This document shows, piece after piece, positions 1-43,704 of a DNA stretch of 43,704 nucleotides (positions are counted from its first letter, which is position 1; each line of letters begins with the position of its first letter). The stretch is from NCBI GenBank assembly GCA_017626325.1, contig JAGAIZ010000013.1, positions 1 through 43,704 on the forward strand, written 5' to 3'. The notes beneath the pieces were generated by a model that saw only the letters and a list, made by a program, of their open reading frames with translations, made no database searches and was not told the DNA's origin. A program made the translations under genes and the position numbers. This DNA comes from Lachnospiraceae bacterium (GTDB lineage: Bacteria; Bacillota; Clostridia; Lachnospirales; Lachnospiraceae).

Positions 1-200
1 ACAGAAGATCTGTTAAAGGCATTTTTCGCTTTCTTATAAAAGATGACGATTTTCCATTCCTGCAAAAATCCTGAAATTCAACCTGATGGATCAAACTGAT
101 ATCACAACAGGCTCGTTTTTGAGATTTTTTCATAAAATCACTTGCCTTATGGAACACAGAAAATATCAGTTATCTACTTCAATTATACAGAAAAAGTACA

Positions 201-243
201 GAAAAAAGGAACCTTCTACAATTTAAAATGTAAAAGATTCCTT
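201..243 (-). terminator. hairpin with T-run, second terminator beyond the TetR gene
   Basis: Arms at 206-220 and 229-243 pair at 13 of 15 positions around an 8-nt A/T loop. Read on the minus strand the stem is followed by a run of six T, as in an intrinsic terminator. It lies about 150 nt beyond the TetR stop, behind a closer terminator. The rest of 1-330 is AT-rich and shows no gene that I can support. Confidence 0.55.
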
Positions 244-332
244 AAGTTAATGACATTGGTCAAATTCGAGATTTTTTTGTGCAAATTATCTATATTTATT
301 CATATTATTTAATATGATAAAAACCTATATAA

Positions 333-365
333 TAAAAAGCGCAGAATACCGATTCACTCCGCGCT
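333..365 (-). terminator. intrinsic terminator of the TetR gene
   Basis: On the minus strand, arms at 355-365 and 338-348 form a stem of about 11 bp (AGCGC/GCGCT plus further pairs including G-U wobbles) with a 6-nt loop, followed by TTTTT. It begins about 30 nt after the TetR stop codon, so it is the likely end of that transcript. Confidence 0.7.
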
Positions 366-397
366 GTCAATATGGTAATGAAACAATCAATATATGC

Positions 398-961
398 TCA
401 CCGCATCGAGGCAATGACTTCATCCATGGTATGGCTGGTAATAAAGCGGAAAATATCAGCCATCTGATCGGGCGACAGGCTCATATCCAGCTTAATCCAT
501 TCTATAATAGCGAAGGTAATGGACTGCGCGTAATAGTCGGCGATCAGATCGGAAGTAAGCCCCTTCTGCGCCGCCTTCCTGTTTCCCACATGCTCGTTGA
601 TAAAGCCAAGCAGGACTTCCTTTACAATCTTACGCGTAATCATTTCACAGGAATTCTGTCCTTCCAGGCGCACGACCTTCCTATAGAATTCTTTCTCCCG
701 CTTAAGATTGGTAAAAATCCGCACCAGGCTTTCCGATACCTGCCCCTCCATCATAAGCTGCTGTACCGGAAGTAATATTTCCGACCGGATGATCCACTCC
801 AGAAGCTCGTATTTATCCTGAAAATGATTGTAAAAGGTGGGCCTGATTACGCCTGCCCCGTCGGTGATTTCTTTAATCGTTATCTTCTCAATGGGCGATT
901 TCAGCGCCAGCCTTTTAAAGCTTTCCGCCAGCTTCTGCTCCACGTTTGACTTCGGTTCCAT
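398..961 (-). CDS. TetR/AcrR family transcriptional regulator
   Basis: This 187-residue protein has an N-terminal TetR-type helix-turn-helix (about residues 10-55; ITIKEITDGAGV followed by TFYNHFQDKYELLEW). The all-helical C-terminal ligand domain resembles the shorter TetR_C type found in DhaS-like regulators of Firmicutes (family recall). I chose the ATG at 961 because GGAGG stands 5 nt upstream; a longer frame to 1033 exists but would start inside the ilv terminator hairpin. The gene stands alone, behind the ilv operon terminator and in front of its own terminator. The target genes and ligand cannot be told from the sequence; no drug-efflux or dihydroxyacetone kinase gene lies next to it inside the window. 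Confidence 0.85.
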   Translation of the reverse strand: MEPKSNVEQKLAESFKRLALKSPIEKITIKEITDGAGVIRPTFYNHFQDKYELLEWIIRSEILLPVQQLMMEGQVSESLVRIFTNLKREKEFYRKVVRLEGQNSCEMITRKIVKEVLLGFINEHVGNRKAAQKGLTSDLIADYYAQSITFAIIEWIKLDMSLSPDQMADIFRFITSHTMDEVIASMR

Positions 962-1018
962 CCCTGCCTCCGTACTCCTTTTGTTCCGCGCAATGTCCCT
1001 GCATAACTGAACCATTAG

Positions 1019-1059
1019 CAAAAGCAGCACCACCCGAAAGCTACGGATGATGCTGTTTT
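1019..1059 (-). terminator. terminator of the upp-metH-ilv operon, possibly bidirectional
   Basis: Arms at 1025-1035 and 1045-1055 pair along 11 bp (two G-U wobbles) around a 9-nt loop. On the minus strand the stem is followed by CTTTTGC; on the plus strand by TTTTA. It lies about 75 nt beyond the ilvC stop and just upstream of the TetR gene, so it should insulate the two units. Confidence 0.7.
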
Positions 1060-1129
1060 ATGCAAATATAATATCCTGCTCTTAAGTCCATCAGACAATG
1101 CTCAACCGCTGATGAATGATCAAGATCTC

Positions 1130-2164
<1,035 letters not shown>

Positions 2165-2200
2165 TCATAATTTACAATATCACTGAAAGAGGCGTTCCCA

Positions 2201-2229
2201 GGGTAAGAATCTCTTCCACAATCTTACCC
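2201..2229 (-). promoter_or_regulatory. perfect hairpin in the ilvN-ilvC intercistronic gap
   Basis: GGGTAAGA (2201-2208) and TCTTACCC (2222-2229) form an 8-bp perfect stem, and flanking AAAGAG/CTCTTT sequences can extend it. No T-run follows on the minus strand, so it is not a standard terminator. An mRNA processing or stability element, or part of a leader for separate ilvC expression, is possible. No T-box specifier or leader peptide was recognised. Confidence 0.4.
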
Positions 2230-2367
2230 GCGAAAGTTCTCTTTTAGCATACAATATCCAATGAGCAAGCCCCTCTGCAATTCCTTACTGCAAACTGCTG
2301 CAGGCTCACTCTGACAACGCTCCGGTGTACGGCGCTTCTCTTGCTCTATGTACAACGGACCTGTCCC

Positions 2368-2868
2368 TTACTCGAGATACGTAACGTTCTCAATACCCCG
2401 TCCGAGTCCGGCGATACCTGTCCTTGCAAGCTCCAATATCTCATAACCATCCAGGAGACTGATAAACGCTTGGATCTTATCCTGATTACCGGTCAGCTCG
2501 ACAATCAGACTTTCGGGCGCCACGTCGATAATCTTCGCACGGAAGATGTCTGCCACCGCAATAACGCCCTGTCTCTCGGACGCGGAAGCCTTGACCTTAA
2601 TCATGGCAAGCTCTCTGTATACGCTCTCTTCGGGTTTCAGTTCCTTGATATCCCTGACGTCCACTAATTTCGCGACCTGCTTCTCAATCTGATCTAAGAT
2701 CTCATCGTCACCGGAAGTCACGATTGTGATACGGGTAAAACGGGGGTCCGCCGTAACGCCCGCCGTAATACTGTCAATGTTATACCCTCGTCTGGAAAAA
2801 AGTCCTGAAATACGGCTCAAAACGCCGGATGTATTATCTACCAATAGCTGAAATACTTTCTTCTGCAT
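2368..2868 (-). CDS. ilvN: acetolactate synthase small (regulatory) subunit, paralog 1
   Basis: This 166-residue protein is a full-length small subunit: an N-terminal ACT domain (about residues 1-75; FQLLVDNTSGVLSRISGLFS with RRGYNIDSI) and the C-terminal ALS_ss_C domain (about 85-160). The small subunit binds the IlvB large subunit, raises its activity and confers feedback inhibition, usually by valine. The ATG at 2868 has AAAGG upstream. It is the second of two tandem small-subunit genes; the one just upstream (2954-3442) is clearly related but divergent, so this is an old duplication. This copy is closer to the usual IlvN/IlvH pattern in its ACT domain. Confidence 0.93.
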   Translation of the reverse strand: MQKKVFQLLVDNTSGVLSRISGLFSRRGYNIDSITAGVTADPRFTRITIVTSGDDEILDQIEKQVAKLVDVRDIKELKPEESVYRELAMIKVKASASERQGVIAVADIFRAKIIDVAPESLIVELTGNQDKIQAFISLLDGYEILELARTGIAGLGRGIENVTYLE

Positions 2869-2953
2869 AAAGTAAGCCTTTCCGCACGCGACATTTCCCT
2901 GTCACGCACTGTCAATTATTGTATCAACTTGAATATAAAAAGTCAACCGCCCA

Positions 2954-3442
2954 TCAATTATCCGTCTCCATGCATTTAGGAAGCGCCAGCGTTCCGGTTC
3001 TTGCGACTTCCACGATGCTGATCGTCTGCATCATGCTGATAAACAGTCTGATTTTCTCCGGCACGTCGCAGATCTGGATAATCATCATGTTCTTTGACAT
3101 GTCTACGATATCCGCTTTCATGATCTCACAGATCTCCATAATATCGCGTCTGTTGTTCTTATTGTATTTTACCTTAATCAGCATAAGCTCTCTGCTGATG
3201 CTGTCAGACTCGTCGAAGGTCTTCACCTTGATGACGTCCAGCTTCTTGTTAAGCTGTTTCTCAATCTGCTCAATAGTACGTTCATCACCGCTGCTGACAA
3301 TGGTCATGCAGGATGTGGACGGATCGTCCGTCTCTCCGACTGCCAGACTGTCAATATTAAAACATCTTCTGGAGAAAAGCCCTGCCACCTTGCACAATAC
3401 GCCGGAACGGTTCTCTACCAGAACTGAATATATCTTTTTCAT
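2954..3442 (-). CDS. ilvN: acetolactate synthase small subunit, paralog 2
   Basis: The protein has 162 residues with the same layout as its downstream neighbour: an ACT domain (YSVLVENRSGVLCKVAGLFS with RRCFNIDSL) and a C-terminal domain. It begins 19 nt after the ilvB stop, so it is the small subunit most tightly linked to ilvB. Its C-terminal half is lysine-rich and diverges from paralog 1 (for example KVKYNKNNRRDIMEICEIM). The two copies may differ in allosteric effector or form mixed complexes; that is inference. The ATG at 3442 is supported by an AGGCGGG-like site. Confidence 0.92.
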   Translation of the reverse strand: MKKIYSVLVENRSGVLCKVAGLFSRRCFNIDSLAVGETDDPSTSCMTIVSSGDERTIEQIEKQLNKKLDVIKVKTFDESDSISRELMLIKVKYNKNNRRDIMEICEIMKADIVDMSKNMMIIQICDVPEKIRLFISMMQTISIVEVARTGTLALPKCMETDN

Positions 3443-3461
3443 ATGCTAAACCCGCCTTTCC

Positions 3462-5078
3462 CTACTTAACTAAATCCATCGGATCGATGAGACACTCTAA
3501 CAGAACGGATTCGTCCTTCGCCAGAAATTCACGGATCACATCCTGTGCGCCCGCCATCGTTTCAAGCCGCATGAATTTCATATCATAGGCGGCGGAAAGC
3601 TTCTCTAAGTCGGGACTGCCTGACAAATCCACCACGGAATAGTTGTCCTTATAGGTATAGTGCTGGTATTCGCGCACCATGCCGAGATAATTGTTCTTCA
3701 GCACGATAATCTTCACAGGCACTTTAAACTGGCGCATGGTGGCAAGCTCCATCATAGACATCTGGAAGGAGCCGTCGCCGCAGACCGCAATAACCTGCTT
3801 CGACCGGTCCGCCAGTTTAGCGCCCATAGCCGCCGGAATGGAATACCCCATAGTTCCCATACCGCCTGTCGTCAGGAATTTACCCTGCTTCACGACATGA
3901 TAGCCGCAGGACCAGATCTGGTTCTGTCCCACATCCGCCACATAGACCGCGTCCTCTTCCATCTCTTCCGAAAGCATTCTGATGAATTTCGCCGGGTCCA
4001 CATAGTCGGGATTAGGCTTTCTGACAGGCTCCATCGTATCGCGGTAACCGTTTAAGGTCTCGATCCAGGCCTCGTAACTGCCGGCAATCTCTTCCTTCTC
4101 AATGTCCTCGAATATATGCTTCGCATCGCCTACCAGGGGAATGGCGGGTCCTACGTTCTTGCCAATTTCCGCCGGATCAACGTCGATATGGACGAGCACC
4201 TTATTCTCCGTAATCAAATCCGGTTGGTTGACCGCGCGGTCCGCGACCCTTGCGCCCACCATAATCAACAGGTCAGACTCATTCATGGCGCGATTGGCAT
4301 AGGGCTTGCCGTTATTCCCCACCATACCGTAGTACATAGCGTGTCTGGTAGGCATCGCGCCGATTCCCATCATGGTAGACACCACGGGGATGCTGTACTT
4401 TTCCGCAAAAGCCCTGAGCTCCTTTTCCGCATCGCTTAACAGTACGCCGCCGCCTGCGCAGATTAACGGCCTTTTGGCCTTATTCAGTTCTTTAACGACC
4501 TTCTTAATCTGTACCGCATTGCCCTTTACCGTAGGCTTATAGGTACGCAGTTTCACTTCCTCGGGATATTTGAATTTGGTAATCGCCGCATTCTGAATGT
4601 CAATCGGCACATCGATAAGCACCGGGCCTTTTCGGCCTGTGCTGGCAATGTGGAACGCCTCTTTGAATACTCTCGGAATATCGTTTGCATCTTTAATCAG
4701 ATAGCTGTATTTTACGAAGGATTCCACCGCCCCCGTAATATCCGCCTCCTGGAATACGTCAGAGCCGATCAGCTCGCTGTTGACCTGACCCGTAATGCAC
4801 ACCAACGGAATGCTGTCCGCAAAAGCCGTGGCGATACCGGTAATCAGGTTAGTCGCGCCGGGACCGGAGGTCACCGCACACACGCCCACCTTACCGGACA
4901 CTCTTGCCAGTCCGCTTGCCGCATGAGCCGCATTCTGCTCCGTGCGGATTAATATTGTCTGAATATCGGATTCCAGAATGCTGTTATAAAAGGGGCATAT
5001 CGCCACCCCCGGATATCCGAATACATATTCAACGCCCTCTTCCTCCAGGCATTTTACCATTGCGTCTGCACCTAACAT
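3462..5078 (-). CDS. ilvB: acetolactate synthase large (catalytic) subunit
   Basis: IlvB is the thiamine-diphosphate enzyme that condenses two pyruvates, or pyruvate and 2-oxobutyrate, in the first common step of branched-chain amino acid synthesis. The 538 residues show the usual three domains: the N-terminal pyrimidine-binding domain with the catalytic Glu in IRTEQNAAHAASG, the central domain, and the C-terminal domain with the ThDP/Mg motif GDGSFQMSMMELAT followed by KNNYLGMVREYQ. I chose the ATG at 5078 (MLGADAMVKCLEEEG, with AGCAGG upstream) because the frame further out (to 5126) has only a TTG start and would run into metH. It starts 37 nt after the metH stop and is followed by the two small subunits. 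Confidence 0.95.
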   Translation of the reverse strand: MLGADAMVKCLEEEGVEYVFGYPGVAICPFYNSILESDIQTILIRTEQNAAHAASGLARVSGKVGVCAVTSGPGATNLITGIATAFADSIPLVCITGQVNSELIGSDVFQEADITGAVESFVKYSYLIKDANDIPRVFKEAFHIASTGRKGPVLIDVPIDIQNAAITKFKYPEEVKLRTYKPTVKGNAVQIKKVVKELNKAKRPLICAGGGVLLSDAEKELRAFAEKYSIPVVSTMMGIGAMPTRHAMYYGMVGNNGKPYANRAMNESDLLIMVGARVADRAVNQPDLITENKVLVHIDVDPAEIGKNVGPAIPLVGDAKHIFEDIEKEEIAGSYEAWIETLNGYRDTMEPVRKPNPDYVDPAKFIRMLSEEMEEDAVYVADVGQNQIWSCGYHVVKQGKFLTTGGMGTMGYSIPAAMGAKLADRSKQVIAVCGDGSFQMSMMELATMRQFKVPVKIIVLKNNYLGMVREYQHYTYKDNYSVVDLSGSPDLEKLSAAYDMKFMRLETMAGAQDVIREFLAKDESVLLECLIDPMDLVK

Positions 5079-5115
5079 ATATTTATACCTGCTCCCTTCT
5101 TTGTCCTGATATGCT

Positions 5116-7581
5116 TTACTCCTCAATATGCAGGATCCGCTTCGTCAGCTTCACCGCGTCCGCCGCATCCTTGGAATACCCGTCCGCGCCGATCTCATCC
5201 GCATATTCCTGGGTAATGACAGCGCCGCCGATAATGATTTTGGCGTCCACTTCTCTTTCTTTGGCATATTGAATCACATGCTTCATCTGCTGCATGGTGG
5301 TTGTCATCAGCGCCGACAGGGCAATGACCTGCGCGTTATGCTCCCTGGCGGCTTCTATGATTTTCTCCTTGGGAACATCTTTGCCAAGGTCAATCACCTG
5401 AAAGCCGTAATTTTTCAGCATCAACGCCACCAGATTTTTGCCGATATCGTGAATATCGCCTTCCACCGTGGCGATCACCACCGTAGGCATGTCCTTACCG
5501 GAATGATTCTGCGCAAGCAGCGGCTCCAGATATTCTATCGAAGCCTTCATTGCCTCCGCGCTGGCGATAAGCTGCGGCAGGAAATATTTACCTTTGTCAA
5601 AAAGCTCGCCCACCTCATTGATGGCGGCAAGCAGTACGTCGTCTAAAAGTTCTTTTGCCTCATGCCCGTCGGCAAGCGCCTTCTTCGTATCCTCCACGAT
5701 ACCGCCGCCGTTTCCCTTCAGTACGTCCGCATAAAGCTTCTCCCTGGGGGACAAAGGCGCCTGGGCTGCCGATTGGCCTGCGCTGCGGACGGGAATGCCG
5801 GCAGACACCGTCTGAGATTCTCCCATTGCCTCCCGTCTTGCTTTGACCTCGTTCATCAATTCTATGTAACGAATATCCGCGCCCTTTTTGTTCAGAAGCA
5901 GATCTGACGCGAAGGCGCAACTTACCAGAAGCTCCTGCGAGGGATTGGCGATTGCCATCGTCAGCCCTGCCTGAATCGCCATGGTCAGAAATGACGCATT
6001 GACAAAGCTCCGCTCCGGCAGCCCGAAGGAAATATTAGACAGCCCGCAGATGGTCGCAAGACCGTTTCTCTTGCAATACCGTATCGTCTCAAGCGTCTCA
6101 AGAGCCGCCGTCTTATTGGCGCCCACGGTAGCGACAAGACCATCCACCACGATATCTTCTCTGCGCATCCCCAGTTCACAGGCACGCGCCTTTATTTTCT
6201 CTATAATATCAATCTTCTCTTCCAGACTCTTAGGAAGCCCTTCGTCCGACAGAGGAAGAAGGATGAACATCGCGCCGTATTTCTTCGCAATGGAAAGCAG
6301 CGATTCGAATTTTACCTTCTCATAAGAAATAGAATTGATGAGCGCCCTGCCGGGATATCTGCGCAGCGCCGCTTCCAGCACATCCACATGACTGGAATCG
6401 ATGGAAAGAGGAAGCTGCGTCACACCGCCTACTGTTTCCAAAGCCTTCAGCATCATCTCTTTCTCGTCGATGCCGCTCATACCCATATTCACATCCAGAA
6501 TGCCCGCGCCGCAGGCTTCCTGCTGCTCCGCGAAATCGGAAACCATGTCCAGGTTCCCTTCCCGCAATTGTGCCTGCAGCTTCTTCTTGCCTGTAGGGTT
6601 GATGCGTTCCCCGACGATAATAAAATTATCCTCCAGTCCGAAAGCAACAGTCTGCCGTTCACTGGTCAGATAACGAAGCCCGGAAGGCTCTCTGTGTGCC
6701 ACATCCATCTGTCCCGCGCATTCCTTTGCAGCCTGAATATATGCGGGCGTAGTGCCGCAGCAGCCGCCGATGACAGACGCGCCCGCCTCCACAAGATCTT
6801 TCATACATGTGCCAAAGGTATCGGCATCCATGTCATAGACCGTATTACCTTCCGCATCCAGGGATGGCATACCCGCGTTAGGCTTGGCGATAATCGGTAT
6901 CGTCGTCACCGCCGCCATCCTGCGCACCACATCCACCATTTTGTCCGGTCCTGTGGAACAGTTCGTGCCAACTGCCGCCACGCCCAGACTTTCTAAGACA
7001 ATAGCCGCAGTCTCAGCGTCCGTGCCGTACAGCGTCCTGCCGTCGGCCTCGAAGGTCAGCGTCGCCATAATAGCAAGATCGCACACTTCCTTCGCCGCAA
7101 TCACGGCGGCTCTCGTCTCCTGTAGACTCATCATCGTCTCAACCACGAGAAGATCAACGCCCGCCTCTGTCAGATAACGGATCTGTTCTTTGTAGATCTC
7201 GATCAATTCTTCAAAATCCAGCGTCCCCATAGGGGATAACTGCTGTCCGGTCATCGTGATGTCGCCCGCCACATAAGCCTGCGAGCCCACCGCTTCCTTA
7301 GAAAGCGCTACCAACTCATGGTTCATCTGTCGGATGTCAGCTTCCAGACCATATTCCGCAAGCTTGATCCGGTTTGCCGTAAAGGTCGGCGCATAGACGA
7401 TATTCGTACCCGCATTCACAAATTCTCTCTGCAGGTTGATTAAAACGTCCCTGTTCTCCAGAATCCAACGCTCGGGACATACGCCCACAGGCATTCCTTT
7501 TTTCTGCAGGTTCGATCCGGTCGCCCCGTCTAAGAAGATGGGGTGCTCCCGGATCAGCGCCTGAAATTCCTGTTTATTCAT
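5116..7581 (-). CDS. metH: cobalamin-dependent methionine synthase, short form without activation domain
   Basis: MetH transfers a methyl group from 5-methyl-THF to homocysteine through protein-bound cobalamin. The 821 residues contain the homocysteine domain (about 1-300) with zinc ligands Cys208, Cys274 and Cys275 (GTNCSTG, GGCCGTT), the pterin-binding domain (about 318-565; IIVGERINPTGKKKL, DVNMGM), and the B12 cap and B12-binding domains (about 625-821) with the DxHxxG motif D709-I-H711 that supplies the cobalt-ligating histidine. The C-terminal SAM-binding reactivation domain of the roughly 1200-residue E. coli enzyme is absent, as in many anaerobes, so reactivation should need a separate protein. 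The ATG at 7581 follows AAAGG. A short AACCGCC/GGCGGTT hairpin (7599-7614) sits directly upstream of the start. Confidence 0.95.
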   Translation of the reverse strand: MNKQEFQALIREHPIFLDGATGSNLQKKGMPVGVCPERWILENRDVLINLQREFVNAGTNIVYAPTFTANRIKLAEYGLEADIRQMNHELVALSKEAVGSQAYVAGDITMTGQQLSPMGTLDFEELIEIYKEQIRYLTEAGVDLLVVETMMSLQETRAAVIAAKEVCDLAIMATLTFEADGRTLYGTDAETAAIVLESLGVAAVGTNCSTGPDKMVDVVRRMAAVTTIPIIAKPNAGMPSLDAEGNTVYDMDADTFGTCMKDLVEAGASVIGGCCGTTPAYIQAAKECAGQMDVAHREPSGLRYLTSERQTVAFGLEDNFIIVGERINPTGKKKLQAQLREGNLDMVSDFAEQQEACGAGILDVNMGMSGIDEKEMMLKALETVGGVTQLPLSIDSSHVDVLEAALRRYPGRALINSISYEKVKFESLLSIAKKYGAMFILLPLSDEGLPKSLEEKIDIIEKIKARACELGMRREDIVVDGLVATVGANKTAALETLETIRYCKRNGLATICGLSNISFGLPERSFVNASFLTMAIQAGLTMAIANPSQELLVSCAFASDLLLNKKGADIRYIELMNEVKARREAMGESQTVSAGIPVRSAGQSAAQAPLSPREKLYADVLKGNGGGIVEDTKKALADGHEAKELLDDVLLAAINEVGELFDKGKYFLPQLIASAEAMKASIEYLEPLLAQNHSGKDMPTVVIATVEGDIHDIGKNLVALMLKNYGFQVIDLGKDVPKEKIIEAAREHNAQVIALSALMTTTMQQMKHVIQYAKEREVDAKIIIGGAVITQEYADEIGADGYSKDAADAVKLTKRILHIEE

Positions 7582-7625
7582 GAAACATAATACCTTTCAA
7601 CCGCCTGGGCGGTTTTCTTTTCACA

Positions 7626-8270
7626 CTATTCTGCGGTTTCTTCCGGCTCTTCATAGAAGACCGTATCGTCCGTATCCCAGTTATCCTCCGGTACCTCCTC
7701 GGTTTCCGATGCTTCCCCTGACTCTGTATCCGACGTCTTCTCCTCATCGGTCTTATTCAGATAACCGCCGCCTAAGATACTGTTCTCCTCGGTATAGGTC
7801 ACACCCTCTCCCTCCGGGATCTCCCCGTGGAGAATCGTAATAATGTACTGAATACGGATGTTCGCCCTGTCGTAATATTCCCGCGCCGCTTCCGCAACCG
7901 CCTCGTCGTAGCTTTCGCTTTCATAGGCCTGATGATACAGGGCTACCGCCTGCTGCATATTCTCGTCCGCTTCATCCGCAAGGCTGTCCACCGCCGAGAA
8001 CTGCTCCGGCACTTCAAGCGCTGCCATCCACGTAATCTCATCCCGAAGCTGGTCGAGATAATTCAAAAGCTGTGCCGCAGCATCCTCCGAAGACGCATCG
8101 ATAGCATTCATGCCGTCATTGTAAGCCGCAATATGCTCAAAGAACTCCGTCATATCCTCCTGATACGCCGTCAGCGCCTCGTCCTCGCCGCACGCAGTCA
8201 GAAACAGGGCACACAGGATACCTGCGCACACCATACGGCATTTTCTGTAGTTTTGCTTTATCGCTTCCAA
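7626..8270 (-). CDS. predicted lipoprotein, function unknown
   Basis: The N-terminus has positive residues, a hydrophobic stretch (VCAGILCALF) and the lipobox LTAC, so the mature protein should begin at a lipid-modified Cys and sit on the outer face of the membrane. The mature part is helical and very acidic, ending in a low-complexity Glu/Asp/Thr tail. I prefer the TTG at 8270, because GGAGG lies 6 nt before it; an in-frame ATG at 8294 would give 8 more residues but has only a weak site. The gene lies between upp and metH in one operon (47 nt after upp, 44 nt before metH), but nothing in it suggests a role in either pathway. I do not recognise a named family. Confidence 0.8.
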   Translation of the reverse strand: MEAIKQNYRKCRMVCAGILCALFLTACGEDEALTAYQEDMTEFFEHIAAYNDGMNAIDASSEDAAAQLLNYLDQLRDEITWMAALEVPEQFSAVDSLADEADENMQQAVALYHQAYESESYDEAVAEAAREYYDRANIRIQYIITILHGEIPEGEGVTYTEENSILGGGYLNKTDEEKTSDTESGEASETEEVPEDNWDTDDTVFYEEPEETAE

Positions 8271-8317
8271 TTTTATCCTCCGCGTCTGAACCATTTACTC
8301 TGCAATCTGTTCAGTTC

Positions 8318-8947
8318 TTATTTCGTGCCGAAAATTCTGTCCCCCGCGTCGCCGAGTCCGGGGCAGATATACGCGTTTTCATTCAGACAGCGATCCAGAT
8401 GACCCACATAAATCTGGATATCAGGATGCGCTTTGTGCAGCCTTTCCAATCCTTCCGGCGCGGCAATGATACACATAAATTTAATATTCTTACCGCCGTG
8501 CTGCTTGATAAAATCAACCGCTTCCGCACCGGAACCTCCTGTGGCCAGCATAGGGTCTACTACCACGATAGTTCTCTGATCGATGGGCTCGGGAAGCTTA
8601 CAGTAATATTCGTGAGGTTCATGGGTTTCCGGATCTCTGTAAAGACCGATGTGTCCAACCTTGGCGCTCGGAACCAAAGCAAGAATGCCGTTGACCATGC
8701 CGAGACCGGCACGTAAGATAGGCACCACCGCCAGTTTCTTACCGGCGATTCTGGGAGACATGCATGTCTCGATAGGAGTCTGTACCTCCACGTCCTCTAA
8801 GGGCAGATCGCGCAGCGCTTCATAGCCCATCAGGGTCGCTATCTCTTCGATACATTTCCTGAACTCGTTTGTGCCGGTATTGATATCTCTGATCTGGGAA
8901 ATCTTATGCTGGATCAGCGGATGATCCATAATAAATACATTATCCAT
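8318..8947 (-). CDS. upp: uracil phosphoribosyltransferase
   Basis: Upp makes UMP from uracil and PRPP in pyrimidine salvage. The 209 residues match the family length, with the PRPP-binding loop [11 protein letters not shown] and the C-terminal uracil-binding region [14 protein letters not shown] chose the ATG at 8947 ([21 protein letters not shown] is the typical N-terminus), which has AGAGGA upstream; the frame extends 11 codons further without support. It is the first gene behind a strong sigma-A promoter (9004-9032) and is divergent from the uracil permease gene. The next genes on the strand are the lipoprotein and metH, apparently co-transcribed. Confidence 0.96.
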
Positions 8948-9003
8948 CTTTCGTCCTCTTTCCTTTTGATTACATTCCACTCCTGAAATTACACCTATAT
9001 AAA

Positions 9004-9032
9004 ATAGTACTGACTTCGCGCTCTCAAGTCAA
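9004..9032 (-). promoter_or_regulatory. sigma-A promoter for upp
   Basis: On the minus strand TTGACT (9032-9027) and TACTAT (9009-9004) are separated by exactly 17 nt, close to the sigma-A consensus. It lies about 60 nt upstream of the upp start and points at upp and the downstream metH-ilv genes. Confidence 0.7.
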
Positions 9033-9107
9033 TAACTTTTCACTCCGTGCCTGCAACTTTTGTTTTTCTTCTCTTAATATCAAATACTAATTAATCCTTA
9101 ATTTATA

Positions 9108-9136
9108 TTGCAAAAATGTATCGGACTCTTTATAAT
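9108..9136 (+). promoter_or_regulatory. sigma-A promoter for uraA
   Basis: TTGCAA (9108-9113) and TATAAT (9131-9136) are 17 nt apart, with the uraA start about 50 nt downstream. No PyrR-type attenuator hairpin is visible between promoter and gene. Confidence 0.7.
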
Positions 9137-9188
9137 TTTTTTAGATTTAACACAGAAATGAAATTCCAAAGAAAAAGGAGAACATCTT

Positions 9189-10574
9189 ATGAATGAAAAA
9201 TTCGATGCAATTCGCGACGCCAGAAGTCTGGGCGTCCCCAAAATGCTGTTGCTGGGCCTGCAGCATATGTTCGCAATGTTTGGCGCAACCATTCTGGTTC
9301 CCATTCTGGTCAACAGCTATTTCAACGGAGAAGGGCTTTCCATTCAGGTGACGTTATTTTTTGCCGGCGTGGGTACGCTTTTCTTCCATGTATGCTCCAA
9401 ATTTCAGGTGCCTGCGTTCTTAGGCTCCTCCTTCGCTTTCCTAGGCGGCTTCGCCACAGTAGCGAATCTGGATACGGGTATATTCGCCGATATGACTTAC
9501 GGCGAGAAGCTCCCCTATGCCTGCGGCGGTATCGTCGTAGCAGGGCTGCTGTATCTGGTACTTGCCCTGATTATTAAATTTGTGGGCGTCAACCGCGTTA
9601 TGCGTTTCCTGCCGCCTGTGGTAACCGGCCCGATTATTATCTGTATCGGCTTAAGCCTTGCGCCCTCCGCAGTCAGCAACGCTTCCACCAACTGGTTTCT
9701 GGCGCTGGTTGCGCTGGCAGTCATTATCATTTTCAATATCTGGGGTAAGGGTATGTGGAAGATCATTCCGATTCTGTTAGGCGTGGTTATTTCCTATGTC
9801 GTTGCCCTGATCATGAATGCTCTGGGCTTTACCAATGCCGACGGCAGCGTGATTCTGGATTTCTCCGGCGTTGCCACATCCGCCGCAGTAGGGCTTCCGC
9901 CCTTCCAGTTGTGTAAGTTCGACCTGACCGCGATTCTCGTGATGGCGCCTATCGCACTGGCTACCATGATGGAGCACATCGGCGATATCTCCGCCATCTC
10001 CGCTACGGTTGGCGAGAATTTCATAGAGAACCCCGGCCTGCACCGTACCCTGATCGGAGACGGGCTTGCGACCTCTCTCTCCGCGCTGTTCGGCGGCCCT
10101 GCCAACACCACCTATGGCGAAAACACCGGCGTGTTGGAATTAAGCCGTGTCTATGATCCGAAGGTGATCCGCCTGGCAGCAGTCTATGCGATCATATTAA
10201 GCTTCATTCCGAAAATGTCCGCTATCATCGGCTCTCTGCCGACAGCGATCATCGGCGGTATCAGCTTCATCCTGTACGGTATGATTTCCGCTATCGGCGT
10301 CAGAAATATTGTGGAGAATAAGGTAGACTTCACGAAGTCCAGAAACCTGATTATTGCCGCTGTCATTCTGGTGTGCGGCCTTGGCTTCTCCGGCGGTCTG
10401 ACCTTTACTGTCGGGACAACCTCTATCACATTGACTTCTCTCGCTATCGCAGCGATCGCCGGTATCCTTCTGAACGCGATTCTGCCCGGCAACGATTATG
10501 TATTCGGCACCAATCCGAACGGAGATATCAACAGAGGCGTCAGCTTCAATCCCCAGCACGGGAAAGCGAAATAA
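9189..10574 (+). CDS. uraA: uracil permease, NCS2 (nucleobase:cation symporter-2) family
   Basis: This 461-residue integral membrane protein should import uracil with protons across the cytoplasmic membrane. Family signatures are visible: LLGLQHMFAMFGATILVPIL in TM1, the substrate-site region MMEHIGDISAIS, and GGPANTTYGENTGVLELSRV. About 12-14 hydrophobic segments follow. The ATG at 9189 has AAGGAG upstream. It is the only plus-strand host gene in the left half, divergent from upp, which fits uptake coupled to salvage. A bidirectional hairpin terminator follows 9 nt after its stop. Xanthine/uric acid specificity is less likely given the upp neighbour. Confidence 0.93.
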   Translation: MNEKFDAIRDARSLGVPKMLLLGLQHMFAMFGATILVPILVNSYFNGEGLSIQVTLFFAGVGTLFFHVCSKFQVPAFLGSSFAFLGGFATVANLDTGIFADMTYGEKLPYACGGIVVAGLLYLVLALIIKFVGVNRVMRFLPPVVTGPIIICIGLSLAPSAVSNASTNWFLALVALAVIIIFNIWGKGMWKIIPILLGVVISYVVALIMNALGFTNADGSVILDFSGVATSAAVGLPPFQLCKFDLTAILVMAPIALATMMEHIGDISAISATVGENFIENPGLHRTLIGDGLATSLSALFGGPANTTYGENTGVLELSRVYDPKVIRLAAVYAIILSFIPKMSAIIGSLPTAIIGGISFILYGMISAIGVRNIVENKVDFTKSRNLIIAAVILVCGLGFSGGLTFTVGTTSITLTSLAIAAIAGILLNAILPGNDYVFGTNPNGDINRGVSFNPQHGKAK

Positions 10575-10583
10575 AACGACAAA

Positions 10584-10631
10584 AAGCGGATAGGATTTCC
10601 TTTCAATCAGGAGCTTCCTATCCGCTTCTTT
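10584..10631. terminator. bidirectional terminator between uraA and the metal-binding protein gene
   Basis: AAGCGGATAGGA (10584-10595) and TCCTATCCGCTT (10616-10627) form a perfect 12-bp stem with a 20-nt loop. On the minus strand it is followed by TTTTTGTCGTTTT, on the plus strand by CTTTAAG. It can end both the uraA transcript and the converging arsR/HMA transcript. Confidence 0.8.
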
Positions 10632-10641
10632 AAGAAACACA

Positions 10642-10860
10642 CTAGAATTCGATCTCACAGTCAGGCTCTACTTTCCTGCAGGCCTTCAATACGGCTTTCA
10701 TCACCGCGTGCTCGTCAGCGCCCTCAGCAAATTCCACCTTCATCTTCTGTGTCATAAAGCTTACGACAGCATCGGCAACGCCCGCCGTTTTCTTCGCCGC
10801 TTCCTGCATCTTCTCCGCACAGTTTGCGCAGTCTACCTCGATTTTGTATGTTTTGTTCAT
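10642..10860 (-). CDS. HMA-domain metal-binding protein (copper chaperone-like)
   Basis: The 72-residue protein is a single heavy-metal-associated domain of the ferredoxin-like fold. The metal-binding CxxC is C11-A-N-C14 in VDCANCAEKMQ. Such domains bind Cu(I), Zn(II) or Cd(II) and usually hand the ion to a P-type ATPase. The ATG at 10860 has AAAGGAGAGG upstream. It follows the ArsR-type regulator by 76 nt in one transcript that ends at the terminator just beyond it. No P-type ATPase or other partner is encoded next to it, so it may buffer metal by itself or serve a transporter elsewhere. The DCANC sequence is more typical of Zn/Cd-transporter domains than the MxCxxC of copper chaperones. Confidence 0.88.
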   Translation of the reverse strand: MNKTYKIEVDCANCAEKMQEAAKKTAGVADAVVSFMTQKMKVEFAEGADEHAVMKAVLKACRKVEPDCEIEF

Positions 10861-10936
10861 AATGCCTCTCCTTTATATTTAAATGATTTTATAACTGTTC
10901 GTTACCTTTCTTATTACACTCTTTCCACTCTGATTA

Positions 10937-11290
10937 TTATTCTTCTACATGCTCCATACCCATGCTGATAATCGCTCTCACATGCTCGTCGTCCAGCGAA
11001 TAGAAGATCGATTTGCCTTCCCGTCTGAATTTCACCAGCTTGGAGGATTTCAGAATGCGGAGCTGATGGCTGACGGAGGACTGGCTTAAATTCAGCAGTC
11101 TGGCAATATCATTGACACACAATTCCGTCTCGAACATGGAATAAAGAATCTTGATTCTGGTAGAGTCCCCAAATACCTTAAACAGTTCCGCCAGATCATA
11201 TAAGATTTCATCATCCGGCTGCGCTTCCAGAACCTTCTTCACCACGTCGTCCCTTGCCGCCAAAAATTCCTTTTCTTCTTTCTCGCTCAC
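10937..11290 (-). CDS. ArsR/SmtB-family metal-responsive repressor (SmtB/CzrA-like)
   Basis: A winged-helix repressor of 117 residues: helix-turn-helix at about 57-85 (VNDIARLLNLSQSSVSHQLRIL) and a beta wing (FRREGKSIFYSL). The C-terminal helix has D101, H103, H114 and E117 with the spacing of the alpha-5 metal site of SmtB and CzrA (D-x-H-x10-H-x2-E/H), which predicts a zinc or cobalt sensor. C58 in ELCVND sits at the alpha-3 position. I chose the GTG at 11290 because GGGAGG stands 6 nt before it; the in-frame ATG at 11338 lies within the operator. The promoter and operator just upstream imply self-repression together with the HMA gene. Confidence 0.93.
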   Translation of the reverse strand: MSEKEEKEFLAARDDVVKKVLEAQPDDEILYDLAELFKVFGDSTRIKILYSMFETELCVNDIARLLNLSQSSVSHQLRILKSSKLVKFRREGKSIFYSLDDEHVRAIISMGMEHVEE

Positions 11291-11334
11291 TAGCTTCCTC
11301 CCTTCCTTAAATGTCTTTATAACACATTCTTTTA

Positions 11335-11358
11335 ACATATGATTATTTGTTCATATGT
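11335..11358. promoter_or_regulatory. predicted ArsR-family operator
   Basis: A 24-nt inverted repeat with arms ACATATGA and TCATATGT and an AT-rich centre. It closely resembles the ATATGAACA-type operators of the SmtB/CadC/CzrA group (established for that family). It lies directly downstream of the -10 box of the arsR promoter, where bound repressor would block transcription. Confidence 0.75.
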
Positions 11359-11387
11359 ATCATATTACAATATTACTCTCCTGTCAA
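11359..11387 (-). promoter_or_regulatory. sigma-A promoter of the arsR-HMA operon
   Basis: On the minus strand a perfect TTGACA (11387-11382) is 17 nt from TATGAT (11364-11359). The operator abuts the -10 box. Confidence 0.8.
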
Positions 11388-11409
11388 CCGTATCAGTATA
11401 AAAAGCGCT

Positions 11410-11440
11410 AAAAAAAGACGCTGTCTTTCACAACAACGCC
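11410..11440 (-). terminator. terminator of the chemotaxis receptor gene
   Basis: On the minus strand GGCGTTG (11440-11434) pairs with CAGCGTC (11423-11417), with two G-U wobbles and two further pairs, and is followed by seven T. It starts 23 nt after the stop codon and separates this gene from the arsR promoter. Confidence 0.7.
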
Positions 11441-11463
11441 TTTTCTTATCTCTTTTGATTGTC

Positions 11464-13176
11464 TTAAAGCTGGAAGAACGCTACTTCCTGCTCCAAAGAC
11501 TCTGCAATATCCTTCAAATCCTTCGCTGCCTGAGCAAGCAGATTGATAGTCGCATTTAACTCTTCCATGGAAGCGGTAGTCTCTTCGGTAGACGCCGCAT
11601 TTTCCTGCGATACCGCAGACAGACTTGAGAAAACGTCTACTACCTTGCTTCTGCCGTTGTCGCATTCCACGGCCTGACTGTTGATTAATTCTGTCTCTTT
11701 CATGGAATCTTCTATACCGCTGCTTACCTCGGCGAACTTCTCTTTGGTCTCGTTCAGCTTCTTCTGCTGCTCTGCGACGATCTCGTCTACTTCTCTCATA
11801 ATCTTAACGGAAGCCTCGGAATCAATTGCAAGCTGGCGGATAATTTCCTCGATCGTCTTAGCCGACTGATTGGAGTCCTCAGACAGCTTGGAGATCTGTG
11901 TCGCTACTACCGCGAAGCCTCTTCCCGCTTCACCGGCTCTCGCCGCCTCAATACTTGCATTTAAAGCAAGCAGACTTGTCTCGCTGGCAATGGATGCAAT
12001 CAGATTAACCGCTTCCTGAATCCTCGTAACAGATTCATTGGTCGTATTAACCGAAGTCTCAATCTTCTGAACCGCCTCGATCGTCTTATCGTTGGATTCG
12101 CTCAATTCCTGAATGATTCTGGCGGATTCCATATCCGCCGCATGCATGTTATCGGATAACCGATCCAGATTTCTGACGCTGTCTACAATCTTCTCGATCA
12201 TAGTTCCCATGTTGTTAATCTGTATCGTAGCCTGCTCTATATCCTCCGCCATGGAAACCGCGCCTTTGGAAATATCCTCCACCGCGCTGCTGATTTCGTC
12301 CGCCGTCGTGGAAGTCTGCGCGGACATGGACTCTAAGGAAATTCCCTGACGTGCCAGATTGTCCGTATTTTCTTTGATGCTGCCAATAATATGGTTCAGC
12401 CTGTCCACTAAGGACGTCATAGCGTGCGCCATAACGCCGATTTCGTCGCCTCTCTTCAGAATACGGGGCGATACTTCAAGCTTGATTCTGCCTTCTGATA
12501 AGGAGCCTAAAAGTCCCTCCGTATGTACAATAGCTGCGGATATCTTCTTCGTCACTATGCCGACGATGATAAGCGTGATAACCCAGACGATCGCCGCAAG
12601 TCCGATCATCGCCGCCGTCGTACGGCTGATAAGCCTTGTCACCTCTGTGGCCGGTTTGCCCGCAAATGTCATCCCCACGATAGAACCGTCAGGATTCCGT
12701 ATCGGTTCATAGACCGCGTAATAATGTTCTCCGTTGATCACTACATCGGATGTCTCATAGGTCATCCCCTGCTCCAGTACATGTCCGGTCACTTCCGAAG
12801 ACGCCTGTGTGCCGAGAATCCGTTCTCCCGTTTCAGGATCCAGCAAAGTAGTGGCCCGTCTGGTATCTCCGTAAAACAGCGTCACCGACGCATCAGAGTC
12901 TTTCACAAAGCTGTCAATCAAATCCTCATCTTCTGTAATAGCATAGTCGCCTTTGTACAGCAGGTCGCCCTCCAAATGGAACTCTCCCGGATCGATGGCT
13001 TCGTATGCCGCGTGGACGCTGGTACACAGCATCCTTAAGCCGTCAATCGTTTCGTCTTTCACCATAGAACGTAAAGTTTCAACGCCATAAACCGTAACCA
13101 CAGTTCCCAGCGCCAAGAGCGGAATGATCACCAACGCCATCAGTTCCGTCATAACACCGAATCTCTTTTTCTTCAT
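11464..13176 (-). CDS. methyl-accepting chemotaxis protein with extracellular Cache-type sensor
   Basis: The 570-residue receptor has TM1 at about 10-30, an extracellular sensor of about 150 residues (about 35-190; [23 protein letters not shown] is typical of single Cache/sCache domains), TM2 (about 195-217), a HAMP domain (about 218-270) and a cytoplasmic signalling domain. The conserved hairpin tip [21 protein letters not shown] contacts CheA and CheW. Upstream (13177-13413) is 237 nt of AT-rich sequence; I see no clear sigma-A or sigma-D promoter there. No other chemotaxis gene is nearby. The ligand is unknown; related sCache receptors sense small organic acids. Confidence 0.93.
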
Positions 13177-13413
13177 CTGTCCTTCTCCTGTTCCTTCATA
13201 ATCCCCGTATACGCGCGCAGGCCGTTATGTTATGCCTTCTCCGTATCCTCTTAAAGCCTTTTACAATCTTCTAATAATATAACATATTTTATTATGTTAG
13301 AAAAGTCTCTCACGGAAAATATGTACAAATTTTCTTAACATTTTCTTAACTATATTCGTAAAATTGTCATATTATCAAAGCTTCCTGCAAATTATTTTTG
13401 TTAAAACGCTGTT

Positions 13414-14709
13414 TTATTGCCGAATCTGTCCGTTTCCCCTGATGATATACTTGTAGGTGGTCAGTTCCTTAAGTCCCATCGGCCCTCTTGCGTGCAGCTT
13501 CTGGGTGCTGATGCCAATCTCCGCACCGAAGCCAAATTCGAACCCATCCGTGAATCTGGTGGATGCGTTGGCATAGACACAGGCAGAATCCACGCCCCTC
13601 AGGAATTGCTCCATATGCGCTTCGTTCTCTGTCAGAATCGCATCGGAATGTCCTGTATTATAACGGTTGATATGGGCAATCGCTTCCTCCACGGATGAGA
13701 CGGTCTTTACGGATACGATATAATCCAGATATTCTCTTCCGTAATCTTCTTCTGTGGCAGGCAGGCTTCCGGGAATCGTCTCTATTACCTTCTCATCCCC
13801 CCGTATCTCCACCTGCTTTGCCTGTAAAGCCTTCCCCAGCTCAGGCAGGAAACGCTCCGCTATCTTCTCATGAACGATCAGCGATTCACAGGCATTGCAT
13901 ACGCCGATACGCTGGGTCTTGGCGTTGATAATAACAGGGATCGCCTTAGACAAATCCGCGTCTTCATCCACATAGATATGGCAGTTGCCTGTGCCGGTCT
14001 CAATAACAGGAATCGTGCTGTTCTCCACCACAGCCCGGATCAGGCCCGCGCCTCCTCTGGGTATCAGGATATCCACATATTTCTTCAGCCGCATGAAGGC
14101 TGTCGTCACAGCCCGGTCATTGTTTTCAATCAATTGGATGGCATCTGCCGGAACCGCCATCGTTTCCAGCGTATCCCTGAGCACCCCGGTAATCGCCTGA
14201 TTGGAATAGAAAGCGTCTTTGCCGCCCTTGAGGATAACGGCGTTTCCGGTCTTAAAACACAGCCCGAAAGCATCCGCCGTCACATTGGGACGGGCCTCGT
14301 AAATGATACCGATAACGCCCATGGGAACACGTATCTTATCGATATGCAGTCCGTTGGGGCGGTCAAAGCTATCCATAATCTCTCCCACAGGGTCAGGCAG
14401 TCCTGCGATCTGTTTAAGTCCCTCCGCCATCGCTTCGATCCGTTCTTCGGTCAGCCGGAGCCGGTCCAAAAGGCCTCCTGCCATACCGCCTGTTTCGGCA
14501 ATCTCATAATCTCTTGCATTGGCGGCAAGAATCTCCTCTTTTCTGGAAACCAGCGCCTGGGCCGCCGCTGTCAGAGCGCGGTTTTTCTGTTCCGTATCAA
14601 GCGCCTGCAGCACATGCCCCGCAGCGGAGGCCTGTCTGCCCAACCGCTCCAGATACTGCGTGATTTCCTGCGTACTTTCCGTATTTGCTGCGTTTTCTGT
14701 GTTTGCCAT
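13414..14709 (-). CDS. proA: gamma-glutamyl phosphate reductase
   Basis: ProA reduces gamma-glutamyl phosphate with NADPH to glutamate-5-semialdehyde, the second step of proline synthesis. The 431 residues have the aldehyde dehydrogenase fold, with the Cys pair C271-N-A-C274 (RIGVCNACESL) at the catalytic position and conserved SACVYANASTRFTDGFEFG and GLGAEIGIST-like segments near the C-terminus. The ATG at 14709 has GAGGGAAC upstream. It is the last gene of the proB-DUF896-cyclo-ligase-proA run, so the two proline enzymes are split by two unrelated genes. Only a weak TAAAAC/GTTTTA hairpin follows it, so its terminator is uncertain. Confidence 0.96.
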   Translation of the reverse strand: MANTENAANTESTQEITQYLERLGRQASAAGHVLQALDTEQKNRALTAAAQALVSRKEEILAANARDYEIAETGGMAGGLLDRLRLTEERIEAMAEGLKQIAGLPDPVGEIMDSFDRPNGLHIDKIRVPMGVIGIIYEARPNVTADAFGLCFKTGNAVILKGGKDAFYSNQAITGVLRDTLETMAVPADAIQLIENNDRAVTTAFMRLKKYVDILIPRGGAGLIRAVVENSTIPVIETGTGNCHIYVDEDADLSKAIPVIINAKTQRIGVCNACESLIVHEKIAERFLPELGKALQAKQVEIRGDEKVIETIPGSLPATEEDYGREYLDYIVSVKTVSSVEEAIAHINRYNTGHSDAILTENEAHMEQFLRGVDSACVYANASTRFTDGFEFGFGAEIGISTQKLHARGPMGLKELTTYKYIIRGNGQIRQ

Positions 14710-14745
14710 AGTTCCCTCGTTTCTGAGCTCAACGCCCGGTTTTAT

Positions 14746-15414
14746 TCAGATTTCATTCCTGATAACGCACTGCTCTGTCACGATCATATCCGGTCTGTAA
14801 TCGTGAGGCTGGCTGGGAATCCGTTCAGACACCTGACAATCAAAGGCAAGCGCCATCGTCGTCAGCGCAGGCAGTACGTCCCGCCACAGGTCCGTCTCCC
14901 GCATCTGCCCAAGCCGGTACAAATATTTATCATAGAAGCCGCCGCCGTAGCCGATACGGTGACGCTCCCTGTCAAAAGCCGCTCCCGGCATCCACATAAG
15001 AGTCTTTGATGCCGCTCGGGTAATTTCCGCTGCGCCTGCCGCGCAGTATGCCGGATACGCCAGGCTCTCTGCCGGTTCCGGAATCCCCTGATAACCGCGC
15101 CGCAGATCCTCCATGCGGTCAATCTGCCAGAATTCCATCTCCTTACCGGCTACCCGGGGCATAAAGACCCGCTTGCCGTCCTGAAGCGCCTGCCCGACCA
15201 GCGGAAGGGTGTCCACCTCGCTTCGGAAGCTTGCATAAGCAAGAATCACCCGCGCTTCCCGATAACAGGGAAGCGCCAGCACTTTATCCATAATCTGTCT
15301 GCTCCGCAGGCTCCTCTCCTCCGGCGAAAGAGCATCCCGGAGCAGAAGAGCCTGCCTGCGGACTTCTTTCTTGTTTTTCTGGTTTGTCTGACTTATTCTA
15401 TGATTCGTTTCCAT
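14746..15414 (-). CDS. 5-formyltetrahydrofolate cyclo-ligase
   Basis: The enzyme (MTHFS, YgfA/YqgN family) uses ATP to turn 5-formyl-THF into 5,10-methenyl-THF. Its 222 residues contain the N-terminal KKEVRRQALLLRDAL segment, the PRV-x-GKEMEFWQI substrate region and the family motif RIGYGGGFYDKYL near the C-terminus. The first 15 residues are an extra polar tail. It starts 12 nt after the DUF896 stop and ends 36 nt before proA, so it is probably co-transcribed with them; the metabolic link to proline is not obvious. Confidence 0.94.
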   Translation of the reverse strand: METNHRISQTNQKNKKEVRRQALLLRDALSPEERSLRSRQIMDKVLALPCYREARVILAYASFRSEVDTLPLVGQALQDGKRVFMPRVAGKEMEFWQIDRMEDLRRGYQGIPEPAESLAYPAYCAAGAAEITRAASKTLMWMPGAAFDRERHRIGYGGGFYDKYLYRLGQMRETDLWRDVLPALTTMALAFDCQVSERIPSQPHDYRPDMIVTEQCVIRNEI

Positions 15415-15426
15415 CTCAATTCCGTC

Positions 15427-15678
15427 TTATTTTGTATGCCGTCTGCTTTCGCTCTGTTCTTTCTTCTTATGTCCGAATTTCTCGCCCAGGTCTGTAATAG
15501 AGCCATCCTTCTCCACAATGGAGATATTGTCAAGCTGTCCCCGCAGATTAGCCCGCACATTGGCTACGTATGCTTTCCGCAGCTTCTGCTGTTCCTCTTT
15601 CTCTGCGTCGGTCAGCCCCTTGGCCTGGGATTTATGATACAGTTCGTTGATCCTTCCTATCATTTCATCTACTGTCAT
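15427..15678 (-). CDS. DUF896 (YnzC-like) small cytoplasmic protein
   Basis: An 83-residue protein with the DUF896 pattern: an N-terminal two-helix hairpin (MIGRINELYHKSQAKGLTDA, then EEQQKLRKAYVANVRANLRG) and a variable C-terminus rich in Lys and Glu. B. subtilis YnzC is a structured helical hairpin of unknown role. I chose the ATG at 15678 with AAGGTGG upstream over the GTG 9 nt earlier. Confidence 0.9.
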   Translation of the reverse strand: MTVDEMIGRINELYHKSQAKGLTDAEKEEQQKLRKAYVANVRANLRGQLDNISIVEKDGSITDLGEKFGHKKKEQSESRRHTK

Positions 15679-15746
15679 AATTTCCACCTTCCTGCACCCC
15701 GCGTCACGTACTCTCCTTATTCCCGTAAGCAGCGGATTCCTTTGTT

Positions 15747-16613
15747 TTATTTGTGCATCTGCTGTACATATAGCGGCAAATCGAACTTTTCGTTCCGGTG
15801 TGCCAGAAAAAGCGTACCGATATTCCTGCCGTCCAGAATCCTGTGAATGACCTTGATATCCTGACTGTTGGCAATCACCATGTCGATTCCCATATTGCTG
15901 GCAATCTTAGCCGCCTGCAGCTTGGTGTTCATACCGCCTGTGCCGACCGCGCTTCCGGTAGATTCTTTCCCCATATTCATCAGCTCGTCAGTCAGCTCTT
16001 CCACGACTTCTATATACTTCGCCTCCGGATTCTGTCTGGGGTCGTCGGTATAGAGTCCGTCGATATCCGACAGCAGAAGCAGCGCGTCCGCCTCCACCAG
16101 AGAGGCCACAATGGCAGATAAGGTATCGTTGTCTCCGATTCCGATCTCGTAGGTCGCAATCGTGTCATTTTCGTTGACAATCGGTATCACACCCAGCTTG
16201 AACAGCTCCGCAAAGGTATTCTGGGCGTTAAAGCGGTTCAGATTATCTACGATGGTATTCTTGGTCATCAGAATCTGCGCCGCCACCTGATTATACTCAG
16301 CAAATATCTTCTGATAAGTCATCATCAGCCGCGCCTGCCCTACGGCAGCACAGGCCTGCTTCACGGCAATCGGATTGTCCCCCTCCAGTTCCTTCATCAT
16401 CATCGCTTTCCGGCCTACCGAAATAGCGCCGGAGGTGACGAGCACCACGTCCTTGCCGCGATTGCGCAAATCGCACAATTCCCGCACCAGTACATCTAAC
16501 TTCGTGTAATCCAGATCCCCTGTTTCCGGATGCTGCAGAGAAGAAGAACCGATTTTGATCACAATTCTCTTCTTATCCTTCATCAACTCTCTTAATTGTT
16601 CCTTCATTTTCAT
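15747..16613 (-). CDS. proB: glutamate 5-kinase lacking the PUA domain
   Basis: ProB phosphorylates the gamma-carboxyl of glutamate with ATP, the committed and usually proline-inhibited step of proline synthesis. The 288 residues are a lone amino-acid kinase domain: nucleotide motif IVIKIGSSSLQ, VVLVTSGAISVGR, NENDTIATYEIGIGDNDTLSA and GTGGMNTKLQAAKIA. The roughly 100-residue C-terminal PUA domain of the E. coli enzyme is missing, as in many Clostridia. Two ATGs 6 nt apart are possible (16613 or 16607); GGAGGAG fits the second slightly better. It lies 72 nt after the flavoprotein gene and 68 nt before DUF896. Confidence 0.95.
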   Translation of the reverse strand: MKMKEQLRELMKDKKRIVIKIGSSSLQHPETGDLDYTKLDVLVRELCDLRNRGKDVVLVTSGAISVGRKAMMMKELEGDNPIAVKQACAAVGQARLMMTYQKIFAEYNQVAAQILMTKNTIVDNLNRFNAQNTFAELFKLGVIPIVNENDTIATYEIGIGDNDTLSAIVASLVEADALLLLSDIDGLYTDDPRQNPEAKYIEVVEELTDELMNMGKESTGSAVGTGGMNTKLQAAKIASNMGIDMVIANSQDIKVIHRILDGRNIGTLFLAHRNEKFDLPLYVQQMHK

Positions 16614-16685
16614 ATTCTCCTCATATATTCAGACGTTTGCGTCCAGTTCTTCCTTCTGTCCGTTTGAACAATCCTGCCTGTGTCT

Positions 16686-18320
16686 TTACCCGGCGGTAAA
16701 CGGCGCATATGCCGCAGCGATCTTCTCTGCCGTCAGAATGCCGTCCATTGCCGCTGATGTGATACCGCCCGCATAGCCCGCGCCCTCGCCGCACGGATAG
16801 AGCCCCCGCAGTAAAGATTGTCCGCTGTCGTCCCTGTGAATCCTCACAGGAGAAGATGTGCGGCTCTCCACACCGGACAGATACGCCCCGCTGTCGTCAA
16901 AGCCTTTCACGTTTTGACCAATCAGGTCAATTCCTTCCACCAGCGCCCGATTCAGAACTTCCGGAAGGATTTCATGCACCCTTCCTTCCCGGTAAGCACC
17001 TTTTATGGCAGGCCTGAAATCAGGATATTGAGCCTGGATAACAGACGGCTTCGGCAAAAGACCCGTCACCGCCTCCCGGAAAGCGCCGTAGCGTTCCACC
17101 AAAACCGCACCCTGTCCGAGCTGATAAGCCCTTTCCTCTAAGGCTCGCTGGAAAGCAATTCCGCAAAGCGGCCCATCACCGCCGTATTCGCGATAATCCT
17201 CCGGCGTTACGGTCACGATCATAGCGCTGTTGCTGTTCGTCCCGTCCCGTCCGCTGTAGCTCATGCCGTTGACCGCAAGTCTCCCTGCTTCGGAGGAAGC
17301 GTTGACCACATAGCCCCCGGGGCACATGCAGAAAGAATACACACCTCTTCCCTCCGCCGTCTGCGCCGTCACCTTATAGCTGGCGGCAGGCAGATAAGGC
17401 TGACGTTCCCTTCCATATTGTATCTGATCTATCATGGCAGCCGGATGCTCTATGCGGAGTCCCACGGCGAATGCCTTGGCTTCCATAGGTATCTGTCTGT
17501 CATATAACATCTGAAAGGTATCCCTGGCACTGTGACCAATGGCGAGCGCCAGCACGCCGCATGACAATGTCTCCTCCCGGTTGATGACAACGCCTTTTAC
17601 TTGTCCGTGCTGTGTCAGAAGATCGGTCACCTGCGCTTCGAACCGGACCTCGCCGCCCCAGGCAATAATCTGCTCTCTGAGCCGCCTGACCACAGCTAAC
17701 AGAATATCTGTACCGATATGAGGCTTTGATTCATAGAGTATTTCCTCCGGCGCGCCCGCCTCCACGAAGATGCGCAGCACCTCTTTGTTTCTGCCGCATT
17801 TATCTTTTACAAGCGTATTTAATTTGCCGTCGGAGAAGGTGCCTGCGCCGCCCTCGCCAAACTGCACGTTGGACGAAGGATCAAGAACCCCGTCTTCCCA
17901 GAAACGCTCCACATCCGCTCTGCGCTGCTCTACGCATCTGCCCCGCTCCAACAGAATCGGGCGATACCCGTGTTTCGCCAGCATATAGCCGCAGAAAAGC
18001 CCGGCCGGGCCTGTCCCGATAATTGCCGGACGGTGCTCCATAGGCGTCTGTCCCGATACCCTGAAATGATACTTCGTCTCTGCCGCCGCCTGCACCTGGC
18101 CGCTCCTGCATCTTGCCAGCACCCTGTCCTGAGACGCCACCGAGACTTCCACGCTGTAGATCATGACAATGTCCGGCTTCTTCCTGGCATCGACGGATTT
18201 CTTCACAATCCGGAACGACTCAATGCCGCCCGGCTCTATTTTCAGTATTTTCGCTGTCTTATGTAGTACATCCTCTATCGTATGATTAAGAGGCATCTTA
18301 ATCTGATTTACCCGAATCAT
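16686..18320 (-). CDS. FAD-dependent dehydrogenase of the COG2509 type
   Basis: This 544-residue flavoprotein has an N-terminal region of about 90 residues (MIRVNQIKMPLNHTIEDVLHKTAKILKI), followed by the FAD-binding Rossmann motif AIIGTGPAGLFCGYMLAKHG with the acidic end of strand 2 (LLERG). Later signatures are GEGGAGTFSDGKLN and, near the C-terminus, LYPCGEGAGYAGGITSAAMDGI. I chose the ATG at 18320 (AAGGA upstream); the frame extends further but reads Arg-rich, non-conserved sequence. It starts 14 nt after the stop of the HI0933-type flavoprotein, so they form one unit. The substrate is not established for the family. Confidence 0.9.
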   Translation of the reverse strand: MIRVNQIKMPLNHTIEDVLHKTAKILKIEPGGIESFRIVKKSVDARKKPDIVMIYSVEVSVASQDRVLARCRSGQVQAAAETKYHFRVSGQTPMEHRPAIIGTGPAGLFCGYMLAKHGYRPILLERGRCVEQRRADVERFWEDGVLDPSSNVQFGEGGAGTFSDGKLNTLVKDKCGRNKEVLRIFVEAGAPEEILYESKPHIGTDILLAVVRRLREQIIAWGGEVRFEAQVTDLLTQHGQVKGVVINREETLSCGVLALAIGHSARDTFQMLYDRQIPMEAKAFAVGLRIEHPAAMIDQIQYGRERQPYLPAASYKVTAQTAEGRGVYSFCMCPGGYVVNASSEAGRLAVNGMSYSGRDGTNSNSAMIVTVTPEDYREYGGDGPLCGIAFQRALEERAYQLGQGAVLVERYGAFREAVTGLLPKPSVIQAQYPDFRPAIKGAYREGRVHEILPEVLNRALVEGIDLIGQNVKGFDDSGAYLSGVESRTSSPVRIHRDDSGQSLLRGLYPCGEGAGYAGGITSAAMDGILTAEKIAAAYAPFTAG

Positions 18321-18334
18321 TCTATCTGTATCCT

Positions 18335-19570
18335 TTATGAAGCTTCTGTCTTCCCTGCGGCCGCAAGTCCTGCTGTCGCGCCGCTGGAGAAAGCCCACTG
18401 TAAATTGTAGCCGCCGCAGACGCCGTCTACGTCCAGCAATTCTCCTGCGAAATACAGTCCCGGCACAAGTCTGGATTCCATCTGCGCTGTCACTTCCCTG
18501 CAATCCACGCCTCCCGCAGTTACCTGCGCCTGATCGAAGGAATTGGTTCCCTTAAGCTCCACCGTGAAAGCGCGGTAAAGCCCGCTTAATCTCTCCCGTC
18601 TGGCATCCGATACATCAGCCGCCCTCTCCGTTTCCTTAATGCCCGCCAGTTTAAGCAGCAGCAAGCTGATTTTCTTATTGACTATACCGGTCACGAACTG
18701 TTCCATGATCTGTTCTTTCTGCCTTGCCCATCTCTCAGTCCAGAAACGCTCATACTCATTATCCTGATAACCGGGCATAAAATCAATCTCGACTGTAGTA
18801 TACTTTTGCTCCCGCAGAGCGTATGCCGCATGTCTGCTCATCTGAAAAACCGGAATGCCGGAAATACCATAGTCAGTCAATTGCAGTTCTCCCCGCTCCT
18901 CACAGACTCTGCGCTTCTCTACCCACAAAGCCAGCCCCGCGTCGCACCGGACGCCTGCTATCTGCTTGTAGAAGCTTTCCTTGCAGCGAAGCGCCGTAAG
19001 CGCCGGTACGGTTGGCACGATTCGATGTCCAAGCGCCTCTGCAAGACGCAGTCCTGCTCCGTCCGATCCGGTCTTCGGCGCCGCCATACCGCCGCAGCAG
19101 AGAATCACGGCATCACAGCGGCATCTCTGCCTGTCGGCAGTTACGACCTCAAAACCACCCTTGTGCCTCTTAACTTCAACCACCTGTTGATTCGTATGTA
19201 CAGAAACAGGCAGCCTCATCATTTCATAGCGCAGCACGTCAAGCACCGTGGCAGCCTGCTCGCTTGCCGGATACAGACAGCCGTTCCGATTTCTCATGCG
19301 CATGCCCAGATCCGCAAAGAAAGCTTTGGCTTCCCGAAGGCCAAACGTCTTATATACCTCATCAATCAACCGTCTGCCGCTTCCGTAATACCATTCACTC
19401 CCCATGTTCTCATTGGAAAAATTACATTTGCCGTTTCCGGTAGCCAGAATTTTCTTGCCGACTCTGTCGTTTCTCTCATACGCTACCACCTGCGCCCCGG
19501 CTCTCGCCGCGCAGATAGCGGCCATCATACCGGAGGCGCCGGCGCCAATCACCGCGACCGTTTTACTCAT
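18335..19570 (-). CDS. HI0933-family flavoprotein (COG2081), NAD(P)/FAD-dependent oxidoreductase
   Basis: The 411 residues have an N-terminal FAD-binding site (VAVIGAGASGMMAAICAARAG), KKILATGNGKCNFSN and a C-terminal family signature GLYFAGELLDVDGVCGGYNLQWAFSSG. Members share the fold of BaiN from Clostridium scindens (a bile-acid pathway flavoprotein), but no substrate is certain here. I chose the ATG at 19570: GGAG lies 6 nt before it, inside the four extra codons of a longer reading. Its upstream leader (19577-19696) folds into two strong hairpins and a possible pseudoknot next to the ribosome site. It is the first gene ahead of the COG2509 flavoprotein and proB. Confidence 0.9.
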   Translation of the reverse strand: MSKTVAVIGAGASGMMAAICAARAGAQVVAYERNDRVGKKILATGNGKCNFSNENMGSEWYYGSGRRLIDEVYKTFGLREAKAFFADLGMRMRNRNGCLYPASEQAATVLDVLRYEMMRLPVSVHTNQQVVEVKRHKGGFEVVTADRQRCRCDAVILCCGGMAAPKTGSDGAGLRLAEALGHRIVPTVPALTALRCKESFYKQIAGVRCDAGLALWVEKRRVCEERGELQLTDYGISGIPVFQMSRHAAYALREQKYTTVEIDFMPGYQDNEYERFWTERWARQKEQIMEQFVTGIVNKKISLLLLKLAGIKETERAADVSDARRERLSGLYRAFTVELKGTNSFDQAQVTAGGVDCREVTAQMESRLVPGLYFAGELLDVDGVCGGYNLQWAFSSGATAGLAAAGKTEAS

Positions 19571-19576
19571 AGTAAT

Positions 19577-19696
19577 CTCCATTCCGGAGCGTTTTACGCG
19601 ACGGGGCGATGAGAAATCCGCGCAGGCGGTTTCTCATCTGCCATCAGACAAATTTGTGACGCTCCGACACAAATTTGGAGATGCCTGTTTATAATC
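19577..19696 (-). promoter_or_regulatory. structured, pseudoknot-capable leader (candidate riboswitch or palindromic repeat)
   Basis: Reading on the minus strand: hairpin 1 has perfect 10-bp arms at 19677-19668 and 19658-19649 with loop 19667-19659. Hairpin 2 has perfect 9-bp arms at 19638-19630 and 19616-19608 with an inner CCGC/GCGG stem. Then ACGCTCCG (19592-19585) is exactly complementary to the 8 nt CGGAGCGT in the loop of hairpin 1. The ribosome site GGAG (19580-19577) follows at once. A TATAAT at 19708-19703 would start a leader of about 125 nt, although no good -35 box is seen. Alternatively this is a dispersed palindromic repeat. No known riboswitch class was recognised. Confidence 0.5.
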
Positions 19697-19724
19697 AAGC
19701 TTATTATACATGTTCATAATAGAC

Positions 19725-20360
19725 TTAACTGGAATAAGATTCAAGGAAATTATAAAGCTCGCTTTCACTCTCTATATATTTTCCCTGCATAATCTCCGCC
19801 TGCAGAGATTCCTGCAGACTTTCCAGCAAAATATCCGTATTCATATACAAGGTCTGTTTATCTTCCTCATATACTACAATGAAATGATCCGCTACCATCA
19901 GGTAGAAGCCCTTCTCTTCTTTTTCTTTATAGTATTTGCAGATCACGACACGGTCTTTCGAGAACGCGGTCAGCTCTATCGTCTCAAATCCCTGTTCCAG
20001 CTCTGTCAAAGGAGGATTTTCATCATAAGACTTAAGCTCCTCCAGCATTCCTTCCCTGTCCAGACCGATATATTTTACCGGTACGCTCTCTTCCTTTTCA
20101 TTGACGATACCTTGCGTCAGATTGACTTCCTCAACCAGATATTTAGTGTCCGCCGTTACCACCGGTATTTCTTCTGCTGCAGCCTCGATCACCTGCTCTT
20201 CTTTCGTCAAGTCGGTCTGACTGCCGGGCGCGGCGTTTTCCTTCTGCGGATAGCGGTTCGGATAGAAGAACTGTTCCGCCTTCAAGGCCGTATATCCTCC
20301 CGCCGCAAGCAGCGCTGCCGATATGATCACAAAAAGACTGATGCGTCTTACAAGCTTCAT
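19725..20360 (-). CDS. membrane-anchored BofC-like protein
   Basis: The 211-residue protein begins with a signal anchor (ISLFVIISAALLAAGGYTAL, about 6-26), so the rest should be outside the membrane or in the spore intermembrane space. The C-terminal half (about 110-211; KGFYLMVADHFIVVYEEDK, TDILLESLQESLQAEI, and a final ELYNFLESYSS) resembles the C-terminal domain of BofC, a forespore protein that slows the SpoIVB/SpoIVFB signalling step in B. subtilis. This assignment is by pattern only and is moderate. The gene lies 89 nt after the flippase gene. Confidence 0.7.
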   Translation of the reverse strand: MKLVRRISLFVIISAALLAAGGYTALKAEQFFYPNRYPQKENAAPGSQTDLTKEEQVIEAAAEEIPVVTADTKYLVEEVNLTQGIVNEKEESVPVKYIGLDREGMLEELKSYDENPPLTELEQGFETIELTAFSKDRVVICKYYKEKEEKGFYLMVADHFIVVYEEDKQTLYMNTDILLESLQESLQAEIMQGKYIESESELYNFLESYSS

Positions 20361-20449
20361 TCTCCTTTACCCTTTCTAAGAATCCTTGTAATCAGTATCA
20401 GTCAATTTCTGATTTTTATACAGTCATACCAACTTTTTCAGCGCTTCTT

Positions 20450-22051
20450 CTATAGAATTCTCATGTTTCTGCCCAGCATAACAAAGAAAAATCCAAAGGG
20501 CATTCCGGCAAGCTCTGCTTCTCCGATCACCCTAAGCGCCATCAACAGCAGCACATAGATAACCAGGCCGACCAGGCAGGCGATCACGATCGTAAGAAGC
20601 GCTCCCACCGGTTCAAGCAGCAGTCTTCCTGACAGCATGACGACAAGTCCCGATACACAGGCAGCCGCTGCCGGAAACGCAACGTCCCTGATCCATTCCT
20701 GACGATATTTCAGGTTCTTAGCAATCAGCAGGAAATTGAACGCCGCATAGACGGCCAGGCATATAATCAGCGAATATATAATGCCGTCCGCGCCAAGCAG
20801 CGCTTTCTGTACCAGCAGATACGCCAGCACAACATGTACGATCATGGTAATCAGAGTCGTAAGCACAAGCTCTCTCACCATATGAAGCTTATACAGAAGC
20901 TGTCCGAACAGGAAGCTGAAGCCATACAATACAATGATCACAGCGCCTTTCTGCACCCAGACGGAAACCTCATCCGCCGCGCCTTTGCGATTCAGGCACT
21001 TCACCAAAGCCTCCGCCAGCACAGCCAGATAAATCGCCAGCGGAAACGCCACGATGCACAGTCTGCGTACCGCCCTTCCGATTCTTTCCCGCATCGCGCG
21101 GTATTCTTCCTTTTCGTAGGCGCTGCTGATCCTGCCCGTCATCGAATAGACGCTGAGACATACAAGCGCCGCCCCAATACCGATCACAACCGCAAATCTG
21201 CTGTAATAGCCGCCCCACAATGCAGTACGCATTTCTCCCATTTCTTTCCTGTTCATGCAGTAATTAAACAATCTCTGGTCGATCAGCATAAACACATTGG
21301 AGCCGACGGCAATAAGCGCTATGGGAATACTGCTGTTAAGCAGGATTCTCTGCAAAGAGTACTGCGTTTCCATCCTCTTACTGCTATCCTGTATCTGTCT
21401 TGCCTTCAGAGTTCCCGCGTAAATCACGTAGATCACCAGAAGATAGAGAACCGTAATCATCTGGGACAGCATCACGCCGATCATGGCCCCCAGCGCTCCG
21501 TAAGCATAGGCATAGTTTTCCGCTTTCAAAAGCGCCGATACCTTCTCTCCATAGCCATGGAAAATATTACCGCAGACCAGTACGCAGACCAGCATGGCAA
21601 TCTTCTCAATATACTGGGAATGGGCCACCAATACTCCTAATCCATAACCGTTAAAATATCCCCGAAACGTTCCGATCAAAGCGGCAAGAACGATTGCCGC
21701 GGCTGCCGCAATAATCGCCATACGGCTTAAAGTCTCCAGGACCAGAATATCCGCAATCACACGCGCCAGAATAACAAGGACTGCCGCCAGCACAATACTC
21801 ACAAACAGATTAATGAAGAAAGCCGACCTGAACACTTTACCGGCGTTCTTATACTGTTCTCTTTTGACCCGGTAACGGATAACGCCTGACATCGCCCGCA
21901 TCATACTGTATGAAGTAAAAAGACTAACCAGCCAGAACAATTCAAAAGCCGGTGCAAACAGTCCCATTCCCACATCGCCGATGATCCCGGACAACGGAAT
22001 CCGCATCAAAAGCAGAATGATATAAGACCACAGCCCTGCCGTCAGAACCAT
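20450..22051 (-). CDS. MOP-superfamily flippase-like membrane protein (polysaccharide/lipid II flippase type)
   Basis: The 533-residue protein is almost wholly hydrophobic with about 14 predicted transmembrane helices, the layout of the MOP exporters that include SpoVB, MurJ and Wzx. The pattern of short charged loops (for example YRVKREQYKNAGKVFRSAFF) fits. Its closest type is uncertain: a SpoVB-like role in cell wall or cortex synthesis is plausible in a spore former, but no glycan genes are adjacent. The ATG at 22051 has GGGAAG upstream. It lies downstream of ybeY, where many Firmicutes have dgkA and era instead. Confidence 0.82.
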   Translation of the reverse strand: MVLTAGLWSYIILLLMRIPLSGIIGDVGMGLFAPAFELFWLVSLFTSYSMMRAMSGVIRYRVKREQYKNAGKVFRSAFFINLFVSIVLAAVLVILARVIADILVLETLSRMAIIAAAAAIVLAALIGTFRGYFNGYGLGVLVAHSQYIEKIAMLVCVLVCGNIFHGYGEKVSALLKAENYAYAYGALGAMIGVMLSQMITVLYLLVIYVIYAGTLKARQIQDSSKRMETQYSLQRILLNSSIPIALIAVGSNVFMLIDQRLFNYCMNRKEMGEMRTALWGGYYSRFAVVIGIGAALVCLSVYSMTGRISSAYEKEEYRAMRERIGRAVRRLCIVAFPLAIYLAVLAEALVKCLNRKGAADEVSVWVQKGAVIIVLYGFSFLFGQLLYKLHMVRELVLTTLITMIVHVVLAYLLVQKALLGADGIIYSLIICLAVYAAFNFLLIAKNLKYRQEWIRDVAFPAAAACVSGLVVMLSGRLLLEPVGALLTIVIACLVGLVIYVLLLMALRVIGEAELAGMPFGFFFVMLGRNMRIL

Positions 22052-22106
22052 CTAATTCTTCCCGTTTCTATTCTTAAAGTGTAATCTCATGTTGTTCCTC
22101 AATTCT

Positions 22107-22163
22107 TTTCTCTGATTGTTGTATTCTATATTTCTCTGATTGTTGTATTCTATATTTCTCTGG
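22107..22163. repeat. 24-bp tandem repeat overlapping the 3' end of ybeY
   Basis: Two perfect 24-bp copies occupy 22107-22130 and 22131-22154, followed by the first 8 nt of a third. The stop and last codons of ybeY lie inside the second copy and the start of the third, so the duplication looks like a local slippage event at the gene end. Confidence 0.9.
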
Positions 22164-22653
22164 TTATCCCCAATTGTGCAAGCACTTCCTCCTGCTTACG
22201 CTCCATCACCGCCGCTTCCCCGGGCGTCATATGGTCATAGCCGCACAGATGGAACATGCTGTGCGCCGTAAGGAAAGCGAACTCCCGCAAGACGCTGTGC
22301 CCGTATTCACGCGCCTGTTTCAGTACTCTGTCTGCCGATATGATGATATCGCCCAACACAAGCTCCCCGCTGTCCGGGTCGAAATAATCCGCTTCCTCCT
22401 GCTCCACAGGTGAGAAATCACCCGCCTGTTCAAAAGGAATGCCGGGAAAGGAAAGCACGTCCGTCTCTTTATCAATCTTCCGGTATTCTCTGTTATACTC
22501 GCGAATACCGGCATTATCTGTCACAAGAAGATTAACCGACGTCTCATAAGGACACTCTTCCATCCGTGTAACCGCATCCATAATTTTATCCAGAATATCC
22601 TGTATGTCAAAAGAAAATGTCACATCCGTTTCATTCTCAACGTAAGAAGTCAT
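22150..22653 (-). CDS. ybeY: endoribonuclease YbeY (16S rRNA maturation)
   Basis: YbeY is a zinc-dependent RNase that helps mature the 3' end of 16S rRNA and takes part in ribosome quality control. The 167 residues include VLSFPGIPF and the metal-binding motif H131-x3-H135-x5-H141 in AHSMFHLCGYDHM. The ATG at 22653 overlaps the end of the preceding HD protein gene by 17 nt, indicating translational coupling. The gene order phoH, HD membrane protein, ybeY matches B. subtilis yqfE-yqfF-yqfG. Confidence 0.95.
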   Translation of the reverse strand: MTSYVENETDVTFSFDIQDILDKIMDAVTRMEECPYETSVNLLVTDNAGIREYNREYRKIDKETDVLSFPGIPFEQAGDFSPVEQEEADYFDPDSGELVLGDIIISADRVLKQAREYGHSVLREFAFLTAHSMFHLCGYDHMTPGEAAVMERKQEEVLAQLGITREI

Positions 22654-23869
22654 AGTAAAGTTTCTCCTCGATAAATATCTTTTTCATCTCATAGATCTGT
22701 GCCAGCGATATTTCATTGCACCAGAGTTCTTCCGTCTCAAGCTTCTTTCTGAACACAGTATCAATCAACTGCTCGTAATCTAACTCCGCCTTGGGATCTT
22801 TCGCAAAAAGATACAGAATAGAAGATACGATACAATCCGCGAACAACACGATAATTGTCTCTTTGGACACTACCTTCTCGTCCGCGTCCACATATTCTTT
22901 CAGAATCTTTCTGGCACGCGGCGGGAAATGATATTCCTGACAGATGGCGGAGACATTTTCCCAGTTATTCTCTCCTTTGAGGAAACCGATCCTGTGATAA
23001 TATCCGCATGCCTTGACTGCGGCGTCGTCCAGATTCAGCCGTCTGGCGATCTTGTCTCCCAGATACGCCGTATGTACCGCATGGTAATATTCCTCCTTCG
23101 ACATATCCTTAAGCTGTACCAAAAGCGGACATTCCGGATCGTTAATCTCCATATATTTCTCCCTGTAACGGTGAATGACCGTAGAACTGAACATTTTCAG
23201 ACTGACTAACAGCAGGATATAGCAGGTCATCAGGTTCACCGCGGGAATCATGAACTGTGCCGCTGAGAGAGACTCCTGCGAAAACAGCACCACATTCGCC
23301 GTCAGGCACAGCGTCAGTATCAGCATGGATATCAGAAACGGCAGTCCCACACGAAAATCATCGTCCAGTGTGCTGAATACAAGAATTCCTGCCAGCCCGC
23401 TGATAAAATATAAGATAAATACCGCATAATCGCCGCCCGAATAATTGACCGCCGTAAGCAGACAGACGCTGCCCGCCGCAAGGCCTGTCATACCATTGCT
23501 GAAAACGCCCAGCAGAACAAATATCACAAGAAAAGGCCAGCCTGCCACCGGGAGATACGGCAGCAGCATGGAAGCGATCAGACTGATAATATACATAGCG
23601 GCAAATCTGCCGTATCTGGTCTCATTATGATAGATAAAGAAGCCATTGATTTCGCTTAATGTAAAGGAAAAGATCACAATGCCCGTGCCCGCAAGCGTCA
23701 TCACCACATCGCGAATCAGCTCGTCCGTCTTGTCTCTGTACAATAATCCGCCTGCAAACGCGATGCCTCCCGCCAAAATAAACATGAATGCAAAAATCAG
23801 AATTCTTTTCCAAAAGTTCTTCTTATTTTCTTCCACGGCTGTTCTTCCTGTTCCTCTGTTTTGACTCAT
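22637..23869 (-). CDS. PgpH-like (YqfF-position) membrane HD protein, degenerate and short
   Basis: The gene occupies the locus of pgpH (yqfF), a cyclic-di-AMP phosphodiesterase with a 7TM domain and a cytoplasmic HD domain. At 410 residues it is far shorter than the usual 700 or so: the large extracellular N-terminal domain is absent, leaving about 7 transmembrane helices (about 20-245) and an HD-like C-terminal domain. The defining His-Asp pair reads H292-R293 (YYHRIGF), so the catalytic Asp is lost; an earlier His (H263) and a later Asp (FADCIVSS) remain. It is likely not a working phosphodiesterase. The start is uncertain: ATGs at 23899, 23890 and 23869 and a GTG at 23836 are in frame; all overlap phoH, and I took 23869. 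Confidence 0.8.
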   Translation of the reverse strand: MSQNRGTGRTAVEENKKNFWKRILIFAFMFILAGGIAFAGGLLYRDKTDELIRDVVMTLAGTGIVIFSFTLSEINGFFIYHNETRYGRFAAMYIISLIASMLLPYLPVAGWPFLVIFVLLGVFSNGMTGLAAGSVCLLTAVNYSGGDYAVFILYFISGLAGILVFSTLDDDFRVGLPFLISMLILTLCLTANVVLFSQESLSAAQFMIPAVNLMTCYILLLVSLKMFSSTVIHRYREKYMEINDPECPLLVQLKDMSKEEYYHAVHTAYLGDKIARRLNLDDAAVKACGYYHRIGFLKGENNWENVSAICQEYHFPPRARKILKEYVDADEKVVSKETIIVLFADCIVSSILYLFAKDPKAELDYEQLIDTVFRKKLETEELWCNEISLAQIYEMKKIFIEEKLYYDFLR

Positions 23870-24833
23870 TGTATTTTTCTCTGGATTCATAATCGTCATA
23901 CGCCTTCACGATCTTCTGTACCAGCGGATGACGCACCACATCCCTGCTGCTCAGCTTACAGAAAGCGATATCATCTATCTTCGACAGCACCTTCGCCGCC
24001 ACGTCCAGGCCTGACTTTGTGTCCGGCGCCAGATCCTTCTGCGACGCGTCTCCGGTAACAACGACCTTGGAACCAAATCCGATACGCGTCAGAAACATCT
24101 TCATCTGCGCCGGCGTGGTATTCTGCGCCTCATCCAGAATAATATAGGCATTGTCTAACGTCCTGCCTCTCATATAAGCAAGAGGCGCCACCTCGATCAA
24201 CCCCTTTTCCATATTCCTGGTAAAATTCTCCGCGCCCATAATCTGATACAGCGCGTCATACAGCGGCCTTAGATAGGGATCTACCTTACTCTGCAGATCA
24301 CCCGGCAGAAATCCCAGCTTCTCTCCCGCTTCAATTGCGGGTCTTGTCAGAATAATCCTGCTCACCTCGTTATTCTTAAACGCCGTGATCGCCATCGCCA
24401 TGGCAAGATACGTCTTACCGGTTCCCGCCGGGCCGATACCGAACACAATCATATGATCTCTGATCGCGTCCACATACTGTTTCTGTCCTAACGTCTTAGG
24501 CTTAATCGGCTTGCCGCTTATCGTGTGACAGATACAGTCTCCGTCTATCTCCAACAGGACGTCTTCTTCACTCTCCCGACCCATTTCCAGGGCATAATTC
24601 ACATTCTGTTCTTCCAACACATTACCTCTCTCTGACAGGGTAAGCAATTCCCTGATAATATGGGACGCCTGTTCCACCTGCCTTTGATCGCCGCTTATTC
24701 TGACGGCGCCGTCACGGTCTACGATCATCACATGCAGATCGTTCTCAATTTTTTTAATATAAGAGTCGCATTCTCCGAAAAGATTCCGCATGTGCTCCAC
24801 AGGCACATCCAGACTGACTGTAAATCCTTCCAT
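23823..24833 (-). CDS. PhoH-family ATPase (PhoL/YbeZ type)
   Basis: The 336 residues show an N-terminal KH-like RNA-binding segment (about 1-70) and a PhoH P-loop ATPase: Walker A GPAGTGKT (134-141), Walker B AYIILDEAQNTT and GFGSKVVVTGDASQKDL. PhoH/YbeZ proteins work with YbeY in RNA and ribosome metabolism, consistent with ybeY two genes downstream. The protein ends in a basic tail (KQRNRKNSRGRK). It begins 61 nt after the yqfD stop. Confidence 0.94.
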   Translation of the reverse strand: MEGFTVSLDVPVEHMRNLFGECDSYIKKIENDLHVMIVDRDGAVRISGDQRQVEQASHIIRELLTLSERGNVLEEQNVNYALEMGRESEEDVLLEIDGDCICHTISGKPIKPKTLGQKQYVDAIRDHMIVFGIGPAGTGKTYLAMAMAITAFKNNEVSRIILTRPAIEAGEKLGFLPGDLQSKVDPYLRPLYDALYQIMGAENFTRNMEKGLIEVAPLAYMRGRTLDNAYIILDEAQNTTPAQMKMFLTRIGFGSKVVVTGDASQKDLAPDTKSGLDVAAKVLSKIDDIAFCKLSSRDVVRHPLVQKIVKAYDDYESREKYNESKQRNRKNSRGRK

Positions 24834-24894
24834 TGTCCATGCTGCCTTTCTGTTCCCGGCATGACTGTAACCGCCGTAATATCGTATATTTCAA

Positions 24895-26157
24895 CTATTC
24901 AGAAGATTCGTCTTCTGAAGCTTTGGTCTCTTCTTCAATCGGTTCCGTCTGTGTAGCAGCCAGCTTCACTGCGGATTCCTCCAACTGCATGCGTGCATTC
25001 AGCACCCAATTTTCATCATTCTTTTTTATTGTAACATTTTTTTCTATAATTTGTACCCCCTTTTCCTCTAAAGTTGATATTATTTTACTCCACTCTTCCC
25101 TCATAATATCTTCCATCTCTGTCTGCGTATGTTCCTTCCGTATCATTGCATATTCCTGTATCGTCCTGTGTCCGTAGAAAAGCGGCAGATACAGGTGATC
25201 CAACAGCTTCACCTGCTCCTTCTCCTCGCTGATATCGTACGTTTCGTATTTCGCCGCCGCAATTCCCAGTCCCCACTCCTGATCCCGAATGCCAATCAGC
25301 GGTATCGTGCGCTGTCTGCCGGTATACTGCTTCTCTTCATACAGAATATCCCTTTTCACAGAGAACGATTCTCTGTAGCGAAGCGTAATATCCGCATCGG
25401 ACTGCACGAACTGATATTTCCTGATCGTCGTATCTTCGTTATAAACCGGAACCGCACCGCTGACGAGTACATCTCCCTTCTCTACCTGATCGCCGACCGA
25501 CACCTGCGGCACGCCGCTTCTGGTGATAATATAGGACACTGTCCCCGCCCTTGTGGCAACCAGATCCATGCCTTCGTCAGTTTCTGTCCGACCGGACTGG
25601 TCATATTCCGGCATTTCGTTTTCTTTGATATAAATAAGAAGGGTCGTTCCCTCTACCTGAACGGACACCCACGTAATGACGTCATATTCTCCACGCAGAT
25701 TCTCTTCCAGTTCTTCAATCTGAAGATCTTTCTTCTGCATCGCCGCATGTACGCCCTGCCCCGCCAGATAATCCATCAGGACGTCTTCTGTCAGTTCAAA
25801 ATTACCTTCTATCTTGATATTCCAGATGAAACCGGAGGTCAGAATCCAGAAAATCATGCATCCGATAAGCCCTATGACGAAGATCTTACGTTTTTTCATT
25901 TTAGACACAAAAAAAGGCAGTCCATATCTTCTTAAAACGGCTGCCCTTGTTCCGGTCTTTTTCAACAGAGGTTTCAATGCGAAAAATCCTTCCACACTGA
26001 TATTCATCGTATCATACTCACCGTGATTGACGATGTCCCACACCAGAATATCATGATTGCCGCACAGATTTAACAATCTCTCCGTCGAATACCCCCACAC
26101 TTTAATGGTTACGTATCCCTTGATATATTGAATCCAATGAAGCATATTGCCAACCAT
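24895..26157 (-). CDS. yqfD: sporulation protein YqfD
   Basis: The 420-residue protein matches the YqfD family: a short cytoplasmic N-terminal domain (about 1-88), one transmembrane helix (about 92-112; KIFVIGLIGCMIFWILTSGF) and a large extracytoplasmic domain (IEGNFELTEDVLMDYLAGQG and AGTVSYIITRSGVPQVSVGD). In B. subtilis yqfC-yqfD is expressed in the mother cell and needed around stage IV. Possible starts are ATG 26157 or 26145; the second gives the common MLHWIQYIKGYV start. The C-terminus is a low-complexity acidic tail. It is preceded by a long palindrome (26179-26245) after yqfC. Confidence 0.92.
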   Translation of the reverse strand: MVGNMLHWIQYIKGYVTIKVWGYSTERLLNLCGNHDILVWDIVNHGEYDTMNISVEGFFALKPLLKKTGTRAAVLRRYGLPFFVSKMKKRKIFVIGLIGCMIFWILTSGFIWNIKIEGNFELTEDVLMDYLAGQGVHAAMQKKDLQIEELEENLRGEYDVITWVSVQVEGTTLLIYIKENEMPEYDQSGRTETDEGMDLVATRAGTVSYIITRSGVPQVSVGDQVEKGDVLVSGAVPVYNEDTTIRKYQFVQSDADITLRYRESFSVKRDILYEEKQYTGRQRTIPLIGIRDQEWGLGIAAAKYETYDISEEKEQVKLLDHLYLPLFYGHRTIQEYAMIRKEHTQTEMEDIMREEWSKIISTLEEKGVQIIEKNVTIKKNDENWVLNARMQLEESAVKLAATQTEPIEEETKASEDESSE

Positions 26158-26178
26158 GCCTTTCTCTCAGACTGCAGA

Positions 26179-26245
26179 TGATGCGTGCGCACATGCCCTG
26201 CGGCGCTCATCGCTCATCGAAGTCCGCTTAAGCGCGCACGCATCA
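26179..26245. repeat. long palindrome between yqfC and yqfD
   Basis: TGATGCGTGCGC (26179-26190) and GCGCACGCATCA (26234-26245) are perfect 12-nt inverted arms enclosing 43 nt that include GCGG/CCGC. There is no T-run. The GC-rich content in an AT-richer gap and its place right after a stop codon resemble REP-type intergenic palindromes; an mRNA-stabilising hairpin is an alternative. Confidence 0.75.
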
Positions 26246-26247
26246 GG

Positions 26248-26547
26248 TCACACATAGCGGACAGCGTCGATGCTGCCGCTTATTTTCATATCTTCATTGG
26301 TATAATAATCGATGGAAAGCTGCTTGCCCTCGAAACATATTTTGCAGTTCTTCCCCTGTAATACGATGGATTCCGGATTATATTCCAGTATTCCCTTATA
26401 ATTCTCTATAAACGCTTCCCGATTGCCTGTCACTGTTACAATCGCCGCGCCCAGCATGGTGTCCTTGGGAAGCTTCAGGGACTCCACAATCAGTTCTCTG
26501 GAGCCGGATAAGGTTGATAACGGTGATTTCCTGCTATTTCTTCTCAT
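26248..26547 (-). CDS. yqfC: sporulation protein YqfC
   Basis: The 99-residue protein has the family pattern of YqfC/YabP-like proteins (LPKDTMLGAAIVTVTGNREAFIENYKGILEY, then IVLQGKNCKICFEGKQLSIDYYTNEDMKISG). Pairing with yqfD directly downstream supports it. The role in sporulation is known only genetically. The ATG at 26547 has no strong ribosome site; it starts 33 nt after the nucleoside phosphorylase stop. Confidence 0.92.
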   Translation of the reverse strand: MRRNSRKSPLSTLSGSRELIVESLKLPKDTMLGAAIVTVTGNREAFIENYKGILEYNPESIVLQGKNCKICFEGKQLSIDYYTNEDMKISGSIDAVRYV

Positions 26548-26580
26548 GGTAAACTATATGCCGCCGCAGGAAATTTAATG

Positions 26581-27885
26581 TCACTGAATTATGCCTTTGA
26601 TAAGAGGCTGTTTCTCCGGCTGCACCTCATCAAAATGATAGGCCCCCATAAACCGCTTCTTCGCCGCCTCCGCCTTTTCCCTGTCATTGGCATAGATCGT
26701 GGCAAGGGATTCTCCGGCTTTCACGAAGTCGCCCGCCTTCTTGTGCAGAATAAGCCCTACGGACAAGTCGATCTCACTCTCCTTCGTCTCCCGTCCGCCG
26801 CCGAGCAGCAGCGAGCAGACACCGATTTCATCACAGTCGATCTTGCATACATAGCCTTCCTGTGGAGATACGATTTCTTCTGTAATAGACGCCGTTGGCA
26901 GAAGCGACGTGTCATAGACCGCCCTGGAATCACCGCCCTGGGCCTCCACGAATTCCGCCAGTTTGCGCAAAGCGCTTCCATCCTCTATGACCTGCGCAAG
27001 CTTCTCTTCCGCCTCTGTCTGTGTCGCCGCTTCTCCCGCCGCCAACAGCATATAGGAGCCAAGAGTCATACACAGCTTCGTGAAATCCTCCGGTCCTTCG
27101 CCCCGAAGGGTATCGATGGCTTCCTTCACCTCCAGCGCGTTGCCTACCGCGCGGCCAAGCGGCTGATCCATATCGGACACTACGGCAATGGTCTTTCTGC
27201 CCGCCAGATTCCCCAGCGTCACCATCTCCTTCGCCAATGCAAAAGCGTCTGTTTCCCGCTTCATGAAAGCCCCGCTTCCCGTCTTCACATCCAGCACGAT
27301 GGCATCCGCACCGGAGGCAAGCTTCTTACTCATAATAGAACTGGCAATCAGAGACATATTGTCTACTGTCGCCGTCACATCCCTCAGCGCATACAGCTTC
27401 TTGTCCGCCGGTGCAATGTCATGCGTCTGCCCCATAATAGAGATGCCGATTTCATTGACCTGCTTTACAAACTGTTCCGAAGAAATTGCCGTCCGAAATC
27501 CCGCAAAGCTTTCCAGCTTGTCAATCGTGCCGCCCGTATGGCCTAATCCTCTGCCGCTCATCTTGGCAATCTTCACGCCGCAGGCAGCCACCATGGGCGC
27601 CAGCGCGATAGAAGTCTTGTCTCCCACGCCGCCGGTGGAATGCTTATCCACCTTGACCCCGGAAATAGCGGATAAATCCATCATTTCTCCGCTGCGTGCC
27701 ATTGCCAGCGTCAGCGCAGCCGTCTCTTCGGCGTCCATCCCCTGAAAATACACTGCCATCATCATGGCTGACATCTGATAATCAGGAATACGGCCCGCCG
27801 TATATCCATCGATCATGTAATGGATCTCTTCTTCTGTCAATGCGTCGCCGTTACGTTTCTTCATAATCAGGTCATACATTCTCAT
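26581..27885 (-). CDS. pdp: pyrimidine-nucleoside phosphorylase
   Basis: The enzyme cleaves uridine, deoxyuridine or thymidine with phosphate to the free base and (deoxy)ribose-1-phosphate. The 434 residues start MRMYDLIMKKRNGDALTEEEI, the standard N-terminus of Firmicute Pdp/DeoA, and contain the phosphate-binding loop KHSTGGVGDKTS, SGRGLGHTGGTIDKLE and DVKTGSGAFMK. The C-terminal alpha/beta domain is complete. Uracil released here would feed Upp, encoded elsewhere in the window. No other deo genes are adjacent; yqfC-yqfD follow closely. Confidence 0.95.
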   Translation of the reverse strand: MRMYDLIMKKRNGDALTEEEIHYMIDGYTAGRIPDYQMSAMMMAVYFQGMDAEETAALTLAMARSGEMMDLSAISGVKVDKHSTGGVGDKTSIALAPMVAACGVKIAKMSGRGLGHTGGTIDKLESFAGFRTAISSEQFVKQVNEIGISIMGQTHDIAPADKKLYALRDVTATVDNMSLIASSIMSKKLASGADAIVLDVKTGSGAFMKRETDAFALAKEMVTLGNLAGRKTIAVVSDMDQPLGRAVGNALEVKEAIDTLRGEGPEDFTKLCMTLGSYMLLAAGEAATQTEAEEKLAQVIEDGSALRKLAEFVEAQGGDSRAVYDTSLLPTASITEEIVSPQEGYVCKIDCDEIGVCSLLLGGGRETKESEIDLSVGLILHKKAGDFVKAGESLATIYANDREKAEAAKKRFMGAYHFDEVQPEKQPLIKGIIQ

Positions 27886-27919
27886 ATACGGATTACCTGC
27901 CTTTCTTTCTGTTTACCGA

Positions 27920-27991
27920 TTACGTCTCAAGTTTGTCTATCGTGAATACGATTTCTGATCTTCCATGGGTGTCCTCGCAGACATTTCCCAT
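27920..27991 (-). CDS. possible 23-residue small ORF
   Basis: An ATG at 27991 is preceded by GGGGGAG at a 6-nt spacing and reads MGNVCEDTHGRSEIVFTIDK plus three residues. The frame is the same as the HEPN gene that ends just upstream (28016), so it could also be readthrough noise. There is no family match I recognise. Confidence 0.25.
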   Translation of the reverse strand: MGNVCEDTHGRSEIVFTIDKLET

Positions 27992-28015
27992 AACCGTCTC
28001 CCCCTGGTTTTCCTG

Positions 28016-28462
28016 TCATAGTTCCTTCATATTGCGCAGAATTGACAGATCATATTCCCTCTGCTCTTCTACCGCTTTGGATAAGTATTTTTCAATCGCC
28101 TTGACAAATTGCTGTCCCTTCTTATAATATTCCACAGCGCTTTCTTTGGGCACAGGGAAGAAATCCTTGTAATCACAGTCATATTGTATTTGGAAAGCAT
28201 CCTCAATATATTGATAATATTCCTCCTTCATCATTCCCGTCAAAATATACGCTCTTCTAAAATAATCGATCACGCCTGTCTGTTTATTGAAGTCCACAAG
28301 ATCTAACGCCAGCATGGCCCGCAATGCCGAAAACATCGCATAATAGGAACGCCCAATGGAATCTCTGTAATTTCCGGCGTCCAGCAAGAGCTTCGCCGCG
28401 CGAATCCTTTCCTTTGCTGTATTCAGACGGTCGTCTATTAATTCTTTTTGATAATCAGGCAC
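28016..28462 (-). CDS. HEPN-domain protein, orphan
   Basis: The 148-residue helical protein matches the HEPN family of COG1895 type (RIRAAKLLLDAGNYRDSIGRS, YYAMFSALRAML; QFVKAIEKYL near the end). Such proteins are usually encoded beside a minimal nucleotidyltransferase (MNT) as a toxin-antitoxin pair. Here no MNT gene is present on either side, and the RX4-6H RNase motif of active HEPN toxins is absent from the conserved helix (RSYYAMF). The start is a GTG at 28462 directly after an in-frame TAA. A TATAAT at 28571-28566 may be its -10 box; the IS66 element begins 34 nt upstream of it, so original upstream sequence may be lost. Confidence 0.85.
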   Translation of the reverse strand: MPDYQKELIDDRLNTAKERIRAAKLLLDAGNYRDSIGRSYYAMFSALRAMLALDLVDFNKQTGVIDYFRRAYILTGMMKEEYYQYIEDAFQIQYDCDYKDFFPVPKESAVEYYKKGQQFVKAIEKYLSKAVEEQREYDLSILRNMKEL

Positions 28463-28604
28463 TTATTTCCATTCCTCTCTCAGTACTCTTTCCCGGCGGA
28501 AAAGAATCACACAACTGACGCAGTCAACTATATTTACAAAATCCGATTGCAGCTTGATATGATATATTATAACACAGAAATAAGGAGCGCAGAACAGTCT
28601 GAAC

Positions 28605-28640
28605 GTTACTTTTCACACCCACGCCAGCTTTAGGCATAAT
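28605..28640 (+). repeat. left terminal inverted repeat of the IS66 element
   Basis: The 36 bp match the reverse complement of 30871-30906 with a single mismatch at position 24 of the repeat (C against A). Confidence 0.95.
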
Positions 28641-28803
28641 GCTGAATTTGAAAAAATTTTTATACACCACCAACAGGCAGAAAGCGCAGAATTGTGGATA
28701 GGTTACTTCCCAGCACCCGTTCTGCCTGTTTTTCTTTTCTGCGCCGCTCCTTTTTTGTGCATCGGGAGCTGTTTTTAGCCGTTTTTTCTCATACAGACTG
28801 ATC

Positions 28804-28853
28804 TCCGGACAGTTATCCATACCGTCATTTTTACCAATCCGGACAGTTATCCA
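28804..28853. repeat. direct repeat pair with DnaA-box-like cores inside the IS left end
   Basis: The 16-nt unit TCCGGACAGTTATCCA occurs at 28804-28819 and 28838-28853, 34 bp apart. The second runs into TTATCCACA (28847-28855), the exact DnaA-box consensus; the first gives TTATCCATA (28813-28821). A third similar site, TGTGGATAG, lies inverted at 28693-28701. The stretch 28641-28906 is otherwise non-coding. These could be transposase subterminal sites, DnaA sites, or both. Confidence 0.7.
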
Positions 28854-28906
28854 CATTCGCTTTTCCCGGCAGTTCCTGCTATACTTCCCTTAAAGGAAGG
28901 TGCTTT

Positions 28907-29116
28907 ATGAAACAGCAGGAATTACAGGAAAAGGCAGAAAAGATACAGGAAGAACGCATCCGGGAAATGGAACATGTCATTACCCTCCTGGAAGAAGAGA
29001 ACCGTCTGCAGCGGCAGCTGATCGAAAAGCTGCAGGAAGAGAACGCCATGCTGGAGAACCGTGCATGGGAGTATCTTAAGACCATGAGGCAGATGCTCGA
29101 TGATGCCCATTCATAA
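28907..29116 (+). CDS. coiled-coil accessory protein of the IS66 element
   Basis: The 69 residues are almost entirely heptad-like Glu/Leu/Gln helix (for example EEENRLQRQLIEKLQEENAM), so a coiled coil is predicted. It has a good ribosome site (GGAAGG, 6 nt) and ends 12 nt before the transposase gene. It does not look like the HTH TnpA or TnpB of classic IS66; it may pair with the coiled-coil N-terminus of the transposase. Confidence 0.75.
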   Translation: MKQQELQEKAEKIQEERIREMEHVITLLEEENRLQRQLIEKLQEENAMLENRAWEYLKTMRQMLDDAHS

Positions 29117-29128
29117 GGAGGTTTTTCC

Positions 29129-30850
29129 ATGCACATGGATTTTGAAACAGCATCCATACTCCAGTACCGGAACCGCAGCCTGACAAGGCAGTTAGAAGCC
29201 TTTCAATCCGGCGAAAAGTATATCCAGATGGAGGCGGCATATAAAGAACTCCTGCGTTTCCACCACCGGGAGATAAAAAGGCTGGAATACGAACTGTCCA
29301 GGGCCCACAGCGAAACGGTCACCGTGCGCAGATACTGGGGAGAGGTCATGGATGACGTTTATAGAGAACAGCAGGCACTGGAAAGGCGCCTGCTGTTACA
29401 GATCGAACGCCTGAAAAAACAGAACCTTGCACTTGCCATGCAGCGGGATGCGGCCATGGACAAGCTCCGTGAGCGTACACAGCAGTACTATGCCGTGGCG
29501 GCTGAACTGGAAGAGGAGCGCGGAAAGAACAAAAAGCTGACGGCACAGGTCAACAGGGATTTTGAGAATTCCTCCCTCCCGTCATCTCTTCAGAGGGCAG
29601 GAAGGAAGAAGATAGCAAACAGCCGGGAAAAGACGGGGCGCAGACCAGGCGGACAGCCCGGCCATAAAGGCCATGCCCGCAAAAAACATGTGCCGGATAT
29701 AACGCATGAGATACCGTCCCCGGCAGAATACACAGAAAGCCCGGACTATTATGAGACCGGAAAGACCATCCGCAAACAGAAGGTCTGCATCAGGCTGGGA
29801 GTGGAAGTGATCGAATATACTGCCAGGGAATACCGGAACAGAAAGACCGGGGCGCGGGTGCACGCCCCTTTCCCGGAAGGCTTTATAAATGAGGTCAATT
29901 ACGATGGGACAGTAAAGGCGCTGGCATTCCTGCTTGGGAACGAGTGCTGTGTCTCCCATGGAAAGATACGGAAACTTCTCGCCGAGCTGACAGAGGGCAG
30001 GGTCTTGCTCTCAGACGGCATGATAAACGGGCTGTGTGCAGAATTCAGTGCGAAAACGGAAAAGGAGAAAAAAGAGATCCTGAAAAAACTGATGGCATCC
30101 CCTGTCATGAACGCAGATTTTACAAACGCATCCGTCAATGGGAAAAGCGCGCAGGTGCTTGTACTGGCATCGCCGTCAGGGAATGCCGCGCTGTATATAG
30201 GCAGGGAGAAAAAAGGGCATGCAGGAGTCAGGGGCACCCCGCTGGAAGACTATGTGGGAACGGTAGTACATGACCACGACAAAACCTTTTACAGCTATGG
30301 GACCGGCCATCAGGAATGCATACAGCATGATATCCGTTATCTGACCGGGAGCATACAGAACGAGCCGGAGCTGACATGGAATGGGCAGATGCTCTCGCTG
30401 TTCCGGGAAATGCTGCATTACCGTAACGGACTTCCGGAAGGCATACAGGCAGACCCGCGGGTTGTTTCCGGATTTGAAACGGAATATGACAGGATCCTGA
30501 AAAAAGCGGAAGCTGAATATGCGGACGAACCGCCAAATGATTACTACAGGGAAGGATATAACCTGTTTATAAGGCTGCGGGAGTACAAAGAAAATGAACT
30601 TCTGTTCCTGCATGATACGAGGGTGCCTGCCAATAATTCCCTGTGCGAAAGGCTGGCAAGGGTATACAAGAGGAAGCAGAAACAGGCGGTCACTTTGCGC
30701 AGCTATGAGAACCTGTGTTATATCTGTGACAGCTTGAGCGTGGTATACCTGCTGCGCGCGGGTGGCGAAAATGTATACCAGAAGATTTCTGAAATATATG
30801 AACGGAAGCGTCCGCCAAGAGCAAACGAGGAAGCCGGTGCTAAAGCCTAA
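29129..30850 (+). CDS. IS66-family transposase (TnpC type)
   Basis: The 573-residue DDE transposase has a long N-terminal coiled coil (about 1-155), then the IS66 hallmark GRRPGGQPGHKGH (about 170-182) and the catalytic core. Likely DDE residues are D330 (MNADFTNAS), D382 or D384 (VVHDHDKTFYSYG) and E507 (NNSLCERLARVYKRKQKQ). The usual zinc-finger Cys motifs between the hallmark and the core are not obvious. It starts with ATG at 29129 after AAGGAGG and is intact, so the element may be active. The C-terminus is a short basic tail. Confidence 0.93.
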   Translation: MHMDFETASILQYRNRSLTRQLEAFQSGEKYIQMEAAYKELLRFHHREIKRLEYELSRAHSETVTVRRYWGEVMDDVYREQQALERRLLLQIERLKKQNLALAMQRDAAMDKLRERTQQYYAVAAELEEERGKNKKLTAQVNRDFENSSLPSSLQRAGRKKIANSREKTGRRPGGQPGHKGHARKKHVPDITHEIPSPAEYTESPDYYETGKTIRKQKVCIRLGVEVIEYTAREYRNRKTGARVHAPFPEGFINEVNYDGTVKALAFLLGNECCVSHGKIRKLLAELTEGRVLLSDGMINGLCAEFSAKTEKEKKEILKKLMASPVMNADFTNASVNGKSAQVLVLASPSGNAALYIGREKKGHAGVRGTPLEDYVGTVVHDHDKTFYSYGTGHQECIQHDIRYLTGSIQNEPELTWNGQMLSLFREMLHYRNGLPEGIQADPRVVSGFETEYDRILKKAEAEYADEPPNDYYREGYNLFIRLREYKENELLFLHDTRVPANNSLCERLARVYKRKQKQAVTLRSYENLCYICDSLSVVYLLRAGGENVYQKISEIYERKRPPRANEEAGAKA

Positions 30851-30870
30851 TGCCATAACACCGGCAGATT

Positions 30871-30906
30871 ATTATGCCTAAATCTGGCGTGGGTGTGAAA
30901 AGTAAC
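30871..30906 (-). repeat. right terminal inverted repeat of the IS66 element
   Basis: The 36 bp are the inverted partner of 28605-28640 and begin 20 nt after the transposase stop. Confidence 0.95.
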
Positions 30907-31000
30907 ATATCGTATGGTTTCCGGCTGGATGACATTGTATACAGCCTGGAATAACGCAGTTAGAAACATGAAGTTTGATAAGATAGAGCCATTAAAATAA
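30907..31000 (+). pseudogene. C-terminal remnant of a DUF4160 gene truncated by the IS66 element
   Basis: From the IS boundary the open frame reads YRMVSGWMTLYTAWNNAV and ends KFDKIEPLK. The Trp-x2-Leu-x4-Trp pattern and the KIEPL ending match the C-terminus of DUF4160 proteins, which are usually about 80-90 residues and encoded just before a DUF2442 gene, as here. About 60 N-terminal residues are missing and are not found on the other side of the IS. Confidence 0.65.
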
Positions 31001-31012
31001 AGGGGTGATCAT

Positions 31013-31294
31013 ATGTTTGTAATGAATGGGATTGTATACGGCGGAGAACCGGAAATGCCGCTAAAAGTGAATAATTTTAAGATTCTGCCGGATAAGATAA
31101 TGTTAATAATGTTTTCTAATGGTGAAACACGCCTATTTGATGGTACTGCCTTAAAGGGCGACATATTCGAAAAGCTAAATGACGAAACTATTTTTAATAA
31201 TGCGGAACTAGATCATGGCGTTATAACGTGGCTAGGCGGTGATATAGATTGCGCGCCGGAATTTATGTATGAAAATAGCTATGAGGTCGTTTGA
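31013..31294 (+). CDS. DUF2442 protein
   Basis: The 93-residue protein has the DUF2442 layout: a short beta-rich fold ending in an alternating strand before a DxxPEFMYENS tail (VITWLGGDIDCAPEFMYENSYEV). DUF2442 and DUF4160 proteins are commonly encoded as a pair that has been proposed to be toxin-antitoxin-like (family knowledge, weakly established). Its partner is truncated here. The ATG at 31013 follows AGGGGTG. It lies 12 nt after the DUF4160 remnant. Confidence 0.85.
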   Translation: MFVMNGIVYGGEPEMPLKVNNFKILPDKIMLIMFSNGETRLFDGTALKGDIFEKLNDETIFNNAELDHGVITWLGGDIDCAPEFMYENSYEVV

Positions 31295-31333
31295 AATGGT
31301 TTTTTTATTATGAGCGAAAAGAGAGGGTAAAAA

Positions 31334-31440
31334 ATGATGAGTGAAAGAGAAAAGGCACGACAGTTATTGGATTCAGTATGATAAATTACCTTGGGTTTAT
31401 CATGGGGATCATAGCTATAGATAGAGAACCGCCGTCATGA
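31334..31440 (+). pseudogene. frameshifted small Lachnospiraceae protein gene (antitoxin-like)
   Basis: A start at 31334 after GAGAGGG reads MMSEREKARQLLDSV and stops. A second frame from 31378 continues with YLGFIMGIIAIDREPPS. Together they resemble a common small family of the form MxEREKALxLLDSVPDYKLGYVIAYLQG, so a frameshift and loss of the C-terminus are inferred. This recall is by pattern and moderate. Confidence 0.4.
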
Positions 31441-31467
31441 GCGGTTCCATATCTGCCGTTAGGCATT

Positions 31468-31495
31468 GCAGTCCATAAAATGGGCTGCTTTTTTT
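31468..31495 (+). terminator. intrinsic terminator closing the DUF2442 unit
   Basis: GCAGTCCAT and ATGGGCTGC (31468-31489) form a 9-bp stem with one G-U pair and a 4-nt loop, followed by seven T. A second hairpin (GAACCGC/GCGGTTC, 31426-31447) lies just before it. Confidence 0.8.
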
Positions 31496-31795
31496 ATGCA
31501 CAATCTTGTAAATGTGCGATAAAACTGTTGAAACAACCTTGTAGACAAACATATGTTTGAATGTCACACTGAAAGCTCAGTAAATATCAGGTGTTAAACA
31601 CTATTGTTACAACTGTGACAACTTTTTCTCTTAATAGTAAAAATATATAAAATGTAATATATATATGACATTATGTCGTATAATATACCCGCGAATTATA
31701 TTATATACGCGAGCGTAAAAAGTTGTTGTTTTGTCACTATAAAAAAAATTTTGAAATGCGACCGAATGGACGTGGTATTGATAAAATAAATGCGT
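31496..31795. other. AT-rich gene-free stretch at the host/prophage boundary
   Basis: I see no gene in this 300-nt stretch. It is very AT-rich and holds small palindromes, among them GACATTATGTC (31667-31677) and a CGCG...CGCG inverted pair (31690-31711), possible operator sites. The first phage gene starts at 31823, behind a TATAAT (31796-31801) without a clear -35 box. The left attachment site of the prophage should lie here or further left; no duplicated core can be seen without the right end. Confidence 0.5.
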
Positions 31796-31822
31796 TATAA
31801 TGCTGTTAATGAGGTGAAAATT

Positions 31823-32341
31823 ATGGGAGCAAAGGAAAAGCAGGCGTATAAGGATATCAAGGCGGGGAAGCGTGAACCTGTGGGGACTGAAAAAGGCTGG
31901 TTGAACATGAAGCCTCTGACGGAGAGGCCAGAGGAAGAAGCAAGGGCGATCAGACAGAAGGCCGCAGAGGCTACACACCGGATTAAAGCAGCCAAAAAGA
32001 ACATGAAGGAAGAGCTTTTAGCAATGCTGGATGATGAGGAGATCGCAAAAGCACTGGCAAAGGAAGTGGACATAACGGCGATACGCGCGTTAGCACAGGA
32101 GAAAGGCACAAGCCTGCAAACTCTGATATTAGCCTCAATGGGGCTACAGGCTATCGCTGGCAACGTGAAAGCGGCTGACTTCGTGAGAGATACGGCAGGG
32201 TATAAGCCTACAGACAAGCAGGAGATCGTAGCGGATATCATGACCGATGCAGACCGTGCGCTGCTTGAGAAAGTGAGCCGCAGAATAACGGGAAACCGTA
32301 CAGAATCAGGTGTGAAAGATACTTCGGAAGAGTCCGAATAG
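31823..32341 (+). CDS. candidate phage terminase small subunit
   Basis: The 172-residue helical protein precedes the large terminase and resembles small phage proteins in that position (IAGNVKAADFVRDTAGYKPTDKQEI). A small terminase recognises the packaging site and stimulates the large subunit. There is no obvious HTH, but a helical region (about 50-75) could oligomerise. I chose the ATG at 31823 (GAGGTG upstream) over an 11-codon longer frame. It is separated from the large subunit gene by an unusual 422-nt structured gap. The assignment relies partly on position. Confidence 0.65.
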   Translation: MGAKEKQAYKDIKAGKREPVGTEKGWLNMKPLTERPEEEARAIRQKAAEATHRIKAAKKNMKEELLAMLDDEEIAKALAKEVDITAIRALAQEKGTSLQTLILASMGLQAIAGNVKAADFVRDTAGYKPTDKQEIVADIMTDADRALLEKVSRRITGNRTESGVKDTSEESE

Positions 32342-32763
32342 GCAAAAATGCCGTAAAATCAATGTTTTTCCCATTCTTGGGTGTGCGCGAAACGTTTGTT
32401 TCGCGAAGAGTTGTGGAGAGGCGTATGGTTTGCATATACGGGTGCGCGAGTTCAGGTAAGCGCATTTTGGGGCGTGGGTGCATCAGAGAGGGGCGGATTT
32501 TTTCCTGTCTGTTCTCCGGCGTTCTGCCGGGACCGGGTATAGGATGCCGCCACCCACCCCCACCGCCGCGCGCGGCTGGCAGTGTGTTACCACCCATAAG
32601 CCTGTCAGAAAATTTTATGATTTTTTCCTAGATGGTGATATACAAGGTTCGATTCCTTGTACTAGGATTTTCCTTCTTTGACTTGCGTGGCATTTTGCCA
32701 CCTCCTTTAGCCTCTAGGACGATTCTGTTAAGGACGGTGCGAGACCGTCCGGAGGTATTCGAC
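32342..32763 (+). ncRNA. highly structured 422-nt intergenic element between terS and terL, with a tRNA-like minihelix
   Basis: No gene fits this stretch. It holds: a perfect 8-bp hairpin at 32386-32405; CGTAT/ATACG (32422-32440); TGCGC/GCGCA (32443-32464); a long helix of about 15 bp between 32469-32484 and 32543-32561 that encloses a perfect CCGGC/GCCGG hairpin (32516-32530); a 12-nt GC palindrome (32565-32576); a minihelix at 32627-32666 with CCTAG/CTAGG stacked on TACAAGG-TTCGATT-CCTTGTA, the T-arm consensus of tRNA; GTGGC/GCCAC (32687-32701); and GGACGGT/ACCGTCC (32732-32750) immediately before the terL ribosome site. ACCTCC (32700-32705) can mask that site. It may be a phage non-coding RNA, a terL control element or a packaging site. 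Confidence 0.5.
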
Positions 32764-34266
32764 ATGACTGTGTCAGAACTTAGAGAACATGAAATTGCAT
32801 ATTGTAAGAACCACATTGAGTATTTCATTGACACTTACGGGCACATTGAGGTCAAGGACGCAGACGAGATCATCCAGCCATTTCATATGTGGCAGGCGCA
32901 GCGGGAAGCGCTGGCGTCTATCATGTCACACCGGCTGAATGCGATTTTGAAAGCGAGGCAGCTAGGCTTTTCATGGATTGTGATGCATATTGCAGCGCAT
33001 CAGGTCCTCTGTGCAAGAGGTGCCACAGCAATAGGTTTGTCAAAGACTGAGGAAGAAGCAAAAGAGCTTGTCAGACGTCTCGGCGTCATTCTGACATGGA
33101 TGCCGGAACTGATAGCGGACAAAGACCATCTTCCTCCGGGATGGGACGGTCCGGTATTCAGACAGACCGCGCTTGAGATTAAGATTACTTTTCCTGACAA
33201 GTCAGAAAGTGTATTTAAGGCGTTCCCATCTTCACCCGGTGCGGGACGTTCCTTTACGGCAAATCTGATCATTTTTGATGAATGGGCATTTCAGCAATTT
33301 GCGCGTGAGATATGGCAGGCGGGATTCCCGACAATCAACCGCCCAAGCGGCGGGCGGGTTATCGGGCTGTCGACCATCCAGAGGGGTACGTTGTTCGAAG
33401 AAATATTCACGGATCCTGACAATGGGTTCAATAAGATTTTTATACCGTGGTACGCTGATCCGTCGCGGGATGATGTCTGGTATGAAAACACCAGGCGTAC
33501 GCTGGGGGACCTGATATCTGACGAGTATCCGGCGACAGTGGAAGAAGCGCTGATGGTGCCGGGAGGCTCGTATTTCCCGGAGGTCAAAAGGGAGACACAC
33601 GAAACGGACATCCCCCTGATGGGGAAATTGAGACGGTATGTGGCGATTGACTATGGGCTTGACATGCTGTCAGCGCATTGGGTATGGGTTGACGTCACAG
33701 GCAGGGCACAGGTGTACCGTGAATATGACTGCTCCGATCTGACAGTGTCGCAGGCGGCGGAGGTGCTGCTCAAAATCACGGCAGACGAATATGTAACTGC
33801 ATGGCTGGCGCCGCCGGATCTGTGGAACAGGCGTCAGGAAACCGGTAAATCCGTGGAGCAGATATTTGCGGAGCACGGCATAATACTGACAAAGACGTCG
33901 AACGATCTGTTTGACGGGTGCATGGGGATAAAAGAGTGGCTGAGAGTCCCGAAGAATGAATTTGGCGAGCAGACAGACGAACCGGCACTGACATTTTTGA
34001 AAGACTGTGCACCGAACCTGATACGGTGCCTGCAGAAGATACAGAAGGATAAAAACAAGCCCAATGTATATTCCAAAACGCCCCATGAGCTGACACATGA
34101 CGTGGATTCGCTCAGATGTTTTTGCGTCTGGTGGGTGAAAGCGCCCAAGGAAGAGCGCACGGTGGAAAAACGGAAGTGGCGGGCTGATCTTATTGAGGAT
34201 TATAAGAACGCAAGTAAAGAGATTAAGGCTTTGATGATAAAAGAGCTTGGAGAACCAGTGTTATGA
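32764..34266 (+). CDS. terL: phage terminase large subunit
   Basis: The 500-residue packaging motor cuts concatemeric DNA and drives it into the prohead. The ATPase part has a Walker A-like K63-A-R65-Q-L-G-F-S70, Walker B LIIFD172-E173 and the coupling motif GLSTIQRGT. The C-terminal RNase H-like nuclease shows the acidic residues D296 (YVAIDYG), the PPDLWNRRQ segment, and D446/D448 (THDVDSLRCF). I chose the ATG at 32764 with GGAGGT 8 nt upstream; a 44-codon longer frame would translate the structured gap. Its stop overlaps the portal start (ATGA). Confidence 0.94.
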   Translation: MTVSELREHEIAYCKNHIEYFIDTYGHIEVKDADEIIQPFHMWQAQREALASIMSHRLNAILKARQLGFSWIVMHIAAHQVLCARGATAIGLSKTEEEAKELVRRLGVILTWMPELIADKDHLPPGWDGPVFRQTALEIKITFPDKSESVFKAFPSSPGAGRSFTANLIIFDEWAFQQFAREIWQAGFPTINRPSGGRVIGLSTIQRGTLFEEIFTDPDNGFNKIFIPWYADPSRDDVWYENTRRTLGDLISDEYPATVEEALMVPGGSYFPEVKRETHETDIPLMGKLRRYVAIDYGLDMLSAHWVWVDVTGRAQVYREYDCSDLTVSQAAEVLLKITADEYVTAWLAPPDLWNRRQETGKSVEQIFAEHGIILTKTSNDLFDGCMGIKEWLRVPKNEFGEQTDEPALTFLKDCAPNLIRCLQKIQKDKNKPNVYSKTPHELTHDVDSLRCFCVWWVKAPKEERTVEKRKWRADLIEDYKNASKEIKALMIKELGEPVL

Positions 34267-36098
34267 AGTGGTGGAAAAGGACAGTAAAGAGTATGAGCAG
34301 ACCGGCGAAGCTTAAGAGATGGCAGGACAGATACGACAAAGCAAAGACGCTGTATGCGGATGAGTTAAACCTCATGGACGCTTACGAGAGGTATTACAAC
34401 GGGGACAGGCACGTCAAGGGCAATCCTAACAGCAGCGCTCCGGCAAAAAAGCTGGCAATCAATGTGAGGAATATTGTCTATGAGTTAATCGAGTCGCAGG
34501 TAGATTCCTCTATCCCGATGCCTAAAGTGTCTGCGGTTCATGCGGAAGATGCAGGCAAGGCTAAAATCATCGAGGAATTTCTGAAAAACGAGATGAAGAC
34601 GCTGAGATTTAAGGCGCTTAACGATAAGCAGGAGCGTATCACGCCGATACAGGGCGGCGATTTTATTCTTGTGGAATGGGATAACTCTAAGGGGTATCAC
34701 TGCACGCTGGGCGATCTTGCGGTGTCAGAGGTGCATCCGAGACAGGTCATTCCGCAGCCGGGTGTGACGGACATAGAGAGGATGGATTATCTCTTCATCC
34801 GCACAAGTCAGACAAAAGAGTATGTCAAGCGCAAATACGGTGTGGACGTGTCGGAGGAAGAAGAGACAGATGCGGAGCTGCGCGAGGAAGCGAGCGCGGA
34901 GGATATTGTGACCGTAGTGACTGCTTATTACAGGAACGCCCATGGAGGCATCGGGCTGTACCGGTGGTGCGGTGATACAGAGCTCGAGGATATGGCTGAT
35001 TATCAGGCAAGGCAGATAGAAGTTTGTGAAGCGTGCGGCACAGTTAAGACCAGGGAGGTGTGCCCGGAATGCGGCGGCAGGAAATACATTACGAGGAAAC
35101 AGGAGACAGAGCTTATTCCGGTAAATCAGGCGGTGGGGGCAGATCCCATATCAGGCGAAACGATTTATGAGAGCATTGAGGTGGAAGTGCCTTATTATAC
35201 GCCGGACAGATTCCCGCTGGTGCTTCGTAAGAACATCTCCAGGGACCGCTACTTGCTTGGTTTCTCTGATGTGGGAGTGATCGAGGACCAGCAGGATACG
35301 ATTAAGAAGCTGGGAAGCAAGATTAATGAGAAGCTGCTAAAGGGCGGTTCTTATGTGACGCTTCCGGCGGGGCTTGGCATAGATACTACGGATGAAGAGT
35401 GCAAGATCATCCGTATAGAGTCGCCGAACCAGATCAGCATGATTCAGTCCATCACGGTACAGGCGGACACTTCACAGGACAGGGCATTGTTAGAGACGAA
35501 TTATAGTTGGGCGAAGTCGGCGCTGGGGATTACTGACTCGTTTCAGGGTAAATATGATTCGTCTGCTACGTCTGGAACGGCAAAGCAGTATTCTATCAAT
35601 CAGGCAGCCGGCCGGTTGGAGTCAAAGCGCGTCATGAAAAATCTGGCGTATGCAGAGTTGTACGAGATGATGTTTAAGTTTGCGCTTGCCTATGCGGATC
35701 AGAAAATACCTGTCAGCATGCAGGGAAAAGATGGCGAGCAGTCATTTATCCATTTTGACCGGAGGGATTTTCTGAAAATGGATGATGCAGGAGAATGGTA
35801 CTGGAACGATGAGTTTATCTTTGATACGGACCCGACGTCCACGCTGTTGACCAACAGGGAAGCTATGTGGAATCAGGCAGACATGAAGCTGCAGTCAGGG
35901 GCGTTCGGCCCTCTCGGCGATCTGGAGACTAATTATCTGTACTGGCTGGAGCAGGAGCGAAACGGGTATCCGAATGCGGGAGAGATTAAGAGAGTTATCG
36001 AGTCCAGATTAGCAGAACAGAAACAGCAGGAACAGATGATGCAGGAGCAGATGGCAATGCAGCAGGGAGGCGGTCAAAATGAAATGTCCCTTATGTGA
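34263..36098 (+). CDS. phage portal protein with inserted zinc ribbon
   Basis: The 611-residue protein should form the 12-fold ring at the capsid vertex through which DNA passes. Portal-type features are the N-terminal YYNGDRHVKGNPN region, the LGDLAVSEVHPRQVIPQPG strand-rich clip and a C-terminal helical stem with a Gln/Met-rich tail. The unusual part is C255-x2-C258-x8-C267-x2-C270, a four-Cys zinc ribbon in the middle of the protein. Its start overlaps the terL stop by 4 nt. The last 20 nt overlap the next gene. Confidence 0.9.
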   Translation: MKWWKRTVKSMSRPAKLKRWQDRYDKAKTLYADELNLMDAYERYYNGDRHVKGNPNSSAPAKKLAINVRNIVYELIESQVDSSIPMPKVSAVHAEDAGKAKIIEEFLKNEMKTLRFKALNDKQERITPIQGGDFILVEWDNSKGYHCTLGDLAVSEVHPRQVIPQPGVTDIERMDYLFIRTSQTKEYVKRKYGVDVSEEEETDAELREEASAEDIVTVVTAYYRNAHGGIGLYRWCGDTELEDMADYQARQIEVCEACGTVKTREVCPECGGRKYITRKQETELIPVNQAVGADPISGETIYESIEVEVPYYTPDRFPLVLRKNISRDRYLLGFSDVGVIEDQQDTIKKLGSKINEKLLKGGSYVTLPAGLGIDTTDEECKIIRIESPNQISMIQSITVQADTSQDRALLETNYSWAKSALGITDSFQGKYDSSATSGTAKQYSINQAAGRLESKRVMKNLAYAELYEMMFKFALAYADQKIPVSMQGKDGEQSFIHFDRRDFLKMDDAGEWYWNDEFIFDTDPTSTLLTNREAMWNQADMKLQSGAFGPLGDLETNYLYWLEQERNGYPNAGEIKRVIESRLAEQKQQEQMMQEQMAMQQGGGQNEMSLM

Positions 36099-36303
36099 TA
36101 CCGAAATGGTGATATCCGGCAGCGGTTATGTTACCAGAGGTGGAAAATTTTACAGGAAAGTCAGTTTAGCTTGTAGAAACCGTAAATGCGGCAATTATGA
36201 GAAGACTGTGAAGGTAGACTATATGCCGCTTAGTGTTGCCGAGGAATCAGACAGTCAGGAAGAAAACGATTCCGAAGTGAAACAGGGAGAAAGCGGAGAA
36301 TAG
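36079..36303 (+). CDS. small zinc-ribbon phage protein
   Basis: The 74 residues carry C3-x2-C6 and C32-x4-C37, a metal-binding ribbon, followed by an acidic low-complexity tail. The start overlaps the portal gene, with GGGAGG upstream, so translation is coupled. The position between portal and scaffold suggests a packaging or connector role, but none is known to me. Confidence 0.75.
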   Translation: MKCPLCDTEMVISGSGYVTRGGKFYRKVSLACRNRKCGNYEKTVKVDYMPLSVAEESDSQEENDSEVKQGESGE

Positions 36304-36358
36304 ATCTTCGCATCCGATATATTCGCACCGAAAGCGTAAAAATGGGGAGGAATAAACA

Positions 36359-37198
36359 ATGAAAAAAGATAGCTTGTTGAAAATGAACCTGCAGTTTTTT
36401 GCAGAAGGAGAGGATATCTCTGACGATAGCGTAAACATGCCGGATGTCGCTGATCCGGCTGCAGAAGATACAGGGGAAGAGGATATGCAGGATGACGATG
36501 CAGGGGATGACAGCGGCGCACAGGCAGAGTCTAAATCTATAGATATCAATGCAATTGCAGCGGCAGCCAGGCGGGAGGCCGAGGCAAACGCAAAACGGCA
36601 GATGAAAGCTATCGATGACGATTTTGCCAGACGATTTGGCAATTTCACTAATCCGAGGACTGGACAGCCTATCAGGTCCAGGGCTGATTATCTGGATGCA
36701 CTGGACGCGCAGGACCAGATGCGGGCGGAGCAGCAGCTTAAGGATAATGGCGTAGACCCGGAAATCTTAGAGAGCCTGATTCAGAATAATCCGGTTATCC
36801 GTGAGGCGCAGCAGGTAATCGAGCAGAACAGGCAGAAGGAGACAAATGCCGCTATTATGGCAGATGTAATGGAGCTTTCCCAGATGGACAGTTCGATCAG
36901 GACTTTGGCAGACGTGCCGAGGGAAGTGATCGAGAAATGTATGTCTCTGCCGGGGCTCCGGCTGACAGATGCTTACAGGCTGGTAACTTACGGTAAAGTG
37001 TCTGCCTCAAAAGAGGCGGCGATTAATCAGGCGGCGATCAATCAGGCCAAAGGGAAACAGCATATGGCGCCGATGGACGGTATCAGCACGCCGGATGGGC
37101 TGGTGGATATTCCGAAATCGGAAGTCGGCATGTGGAAGGAGATGTTCCCCGATAAGACTATGAAAGAGCTTAAGAAACTGTACAACGACACGTTATAA
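36359..37198 (+). CDS. phage scaffolding protein
   Basis: The 279-residue protein starts with the LKMNLQFFAEGE segment typical of Firmicute phage scaffold proteins. A very acidic stretch (about 17-60) precedes a helical, Gln-rich region, and the C-terminus is basic (KTMKELKKLYNDTL), as in scaffolds that bind the coat protein. It precedes the decoration and capsid genes. GGGAGG stands upstream of the ATG. Confidence 0.8.
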   Translation: MKKDSLLKMNLQFFAEGEDISDDSVNMPDVADPAAEDTGEEDMQDDDAGDDSGAQAESKSIDINAIAAAARREAEANAKRQMKAIDDDFARRFGNFTNPRTGQPIRSRADYLDALDAQDQMRAEQQLKDNGVDPEILESLIQNNPVIREAQQVIEQNRQKETNAAIMADVMELSQMDSSIRTLADVPREVIEKCMSLPGLRLTDAYRLVTYGKVSASKEAAINQAAINQAKGKQHMAPMDGISTPDGLVDIPKSEVGMWKEMFPDKTMKELKKLYNDTL

Positions 37199-37211
37199 CG
37201 GGAGGTATAAA

Positions 37212-37598
37212 ATGTTTGAATATGTGAGGAATGACACGGGAGATAATTTCCCCAATGTGAAAGAGTTTAAGGCAACTGCGGGCAGCTATGAGGTGGGTGA
37301 CGCGCTTGTATTAGATGCGGCAACGGGTCTGCTTAAGATTGCTTCGGGCACTGTGAAACCGCAGTATATCAGCGCGGCGGCTAAGACTGTCACGGTAAAG
37401 GACGCAGTACTTGCGGTAACGCCTGTTTATGCAGGCCAGGAATGGAAAGCTGGATTTTCTGTAGATGGCTCTGCCGTTTCCGTTGGTTCGGCAGTCACGA
37501 TTGACAGCACTGGCAAGCTGGTAACGGCAACGACAACAGGCGGAGTATTTACTGTGACTGAGAATTTAGGTGACGCAGCCGTCGGTAGATTTATGTAA
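37212..37598 (+). CDS. probable capsid decoration (head stabilisation) protein
   Basis: The 128 residues are small, beta-rich and Ala/Val/Thr/Gly-rich (GDALVLDAATGLLKIASG, VSVGSAVTIDSTGKLVTATT), as in capsid decoration proteins. The position directly before the capsid gene supports this, but no specific family was recognised with certainty. Confidence 0.65.
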   Translation: MFEYVRNDTGDNFPNVKEFKATAGSYEVGDALVLDAATGLLKIASGTVKPQYISAAAKTVTVKDAVLAVTPVYAGQEWKAGFSVDGSAVSVGSAVTIDSTGKLVTATTTGGVFTVTENLGDAAVGRFM

Positions 37599-37615
37599 GC
37601 GGGAGGTAGTAAGAT

Positions 37616-38623
37616 ATGGCGATTGTAATTTCTAAAAGCAGCGGATTAAACGATGATCTCTGGAAACCGGTAGGACAGGTCATCAATGGGGTTATGCAGG
37701 ATGCGGATAATGAGAAGACGCAGCATGATCAGTTGGTAAAGGATATTGCGGTAGAGAAGAAATCTAAGAAATATGCGGAGAAGCAGACTGGCTTGACGTC
37801 TCTTTCTTCTTTTGACGTGGTATCCGAGGGGGATAATGCGCCGGCGGATGATATGCAGGAGACATTCCCGAAGCTGATTGTCCACAGCCAGTTCATGAAG
37901 GACGTGGCAATGACCAAGCAGATGCTTGATGATGGTGACCTGGATGGTATGAAGACCATTGCGCGGAATCTGGTGCTGGGATATAAGAGGACCCGTGCAG
38001 AGCTCGCTACCAATGCCCTCGTGACAGAGGGAAGTGAGTTTGTGATCGGGCCTAAGAAAAAGAAACTGGATAAGACTACAGGAGATGGTCTCGGTTTGTT
38101 CGCCACAGATCACAAGTCTGTCAAGGCCACAGTAAAAACGCAGTCAAATGTATTTACAAATGGATTTGGCACAGATGCAACGATGCTTATCCGGCTGTCT
38201 AACATCGGGCGCAATTTCTTAAACGACAGCGGCCAGGTGACAGGATATACGTTCAACAAGATCATTATCCCGGGCAACTGCTACGCGTTAGAGGAAACGA
38301 TTCAGAGAATCATGAAATCGTCTCTGCTGGTAGGTTCTGACTACAATGATGTTAATACCCAGAAGGGTAAATGGACGCTTGTGGTGGATCCGTTGTGGCA
38401 GGCTGCGGAGGGTACTGCGCCTTACATCATCATGTCAGATGAGGCCAACAAGGCTTATAACGGCACGGTATTCTATGACAGGACGCCGCTTGATGTCAAG
38501 AGCGAGGTAAATATCCATAACCGGAATCTTGAGTATAACGGGTATGGCCGTATGTCCTGCGGTTTCAATAACTGGCGGCATGTCATTTTAGGCGGCGCGA
38601 CACAGGGTACGACATTGACATAA
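37616..38623 (+). CDS. phage major capsid protein
   Basis: The 335-residue protein fits an HK97-fold coat protein of the Mu gpT-like type: an N-terminal helical region, the SFDVVSEGDNAPADDMQETF loop, an E-loop-like KLIVHSQFMKDVAMTKQML stretch, and a C-terminal beta domain (MSDEANKAYNGTVFYDRTPLDV). It lies between scaffold/decoration and connector genes, its usual place. GGGAGG precedes the ATG. Confidence 0.85.
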   Translation: MAIVISKSSGLNDDLWKPVGQVINGVMQDADNEKTQHDQLVKDIAVEKKSKKYAEKQTGLTSLSSFDVVSEGDNAPADDMQETFPKLIVHSQFMKDVAMTKQMLDDGDLDGMKTIARNLVLGYKRTRAELATNALVTEGSEFVIGPKKKKLDKTTGDGLGLFATDHKSVKATVKTQSNVFTNGFGTDATMLIRLSNIGRNFLNDSGQVTGYTFNKIIIPGNCYALEETIQRIMKSSLLVGSDYNDVNTQKGKWTLVVDPLWQAAEGTAPYIIMSDEANKAYNGTVFYDRTPLDVKSEVNIHNRNLEYNGYGRMSCGFNNWRHVILGGATQGTTLT

Positions 38624-38636
38624 CGGAGGACAGAGC

Positions 38637-38978
38637 ATGGTAAAAAGAGGATTAAAGCCAGGTGAATTGTTTGTGGATAGCGGCAGGGCATATCAGGTCA
38701 TCCGGGTATTGGCAAACGGCGACTATGAATCCAAGGCGGTATCCTCTGAGAGCAGAGGGGCGGCATCGGTGGATGCAGCCCCCGGGCAGGAAGAGGATGC
38801 GGGATCAGAGATTCCTGTGCAGGATTTGAAAAGAGAAGTATCCGTGAAGTCATACACAAAAAGGGAAATCCAGCGTATGACGAAAGCAAAACTGACGCAG
38901 GTTGCATCGGAGATTGGCGTCGCGTTCACAGAGACGGAGAAAACAAGGGCGGAAGTCTTAAAGAAACTGGGGTTATAA
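38637..38978 (+). CDS. small phage protein with C-terminal SAP/HeH-like helical domain
   Basis: The 113 residues have a short N-terminal beta region (GELFVDSGRAYQVIRVLANGDYE), an acidic linker and a C-terminal helical motif (KREIQRMTKAKLTQVASEIG, then RAEVLKKLGL) like SAP or HeH DNA-binding domains. Similar small proteins follow capsid genes in Firmicute phages; a head-completion or DNA-contact role is possible. Confidence 0.75.
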   Translation: MVKRGLKPGELFVDSGRAYQVIRVLANGDYESKAVSSESRGAASVDAAPGQEEDAGSEIPVQDLKREVSVKSYTKREIQRMTKAKLTQVASEIGVAFTETEKTRAEVLKKLGL

Positions 38979-38981
38979 AAG

Positions 38982-39902
38982 ATGGTTACATGGAAAGAAA
39001 TTAAGCTGTATACGTTACAGAAAATGTTTTCGGCGGATGGGAATACGATTCCCTCAGATGACTCTACAAAAGATTATATCGCGGGAATGCCTGCGGCGGC
39101 GAATGAAGCGCTGCAGCTTCTTGCTACGGCGGGGAAATTTATCATCAAGAGCATAGACATTGCTCATAATCCGGTGAAAAACCTGCTGACGGACGGCGGA
39201 AAAATCTTTTCCATGGAGCGTGGCAGGATGGAGTTTTCGGCTGAAAAAGCAAGATCATGCTATTTTGAGTGTGTTGGAAACGGCGCCTATCAGATTATGA
39301 TTGACGATGAGGTTGTTGTTGAGGGAGTCCTGGAAAGTAAGAAAGGGTATCTGCCTTATCGCTGTTTGATTCCAAACGGGGAAGATAAAAAGGTAGTGCT
39401 GGCGTTTAGCAGCGCGTATCCCATGGCAGTAAAAAATGTCGCTCTCTATTCTGCAGATTTTGAGACCGCAGAGGATATTCAGCCGTATGCGGATAAGGTC
39501 AGATATGACTTGCGCGAACTGGCAGAGGATTTCTATATGCTGGATACCGGAAATATTTATTTCGAGGGAGAAGAAATCAGGTATACGCAGGCAACGGACT
39601 ATTTTCAGGAAGGGAACAAGGTATTGGTTCTTGACCGGGAAGCGGTAGGAAATTACAGGATCTATTATAAGGCCTATCCGCAGAAGATTACATCTGAGAC
39701 AGAGGATGACGCGGAACTTGTTATTGATGATGAAGTTGCGGCGATACTGCCGTTATACATGGCATCACAGCTATATAAGGATGATGATATTGGGGTTGCG
39801 ACGACGTACCGGAATGAATTCGAGGTAGCCTTTGAGCGTCTGCAGAACGCACCGAAGACGCCGACGGCGGAGCGGTTTACTAGTGAAAGCGGGTGGATTT
39901 AA
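38982..39902 (+). CDS. phage head-tail connector/adaptor-like protein
   Basis: The 306 residues start 3 nt after the preceding stop. The N-terminal helical part (about 1-60; KEIKLYTLQKMF, then AAANEALQLLATAGKF) is like adaptor proteins, a beta-sandwich insert (about 75-165) follows, and helices at the C-terminus (EVAAILPLYMASQLYKDDD, then YRNEFEVAFERLQNAP) match gp4/gp6-type connectors. The exact family is not certain. Confidence 0.65.
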   Translation: MVTWKEIKLYTLQKMFSADGNTIPSDDSTKDYIAGMPAAANEALQLLATAGKFIIKSIDIAHNPVKNLLTDGGKIFSMERGRMEFSAEKARSCYFECVGNGAYQIMIDDEVVVEGVLESKKGYLPYRCLIPNGEDKKVVLAFSSAYPMAVKNVALYSADFETAEDIQPYADKVRYDLRELAEDFYMLDTGNIYFEGEEIRYTQATDYFQEGNKVLVLDREAVGNYRIYYKAYPQKITSETEDDAELVIDDEVAAILPLYMASQLYKDDDIGVATTYRNEFEVAFERLQNAPKTPTAERFTSESGWI

Positions 39903-42562
39903 TGGCAGTTACTTTCAATGTGCCATCCAGCCCCAGTAAAAGTGTGCTGACCGTTAATGAGTTTCTGGGGGTGGATTTCACGAACTCTCCGACTACGGTG
40001 GATATCAAGAAAAGTCCCAATGCGGTAAACATGATTCGTGATGTGCCGGGGAAGGTACGCAAGTCAATGGGCTGGAAAACAGTGGAGACTTACGATGGCA
40101 AGATTAACGGCTGCCATTACTTAAGGGGTGCGGAGAGTTGGCTGACCCACGCGGGGACAAAGCTGTATTTTCAAGGCAAGCCTATTTATTATGACCTTGC
40201 AGACGAGAGAAGCAGATCATGGCAGTTTAAGGACGGCATGTATCTGATTGACGGTAAGCGGATTATACAGGTAGCGCCGGAGTACTTTGAAGAGGTGCAG
40301 GAGGGCTTTTTACCGATCAGAGTCGCCCATTATGAGAAACCGTTTAAAACAAAGGCTTTGGAAGAGTTTAAGATTTATGGGAGCACAAAGGAATTTAGTA
40401 GCGTGGGATCCTTGGACGATCCGGTTGAATTTGAACATTCTGACAGTTTTGTCATTTATATGTCCTGGGGCGACTCGCCGGAAACTGCCGGGACAGAAGG
40501 ATATCTTCTGGAAGTGCCTCTGAAAGGAATCCGTTGTGAAGAAGATCAGGCGAATAACAGGGAACCCGCAAGCTACTTGTATTATTTTTCTGATGAGCTG
40601 GATATTGTGAATAAGAAACTGATCTTTCATCTGGGGGAAACTTCGCTTGATACTTCATCCGGCTGGACAAAGACAACGGTAAACGGAAAGACGGTTTATT
40701 CGCATACCATTCCGTCAGATATGGAAAATTGTACGAGCGCAGCAGATACGCCGGTGCTCTGGTGCGACTCGGCGCGGGTATGGTCCTACAGCAATCTTGG
40801 CATGGTTGGTGACGGAGCCGCAGATTTTTGCCAGATTACGGTGTATAACGGGAAACTTTATTATTATCCGGTTGGCCTAAGCCATGCATTTACCGATGTG
40901 CAGTATACTATGCGGCTTCTGTACAAGTCAAAGAGCCCTCAGTCAATAGATCTGAGTACTTCTTCTGTGTACGAAGAACTGCTTGGACAGATTGAAGCGA
41001 TTAAGTACCCGGATAAGGACGAATTCCAGATAGGTAATGTCCAGGGGAAAGTCCGGTATAAGGCGGAGCATGTGGTTGACCGTTATATTGCGCAGCCGGT
41101 GGAGAAGGTGGCGTATATCCCGACTCTGACAATCTCAAAGGATCCGAACGGCGGCGGTGAGCAATATGAGGATTTAAACCTTCTGCAGCCGGGATTTACG
41201 GAAACTTTCTTGGGGCAGGCGGATGTAAAAGAATACTGTATGTCTTTTGGAGGACTGGATCCGACTGCGGTCAAGGTAGAACTGATGAACGCCGACGGCG
41301 ATTTCGTAGAGGTGTCGGAGGGAACGGACTTTACGGTAGATCGTGAGACAGGGATCATTACTTTTGTTACAGCGCCGGGGGAAAGTCCGATGCGGGGCGA
41401 GGATAATGTGAAGATAACCGCGTACCGTACAGTAGAGGGGTACGCAGACAGGATTAACCATTGCACGATTGGAACGTTGTTTGGTGTAAATGGCGCACTG
41501 GACAGGCTTTTCTTAAGTGGGAATGAGGAATACCGTAATCATGACTGGTTTTCTGCACAGTATGACCCTACATATTTTGCAGACACTTCTTATTCTGTCT
41601 TGGGAAGCGATGTGAGTGCGATTGTCGGTTATTCCATTATCTCAAACCTGTTAGCAGCGCATAAGGACAGTTATGAGAAAGATCAGAATATTATATTGCG
41701 GCAAGGCGATTTGGAGGAAAATAAGCCAACGTTCCGCATTGCCAATACGTTACAGGGGGCAGGCGCGATCGCAAAGGATTCTTTTGCATATCTGTCGACA
41801 GAACCGTTATTTTTAACGCAGTCAGGTATTTTTGCCGTTACGGCGCAGGACGTGACAGGAGAGAAATACGCGCAGAACAGAAGTTTCTTTTTGAACGGTA
41901 AACTGCTGGAAGAGGAAAACCTGAAAGACGCATTCGGGTTTGTTTATAAGGATATGTACTGGCTGTGCATTAATGGAGTAGCATACATTCTGGACGGCTT
42001 GCAGCCTTTACAGACTGACAGGGCTGCGCCTTATTCCACAAGGCAGTATGCGGGATTTTACCGTACCAATATGCCGGTGAACAGTATGTGGGAAAGGGAC
42101 AATGCTTTATGGTTTGGAACGAAGGACGGGAGGGTCTGTAGGTTCGCTACAGATAAGTATGACCTGAAATCCTATAATGATGACGGGAACCCGATAGAAG
42201 CCGTCTGGGAGACGCCGGACATTGACGGGGATCTGTTTTACAAGAATAAGACGGCAAGATATCTGGCTTTGCGACTTGACAGCGCGATCTATACGTCGGT
42301 TTCCGTTTGGGGAATGAAGCGCGGGCTGTGGAACTTCATAAAAAGGGACAGTACTTCGGCAACATATCTCTCTTTCCCGGATATAGATTTCTCTAAGTTC
42401 AGTTTCAGGACGGATACCACGGCAGCTACGATACCGTTTAAGGTACGGCTGAAAAAGGTAGATAAATTCAGATTCAGGCTGGTAAATGACGCGCTCAACG
42501 AGCCTTTCGGATTGTTTGATATAGGCATTGAGTTTGTCGAAAACGGCAATTATAAGAGGTAA
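39902..42562 (+). CDS. tail hub or stabilisation protein, beta-propeller-like (podovirus type)
   Basis: The 886-residue protein begins with a conserved segment FLGVDFTNSPTTVDIKKSPN and MIRDVPGKVRKSMGWK seen in tail-tube or stabilisation proteins of short-tailed phages (family recall), followed by many beta strands likely to form a propeller and further domains. I chose the ATG at 39902 (GGGTGG upstream, overlapping the preceding TAA) rather than a GTG 9 nt earlier. It closes the head and connector set and precedes the fibre gene, as the gp10-like gene does in P22-type phages. Confidence 0.7.
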   Translation: MAVTFNVPSSPSKSVLTVNEFLGVDFTNSPTTVDIKKSPNAVNMIRDVPGKVRKSMGWKTVETYDGKINGCHYLRGAESWLTHAGTKLYFQGKPIYYDLADERSRSWQFKDGMYLIDGKRIIQVAPEYFEEVQEGFLPIRVAHYEKPFKTKALEEFKIYGSTKEFSSVGSLDDPVEFEHSDSFVIYMSWGDSPETAGTEGYLLEVPLKGIRCEEDQANNREPASYLYYFSDELDIVNKKLIFHLGETSLDTSSGWTKTTVNGKTVYSHTIPSDMENCTSAADTPVLWCDSARVWSYSNLGMVGDGAADFCQITVYNGKLYYYPVGLSHAFTDVQYTMRLLYKSKSPQSIDLSTSSVYEELLGQIEAIKYPDKDEFQIGNVQGKVRYKAEHVVDRYIAQPVEKVAYIPTLTISKDPNGGGEQYEDLNLLQPGFTETFLGQADVKEYCMSFGGLDPTAVKVELMNADGDFVEVSEGTDFTVDRETGIITFVTAPGESPMRGEDNVKITAYRTVEGYADRINHCTIGTLFGVNGALDRLFLSGNEEYRNHDWFSAQYDPTYFADTSYSVLGSDVSAIVGYSIISNLLAAHKDSYEKDQNIILRQGDLEENKPTFRIANTLQGAGAIAKDSFAYLSTEPLFLTQSGIFAVTAQDVTGEKYAQNRSFFLNGKLLEEENLKDAFGFVYKDMYWLCINGVAYILDGLQPLQTDRAAPYSTRQYAGFYRTNMPVNSMWERDNALWFGTKDGRVCRFATDKYDLKSYNDDGNPIEAVWETPDIDGDLFYKNKTARYLALRLDSAIYTSVSVWGMKRGLWNFIKRDSTSATYLSFPDIDFSKFSFRTDTTAATIPFKVRLKKVDKFRFRLVNDALNEPFGLFDIGIEFVENGNYKR

Positions 42563-42566
42563 TGAT

Positions 42567-43704
42567 ATGGCATTTAGCAGAATTACAAGTGAAGATACGA
42601 ACAACAAAGGTGTTACCGGGCTTCCCGCTGTACCGGCATTGGAAACCACGGCGATGCAGAAAAAATTTGACGAGTTGTCAACGGATGTTCTTATCCCGAA
42701 GTTTAATGCGTTGGCGGATGAACTGGAAGCGGAGGAAGCCGGTGCGAACATCGGCGCCAGCCTGCCGGAAGAAGCAGTAACAGAGCTGCCCGAAGGAACA
42801 AGCCACAGCGTCCAGAATTTTCTTATGTGGCTTTATGGGAAAGCCCAAAAAGTGGTGTCGGATATCGGACAAGTTCGTGAATGGTGTGAAACTATGTTTC
42901 AGCCAAAAGGCGAATATCTGACTGAAATACCAGAAGAGTACGCAAATGTGCAGTCAGACTGGAACGAGGAAGACAGCACATCGGACGCCTATATCAAGAA
43001 CAAACCGGAATCACTCCCGGCAAGTGATGTGCATGAATGGGCAAAGGCTGAAACGAAGCCGTCATACACAGCGGAGGAAGTGGGAGCAGACGCCAGCGGT
43101 GCGGCGGCAGAGGTGAAGAAAGAGGTTTTGGAGACCATGCGCGGTAGCTATACCCCTAACAGCCTTACTGGGGTAAAGAAAAATGTTATGGGTGTCACCA
43201 ACATAGAGTACAGTTACTATGATGTGGAATTCGGAATGGCAACAGTGACGGGAGTTGCTGACCTGAATACGGCTTTGCAGGATGTTGCCGATAAAACTGC
43301 AGCAGCTATTTGTGATGTTGACAGCAGGTTGAAGACTGTGCCTGATGCTGTGGAGGAAGCAGTATTGGGTGACGCCAAGGCGTACACGGATGAGCAGGTA
43401 GCAGGCTTAAATCTTGGAGAATCCAATGTGCAGTCAGACTGGGATGAGACAGACAGCACATCGGACGCCTATATCAAGAACAAACCGGAATCACTCCCGG
43501 CAAGCGATGTGCATGAATGGGCAAAAGCTGAAACGAAGCCGTCATACACAGCGGAGGAAGTAGGAGCAGACGCCAGCGGTGCGGCGGCGACGGCATTAAG
43601 TGACGCCAAGGCGTATACAGATAAGAAAGTGGCCGGGCTTTCAGGCGGTTCAACAGGCGGTGATGCCAATGTGCAGTCAGACTGGGATGAGACAGACAGC
43701 ACAT
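42567..43704 (+). CDS. repeat-containing tail fibre protein (3' end outside the window)
   Basis: At least 379 codons are visible from the ATG at 42567 (AGAGGT upstream), and the frame is open at the window edge. An N-terminal attachment region (about 1-125) precedes repeats of the type VQSDWNEEDSTSDAYIKNKP followed by AETKPSYTAEEVGADASGAA, known from phage tail fibres of Lachnospiraceae and other Clostridia. Repeats lie at about residues 127-181, 287-341 and from 368. Between repeats 1 and 2 are about 105 unrelated residues (for example YSYYDVEFGMATVTGVADLN). The gene probably encodes the host-binding fibre. Confidence 0.85.
   Translation, partial: MAFSRITSEDTNNKGVTGLPAVPALETTAMQKKFDELSTDVLIPKFNALADELEAEEAGANIGASLPEEAVTELPEGTSHSVQNFLMWLYGKAQKVVSDIGQVREWCETMFQPKGEYLTEIPEEYANVQSDWNEEDSTSDAYIKNKPESLPASDVHEWAKAETKPSYTAEEVGADASGAAAEVKKEVLETMRGSYTPNSLTGVKKNVMGVTNIEYSYYDVEFGMATVTGVADLNTALQDVADKTAAAICDVDSRLKTVPDAVEEAVLGDAKAYTDEQVAGLNLGESNVQSDWDETDSTSDAYIKNKPESLPASDVHEWAKAETKPSYTAEEVGADASGAAATALSDAKAYTDKKVAGLSGGSTGGDANVQSDWDETDST
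42945..43109 (+). repeat. tail fibre repeat, copy 1
   Basis: A 165-nt coding repeat, nearly identical to 43425-43589 (about seven differences by eye, several synonymous). A third copy begins at 43668 and runs off the window. Confidence 0.9.
43425..43589 (+). repeat. tail fibre repeat, copy 2
   Basis: Second near-identical copy; copy 3 starts at 43668 after a Gly/Ser-rich linker (AGLSGGSTGGDA). Confidence 0.9.

Follow-up and report, generated by a model that had tools for sequence, protein, structure and literature searches.

A conserved DNA element between a terS-like gene and terL of a Lachnospiraceae prophage as a probable terminase recognition and cutting site

Introduction

Only a small number of phages have had their packaging sites established, and many others are known solely as prophages or contigs, whose genome ends are hard to map. 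The locus described here, a gap between a putative small terminase gene (terS) and the terminase large subunit gene (terL) of a Lachnospiraceae prophage, is comparable with GOLLD and ROOL, which are large non-coding regions of phages, and differs from them in having neither an Rfam match nor a conserved RNA fold. It is also unlike the lambda cos site in position, as the latter lies before terS. As a DNA site of multiple parts, lambda-type cos (cosQ-cosN-cosB) is otherwise similar in the excerpted text of its source (PMC6092414).

A composite site at terS is likewise described for the pac of SPP1 and SF6 (pacL-pacC-pacR; PMC6316719 and PMC4737164, both as excerpts), where the SPP1 terS protein binds regions flanking the cut (PMC6316719) and bent DNA has been proposed to be selected (PMC4737164). 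In SPP1 the pac site extends over the promoter, the ribosome-binding site and the beginning of the coding sequence of gene 1, whereas the site in our prophage follows the terS stop and consists of other sequences. For the LUZ24-like Pseudomonas phage tf, the ends were mapped experimentally and a core GATATCcc was proposed, with a G/C-rich block and then GATATCCC at the cut, according to the excerpted report (PMC3517423). By eye, this core resembles the (A/G)TATATCCCC of several relatives of our prophage, but the tf genome end lies about 760 nt upstream of terS and not between terS and terL. The ends of Listeria phage B054 were set aside as not comparable, its terS starting 26 nt from the start of the record. 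No described element of the present kind was recognised in the literature searched, subscription papers being mostly outside its scope.

Results

The window, by which we mean the whole 43,704-nt stretch that was analysed, is the entire contig 81 of an 88-contig assembly, so that the remainder of the prophage is outside view. Its end is formed by the late region of the prophage, in the order terS-like gene (31823..32341, + strand), gap, terL (32764..34266, + strand; phrog_2, E 4.1e-30), portal, a weakly scaffold-like protein, capsid and virion genes. An IS66-type transposase gene (29129-30850) and, to its left, a HEPN-domain gene (28016-28462) lie between the host genes and these late genes. 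The gene-free gap measures 422 nt (32342-32763), from the stop of the terS-like gene at 32341 to the homology-supported ATG of terL at 32764, from which relatives whose contigs cover the start align at TerL residue 1-7. A second in-frame ATG is found inside the gap at 32632, and mechanical open reading frames of 89 aa (+ strand) and 119 aa (- strand) overlap it.

The gene directly 5' of the gap is putatively assigned as terS from its position. Its product matches phrog_2412, a family of unknown function, and its AlphaFold model is all-helical, with one BFVD fold match, to an uncharacterised viral protein, and none in the PDB at E 0.001. Among 31 members of the family, a weak DUF5681 match was obtained in one and KGG in four, and neither the family nor the fold searches pointed to a named TerS.

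A TerL search of IMG/VR yielded 141 relatives, of which the best 80 were used; 77 of these reach the terL start and, together with the window and the prophage of Lachnoclostridium sp. An196 (G320, locus L088, the same prophage as L016), give 79 usable loci. Close TerL relatives were found in one of 397 genomes of the bacterial family (G320) and in four GTDB genomes, An196 included, while isolate phages offered no relative covering 80% of TerL and only short sequence matches at chance level. A terS-like homologue was located at the same place in 65 of the 79 loci, a count that includes the window as well as both L088 and its duplicate L016. Across the lineage, compact members have a non-coding gap of about 300-480 nt, which reaches up to 2.9 kb in members where genes intervene. 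The sequence-only reading had rightly recognised a real gap, as well as hairpins that are present in the sequence, but such a gap is not unexpected within its own lineage, where most relatives have one. An origin as a decayed gene was set aside, since relatives retain a non-coding stretch at the same place. At the nucleotide level the gap had zero matches in 50,697 phage records and six in the 397 family genomes, namely the window itself and five of 24-37 nt. One string just 3' of the terS stop, AAATGCCGTAAAATCAA(T/C)G (32346-32371), also occurs in L082, L083 and L084, which are three of these five matches and come from other genomes of the family, where neither a terS nor a terL match adjoins it, and GTAAAATCAA is also found in the relatives L007 and L039.

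The gap contains a conserved A/T motif at 32590..32631, with core CCTGTCAGAAAATTTTATG at 32601-32619, which scores 29.7 in a position-weight matrix (PWM) search against at most -8.6 in five shuffles. In the lineage this motif (GAACCCATATTCCCGCTAGAAAATTTTATAAAAAAATCAAAT) was recovered from 70 of the 79 loci. Of the 65 loci whose terS-like gene was located, 64 have it, the exception being L004; eight of the 14 loci without terS are also without the motif, L051 among them falling just under the cut-off. The motif stands 224-395 nt from terS (median 270, sd 45; n=61) and -8 to 2573 nt from terL (sd 626; n=61), statistics that exclude L013, L014 and L072, all three of which are kept in the count of 64. 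The tight spacing on one side and the loose spacing on the other indicate that the element belongs to terS, to which it is anchored, and that the slot 3' of it takes cargo. Taken alone, the window may be read as carrying a translational control element for terL; against this, the element keeps to terS even where terL is as far as 2.6 kb away. Separately, a potential pairing across 32700-32756, between ACCTCC (32700-32705) and the ribosome-binding GGAGGT of terL (32751-32756) around a 7-bp hairpin (32732-32750), is a possible translational control of terL.

The A/T motif is preceded in relatives by a C-run, which in the window (CCACCCACCCCCACC) occupies 32549..32577 together with a GC palindrome. 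In 29 aligned phages of one clade, selected by us from the 64 motif-bearing loci, the distances between the C-run, the GGGAAC box and the AAATTTT box are constant to 1-2 nt and the intervening sequence is variable. The ATA-CCC segment of the window (CATAAGCC) departs from the family. In several members (A/G)TATATCCCC or ATATACCCCC stands, by eye, at one and the same position with respect to the A/T motif. The PWM scan detected no motif before terL in L130, the most distant GTDB relative (TerL 46%), nor any in L231, L232, L183, L184 or Sinorhizobium phage phiM5; the scores of L129 and L185, 2.2 and 2.4 respectively, exceed those of 20 shuffles and are far under the threshold of 14.

Most phages of the lineage also carry, 5' of the A/T motif, an inverted repeat with consensus AWCTATTCGNNAAA-N6-TTTNNCGAATAGWT, whose 6-nt spacer is variable in sequence and whose distance to the motif ranges from 132 to 319 nt. 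In the window it is found as a single copy at 32379..32412 (0.30 copies expected by chance at up to two mismatches), with 14-nt arms around the spacer CGTTTG (32393-32398). This copy is a variant of the family form, with a perfect inner 7 bp (CGCGAAA/TTTCGCG, 32386-32405) and a right half-site closer to the consensus than the left. At up to two mismatches the pattern occurs at one place per record in 14 of 24 records and is without a match in the other ten. Across 53 copies, 587 of 742 pairs are complementary, a figure inflated by the copies having been picked for complementarity, compared with 153-238 after one arm had been shifted by 1-3 nt; in most phages, shuffled gaps gave lower best repeat scores than the real ones. 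Mismatches amount to 20 G-T, 34 A-C and 101 others, with position 4 especially free. The 53 copies exclude L013, L014, L070, L072, L078 and L088, as well as the near-duplicates L009, L011, L019, L044 and L080; L070 and L072 have no clear inverted repeat and L078 has an imperfect one.

A late promoter or operator region, serving terL or the cargo genes, would account for the likeness of the A/T motif to a -10 box and for operator-like repeats that lie 3' of it in one clade. We regard it as improbable given the variable distance between repeat and motif, and given that in L071, L075, L079, L080, L016 and L013 the terL start inferred from alignment falls -8 to 14 nt after the motif, which leaves scarcely any leader. 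Operator-like repeats, CGCTTTAGCGNACTAAAGT or, in other phages, a paired GTGTAAACACC, stand right after the A/T motif and 5' of the cargo genes in L024, L030, L035, L039, L057, L059, L062, L076 and others.

The core site of a tyrosine recombinase consists of inverted arms flanking a 6-8 bp spacer, and the inverted repeat has this layout. It could represent a Cre-lox- or dif-like recombination core that circularises or resolves phage genomes beside the packaging site, a proposal favoured by arms that reach 14 bp and flank a variable 6-nt spacer, by the single place per record wherever the pattern matches at up to two mismatches (14 of 24 records), and by a tyrosine recombinase in 18 of 20 records (15 above the Pfam cut-off). 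The An196 prophage speaks against it: it sits in the 3' end of a tRNA-Gly gene (L125, L091; G320:C12:28846 and 73466), with a 23 bp repeat, GGGTTCGAATCCCGTCTCGTGCT, at both ends, and its 437-aa integrase-like ORF lies beside the left end, by this attachment site, whereas the terS-terL site is internal. Furthermore, L013 retains the repeat though its integrase appears by eye unrelated to the others, and in Mantel tests on 17 phages the repeat tracks TerL, TerS and Int, and only a weak link to Int persists once TerL is held fixed (r 0.15, p 0.048). On balance we hold a recombination core to be unlikely. An integrase attP was rejected for the repeat as the site is internal in both the window and An196, a question that the Mantel tests do not decide. 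The An196 prophage also encodes, just 5' of terS, a second tyrosine recombinase (364 aa; L016, G320:C12:49890-50984) and a possibly truncated serine recombinase.

The sequence-only reading had considered an undescribed RNA, with GOLLD and ROOL as the nearest idea and a long-range helix of about 15 bp among the helices. The window does fold better than its shuffles on the + strand (z -3.34), and it contains numerous local hairpins, both in keeping with a GOLLD/ROOL-like or new RNA that forms part of the late transcript of the phage. The - strand, however, folds better still against its shuffles (z -4.83), so that the signal is not specific to an RNA strand. In 26 phages selected by us from the 64 motif-bearing loci the excess is alike on the two strands (mean z -1.43 and -1.58; on either strand nine of the 26 fall below -2), which is what DNA palindromes would produce. 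The RNAalifold consensus of 29 core sequences comprises only three pairs at -0.61 kcal/mol and hence no common RNA fold, and the 53 inverted-repeat copies show no excess of G-U wobble pairs; neither a strand-specific excess nor G-U-tolerant covariation was observed. The long helix, formed by the C-run and upstream sequence, does not exceed shuffles in the window (p 0.54), and of 63 phages one has p<0.05. Finally, the Rfam scan that the same reading had suggested gave zero matches at the gathering threshold in the window and 13 relatives, which leaves GOLLD and ROOL without support. We thus consider a large structured RNA very improbable and the gap most likely a DNA element, and caution that DNA palindromes, rather than an RNA, can be the source of a strong fold seen in a single phage gap sequence.

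A tRNA-like minihelix at 32627..32667 (+ strand) consists of an acceptor-like stem (TCCTAG 32627-32632, CTAGGA 32662-32667) with a T-arm stacked on it (TACAAGG 32641-32647, loop TTCGATT 32648-32654, CCTTGTA 32655-32661), without D or anticodon arm. This feature of the earlier reading proved real: the fold accounts for 0.81 of the ensemble, and the presence of a T-loop and stem by our criteria exceeds chance, control sequence of 396,363 nt containing three of them (an expectation of about 0.003 for 422 nt), although the folding excess is modest (z -2.35; 4 of 200 shuffles equally good). The minihelix lies 3' of the conserved element, in the cargo slot before terL. Contents of that slot differ from phage to phage and include proteins that, from their sequences, we take to be ArpU/RinA-like, N6-methyltransferase-like, acetyltransferase-like, nuclease-like, virion-type and tail-fibre-like; in L068 (2378-4318), a 646-aa gene that is tail-fibre-like by eye fills the slot.

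ARAGORN called no tRNA in the window, where no complete cloverleaf was found. L060 carries complete tRNA-Gln and tRNA-Cys genes between the A/T motif and terL (1746-2214), and L129 carries in the same slot (3920-3990) an acceptor stem, an anticodon arm (TGT) and a T-arm without a D-arm, which we read as tRNA-Thr-like, which ARAGORN did not call and whose minimum-energy fold differs. The simplest reading is that the minihelix is probably the relic of a captured tRNA gene. A functional tRNA mimic, acting as an RNase P/Z substrate or as a translation element, would agree with the 13-bp coaxial helix, near the acceptor-plus-T-arm length of a tRNA, and with the reduced (L129) and complete (L060) tRNA-like sequences at the same place. 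That alternative seems unlikely to us, as among 80 gaps scanned the T-arm criteria retrieve only the window and L060 (and miss L129), CCA is not encoded, no second copy was found in the window's own genome (92% complete) at up to three mismatches, and IMG/VR contains no exact 23-nt match. The lack of a second genomic copy within the same limits also led us to reject the T-arm as a host tRNA fragment or attachment site; the attachment site of the An196 prophage is tRNA-Gly, at the prophage ends.

The A/T motif is associated with terminase genes in unrelated phages. Searching all of IMG/VR for the pattern CCNTCAGAAAATTTTATAAA returned ten stretches, nine of them in the terS-terL interval of the lineage (seven known contigs and two new) and the tenth, L174, in an unrelated place. 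The degenerate pattern CNCTMVMAAATTTTATAWAAA returned 39, of which 32 are upstream of terminase genes; ten belong to the window lineage, 20 to a marine group, two to a third group (L167 and L172) and seven lie elsewhere. TerL is encoded within 3 kb, downstream and on the same strand, in 31 of the 39 (L169 has terS only), against a reversed-pattern control with TerL within 3 kb in two of 20 and downstream on the same strand in none, a control that is not symmetrical and favours the motif set, the nine TerL queries having included TerLs of all three groups. The patterns were built from the window's own lineage, and contigs within a group are not independent, the 20 marine ones being interrelated. 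The TerLs of the three groups have no mutual BLASTP similarity (E 0.32 to 1.6).

In the marine group, whose TerL matches phrog_38, the motif precedes terS and does not follow it as in the window lineage; in the 19 contigs where a terS-like ORF matched, 146-284 nt separate the motif from this ORF downstream of it. The ORF has no PHROG match and its identity is positional. In L167 the motif is placed between terS (phrog_1482, a named small terminase) and terL, 31 nt before the latter, and L172 is a second such contig that begins after terS. The inverted repeat is absent from L167. The isolates nearest the two other groups (HTVC027P, HTVC023P, DSL-LC04, MW202496 and MW202711) gave no match above threshold. 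What was found is a conserved DNA element fixed to terminase genes, as looked for in a packaging site.

A comparison with an annotated genome end is offered by the third group, whose TerL shares 71.6% identity with the TerL of Sinorhizobium phage phiM5; the phiM5 TerL is not itself BLASTP-similar to that of the window, and the two are compared through L172. The phiM5 record annotates direct terminal repeats, the right one ending in ...CCCCCCCCCGCCCTCCCCTCGGGCTGGGGGCAGCGCATATATC (...CATATATC), 56 nt after a short hypothetical ORF and 36 nt before the annotated terL start. This terminus is like our element in lying between a short ORF, terS-like by position, and terL, and in following a C-run; it differs in that the A/T motif (which scores below shuffles) and the inverted repeat are absent. 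The parallel is thus limited to position and C-run, and for that reason our confidence in a packaging site was lowered slightly. Contig ends were also inspected as a trace of cutting: going by coordinates, no end of the 41 terS contigs falls in the 2.1 kb that follow the terS match, and only three terL contigs (L015, L045 and L051) start within 80 nt before the motif, without clustering.

Discussion

Overall, we consider the element in the gap to be probably a terminase recognition and cutting site on phage DNA, although with clear room for doubt. The suggestion of a packaging-site structure, one of three in the sequence-only reading, is the one that our data support, as a site in DNA rather than RNA. 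We infer that the site would be bound and cut, and by which protein, from sequence comparison: the terminase, formed by the terS product and TerL, would dock at the element on replicated phage DNA and cut there, so that packaging begins or terminates. The inverted repeat would be bound by a DNA-binding protein of the phage, the most natural candidate being the terS product, whose own gene ends just 5' of the repeat, and the terminase would be positioned on a module of C-run, ATA-CCC and A-tract/T-tract located 130-320 nt beyond. TerL would then cut at this C-run/A-T module, with the predicted cut just before or within the A/T motif, and packaging would proceed; the resulting ends might be pac-like, cohesive or short direct terminal repeats. 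The slot between the site and terL would collect cargo genes, in this prophage what is probably a tRNA-gene relic.

A broader proposal, which we put forward tentatively and with distinctly less confidence, is that a recurrent and undescribed terminase-site grammar marks the place of the cut in unrelated tailed phages. Its parts would be a C-run, a variable G/C block, ATA-CCC and an A-tract/T-tract, joined here by a single terS-proximal 14-6-14 inverted repeat. The occurrence of the motif beside terminase genes in three TerL groups provides a testable sequence rule for where packaging starts, and the element also delimits a slot adjoining the site in which cargo is acquired. If the proposal is true, genome ends and packaging starts would become readable from prophage and metagenome sequence, with no need for virions.
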